From contig SLKL01000330.1 in the NCBI GenBank assembly GCA_007134625.1, positions 1-13,910 on the forward strand: a stretch of DNA of 13,910 nucleotides. Reading direction: 5' to 3'. The translations under genes and the position numbers were made by a program. Shown here piece after piece: positions 1 through 13,910 of the stretch (within the stretch, counting starts at the first letter, position 1; the number at the start of each line of letters is the position of its first letter). Below the pieces are notes generated by a model. That model was given only the letters and a program-made list of their open reading frames with translations, made no database searches and was not told the DNA's origin. The stretch is from Saprospiraceae bacterium. Its GTDB lineage: Bacteria; Bacteroidota; Bacteroidia; Chitinophagales; Saprospiraceae.

Positions 1-625
1 CGTTTGCTGAATCCGGACTTGTTCTCTTGGGGAGGAATTTCCATCCAATGATGCAAATAAATGCCAGACCGATTATGGTAAGTAAAATCCCAACAGGCGA
101 GTAATCAAACATACCAAAAGCTTCTCCGGTTTCATCTGCCCGAAAAGTGGCAATAATAATATTGGGCGGGGTTCCAATAAGAGTTGTCATTCCCCCCAAT
201 AGTGAAGCAAAAGCAATAGGCATCAACAATAGCGATGGTGAGTAACCATGTTTCCTTGCTAACAGAACAGCAACAGGCATCATTATAGCGAGTGCGCCGA
301 CATTGTTTATGAATGCTGACGCAATCGCTACAATCAGACACAGTAAAAAAATGTGCATCAAAAAATGATCACTTGCCTTCATTACCCATTGACCGAGCCA
401 GTCAACCAATCCTGAATATTCCAGACCTTTTCCAATGACTAAAACGGCGGCAACCGTAATTACAGCGGGATGTGCAAATCCCAGAAAAGCTTCAGCTCCA
501 TGAATCTCACCCAATACTACCAGAGAAAATAAGGACAACATGGCAACCAGATCATGCCTGATTCTACCCCATGCAAATAGCAGCAGAGTGATAAAAAGGA
601 CTACGAATACCAGCGTTGCACTCAT
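1..625 (-). CDS. SLC13/DASS-type permease, N-terminal part (3' end outside window)
   Basis: My reading of the minus strand from the ATG at 625-623 gives 208 codons open to the left edge. The product is an inner-membrane carrier, probably for an anion such as a dicarboxylate, sulfate or phosphate. Hydrophobic segments lie near residues 3-20, 27-40, 53-65, 88-106, 108-122, 132-148 and 176-195. Two family motifs are clear: SAFINNVGALAIMMP at about 103-117 and GGMTTLIGTPPNI at 144-156, the latter being the substrate/cation-binding loop of the citrate-transporter-like fold. Many relatives carry cytosolic TrkA-C domains between the two membrane halves, but that part is not visible. The gene diverges from the lipoprotein gene at 1150, and the 524-bp region between them holds the heptamer arrays. 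No convincing promoter was found; TAAATTTA at 649-656 is a weak -7 candidate. The substrate cannot be told from this fragment. Confidence 0.9.
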   Translation of the reverse strand, partial: MSATLVFVVLFITLLLFAWGRIRHDLVAMLSLFSLVVLGEIHGAEAFLGFAHPAVITVAAVLVIGKGLEYSGLVDWLGQWVMKASDHFLMHIFLLCLIVAIASAFINNVGALAIMMPVAVLLARKHGYSPSLLLMPIAFASLLGGMTTLIGTPPNIIIATFRADETGEAFGMFDYSPVGILLTIIGLAFICIIGWKFLPKRTSPDSAN

Positions 626-732
626 TTTTTGAATTGATTATAAATGGGTAAATTTAGACCACTTTCATTGGAGGTTTGAAGATAATAAATTACTGTTATT
701 TCAGTGAAGTTTTTTCAAAAAGGTGGAAAAGA

Positions 733-811
733 TACGAGGTACGAGTTTCAAGATACGAGATACGAGATATAAGGTACGAGATACGAATTAGGAATTACGA
801 ATTAGGAATGG
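733..811. repeat. Heptanucleotide tandem array A (CGAG/GAATTA words)
   Basis: Eleven successive 7-nt steps can be followed without loss of register. The four-base core, read every 7 nt from 735, is CGAG, CGAG, CAAG, CGAG, CGAG, TAAG, CGAG, CGAA, GGAA, CGAA, GGAA. The first part is built of TACGAGR units and changes at about 784 into GAATTAS units while the 7-nt period holds. Because 7 is not a multiple of 3, any open frame through it shows a 7-residue periodicity (RYEIRDI-like), so an apparent small gene here is an artefact. Confidence 0.85.
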
Positions 812-820
812 TCACATACT

Positions 821-844
821 CAAGATTCAAGGTACAAGATTCTA
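821..844. repeat. Heptanucleotide array B (CAAG words)
   Basis: Three units, CAAGATT, CAAGGTA and CAAGATT, start at 821, 828 and 835, followed by a degenerate CTAAAAA at 842. This has the same 7-nt period and the same CNAG core shape as arrays A and C, with N = A. The stretch from 845 to 896 that follows shows no clear repeat, apart from a 10-bp palindrome, AACCATGGTT, at 847-856. Confidence 0.65.
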
Positions 845-896
845 AAAACCATGGTTCGTTGCTATGTATTATGCGTATCAAGCCCCCTCAAATGCA

Positions 897-994
897 GCCC
901 AAAGCTAGCAGCTAGAAACTAGTTGCCAATAGCCAGAAGCCAGAGACCAGAAGCCAGAGACCAGAAGCCAGAGACCAGAAGCCAATAGCCAGGC
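897..994. repeat. Heptanucleotide array C (CTAG turning into CCAG words)
   Basis: Thirteen clear heptamers run in one register from 904: GCTAGCA, GCTAGAA, ACTAGTT, GCCAATA, GCCAGAA, GCCAGAG, ACCAGAA, GCCAGAG, ACCAGAA, GCCAGAG, ACCAGAA, GCCAATA, GCCAGGC. A weaker GCCCAAA at 897-903 is in phase. The centre (939-980) is a perfect 14-bp repeat made of two alternating heptamers. The array lies about 130 bp upstream of the -7 element of the lipoprotein gene. The rest of the gap, 995-1126, is AT-rich and I see no gene or RNA in it. Confidence 0.9.
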
Positions 995-1126
995 CCTAAT
1001 TATTTTTTCCTAATAGCTGTTTATTCTCATGTTGAAGGACTCCCAAATGAGTTGGATTTTAAACCACTTTGTATTTCAAATAGCGGTGAAAATCATTCGA
1101 GATTTCAGAATTAGGGTTTGATTTAC

Positions 1127-1134
1127 TATTTTTG
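1127..1134 (+). promoter_or_regulatory. Bacteroidota-type -7 promoter element TATTTTTG
   Basis: TATTTTTG matches the Bacteroidota -7 consensus TAnnTTTG exactly and sits 15 bp before the proposed TTG start of the lipoprotein gene, so the leader would be very short. The -33 side is weak: TTTC at 1103-1106 is the nearest match to TTTG at a fitting 20-bp spacing. The same octamer with the same neighbouring bases recurs at 12261-12268. Confidence 0.5.
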
Positions 1135-1149
1135 TAAAAAATTAAAGAC

Positions 1150-1581
1150 TTGAGAATATTTTTCCTTACCATATTGTGCGCTTCACTTATTCTGGCATGT
1201 GGGTCAGAGCAGGTCAAGGAGGAGTCTAAGAACACACCTTCTGTTTTTAGTCCCAATGAAGATAGTGAATTGGCTTTATTGATGCGTTTCATGTATGATG
1301 ATATGGATAGAGTAAAGGACGAACTAAAAGCAGGTAAACACCCGAAAATCACTTTTCCCACAGAAGAACTTTTTACAGCTGAGCCAACTGATGAAAATCA
1401 GGTAGCATCTGAAAAATATCATTTACTTGGCAAGGCATTTCTGGCTGCCGTTAAGCAGTTTCAGGAGTCTGACTACTCACAACTTTCTGAACATTATGAG
1501 GTTTTAGTGGAGAGTTGTATGAGCTGCCATCAATACAGTTGTCCGGGTCCAATGCGCAGAATCAGAAATCTCTACCTTTAG
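1150..1581 (+). CDS. c-type cytochrome-like lipoprotein (CxxCH...CPGP)
   Basis: A 143-residue exported lipoprotein. The signal peptide is followed by the lipobox LILAC with Cys17 as the acylated residue, so the mature protein should be membrane-anchored on the periplasmic side. A helical middle part (about 38-120) leads to CMSCHQ at 123-128, a heme c attachment motif with His127 as likely axial ligand, and then Cys131-Pro-Gly-Pro and a short basic tail. I recognise the CxxCH...CPGP ending from uncharacterised small Bacteroidota lipoproteins. The size and layout, with heme near the C terminus of a helical domain, resemble cytochrome c' or c556, but this is inferred. The start is TTG at 1150, because a stop at 1135-1137 closes the frame just upstream and the signal peptide begins there. 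It is followed after 23 bp by rsgA, so the two are probably cotranscribed. The role, electron transfer or gas binding, is unknown. Confidence 0.8.
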   Translation: MRIFFLTILCASLILACGSEQVKEESKNTPSVFSPNEDSELALLMRFMYDDMDRVKDELKAGKHPKITFPTEELFTAEPTDENQVASEKYHLLGKAFLAAVKQFQESDYSQLSEHYEVLVESCMSCHQYSCPGPMRRIRNLYL

Positions 1582-1604
1582 CGCATTAACAAAAGTAAAA
1601 TCCG

Positions 1605-2564
1605 ATGAGTGTGAAATCCAGGGGAAAGGTGATAAAGTCCACGGGAAGCTGGTATCAGGTACTTTTGATGGATACCAATGAGGTCGTAGATGCCCGGATA
1701 AGGGGTAAGTTTCGACTCGATGGTAAAAGGTTGACTAATCCGGTAGGTGTGGGCGATATTGTAGAGCTTGAAATGGATGAAAAAGAAAATACCGGTCTGA
1801 TCACAAAAATAGAAAACAGAACGAACTACGTTGTCAGACAATCCCCCCGGCAAAAACACCATCTCCACTTACTGGCATCCAATATTGATCAGGCACTATT
1901 GATTGTTACTGTAGTTCAGCCCAATTTGAAGCAGGGGTTTATAGACCGGTTTTTATTATTGACTGAGCCGAGAGATATACCTGTTATCATTTGTTTTAAT
2001 AAATCTGATTTGTACAGTGAAGATGATCTGCTCATAGCTAAATACCTCTGCGGTCTTTATGAAAAAATAGGCTATGGAACCATTGTTGTTTCCGCGATAG
2101 ACGGTAGTCGTATAGATGAATTGCGCGCATTACTCAATAATAAAACTACCTTGATAAGTGGGCAATCCGGTGTTGGAAAATCTACCTTGCTCAATGCCAT
2201 TGAACCATCACTTAATTTGAGGACCGGGGATATCTCTGATTACTCCGGAAAAGGACAGCATACCACTACTTTTGCCGAGCTTTTTCAATTGGATGCAAAT
2301 ACTGCCATCATCGATACACCGGGTATCAAAACCCTCTCCTACAACAATATGGAGGTGTTGGATGTCGCTCATAATTTCAGGGAGTTTTTCGAAGTATCAA
2401 GCAATTGCAGATTCCACAATTGCACACATAGAAATGAGCCCGGATGCGCTGTAAAAGCTGCATTAGAGGATGGAACCATCAGTGATTTGCGTTATCAGAA
2501 TTACCTTACGATACTCGATGAAGTAGAAAGGCAGAACCATTGGGAAAGACATCGCGACATTTAA
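1605..2564 (+). CDS. rsgA: Ribosome small subunit-dependent GTPase A
   Basis: RsgA (YjeQ) is a cytoplasmic, circularly permuted GTPase that acts in late 30S subunit maturation, releasing assembly factors near the decoding centre. The 319-residue length fits the family. Domain order: an N-terminal OB fold (about 1-75), then the permuted G domain in the order G4 NKSD (132-135), G5 SA (163-164), G1/P-loop GQSGVGKS (186-193) and G3 DTPG (237-240). A C-terminal zinc site follows: Cys268, Cys273, His275 and Cys281 in the pattern C-x4-C-x-H-x5-C. All key residues are present. The ATG at 1605 lies 23 bp after the lipoprotein stop, and the ABC ATPase gene starts 28 bp after the stop of rsgA, so it looks like the middle gene of an operon. 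No separate promoter was seen. The identification is firm. Confidence 0.97.
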   Translation: MSVKSRGKVIKSTGSWYQVLLMDTNEVVDARIRGKFRLDGKRLTNPVGVGDIVELEMDEKENTGLITKIENRTNYVVRQSPRQKHHLHLLASNIDQALLIVTVVQPNLKQGFIDRFLLLTEPRDIPVIICFNKSDLYSEDDLLIAKYLCGLYEKIGYGTIVVSAIDGSRIDELRALLNNKTTLISGQSGVGKSTLLNAIEPSLNLRTGDISDYSGKGQHTTTFAELFQLDANTAIIDTPGIKTLSYNNMEVLDVAHNFREFFEVSSNCRFHNCTHRNEPGCAVKAALEDGTISDLRYQNYLTILDEVERQNHWERHRDI

Positions 2565-2592
2565 TTTTTCCCTTAAAAAAAAATTCGTACTT

Positions 2593-3348
2593 GTGCTATC
2601 AGTCAAAAATTTGAGCAAAAGTTTTTCCATTGGAGGTAATCAATCCTTCAAGGCTTTAGACAAAATTAATCTGACCTTGCAAAACGAATCTTTCAACATC
2701 CTCATTGGTGGTAACGGCAGCGGAAAATCTACTTTGTTGAATCTCATTGCAGGAACTATTTTTCCCGAAACAGGCGATATTCTGATTGGTGGAAAATCCA
2801 TTGTCAAAAAACCGGATTACAATCGTGCAGCAGTGATAGCTCGTATTTTTCAGGATCCGGGTGCAGGCACCGCTCCGGACCTAACTGTTTTGGAAAATTT
2901 CCGAATGGCGGCATTGAGGAAAAAGTCTAAAGGTTTAAGACTTGGTTTAGGGAAAGCCTTTCAGGATGAAGTGGCTGAGCGCTTGTCAAGTCTGTCCATG
3001 GGGCTGGAAAACAAACTGTACACTCAGGCATATCAATTGTCGGGGGGTCAGAGACAAGCTATGGCATTGTTGATGGCGACTTTTGATCCTCCGGAGATTC
3101 TACTATTGGATGAACCTACAGCTGCTCTTGATCCCAAGTCTGCCACGAAAATCATGCAATTGGCAGATCAGATTATCAGAGAAAAAAGGATTACAGCACT
3201 TTTGGTTACGCACAACATGAAAGAAGCTGTTGATTACGGAGATCGCCTGATTCAACTACACCACGGAAGAGTAAGAAGGGATTTAGACAGGGGAAAGAAA
3301 AGCGTTTTAAAACCATCGGAAATGATGGAGTGGTTTTATGAGGAGTAA
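2593..3348 (+). CDS. ABC transporter ATP-binding protein, COG1101/TrpZ-like
   Basis: A 251-residue stand-alone ABC ATPase. Walker A is GGNGSGKS (39-46), the Q-loop Gln is 87, the signature is LSGGQ (149-153), Walker B is ILLLDE (169-174), the D-loop is AALD (177-180) and the H-loop His is 207, so it should hydrolyse ATP. The segment GTAPDLTVLENF (92-103), the charged insert KKSKGLRLGL after it and the MATF just before Walker B point to the COG1101 group, whose members energise TrpX/TrpY-type importers for aromatic amino acids or related small solutes. That group assignment is from memory. The start is GTG at 2593, 28 bp after rsgA. No permease or binding-protein gene adjoins it: the next gene is convergent and overlaps by 13 bp. 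The partners must be elsewhere, or the protein has another role. The substrate is not established. Confidence 0.9.
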   Translation: MLSVKNLSKSFSIGGNQSFKALDKINLTLQNESFNILIGGNGSGKSTLLNLIAGTIFPETGDILIGGKSIVKKPDYNRAAVIARIFQDPGAGTAPDLTVLENFRMAALRKKSKGLRLGLGKAFQDEVAERLSSLSMGLENKLYTQAYQLSGGQRQAMALLMATFDPPEILLLDEPTAALDPKSATKIMQLADQIIREKRITALLVTHNMKEAVDYGDRLIQLHHGRVRRDLDRGKKSVLKPSEMMEWFYEE

Positions 3349-4235
3349 GTCTTTTTCCTGAATCTCTTATTTACCACTGGATAGCTAAAAACCGCCAAAA
3401 GTATCATTGCTCCTCCGATATAAAACTGTGTGGATAATTCGTGATGGTCCTTTAGGATGACTATGGCGAGTAAAATCCCGTAGATAGGTTCGAGATTGAT
3501 GGTAAGGGCAGTTGCAAAAGCAGAAAGGTGATTGAGTGCCTTTAATGAAAGTGCATAAGCAAGAGTAGTACACAATAATGCAAGCACCAGAATATAAATC
3601 CAGTCAGAAAAAGAGGGATTGAGATTTACTGTATTACCCATCCCCCAAAGGATGATGAGTAGAATGCTAATGAAGAGATAGGCACCTCCCATTTCAATGG
3701 CTGAAATAGTCAAAGGGTCAGATCGCGTGATCATTTTTTTATTGAGAATACCAAAAGTGGCAGCCAGAAAGGCTGATATAAAACCAACTATCATTCCCAG
3801 ATAAAAATCAGCTTCGAGAGATTGTACGATGAGTACCATGCCGGGGATAATCAATATACTCAGTGCGGTCTCATACCAGTAAAATGGTCGCTTTACGATT
3901 ATCGGCTCCATGATGGATGTCATAAAAGAGGTAGTTGCAAGACAAACCAAAGCAACAGATGCATTGGCCAATTTGATAGCACCGAAAAAAGTAACCCAGT
4001 GGAGTGCAGCAATGGCGCCTATTCCCAGGTACTTCAAAACCAGTTCGCGGGGCATTTTTTTCAATGTATTTCTCACACGGAAAAAAAACAGAAAACTGAT
4101 TCCGGCTATAAGTACTCTGTACCAAACCAGTTCAACGGCTGACAGGCTAATCAGGTCTCCCAGTATGGCAGTAAAGCCGAATAGCAATACAGCAATATGG
4201 AGCTCAACATACGCTTTTTTCTCTGCTGATAACAC
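3336..4235 (-). CDS. EamA/DMT-family transporter
   Basis: A 299-residue integral membrane protein with about ten hydrophobic segments, arranged as two similar halves of five (about 9-135 and 145-285), which is the layout of the drug/metabolite transporter superfamily (RhaT/YdcZ/EamA type). Family-like features are the early VWYRVLIAG (37-45) and, late in each half, short glycine- or proline-rich turns such as LEPIYGILLA. Such proteins usually export amino acids or other metabolites; the substrate cannot be read here. It starts at GTG (4235-4233), and no ATG occurs before residue 61, too late for a full set of membrane segments. The last 13 bp overlap the 3' end of the convergent ABC gene. An inverted repeat sits directly in front of the start and a terminator separates it from the upstream peptidase gene, so it is likely its own transcription unit. 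Confidence 0.9.
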   Translation of the reverse strand: MLSAEKKAYVELHIAVLLFGFTAILGDLISLSAVELVWYRVLIAGISFLFFFRVRNTLKKMPRELVLKYLGIGAIAALHWVTFFGAIKLANASVALVCLATTSFMTSIMEPIIVKRPFYWYETALSILIIPGMVLIVQSLEADFYLGMIVGFISAFLAATFGILNKKMITRSDPLTISAIEMGGAYLFISILLIILWGMGNTVNLNPSFSDWIYILVLALLCTTLAYALSLKALNHLSAFATALTINLEPIYGILLAIVILKDHHELSTQFYIGGAMILLAVFSYPVVNKRFRKKTYSS

Positions 4236-4239
4236 GGCT

Positions 4240-4260
4240 GCAAAATTCAGCTAATTTTGC
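4240..4260. repeat. 21-bp perfect inverted repeat before the EamA start
   Basis: Arms GCAAAATT (4240-4247) and AATTTTGC (4253-4260) are perfect complements around a 5-nt centre, CAGCT. It ends 4 bp before the GTG of the EamA-type gene. It could be an operator or a leader hairpin. The plus strand also reads TAATTTTG (4252-4259), and the minus strand GAATTTTG (one mismatch to the -7 consensus), so it may partly be a promoter element. The function is inferred only from position. Confidence 0.45.
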
Positions 4261-4271
4261 GGATTAAAATA

Positions 4272-4303
4272 AAAAAAAGGGCTAATTAATTAGCCCTTTT
4301 TTT
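4272..4303 (-). terminator. Intrinsic terminator of the T9SS peptidase gene
   Basis: An 18-bp perfect palindrome, GGGCTAATTAATTAGCCC (4279-4296), is flanked by seven A on the left and seven T on the right. On the minus strand it forms a GC-capped hairpin followed by a U run 13 bp after the peptidase stop codon. The symmetrical A/T flanks would let it work in both directions. It isolates the peptidase gene from the EamA gene downstream on the same strand. Confidence 0.85.
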
Positions 4304-4315
4304 ATAGAGTACTTT

Positions 4316-7300
4316 TTAGTCCATCCGGACGACTCGTTTTATTTCTATTTCTGAGCCTGTATTGATTTTCAGAAATATCATTCCTGCTTTAATATCGCTC
4401 AGATTAACCGGATAAGATTTATCAGCTTTTACATCTTCTAATAGGAAATCTTTTAAAATCTGACCATTTGAAGAAATCAAACTAATTTGAACCTCTTCCT
4501 TGTCCATATTGAATTGGAGATAAACATCTGATCGGCTTGGATTGGGATAAAGAAGAATTTCTAATTCTTTTTCTGTCAAATCATCACCAATCACTGTACC
4601 AGGATCAAAGGTGCTTTGTTGTTGACTGCTTCCTGTAACTTCAAAGTCGTCAACACTCCAGGATTTCCCAGCATTGGGATTTCCACCTCCGGTAAAATTG
4701 AAATTCCATCTGAATATCACTGAACTTTGTCCATCAAGTTGAGAAATGGTCTGTGAAAAATCTGCAGGGTTGGAGGTCGAAGAATTCCATGATTGAACCT
4801 GAGTCCACTGACTTCCTCCATCTGTACTGTAGTAAAAAGTTGCAGAGCTTCTGAAGTGTTGATAATAATGTGTAAATGAAACATTAATACCCGTATAATT
4901 GCTGAAATCAAATTCGATGCTATATAAGTTGGCATTAATTTCAGTATTGCCAACAACTCTACAATATGCATAATCACCGGTTGTTCCGCTAAGCCCACCA
5001 CTGAAAGTTCCCACTTCCCAGCCGTTACCTGATCCGGATGCGATATTTGCATCCCAGCACTCCGGAATTTCACTGGATGAATCAAAGTCTTCTAAATGTG
5101 GCAGATCGTTGATTACACAATCTCCGACTTCCACCTCAGAAAACGAAGCTGAAATGGTATGATTTTGCGATACATTACTGAAAGTATAAGAACTGACTGC
5201 ACCTACGCTGCTGCCATCTACCAATACATCCTCAATCTCGTATCCGCTGGATGCTGAAATATCAAAAGTCTGATTACTACCCTCATCTACTACTACAACT
5301 CCGGAAGGAGTGATTGAACCGCCTGCACCGGCAGTTGCCGTAATCTCGTATTGAGGTACGGGCTCCACTTCAGAAAACGAAGCTGAAATGGTATGATTTT
5401 GTGAGACATTGCTGAAAGTATAAGAACTGACCGCTCCCACACTACTGCCATCTACCAATACATCCTCAATCTCGTATCCGCTGGATGCTGAAACAACAAA
5501 AGTCTGATTACTGCCTTCATCTACCAATATTACTCCCGATGGACTTATTGAACCGCCTGCACCGGCAGTTGCCGTAATCTCGTATTGGGTAATCGGGTCG
5601 TCAGAGGTAATGATTATATCATCAACACTCCAAGACTTATTGCTATTTGGACTTCCTCCTCCGTCAAAGGTAAACCTCCACCTGAGGATTACATCAGATT
5701 GTCCGGCTAATCCGGCTATTGTCTGATCAAATGCAGTAGGGTTGGAAGTAGAAGAATTCCATGTCTGTATAGTTGTCCAGCTACTACCCCCATTTGTACT
5801 GTAAGATAAGGTAGCAGAACTCCTGAAATGGTTATAATAATGAGTAAACTGAAGATTGACACCACTGTAATTTGAAAAGTCAAAAGAAGGGCTTATTAAA
5901 TCAGCAGATTGCGCATTATTTCCGGTAGCTCTTGCATAAATGTAGTTGTTTGAACCTGATAAACCACCATTAAAACTACCCTGTTGCCAGTTTAATCCAC
6001 CGCTGATGGAATTTGAACTCCAGCAATCGGGAACTCCTGGGCCATTGAAGGATTCTGAATATGGCAGACTACTTACATTACAAGGATCTCCGGCAAATTC
6101 AGCGTAAATAGTATGTGGACCCTGAACATTTGTAAATGTATAACTGCTGACTGCCCCTACGCTGCTGCCATCTACCACAACATCACTAATAACGTAACCG
6201 GGATCAGCAGAAATGGAAAAAGTTTGATCAAATCCCTGAGTAACACTTACATCACCTGATGGAGATATAGATCCGTTTGACCCCGCGCTTGCAGTTATGA
6301 TATACTGCGGAGCAGGGGCAAAAGTTGCATGTATGGTATGATCTTCGGTTACATTAGTAAAAGTGTAAGAACTGACTGCCCCTACGCTGCTCCCATCGAC
6401 CAATACGTCTTCTACCACATAAGCTGAATTGGGGGTTATTGTAAAAGTACGGTCATTACCTTCAGGTACCGATACGTCACCGGAAGGACTTATATTACCG
6501 TTCGGTCCTGATGTTGCAGTTATTGTGTACAGTGGTCCCTGACCTGCAATGAGTGCTTCCAAAGCCGCAAAGGCATTTAGTCTTCCCGATCCAAGTTGAC
6601 CTGAATGATTGGGGTTGAGCGGGTCAATGTCATCTGTATTTTCCACTAATAAATCCCATAATTCCTGATTGGTCAAGGTGCCCGGACTATGAGACAATAA
6701 TAAAGCAGCTACACCGGAAACATGTGGGCAAGCCATTGAAGTACCGGACATCCACATATAATTACTACCACCACCTGTGCTAGCAATATCACTACCCGGA
6801 GCTGAAATATCTATCCAGGATCCAAAATTGGAAAAACCGGATTTCACATCGTTATTGTTTGTAGAAGCTACTGCAAGCGTTCCTGAGTAATATGCAGGAT
6901 ACCAGTTACTGCTGCTATTGGAGTTGCCTGCAGCAAATATGGTAATTCCACCATCCATCACATCACCTCCGGCATTTTCATTGAAATAATCTATACCATC
7001 GAGATCTATTTGATTAAATACCCCTGAAACAGAGTATCCCCAACTATTTTGAGAGATTGCAGCTCCATTATCTGCAGCATAAATATTCAATTGTAAATTA
7101 TTCATCCCATGATTTCCATTAAATATATCAAGACTCATGAGTTGCACTCCTGAACCGGCAGTACCGTCACCTCCTGCTGTGCCCGCTACACCTATACCGT
7201 TATTTGAGGATGCAGCAACAGTTCCTGCCACGTGAGATCCATGATTTCCGGGAGTGGTATTTGTGCCTTCCGGACCAATTCCAGGCCACATATTATCCTC

Positions 7301-8041
7301 AAGGTCTGGGTGGTTATACTGAATTCCATCATCAATAACAGCAACAATGATATCTGGATTTCCGGTAACTATCTCCCATGCAGCTTCGGCACTAATATCA
7401 GCACCCGGAGTTCCGTTATTACCGAGAATATCCTGACCGGTATTATTAAATCCCCATTGGAGACCGTAAAATTGATCATTGGGGCTCATACGATAGGCTG
7501 CCCTTATCTCTTCTTCTGTAATTTCTCTTGCATCAACCGGAAGAACAGGAGTAATCCTGAAAACCGGCTCTGCAATTTCAACCAGATCAAGTTCCATCAA
7601 TTCATTCACGAGATCAAGAACTGTTGCCTCGCTGTCAAATGATAATGCGTACCATAAATGAAACCCCCAACTTTTGTGTCGCTCTATTTTTTCGGGATCC
7701 TGAGCGCGATAGGTGTAAAGTTCATGAATCAGTGATTTGTACTCTGAAATGCCAAAGCGGAGATTTAGATCATCCAGTTCTTCAATACCCAATTGAACTG
7801 ATTGGTTTCTCGAAGCTTGAATAAGTCTTTCATTCAGAAAATCTTCAGCATCAAGCTTGAACTTCACATATACTACATCTTGATAGTAGGCATCCTGAGG
7901 GACGTTGTTTAAGTCAATTGGAGGACGTTCTCCTATTGGAATTTTATCGGAATCAAATCCGGATTGAGAAAATAAAAATACTGGTGCAATAAAAAAAAAC
8001 AATATTATTGCTGAAATCAAATTAAGGTTTTTGTTTTTCAT
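4316..8041 (-). CDS. Secreted subtilisin-family (S8) peptidase with T9SS sorting domain
   Basis: A 1241-residue extracellular serine protease. A signal peptide (1-26) is followed by a prodomain-like region (about 50-165) and an S8 catalytic domain (about 190-500). The triad is Asp237 in AVIDDG, His270 in GSHVAGT and Ser435 in SGTSMACPH; the oxyanion Asn is 373 in AAGNS. All are intact. The C-terminal half is a doubled module: two beta repeats resembling the divergent InlB B-repeat (504-574, 579-650), then a MAM/choice-of-anchor-J-like jelly roll (654-813), then the same again (819-890, 897-968; 975-1136). The end (about 1160-1241, starting LLYPNP) is a T9SS type A sorting domain, which directs export across the outer membrane and is normally cleaved off. 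It is monocistronic, with a terminator at 4272-4303. The repeats are probably adhesive or substrate-binding. The substrate is unknown. Confidence 0.95.
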   Translation of the reverse strand: MKNKNLNLISAIILFFFIAPVFLFSQSGFDSDKIPIGERPPIDLNNVPQDAYYQDVVYVKFKLDAEDFLNERLIQASRNQSVQLGIEELDDLNLRFGISEYKSLIHELYTYRAQDPEKIERHKSWGFHLWYALSFDSEATVLDLVNELMELDLVEIAEPVFRITPVLPVDAREITEEEIRAAYRMSPNDQFYGLQWGFNNTGQDILGNNGTPGADISAEAAWEIVTGNPDIIVAVIDDGIQYNHPDLEDNMWPGIGPEGTNTTPGNHGSHVAGTVAASSNNGIGVAGTAGGDGTAGSGVQLMSLDIFNGNHGMNNLQLNIYAADNGAAISQNSWGYSVSGVFNQIDLDGIDYFNENAGGDVMDGGITIFAAGNSNSSSNWYPAYYSGTLAVASTNNNDVKSGFSNFGSWIDISAPGSDIASTGGGSNYMWMSGTSMACPHVSGVAALLLSHSPGTLTNQELWDLLVENTDDIDPLNPNHSGQLGSGRLNAFAALEALIAGQGPLYTITATSGPNGNISPSGDVSVPEGNDRTFTITPNSAYVVEDVLVDGSSVGAVSSYTFTNVTEDHTIHATFAPAPQYIITASAGSNGSISPSGDVSVTQGFDQTFSISADPGYVISDVVVDGSSVGAVSSYTFTNVQGPHTIYAEFAGDPCNVSSLPYSESFNGPGVPDCWSSNSISGGLNWQQGSFNGGLSGSNNYIYARATGNNAQSADLISPSFDFSNYSGVNLQFTHYYNHFRSSATLSYSTNGGSSWTTIQTWNSSTSNPTAFDQTIAGLAGQSDVILRWRFTFDGGGSPNSNKSWSVDDIIITSDDPITQYEITATAGAGGSISPSGVILVDEGSNQTFVVSASSGYEIEDVLVDGSSVGAVSSYTFSNVSQNHTISASFSEVEPVPQYEITATAGAGGSITPSGVVVVDEGSNQTFDISASSGYEIEDVLVDGSSVGAVSSYTFSNVSQNHTISASFSEVEVGDCVINDLPHLEDFDSSSEIPECWDANIASGSGNGWEVGTFSGGLSGTTGDYAYCRVVGNTEINANLYSIEFDFSNYTGINVSFTHYYQHFRSSATFYYSTDGGSQWTQVQSWNSSTSNPADFSQTISQLDGQSSVIFRWNFNFTGGGNPNAGKSWSVDDFEVTGSSQQQSTFDPGTVIGDDLTEKELEILLYPNPSRSDVYLQFNMDKEEVQISLISSNGQILKDFLLEDVKADKSYPVNLSDIKAGMIFLKINTGSEIEIKRVVRMD
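4634..5119 (-). repeat. Second jelly-roll (choice-of-anchor-J/MAM-like) domain copy
   Basis: Encodes residues 975-1136 of the peptidase and is homologous to 654-813. Shared blocks are FDFSNY, FTHYY.HFRSSAT, YST.GGS.W, WNSSTSNP and KSWSVDD. Paired cysteines near the start (Cys975/Cys995, matching Cys654/Cys673 of copy 1) suggest a conserved disulfide. This copy has an extra Cys1027. Confidence 0.75.
5138..5353 (-). repeat. InlB-like repeat, copy 4
   Basis: Encodes peptidase residues 897-968 (YEITATAGAGGSITPSG start, SASF end). It is nearly identical in DNA and protein to copy 3 at 5372-5587. Long identical DNA runs include the parts encoding SSGYEIEDVLVDG and the AGAGGS block, indicating a recent duplication or gene conversion. 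Confidence 0.8.
5372..5587 (-). repeat. InlB-like repeat, copy 3
   Basis: Encodes peptidase residues 819-890. It is the closest relative of copy 4, offset by 78 residues, with differences mainly in the ILVDEGSNQTFVV segment (VVVDEGSNQTFDI in copy 4) and at silent positions. Confidence 0.8.
5603..6082 (-). repeat. First jelly-roll (choice-of-anchor-J/MAM-like) domain copy
   Basis: Encodes peptidase residues 654-813, from Cys654 to the SWSVDDIIIT strand. It shares the block order of the copy at 4634-5119 but is clearly more diverged than InlB copies 3 and 4 are from each other. Confidence 0.75.
6092..6307 (-). repeat. InlB-like repeat, copy 2
   Basis: Encodes peptidase residues 579-650. It keeps the core VDGSSVGAVSSYTF unchanged but differs from copies 3 and 4 in its first half (TASAGSNGSISPSGDVSV). 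Confidence 0.75.
6320..6532 (-). repeat. InlB-like repeat, copy 1
   Basis: Encodes peptidase residues 504-574, directly after the catalytic domain. It is the most diverged copy in its first half (TATSGPNGNISPSGDVSV) yet also keeps the core VDGSSVGAVSSYTF. Confidence 0.75.
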
Positions 8042-8164
8042 AAAATTATGATTTTTTGTTAGAAAAGTAAATATATTCAGGGGGGAAATAAGAATTTGAA
8101 TAAGCCAAAGCTACAGCAAAAACCTTTTACTTTCCAAAAAAAAAGGGGATAATTTTAAAAAAAA

Positions 8165-9955
8165 TTATTTGGGAGAAAATTGCTCCTCATCCTTCCGCTT
8201 CACTTCCATTGCAATCCACAGTAAAATGAGACCCAAACTGATTAACAGCATGAACCGACCTAAGATGTCTCCATTGCGGGCATAAAAGGTTTTGTGGTAA
8301 TTGAGGTGAAGGTCCTTTATCACAGTCGCTTTTTCTTCGTAGGATGTAGGAGACAGGATTCGTCCTCGCTGATCAATGAAGCCACTGATTCCCGTAATAG
8401 CTGATCGCGCTATTTCTTTGCGGTACTCAATAGCCCGAAGGGTACCGAAATGTAAATGTTGTATGTGGCCTGGAGTGTTGTCCCACCATCCGTCATTGGT
8501 CATGATAACAATGGCACCTGCACCCGCCTCAAAATACCCTTGATGGTATTCACCAAAAATGGATTCATAACAAATCACCGGTGCAAATCCCTTTGTTCCG
8601 ATTTTAAAAGCTGAACGTTCCTGTTGAGTTCGGACCCCACTTGTACTGCCGCCTAATTTATCCACCAGTCCTTCCATGAAAAACAATAAATTCGCATAGG
8701 GGAATATCTCTGCCCCGGGTACCAATTTAGATTTGAAGTAAACATCAGTTAGTCCGCTTCTGTCTATCAAACCGGCACTGTTGTGCGACTCCCAAAAGGT
8801 GGTATCTCCAACAGCGTTTACATGAATGCGTAGAAAATCAGGGTCAATATTATTGCGGTCAAAAATGTAATGCGAATTCAGACCTGCGATGATATGTGCA
8901 TCCGGAAAAGATTCTAAAACCTGCTGTAATTTTTGAATGCTTCTGTCGGTTTCATGCTCATGAAGTCCAACTCTTATCATGGTTTCAGGTAATACTACTA
9001 ATTCAGCTCCTTCCTCCAGTGCATCCTGAATTTGTGCCACCATCAGTTCAAGTTGCTGAGCATAGGGTATAGTAAACTTTTCATAATGCGGTTCAAAATT
9101 GGGTTGGATTACAGCTACTTTTACAGTATCCGATGCAGGTATATCTTCCTGAAAATACAGGAGTGCAGAAAAACCAATGGGAATTATTAACCACGGTAAG
9201 AATCGATATAGGAAGAGATTTTTAGCTGATAGTCGATAGCCTTCAAATCTTCTTTTCAGGACAATATACAACCACCAATTGCCTCCAAGCAACCACAATG
9301 AACCGCCCATAGTCCCGGTGTATTCGTACCACTGCGCTATAAAGGGCAATCCGGAAAGCGAATTTCCAAGAGTAAGCCAGGGCCAGGTCAGTTCCCACCG
9401 ATGATGAAGAAACTCAAAACTCATCCAGAATGCAATGAAGGCAATTGCCAATTTGAAGTGTCCCATCCGGTTTTTCATCAACAGGAATAAAGCCCAGGGA
9501 ATGAGCATCAAAAGACTGTTTACGACGATGGCAAAAATGCCGGCAGCAAAGGCTGTATTGGCTACCCAGAATGTAGCGAGAATATTCCAGTTTATAAAAG
9601 CGTGATATCCTGCAAAAAGTAAATCCCGATTGCTGAAGTTTTGTGCCTTTCTTTGATCAACCATTAGTAAAAGTGGAACAAAACCCAACATGGCAATGAC
9701 GGGAAGTGGAAATGGCGGGAAAGCCAATGTTAGTAAGATGCCTGATAGTATGGGCAAAAAGAAAAGCAAGCGCTGTTTTAGGTTGCCTAATGGATTCCAG
9801 CCCAGAATTATGACCAAAGCGTTCCAGAATGACCAGAATGCAAAGAGTGGTAAATAACCCCACAAAGGTCTGTTGAGCATTTCAACTGATGACCATATAC
9901 CTATCGCCAGCAATAGACCAATGATCAGCCATTTGTATGCCTGAGGATTTTTCAT
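8165..9955 (-). CDS. lnt: Apolipoprotein N-acyltransferase
   Basis: Lnt is an inner-membrane enzyme that transfers a third acyl chain from phospholipid to the N-terminal cysteine of lipoproteins, the last step after Lgt and LspA. The 596-residue protein has an N-terminal membrane part with about eight hydrophobic segments (up to about 268), a periplasmic nitrilase-fold domain (about 278-560) and a last membrane helix (about 565-583). The catalytic residues are visible: Glu324 in LPETMI, Lys410 in FKSKLVPGAE and Cys462 in VICYESIFGE, with the second conserved Glu at 416. It is longer than the roughly 510 residues of the E. coli enzyme, mostly because of extra N-terminal helices. Its ATG overlaps the metG stop as ATGA (9952-9955), so translation is probably coupled. 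No obvious hairpin terminator follows in the 123-bp gap to the peptidase gene. Confidence 0.95.
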   Translation of the reverse strand: MKNPQAYKWLIIGLLLAIGIWSSVEMLNRPLWGYLPLFAFWSFWNALVIILGWNPLGNLKQRLLFFLPILSGILLTLAFPPFPLPVIAMLGFVPLLLMVDQRKAQNFSNRDLLFAGYHAFINWNILATFWVANTAFAAGIFAIVVNSLLMLIPWALFLLMKNRMGHFKLAIAFIAFWMSFEFLHHRWELTWPWLTLGNSLSGLPFIAQWYEYTGTMGGSLWLLGGNWWLYIVLKRRFEGYRLSAKNLFLYRFLPWLIIPIGFSALLYFQEDIPASDTVKVAVIQPNFEPHYEKFTIPYAQQLELMVAQIQDALEEGAELVVLPETMIRVGLHEHETDRSIQKLQQVLESFPDAHIIAGLNSHYIFDRNNIDPDFLRIHVNAVGDTTFWESHNSAGLIDRSGLTDVYFKSKLVPGAEIFPYANLLFFMEGLVDKLGGSTSGVRTQQERSAFKIGTKGFAPVICYESIFGEYHQGYFEAGAGAIVIMTNDGWWDNTPGHIQHLHFGTLRAIEYRKEIARSAITGISGFIDQRGRILSPTSYEEKATVIKDLHLNYHKTFYARNGDILGRFMLLISLGLILLWIAMEVKRKDEEQFSPK

Positions 9956-12114
9956 CTTACCTGATGTCCATTTTCAAAATCTGCCGGTGGAGCCACAAAC
10001 TCCAGTCGACCATTCTGATCTTCAGCCATTAGTATCATACCGTTGGATAGGATACCTCTTAATTTTTTCGGTGCCAGATTGGCTACTACCGTGACTTTTT
10101 GCCCGACTACTTTATCTGCAGGATGATGTTGAGCAATGCCCGAAACTATGGTTCTCTTTTCAAAACCGAGATCAACTTCCAATTTGAGAAGTTTATCAGT
10201 TTTCGGCACTTTTTCCGCAGCGGTGATTGTGCCGGTTCTAAGATCAAGACCTACAAAGCTGTCGAATCCAATATTTTCTTTCAACGGGAGAAAGCTGTTT
10301 TCTTCCTGTACTTCCTCTTCGTTTCCTTTTTTCAATAGTTCAATCTCTTTTTCAATTAAATCATCTGCAATACGTGAGAAAAGGTGCTCCGCTTGTCCAA
10401 TCTGATGTCCAACAGGCAAAAGGTGGTCTCCTTCACACAGGTGGTTCAATAAATCCAAAAACTCAGCATCGCCCTTGAGTGCAGGGAGATTCAACATCTT
10501 TCGCATCTTGTGCGAAGTAAAAGGTAAGAAGGGATAAATGGCAACCGACAGCGCTGTAACTATTTGTAAACCCATATTCATTATCACCTTCACTGTATCG
10601 GGGTCTTCCTTTTGTAATTTCCAGGGTTCATGATTTTGCAGGAATTGATTTCCATAGGATGAGATTTCCATAATCTGCTTCAAAGCAGCCCTTAGTTCTT
10701 TATTCCTGATGGATTGACACATTTGATCCAGACGATCAAAAAGATCCATCATTTCCGTTTCGTGATAGGAAGGCATTCCCATGTCGCCATTGCCTTCCAA
10801 GCTGATATCCTCATCAAATTCAGGGACTATCCCTTCGTAGTACTTGTTGGTAAGTACGATTACCCTATTGACAAAATTCGCCAGATTGTTGACCAATTCG
10901 TTATTGTGGGCTTCCTGAAAACCCTTCCAGGTAAATTCACTGTCCTTTTGCTCGGGCATGTTTTTAATACAGTAATACCTGAGTGAGTCTTCATTGCCTT
11001 CCCATCTTTCGAGATAGTCTTTCAGCCATACCGCCCAGTTTCTTGAAGTGGAGATCTTCTGCCCTTCAAGATTCATAAATTGATTGGCCGGCACATCGAC
11101 CGGAAGTACGTATTCTCCATGGGACTTCAGTATAACGGGAAAAATGAGGCAGTGGAAAACAATATTGTCTTTTCCGATAAAATGAATCAAAGCACTTTTA
11201 TCATCCATCCAGTATTTTTTCCAATCATCTTCACTGTAGTCCGGATTGGATTTTGCCCTGTCAATCGCCCATTGTCTTGTAGCTGAAATATAGCCAATCG
11301 GCGCATCTAACCATACATATAATTTCTTTCCTTCTGCTCCGGGAATATCTTTGGGTACATCCACTCCCCAATCCAGATCGCGAGTCATAGCCCTTGCTTC
11401 AAGCCCGCCGTCCAACCAGGATTTACATTGGCCGATGACGTGATTTTTCCAATCGTGGGGTTCGTGATGTTCCTTTCCTTCGAGTTCACCTTTGAGAATG
11501 TATTCTCTCAACCACTCTTCGTGTTCATCCAGTGGAAGGTACCAGTGAAAAGTTTTTTTCAACACCGGACTGTTTCCGCTGATTACAGAGAAGGGATTTA
11601 TCAGGTCTGTTGGACTAAGCGAACTTCCACAGTTTTCACATTGATCCCCATAGGCTTCAGCGTATCCACATTTGGGGCATTCTCCTTTTATATATCTGTC
11701 TGCGAGAAACTGCGATATAGACTCGTCGTAATACTGTTCACTTTCGATCTTTTTAAACTTATCCAGCTCGTAAAGTTTCTTGAAAAAAGCAGCAGAGGTT
11801 TCATGGTGTAATTCTGCTGATGTGCGGTGATATACATCAAACGAAAGCCCAATTTTTTCGAATGAATCTTTGAATTGAGTGTGGTATTCGTCAATGATTT
11901 CCCTTGGGCTTACTCCTTCTTTTCTGGCTTTTAGGGTAATTGCAGCTCCGTGTTCATCAGATCCGCATACAAAAACAACATCTTTTCCCATTATTCTGAG
12001 AAATCTCACATAAACATCTGCGGGCAGGTAGGCTCCTGATAAATGACCTACGTGTAGCGGTCCATTGGCATAAGGTAAAGCAGAAGTAACCAGGTATCTT
12101 TCCGGATGGATCAT
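9952..12114 (-). CDS. metG: Methionyl-tRNA synthetase
   Basis: MetRS charges initiator and elongator tRNA-Met in the cytoplasm. The 720-residue sequence is complete. The class I Rossmann domain has HVGH (21-24) as its HIGH motif, the zinc knuckle is Cys146, Cys149, Cys159 and Cys162, and the KMSKS loop reads KISTS (353-357), which is the usual Bacteroidota form. The helical anticodon-binding domain covers about 400-590. A linker rich in Glu (about 588-606) leads to a C-terminal EMAP/Trbp111-type tRNA-binding domain (615-720; FVGLDLRTG ... SNGMILMA), which supports dimerisation and tRNA affinity. The ATG at 12114 begins directly with PERYLVTSALPYANG, where homologues begin. The minus-strand TATCTTCG (12155-12148) is a one-mismatch -7 candidate. 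It is first in an operon with lnt. Confidence 0.97.
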   Translation of the reverse strand: MIHPERYLVTSALPYANGPLHVGHLSGAYLPADVYVRFLRIMGKDVVFVCGSDEHGAAITLKARKEGVSPREIIDEYHTQFKDSFEKIGLSFDVYHRTSAELHHETSAAFFKKLYELDKFKKIESEQYYDESISQFLADRYIKGECPKCGYAEAYGDQCENCGSSLSPTDLINPFSVISGNSPVLKKTFHWYLPLDEHEEWLREYILKGELEGKEHHEPHDWKNHVIGQCKSWLDGGLEARAMTRDLDWGVDVPKDIPGAEGKKLYVWLDAPIGYISATRQWAIDRAKSNPDYSEDDWKKYWMDDKSALIHFIGKDNIVFHCLIFPVILKSHGEYVLPVDVPANQFMNLEGQKISTSRNWAVWLKDYLERWEGNEDSLRYYCIKNMPEQKDSEFTWKGFQEAHNNELVNNLANFVNRVIVLTNKYYEGIVPEFDEDISLEGNGDMGMPSYHETEMMDLFDRLDQMCQSIRNKELRAALKQIMEISSYGNQFLQNHEPWKLQKEDPDTVKVIMNMGLQIVTALSVAIYPFLPFTSHKMRKMLNLPALKGDAEFLDLLNHLCEGDHLLPVGHQIGQAEHLFSRIADDLIEKEIELLKKGNEEEVQEENSFLPLKENIGFDSFVGLDLRTGTITAAEKVPKTDKLLKLEVDLGFEKRTIVSGIAQHHPADKVVGQKVTVVANLAPKKLRGILSNGMILMAEDQNGRLEFVAPPADFENGHQVR

Positions 12115-12260
12115 TGGGGGATATTTTTAAAATGCCTTTTAAAGGTGCGAAGATAAGATATGTGCTGTTATTAAGCGCATTTTTTTGATTTAAGCTTTGC
12201 AGGATTATTCTTTTTCTCAGGTTTTAGAAGTAGATATACTTTTCTCATAGTAATTTAAGC

Positions 12261-12268
12261 TATTTTTG
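12261..12268 (+). promoter_or_regulatory. Bacteroidota-type -7 promoter element TATTTTTG
   Basis: An exact match to TAnnTTTG, preceded by C and followed by TAA, as at 1127-1134. Transcription would begin near 12275. That rules out the in-frame TTG at 12272 as a start and supports the ATG at 12308, with a leader of about 33 nt. No clear TTG at -33 was found; TTTT at 12240-12243 is the nearest. The rest of the 193-bp gap between metG and this gene holds nothing else that I can identify. Confidence 0.5.
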
Positions 12269-12307
12269 TAATTGCTTGCTGAGCGTTCTATTTACCTGCG
12301 AAATTTT

Positions 12308-13405
12308 ATGAAGCATTTTTTTGTAATAGTATTGGTACTGCATTCCATCATTCATTTGGTAGGTTTTATAAAGTCCTTTAATCTCATAGAAATCAGCCAT
12401 TTGACAAAACCCATATCGAGGCCACTTGGAATATTGTGGTTGTTTTGTTCTCTGATATTCTTTTTCTGCCTTTATGCTTTCTGGGTAGGTTATTTGTGGT
12501 GGTGGATACCGACTATTGTGACAGTGATTATTTCTCAGACACTAATTATACTGGATTGGAAGGAGGCCAGCTATGGAACCATAGCCAATCTCATCATCAT
12601 TTTTGCTGTGGCAGTAGGAGTAGGTCAATGGGGCATGGAGAATACTATTAAAGAAAAAATGGAACACCTGACTTATACCTCCCAGATGTCCGTATTAGAA
12701 AAAGAGGAGGTTAAAGAGCGATTTGACGAATTGCCCGAAATTGTGAAAAACTGGTTGAATAATTCCAATGCTTTGAATCAGCCTTTTCCGGAAAAGCTGT
12801 TTTTAAGGCAAAGTGGTAAAATGAGAACGAGTCCGGATGGCAAATGGATGCCCTTTAAATCCCGACAATGGATAAATCCCAATGAACCCGCTTTTATCTG
12901 GAAAGCCGAGGTGAACATGCTTCCGGGATTTCACCTGTCAGGAATGGACAGCTATCTTTCGGGTAGGGGAAATATGAACATCAGATTGATGTCAGTGATA
13001 CCTATTGCTGATGCAAGCGGACCTGAAACAGATCAAGGTAGTTTATTGAGGTGGCTGGCAGAGTTGGTTTGGTATCCGCAAGCTGCACTTCACCGAAGTA
13101 TAGCTTGGGAAGAGGTAGACTCTACATCAGCATTAGCAAAAATGTCATTTGGAAACAAGGAAGTTGAAGGACTTTTTAAGTTTGACCACAGTGGTGATTT
13201 GAAGAGCTTTAATGCCGGGCGATATTTTGAAAAAGACGGTGAATTTACCCTTGAAGAATGGGTAATTACAGTAAATGAAAACGGATACAAGAATTTTAAT
13301 GGTGTCCGAATACCAACAGATCTAAAGGTGAAGTGGAATTTAAGCGATGGCCCCTTTCATTGGTTGAATATGCATGTTGATGCTGTGGAGTGGGTTTGGG
13401 ATTGA
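12308..13405 (+). CDS. Four-TM protein with conserved C-terminal domain (DUF6544/DUF6920-like)
   Basis: A 365-residue protein of unknown function. Four hydrophobic segments (about 3-22, 40-61, 64-83 and 91-108) are followed by a soluble region of about 255 residues. The soluble part contains blocks I recall from a domain of unknown function (DUF6544/DUF6920): QSGKMRTSPDGKWMPFK (168-184), FIWKAEVNMLPG (196-207), the IADASGPETDQGSLLRWLAE stretch (233-252), VWYPQAAL (254-261) and GVRIPTDLKVKW (332-343). The label is from memory and should be confirmed. Conserved Asp/Glu and Trp residues in these blocks suggest a binding pocket, but no catalytic motif is known to me. The frame is open upstream to a TTG at 12272, but the -7 promoter element at 12261-12268 makes the ATG at 12308 the better start. 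It diverges from metG and appears to be a single gene. Confidence 0.85.
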   Translation: MKHFFVIVLVLHSIIHLVGFIKSFNLIEISHLTKPISRPLGILWLFCSLIFFFCLYAFWVGYLWWWIPTIVTVIISQTLIILDWKEASYGTIANLIIIFAVAVGVGQWGMENTIKEKMEHLTYTSQMSVLEKEEVKERFDELPEIVKNWLNNSNALNQPFPEKLFLRQSGKMRTSPDGKWMPFKSRQWINPNEPAFIWKAEVNMLPGFHLSGMDSYLSGRGNMNIRLMSVIPIADASGPETDQGSLLRWLAELVWYPQAALHRSIAWEEVDSTSALAKMSFGNKEVEGLFKFDHSGDLKSFNAGRYFEKDGEFTLEEWVITVNENGYKNFNGVRIPTDLKVKWNLSDGPFHWLNMHVDAVEWVWD

Positions 13406-13669
13406 ATTTCAATTTGTGAGTCCACTATGAAGATTCCTTTCTGATATACAAATTTGCAAACAACAGATACGCTCCACAAGAATTTACATTATTTACTAAG
13501 GCAGAAGAAAAAAGCTAATTTACCGGACAAAGATTTCAGGTTAAAATGCTTGGAATGAAAGAGTCTGTTGTAATTAGAAGTTTTAATTTCACCACAGAGA
13601 GAGTTTATCAAGCCACAGGCATGACTGAGGTTACAAAGATAAGTACCTTTTTACAATCCAAGCTAAGTT

Positions 13670-13714
13670 GCAGTCAACCCGTCCCCAAGTGGCTTGGGGA
13701 GGGCAGGCAGTCAA
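13670..13714. repeat. 29-bp GC-rich hairpin element between 8-bp direct repeats
   Basis: The stem arms TCCCCAAG (13682-13689) and CTTGGGGA (13693-13700) pair perfectly around TGG, and the pairing extends by two pairs beyond one mismatch. The flanking octamer GCAGTCAA occurs at 13670-13677 and again at 13707-13714, leaving a 29-bp insert. The insert is far richer in G+C than its surroundings. The arrangement resembles a miniature palindromic element with a target duplication, though no transposase or longer termini are present. Confidence 0.55.
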
Positions 13715-13729
13715 AGGTCAAAAGTCAAC
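13709..13729. repeat. Short heptanucleotide array D (GTCAAA words)
   Basis: Three 7-nt units, AGTCAAA, GGTCAAA and AGTCAAC, lie directly after the hairpin element and share its last octamer. The period is the same as in arrays A-C near the left end, but the word differs (core CAAA rather than CNAG). It ends 8 bp before the TTG of the promoter for the next gene. Confidence 0.6.
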
Positions 13730-13737
13730 ATAATTTT

Positions 13738-13768
13738 TTGGCAGTTTCTTAAATTTTTCTTAACTTTA
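13738..13768 (+). promoter_or_regulatory. Bacteroidota-type promoter (TTG, 20 bp, TAACTTTA)
   Basis: TTG at 13738-13740 (-33) and TAACTTTA at 13761-13768 (-7, one mismatch to TAnnTTTG) are separated by 20 bp, as expected for the Bacteroidota primary sigma factor. Transcription would start near 13775, giving a leader of about 20 nt before the ATG at 13794. Confidence 0.6.
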
Positions 13769-13793
13769 CGAGTTCAGACAAATTTCTACTGCT

Positions 13794-13910
13794 ATGCTTA
13801 CACGGATACTTGCCTTTGGATTGGTTTTTTTTCTTGGGATCAATTTTGCAGAAGCGCAACGCCCCTTTATCACCACCTGGAACTCTGCAAATGCTGGAAT
13901 AACCGAATCC
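13794..13910 (+). CDS. Exported protein, N-terminal fragment (3' end outside window)
   Basis: Only 39 codons are visible, in frame to the right edge. They encode a typical signal peptide: Arg4, a hydrophobic core LAFGLVFFLGI at about 6-16, and a likely cut after AEA near residue 21. The mature start is QRPFITTWNSANAGITES. A mature N terminus of the form PFITTW... is what I remember from large Bacteroidota surface proteins with BspA-like leucine-rich repeats and C-terminal T9SS domains, but too little is present to assign a family. The ATG at 13794 is supported by the promoter about 25 bp upstream and by the signal peptide starting there. Confidence 0.8.
   Translation, partial: MLTRILAFGLVFFLGINFAEAQRPFITTWNSANAGITES

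Follow-up and report, generated by a model that had tools for sequence, protein, structure and literature searches.

Why the long tandem repeats of bacteria so often have a 7-base unit has been an open question for years, and the heptanucleotide repeats of heterocystous cyanobacteria have acquired a name of their own, STRR. Contiguous heptads also have a known partner protein in Omega, the ParB of plasmid pSM19035. This ribbon-helix-helix protein binds parS heptads that follow the consensus WATCACW in mixed orientations (PMC9499535). The dispersed GGGNATC heptamers of Xanthomonas and Nostoc were described by Rehm et al. (2015, PMC4692102), who attribute the finding of heptamer over-representation to a 2007 survey, discuss polymerase slippage as a proposed cause of heptamer abundance and cite the tandem heptanucleotides of the cyanobacterium Calothrix. 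The TAACTGA direct repeats occur in Beggiatoaceae, cyanobacteria and five Bacteroidetes (MacGregor 2015, PMC4679880). Dispersed heptad arrays are known but unexplained in bacteria, and a function in the host is not part of what we propose here. The comparisons below draw on portions of these three papers.

The window analyzed here is the whole 13,910-nt stretch of DNA, and we refer to the genome to which it belongs (G000) as the own genome. By the features tested (strict tandem period, many loci, mostly intergenic placement and lineage specificity), its heptad block (Table 1) belongs to the dispersed bacterial heptameric repeats. Like the GGGNATC repeats, as far as the consulted portions of PMC4692102 describe them, it has a 7-nt unit found at many mostly noncoding loci, with a variable number of units and a length that differs between relatives. 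In contrast, that family uses one G-rich, quadruplex-capable word, whereas many words occur here and the + strand of the block lacks GGG (window 729-1035, where CCC occurs three times); furthermore, 83% of the GGGNATC repeats of one species lie at the same place in the other, whereas no heptad array was found at three orthologous sites here. The TAACTGA repeats, in the portions of PMC4679880 consulted, are likewise intergenic, are accompanied by other heptamer words in some Bacteroidetes and are missing from some close relatives, which have shorter intergenic regions without obvious repeats. However, that system relies on one fixed word, which lies mostly just upstream of start codons in the main genome studied, while the block shows drifting words and a composite with a copied spacer, and its distance to the nearer of the called start codons is about 105 nt. 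TAACTGA itself is absent from both strands of the window. Calothrix, a member of another phylum, is similar by description, in that several tandem heptanucleotide words share one genome (cited in PMC4692102). The parS heptads of pSM19035 are contiguous 7-bp units too, but their fixed WATCACW consensus (PMC9499535, in the portion consulted) is absent from the block. The many drifting words and the copied composite with its spacer thus set the block apart from the known dispersed heptamers, and we found no description of a composite of heptad arms and a copied spacer among the openly licensed papers that searches on bacterial heptamers listed. We consider it likely that the block represents heptamer satellites that have grown by slippage and have been copied between intergenic sites as composites.

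Table 1. Features of the heptad block and of its neighbors (positions in the window)
Feature	Position	Strand	Remarks
Left arm of the composite: CRAG heptads (CGAGATA, CGAGGTA and CAAGATA words)	730..783	+	Window 730-883 is collinear with C25 823-667
SGAATTA heptads (CGAATTA/GGAATTA)	784..811	+	Same register as the preceding CGAG array
Short CAAG heptad array (CAAGATT, CAAGGTA, CAAGATT)	821..841	+	
Inter-arm spacer	842..904	+	Homologous to the ~45-nt spacer of C25 (two copies), C54, C360 and C450; window copy longer and diverged
CYAG heptad array, right arm (CTAG words, then CCAG)	905..994	+	Perfect 14-nt repeat CCAGAAG-CCAGAGA at 933-984
Non-repeat tail, part of the segment lacking in G006	995..1033	+	Edge uncertain by several bases
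Gap between two aligned blocks, 352 nt	709..1060	.	49 nt in the orthologous G006 locus (empty site)
Left neighbor, CitMHS-type (SLC13-like) transporter gene	2..625	-	Truncated by the window end; transcribed leftwards
Right neighbor, 143-aa reading frame	1150..1581	+	Transcribed rightwards; divergent pair with left neighbor

The periodicity described in the first-pass annotation of this DNA was readily verified. Self-identity across window positions 691-1010 reached 0.502 at lag 7, 0.533 at lag 14 and 0.475 at lag 21, with values of 0.225-0.278 for all remaining lags between 2 and 20, and Tandem Repeats Finder reported periods of 7, 14 and 21 within 729-809 and of 7, 14 and 28 within 925-992. 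All three arrays hold a strict 7-nt period (733-844 and 897-994), as had been claimed. When the entire window was scanned at lag 7 in 60-nt steps of comparison, the scores were 45 and 44 for the two main arrays and 29 for the array at 821-844, against a maximum of 26 at any other place; at 13709-13728, 2.9 units of AGTCAAA form a weak array. Of 27 in-register units, a denominator read straight off the sequence, 20 carry CNAG, and the further claim that all four bases occur at N is borne out by them. These units start at 735-777 (n = 6, phase 0 modulo 7), at 821, 828 and 835 (n = 3, phase 2) and at 905-989 (n = 11, phase 2), the phase of the first array differing from that shared by the other two. 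The remaining seven are TAAGGTA, CGAATTA (twice), GGAATTA, GGAATGG and CCAATAG (twice), and an extra CAAG at 879 is out of register. The GAATTA-type words do continue the CGAG register, as the annotation had it. The perfect 14-nt repeat comprises 3.7 copies.

The three arrays are parts of one short dispersed composite repeat (window 730-994), which consists of CRAG heptads running on into CGAATTA heptads, a spacer of about 45 nt and CYAG heptads. We counted six copies at five loci (the window, C25 with two, C54, C360 and C450), a tally that comes from a 74.6% complete MAG, where contigs such as C30, C299 and C346 end in or at an array. The window matches C25 at 80% over 157 nt, through the CGAG, GAATTA and CAAG arrays and most of the spacer, and a CYAG array lies beyond the far side of the C25 spacer, as it does in the window. 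Three of the copies (the second in C25, that of the window and that of C450) were found by locus comparison rather than by the spacer query, and the window copy of the spacer is the most diverged of the six. Pairwise comparison of the five loci gave no match outside the block and its arrays. Since the composite is copied as one element, CGAG and CCAG words meet and the three arrays stand together. A fixed order of CGAG followed by CCAG was considered and rejected: the order is accounted for by the composite, and the reverse order occurs in C28. By eye, CGAG beside CGAATTA heptads was also seen in C25, C74, C28 and C158.

Copying between loci is shown by the shared spacer: because this non-repeat sequence is common to six copies, a copying step is needed, which indicates that the heptads have also spread between loci, beyond growth in place. 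With the heptads masked, 64 own loci yielded 106 inter-locus matches among non-repeat stretches. In 32 of them both partners have an array no more than 60 nt away, and in 17 both are over 300 nt from any array; the tail of the block had no match among these 64 loci. Copying is visible only as its product, as neither a donor nor transposition-like ends were found, and visual comparison of the junctions with G006 for the window and C54, where the edges are uncertain by several bases, showed neither inverted ends nor a target duplication. Two other interpretations were discarded. The spacer is apparently not a genus-wide element: the C54 spacer, queried against eight same-genus genomes, gave three low-E places, all in the own genome and one of them the query itself, with E values of 0.06 or more at the remaining places. 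Nor does a structured RNA fit, since the sole Rfam match up to E = 1 reached 18.4 bits against a threshold of 40 and the C54 spacer folds weakly.

We took G006 as the nearest relative compared, on the basis of the single gene RsgA (89% identity, versus 72 to 77% for five other same-genus genomes; RsgA was not found in G001). G006 retains the flanks of the window block, with DNA identities of 84.7% on the left and 81.1% on the right, and as at the window (Table 1) its gap is shorter at C54 (59 versus 391 nt) and C120 (188 versus 257 nt). No lag-7 array was detected at the scan threshold at any of these three orthologous loci of G006, the C120 gap having been scanned for heptads rather than aligned base by base. 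Thus, inspection of the same intergenic region in a close relative, which had been suggested as a check, revealed that the array is absent there. The empty sites are compatible with gain in the own species or with loss in G006. At a fourth locus, C49 (L084), one flank of an array-rich stretch matches G006 C31 in one orientation and the other flank in the opposite one, indicating rearrangement, and the C49 arrays sit at the breakpoint. C49 also contains a MITE-like repeat of about 270 bp (L084:3144-3426) with near-perfect inverted ends, GAGCCCACTCCGAAAACCC and GGGTTTTCGGAGTGGACTC; copies or pieces of it occur elsewhere among the own contigs and at numerous sites of G006.

Arrays with a 7-nt period occur throughout the own genome. 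The four-unit CNAG pattern matched 212 times in its 2.55 Mb, and the reversed control twice; the 100 CNAG places among the matches listed lie in 24 contigs. In 24 own loci picked by the CNAG pattern and including the window (65 kb), we detected 41 lag-7 arrays, whereas every other lag between 4 and 13 gave 0 to 2. A similar excess was present in 20 own contigs selected without regard to arrays (88.8 kb; 7 versus 0 to 2), with a CNAG word, by eye, in one of the seven. Other words include GTCAANN (47 matches, control 3), GRAGNNG (80 matches, control 0), GAATTAC, ATTATCC, TTCAACT and TTTTTAG. Generally, the own arrays avoid genes: 4 of 83 lie mostly in open reading frames of 100 aa or more, whereas random placement in the same loci gave 69%. 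In the wider sample described below the figure was 6 of 63, such frames covering 87% of the bases. Of the 83 arrays, 21 have convergent frames on their two sides, 29 have tandem frames and 11 divergent ones, while 22 are at locus edges. At six loci (L083, L330, L068, L085, L469 and L473), GGAAGT arrays lie in the vicinity of a second short sequence that is shared, CTCGTAA...ATGG...GATTGACGAG, and near a repeat with GCGTAACGTTAGTGGAGTCGAAGGG, as judged partly by eye.

The array vocabulary differs within the genus. Against the own counts for CNAG, GTCAANN and GRAGNNG given above, G006 had 3, 50 and 0 matches and G007 had 39, 0 and 21. All three CNAG matches of G006 fall in a single CAAGCAT array. 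Those of G007, which is more distant than G006 by RsgA, lie in five contigs and are all CCAG or CTAG words; none is CGAG, although at 74% completeness this absence counts for little. The vocabulary does not seem to agree with the RsgA relationships. The genus thus offers a test case, with CRAG and CYAG words in the own species, hardly any CNAG in its nearest relative by one gene and CYAG only in G007.

We assessed how general CNAG is in a 936,312-base sample of the own genome and 19 relatives, each with at least one CNAG or control match, taking stretches not centered on matches and leaving out L403 (G006 C113), which had been picked for a hit. At the lower threshold this sample contained 63 arrays, and CNAG ranked 52nd, with ties, among 160 three-base cyclic patterns; it was found in 5 of the 63 and the reversed pattern in none. 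A stricter threshold gave 52 arrays at lag 7, 25 at lag 8 and 1 to 18 at the other non-multiples of 7 from 4 to 22. Period 7 is therefore not exclusive, and octamer arrays exist in relatives, including AACTTGCC, GTGTTGTC and CTAAGCTC (L362:5810-5874, L353:8526, L391:664 and others); in L362 the octamer array runs straight into ACTGACT-type heptads. Among 60 relatives, 27 had a CNAG match, most matches falling in a few genomes (397 in G030, 292 in G029 and 109 in G056). The reversed control outnumbered CNAG in G010 (268 versus 25), G026 (72 versus 0), G022 (65 versus 37), G018 (38 versus 4) and G006 (14 versus 3). In a sample of the phylum, 123 of 296 genomes had at least one CNAG match, which when single may be due to chance, and control matches occurred in many as well. 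A scan of named genomes gave at least 118 stretches in many phyla, coding and noncoding not being told apart.

The CNAG core is thus real in this block but is not a general rule, being one word class among many. The first-pass annotation had taken it as the defining core of a repeat family, and that reading divides: a dispersed, copied element does exist (six copies at five loci, absent from G006), but CNAG does not define it. The same annotation had held that independent microsatellites would not be expected to share period and core. For the core this argument fails, since two random heptamers, aligned as well as possible, usually agree at three or more positions (97% of pairs; at least four in 64%), and the likeness of CGAGATA and CCAGAAG, which have four positions in common, is accordingly at chance level. 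Across genomes, array words shared on average 3.98 positions, slightly more than the 3.88 of letter-permuted words, and within a genome the excess was stronger (4.22 versus 3.92); seven low-complexity arrays of the 63 were dropped from this comparison. A shared core beyond base composition was therefore largely lacking.

A family of genomes termed f27, in whose arrays CAAG, CCAG, CGAG and CTAG are mixed, gives a hint against dismissing CNAG. At 20 loci in six of its genomes, 168 units beside the search seeds, which include sequence outside arrays, had A in 51% and G in 52% of core positions and C in 34%, while the commonest letter at the four other positions reached 32 to 42%. In the short arrays of L474-L493 (G250, G133, G168, G203, G106 and G242), the units vary nearly everywhere save AG, often with C two bases earlier, a variation that drift alone explains less easily.

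Growth by local duplication of whole units is indicated by the fact that adjacent units are the most alike, together with the perfect 14-nt repeat. In 53 arrays of at least eight units, from own loci (many picked for CNAG) and the 936-kb sample, unit identity fell from 0.734 between neighbors to 0.583 seven units apart, whereas shuffled units gave 0.64 to 0.68 at all distances. We compared positional unevenness with a simple slippage-plus-mutation simulation. For 23 arrays (25 qualified and two, without matching simulations, were dropped), the mean z was 0.00, with P < 0.05 in one. For 44 own arrays, many of which had been located through repeat patterns and which were counted after an unrecorded number without matching simulations had been dropped, the mean z of 0.45 represents a small collective excess of unevenness, again with P < 0.05 in one. 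Positional constraint inside the arrays is thus not clearly above what slippage would produce.

In the mechanism that we propose, local duplication or slippage would lengthen and shorten the arms by entire units, in steps of 7 nt (and 14 nt), slippage being the growth step that we infer. Point mutation would let the units drift, so that numerous related words arise while the register stays strict. Both composites and arrays would then be copied to other intergenic sites, presumably by ectopic recombination or gene conversion with the arrays as portable homology, leaving a species-specific vocabulary common to many loci. A more specific version, in which the arrays act as portable homology arms, since they offer identical words in a common register at many intergenic sites, and any spacer enclosed by two of them is copied from site to site by recombination within the arrays, is conceivable but on balance doubtful. 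If true, the genome-wide vocabulary would amount to a home-made transposition system without a transposase, and its words would be replaced from one species of the genus to the next.

Alternatively, the block could be a recognition array, in which a protein binds one unit every 7 nt with CNAG as the putative contact core. Contiguous 7-bp sites each bound by one dimer are known (PMC9499535, in the portion consulted), C, A and G are retained in most window units, f27 shows its A and G bias, and the CAAGCNN arrays of a viral collection take all 16 forms at NN, their first five bases being imposed by the search. However, equally regular words with quite different cores occur in the own genome, positional unevenness stays near the slippage expectation, arrays come and go between relatives, and the pSM19035 heptad is missing from the block. 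We therefore regard this idea, which the first-pass annotation had raised and which found no support here, as unlikely.

The viral collection itself yielded, with a six-unit CNAG pattern, at least 120 stretches (L204-L323), 90 listed ones having CAAGCNN three or more times; the matches listed contain 1428 such units. In many of the stretches listed, arrays flank a frame of about 199 aa on both sides. In L246, where the arrays lie at 11145-11186 and 11980-12107, this frame is a member of the GP88 family. In appearance, these viral arrays come closer to a recognition array than the arrays of the window.

Slightly less probable still is that each array arose on the spot as an independent microsatellite, by slippage, with the shared core and period a coincidence. 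The chance-level likeness of CGAGATA and CCAGAAG and the slippage signature in unit similarity agree with this, but the same words recur at many own loci and hardly in G006 (3 CNAG matches versus 14 for the control), and the spacer common to six copies disfavors it unless the spacer copies are assembly artefacts. Consistently, as the first-pass annotation had surmised, the block is neither a lone microsatellite nor the only locus with a 7-nt period, given the arrays across the own genome and in many relatives and the six composite copies. Templating, a possibility that the annotation had also named, would here mean that a reverse transcriptase or a telomerase-like enzyme makes the repeats on a 7-nt template. 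This would suit the strict unit length, the species-specific vocabulary and two RVT_1 matches in the own genome, but it is very improbable: in a search with this single Pfam model, RVT_1 was present in five of nine array-rich and four of nine array-poor genomes (rich and poor by CNAG and control counts), hence without association, it was not found in the array-rich G030 (98% complete), G056 (97%) and G019 (97%), and the words of one array differ too much for one template. Our preferred reading thus remains growth by slippage followed by copying of composites.

Elsewhere in the window, Pfam gave no match for the 143-aa frame to the right of the block. A 1241-aa secreted protease (4316-8041) carries at its end a type IX secretion sorting domain, a mark of Bacteroidota, above the curated cutoff, and its gene contains a 234-nt tandem duplication with about 90% identity (5130-5591). 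The right end of the contig seems to be a repeat: 173 nt there (13729-13901), which adjoin the AGTCAAA heptads, align in inverted orientation with the beginning of contig C450, with a 98.8% match.
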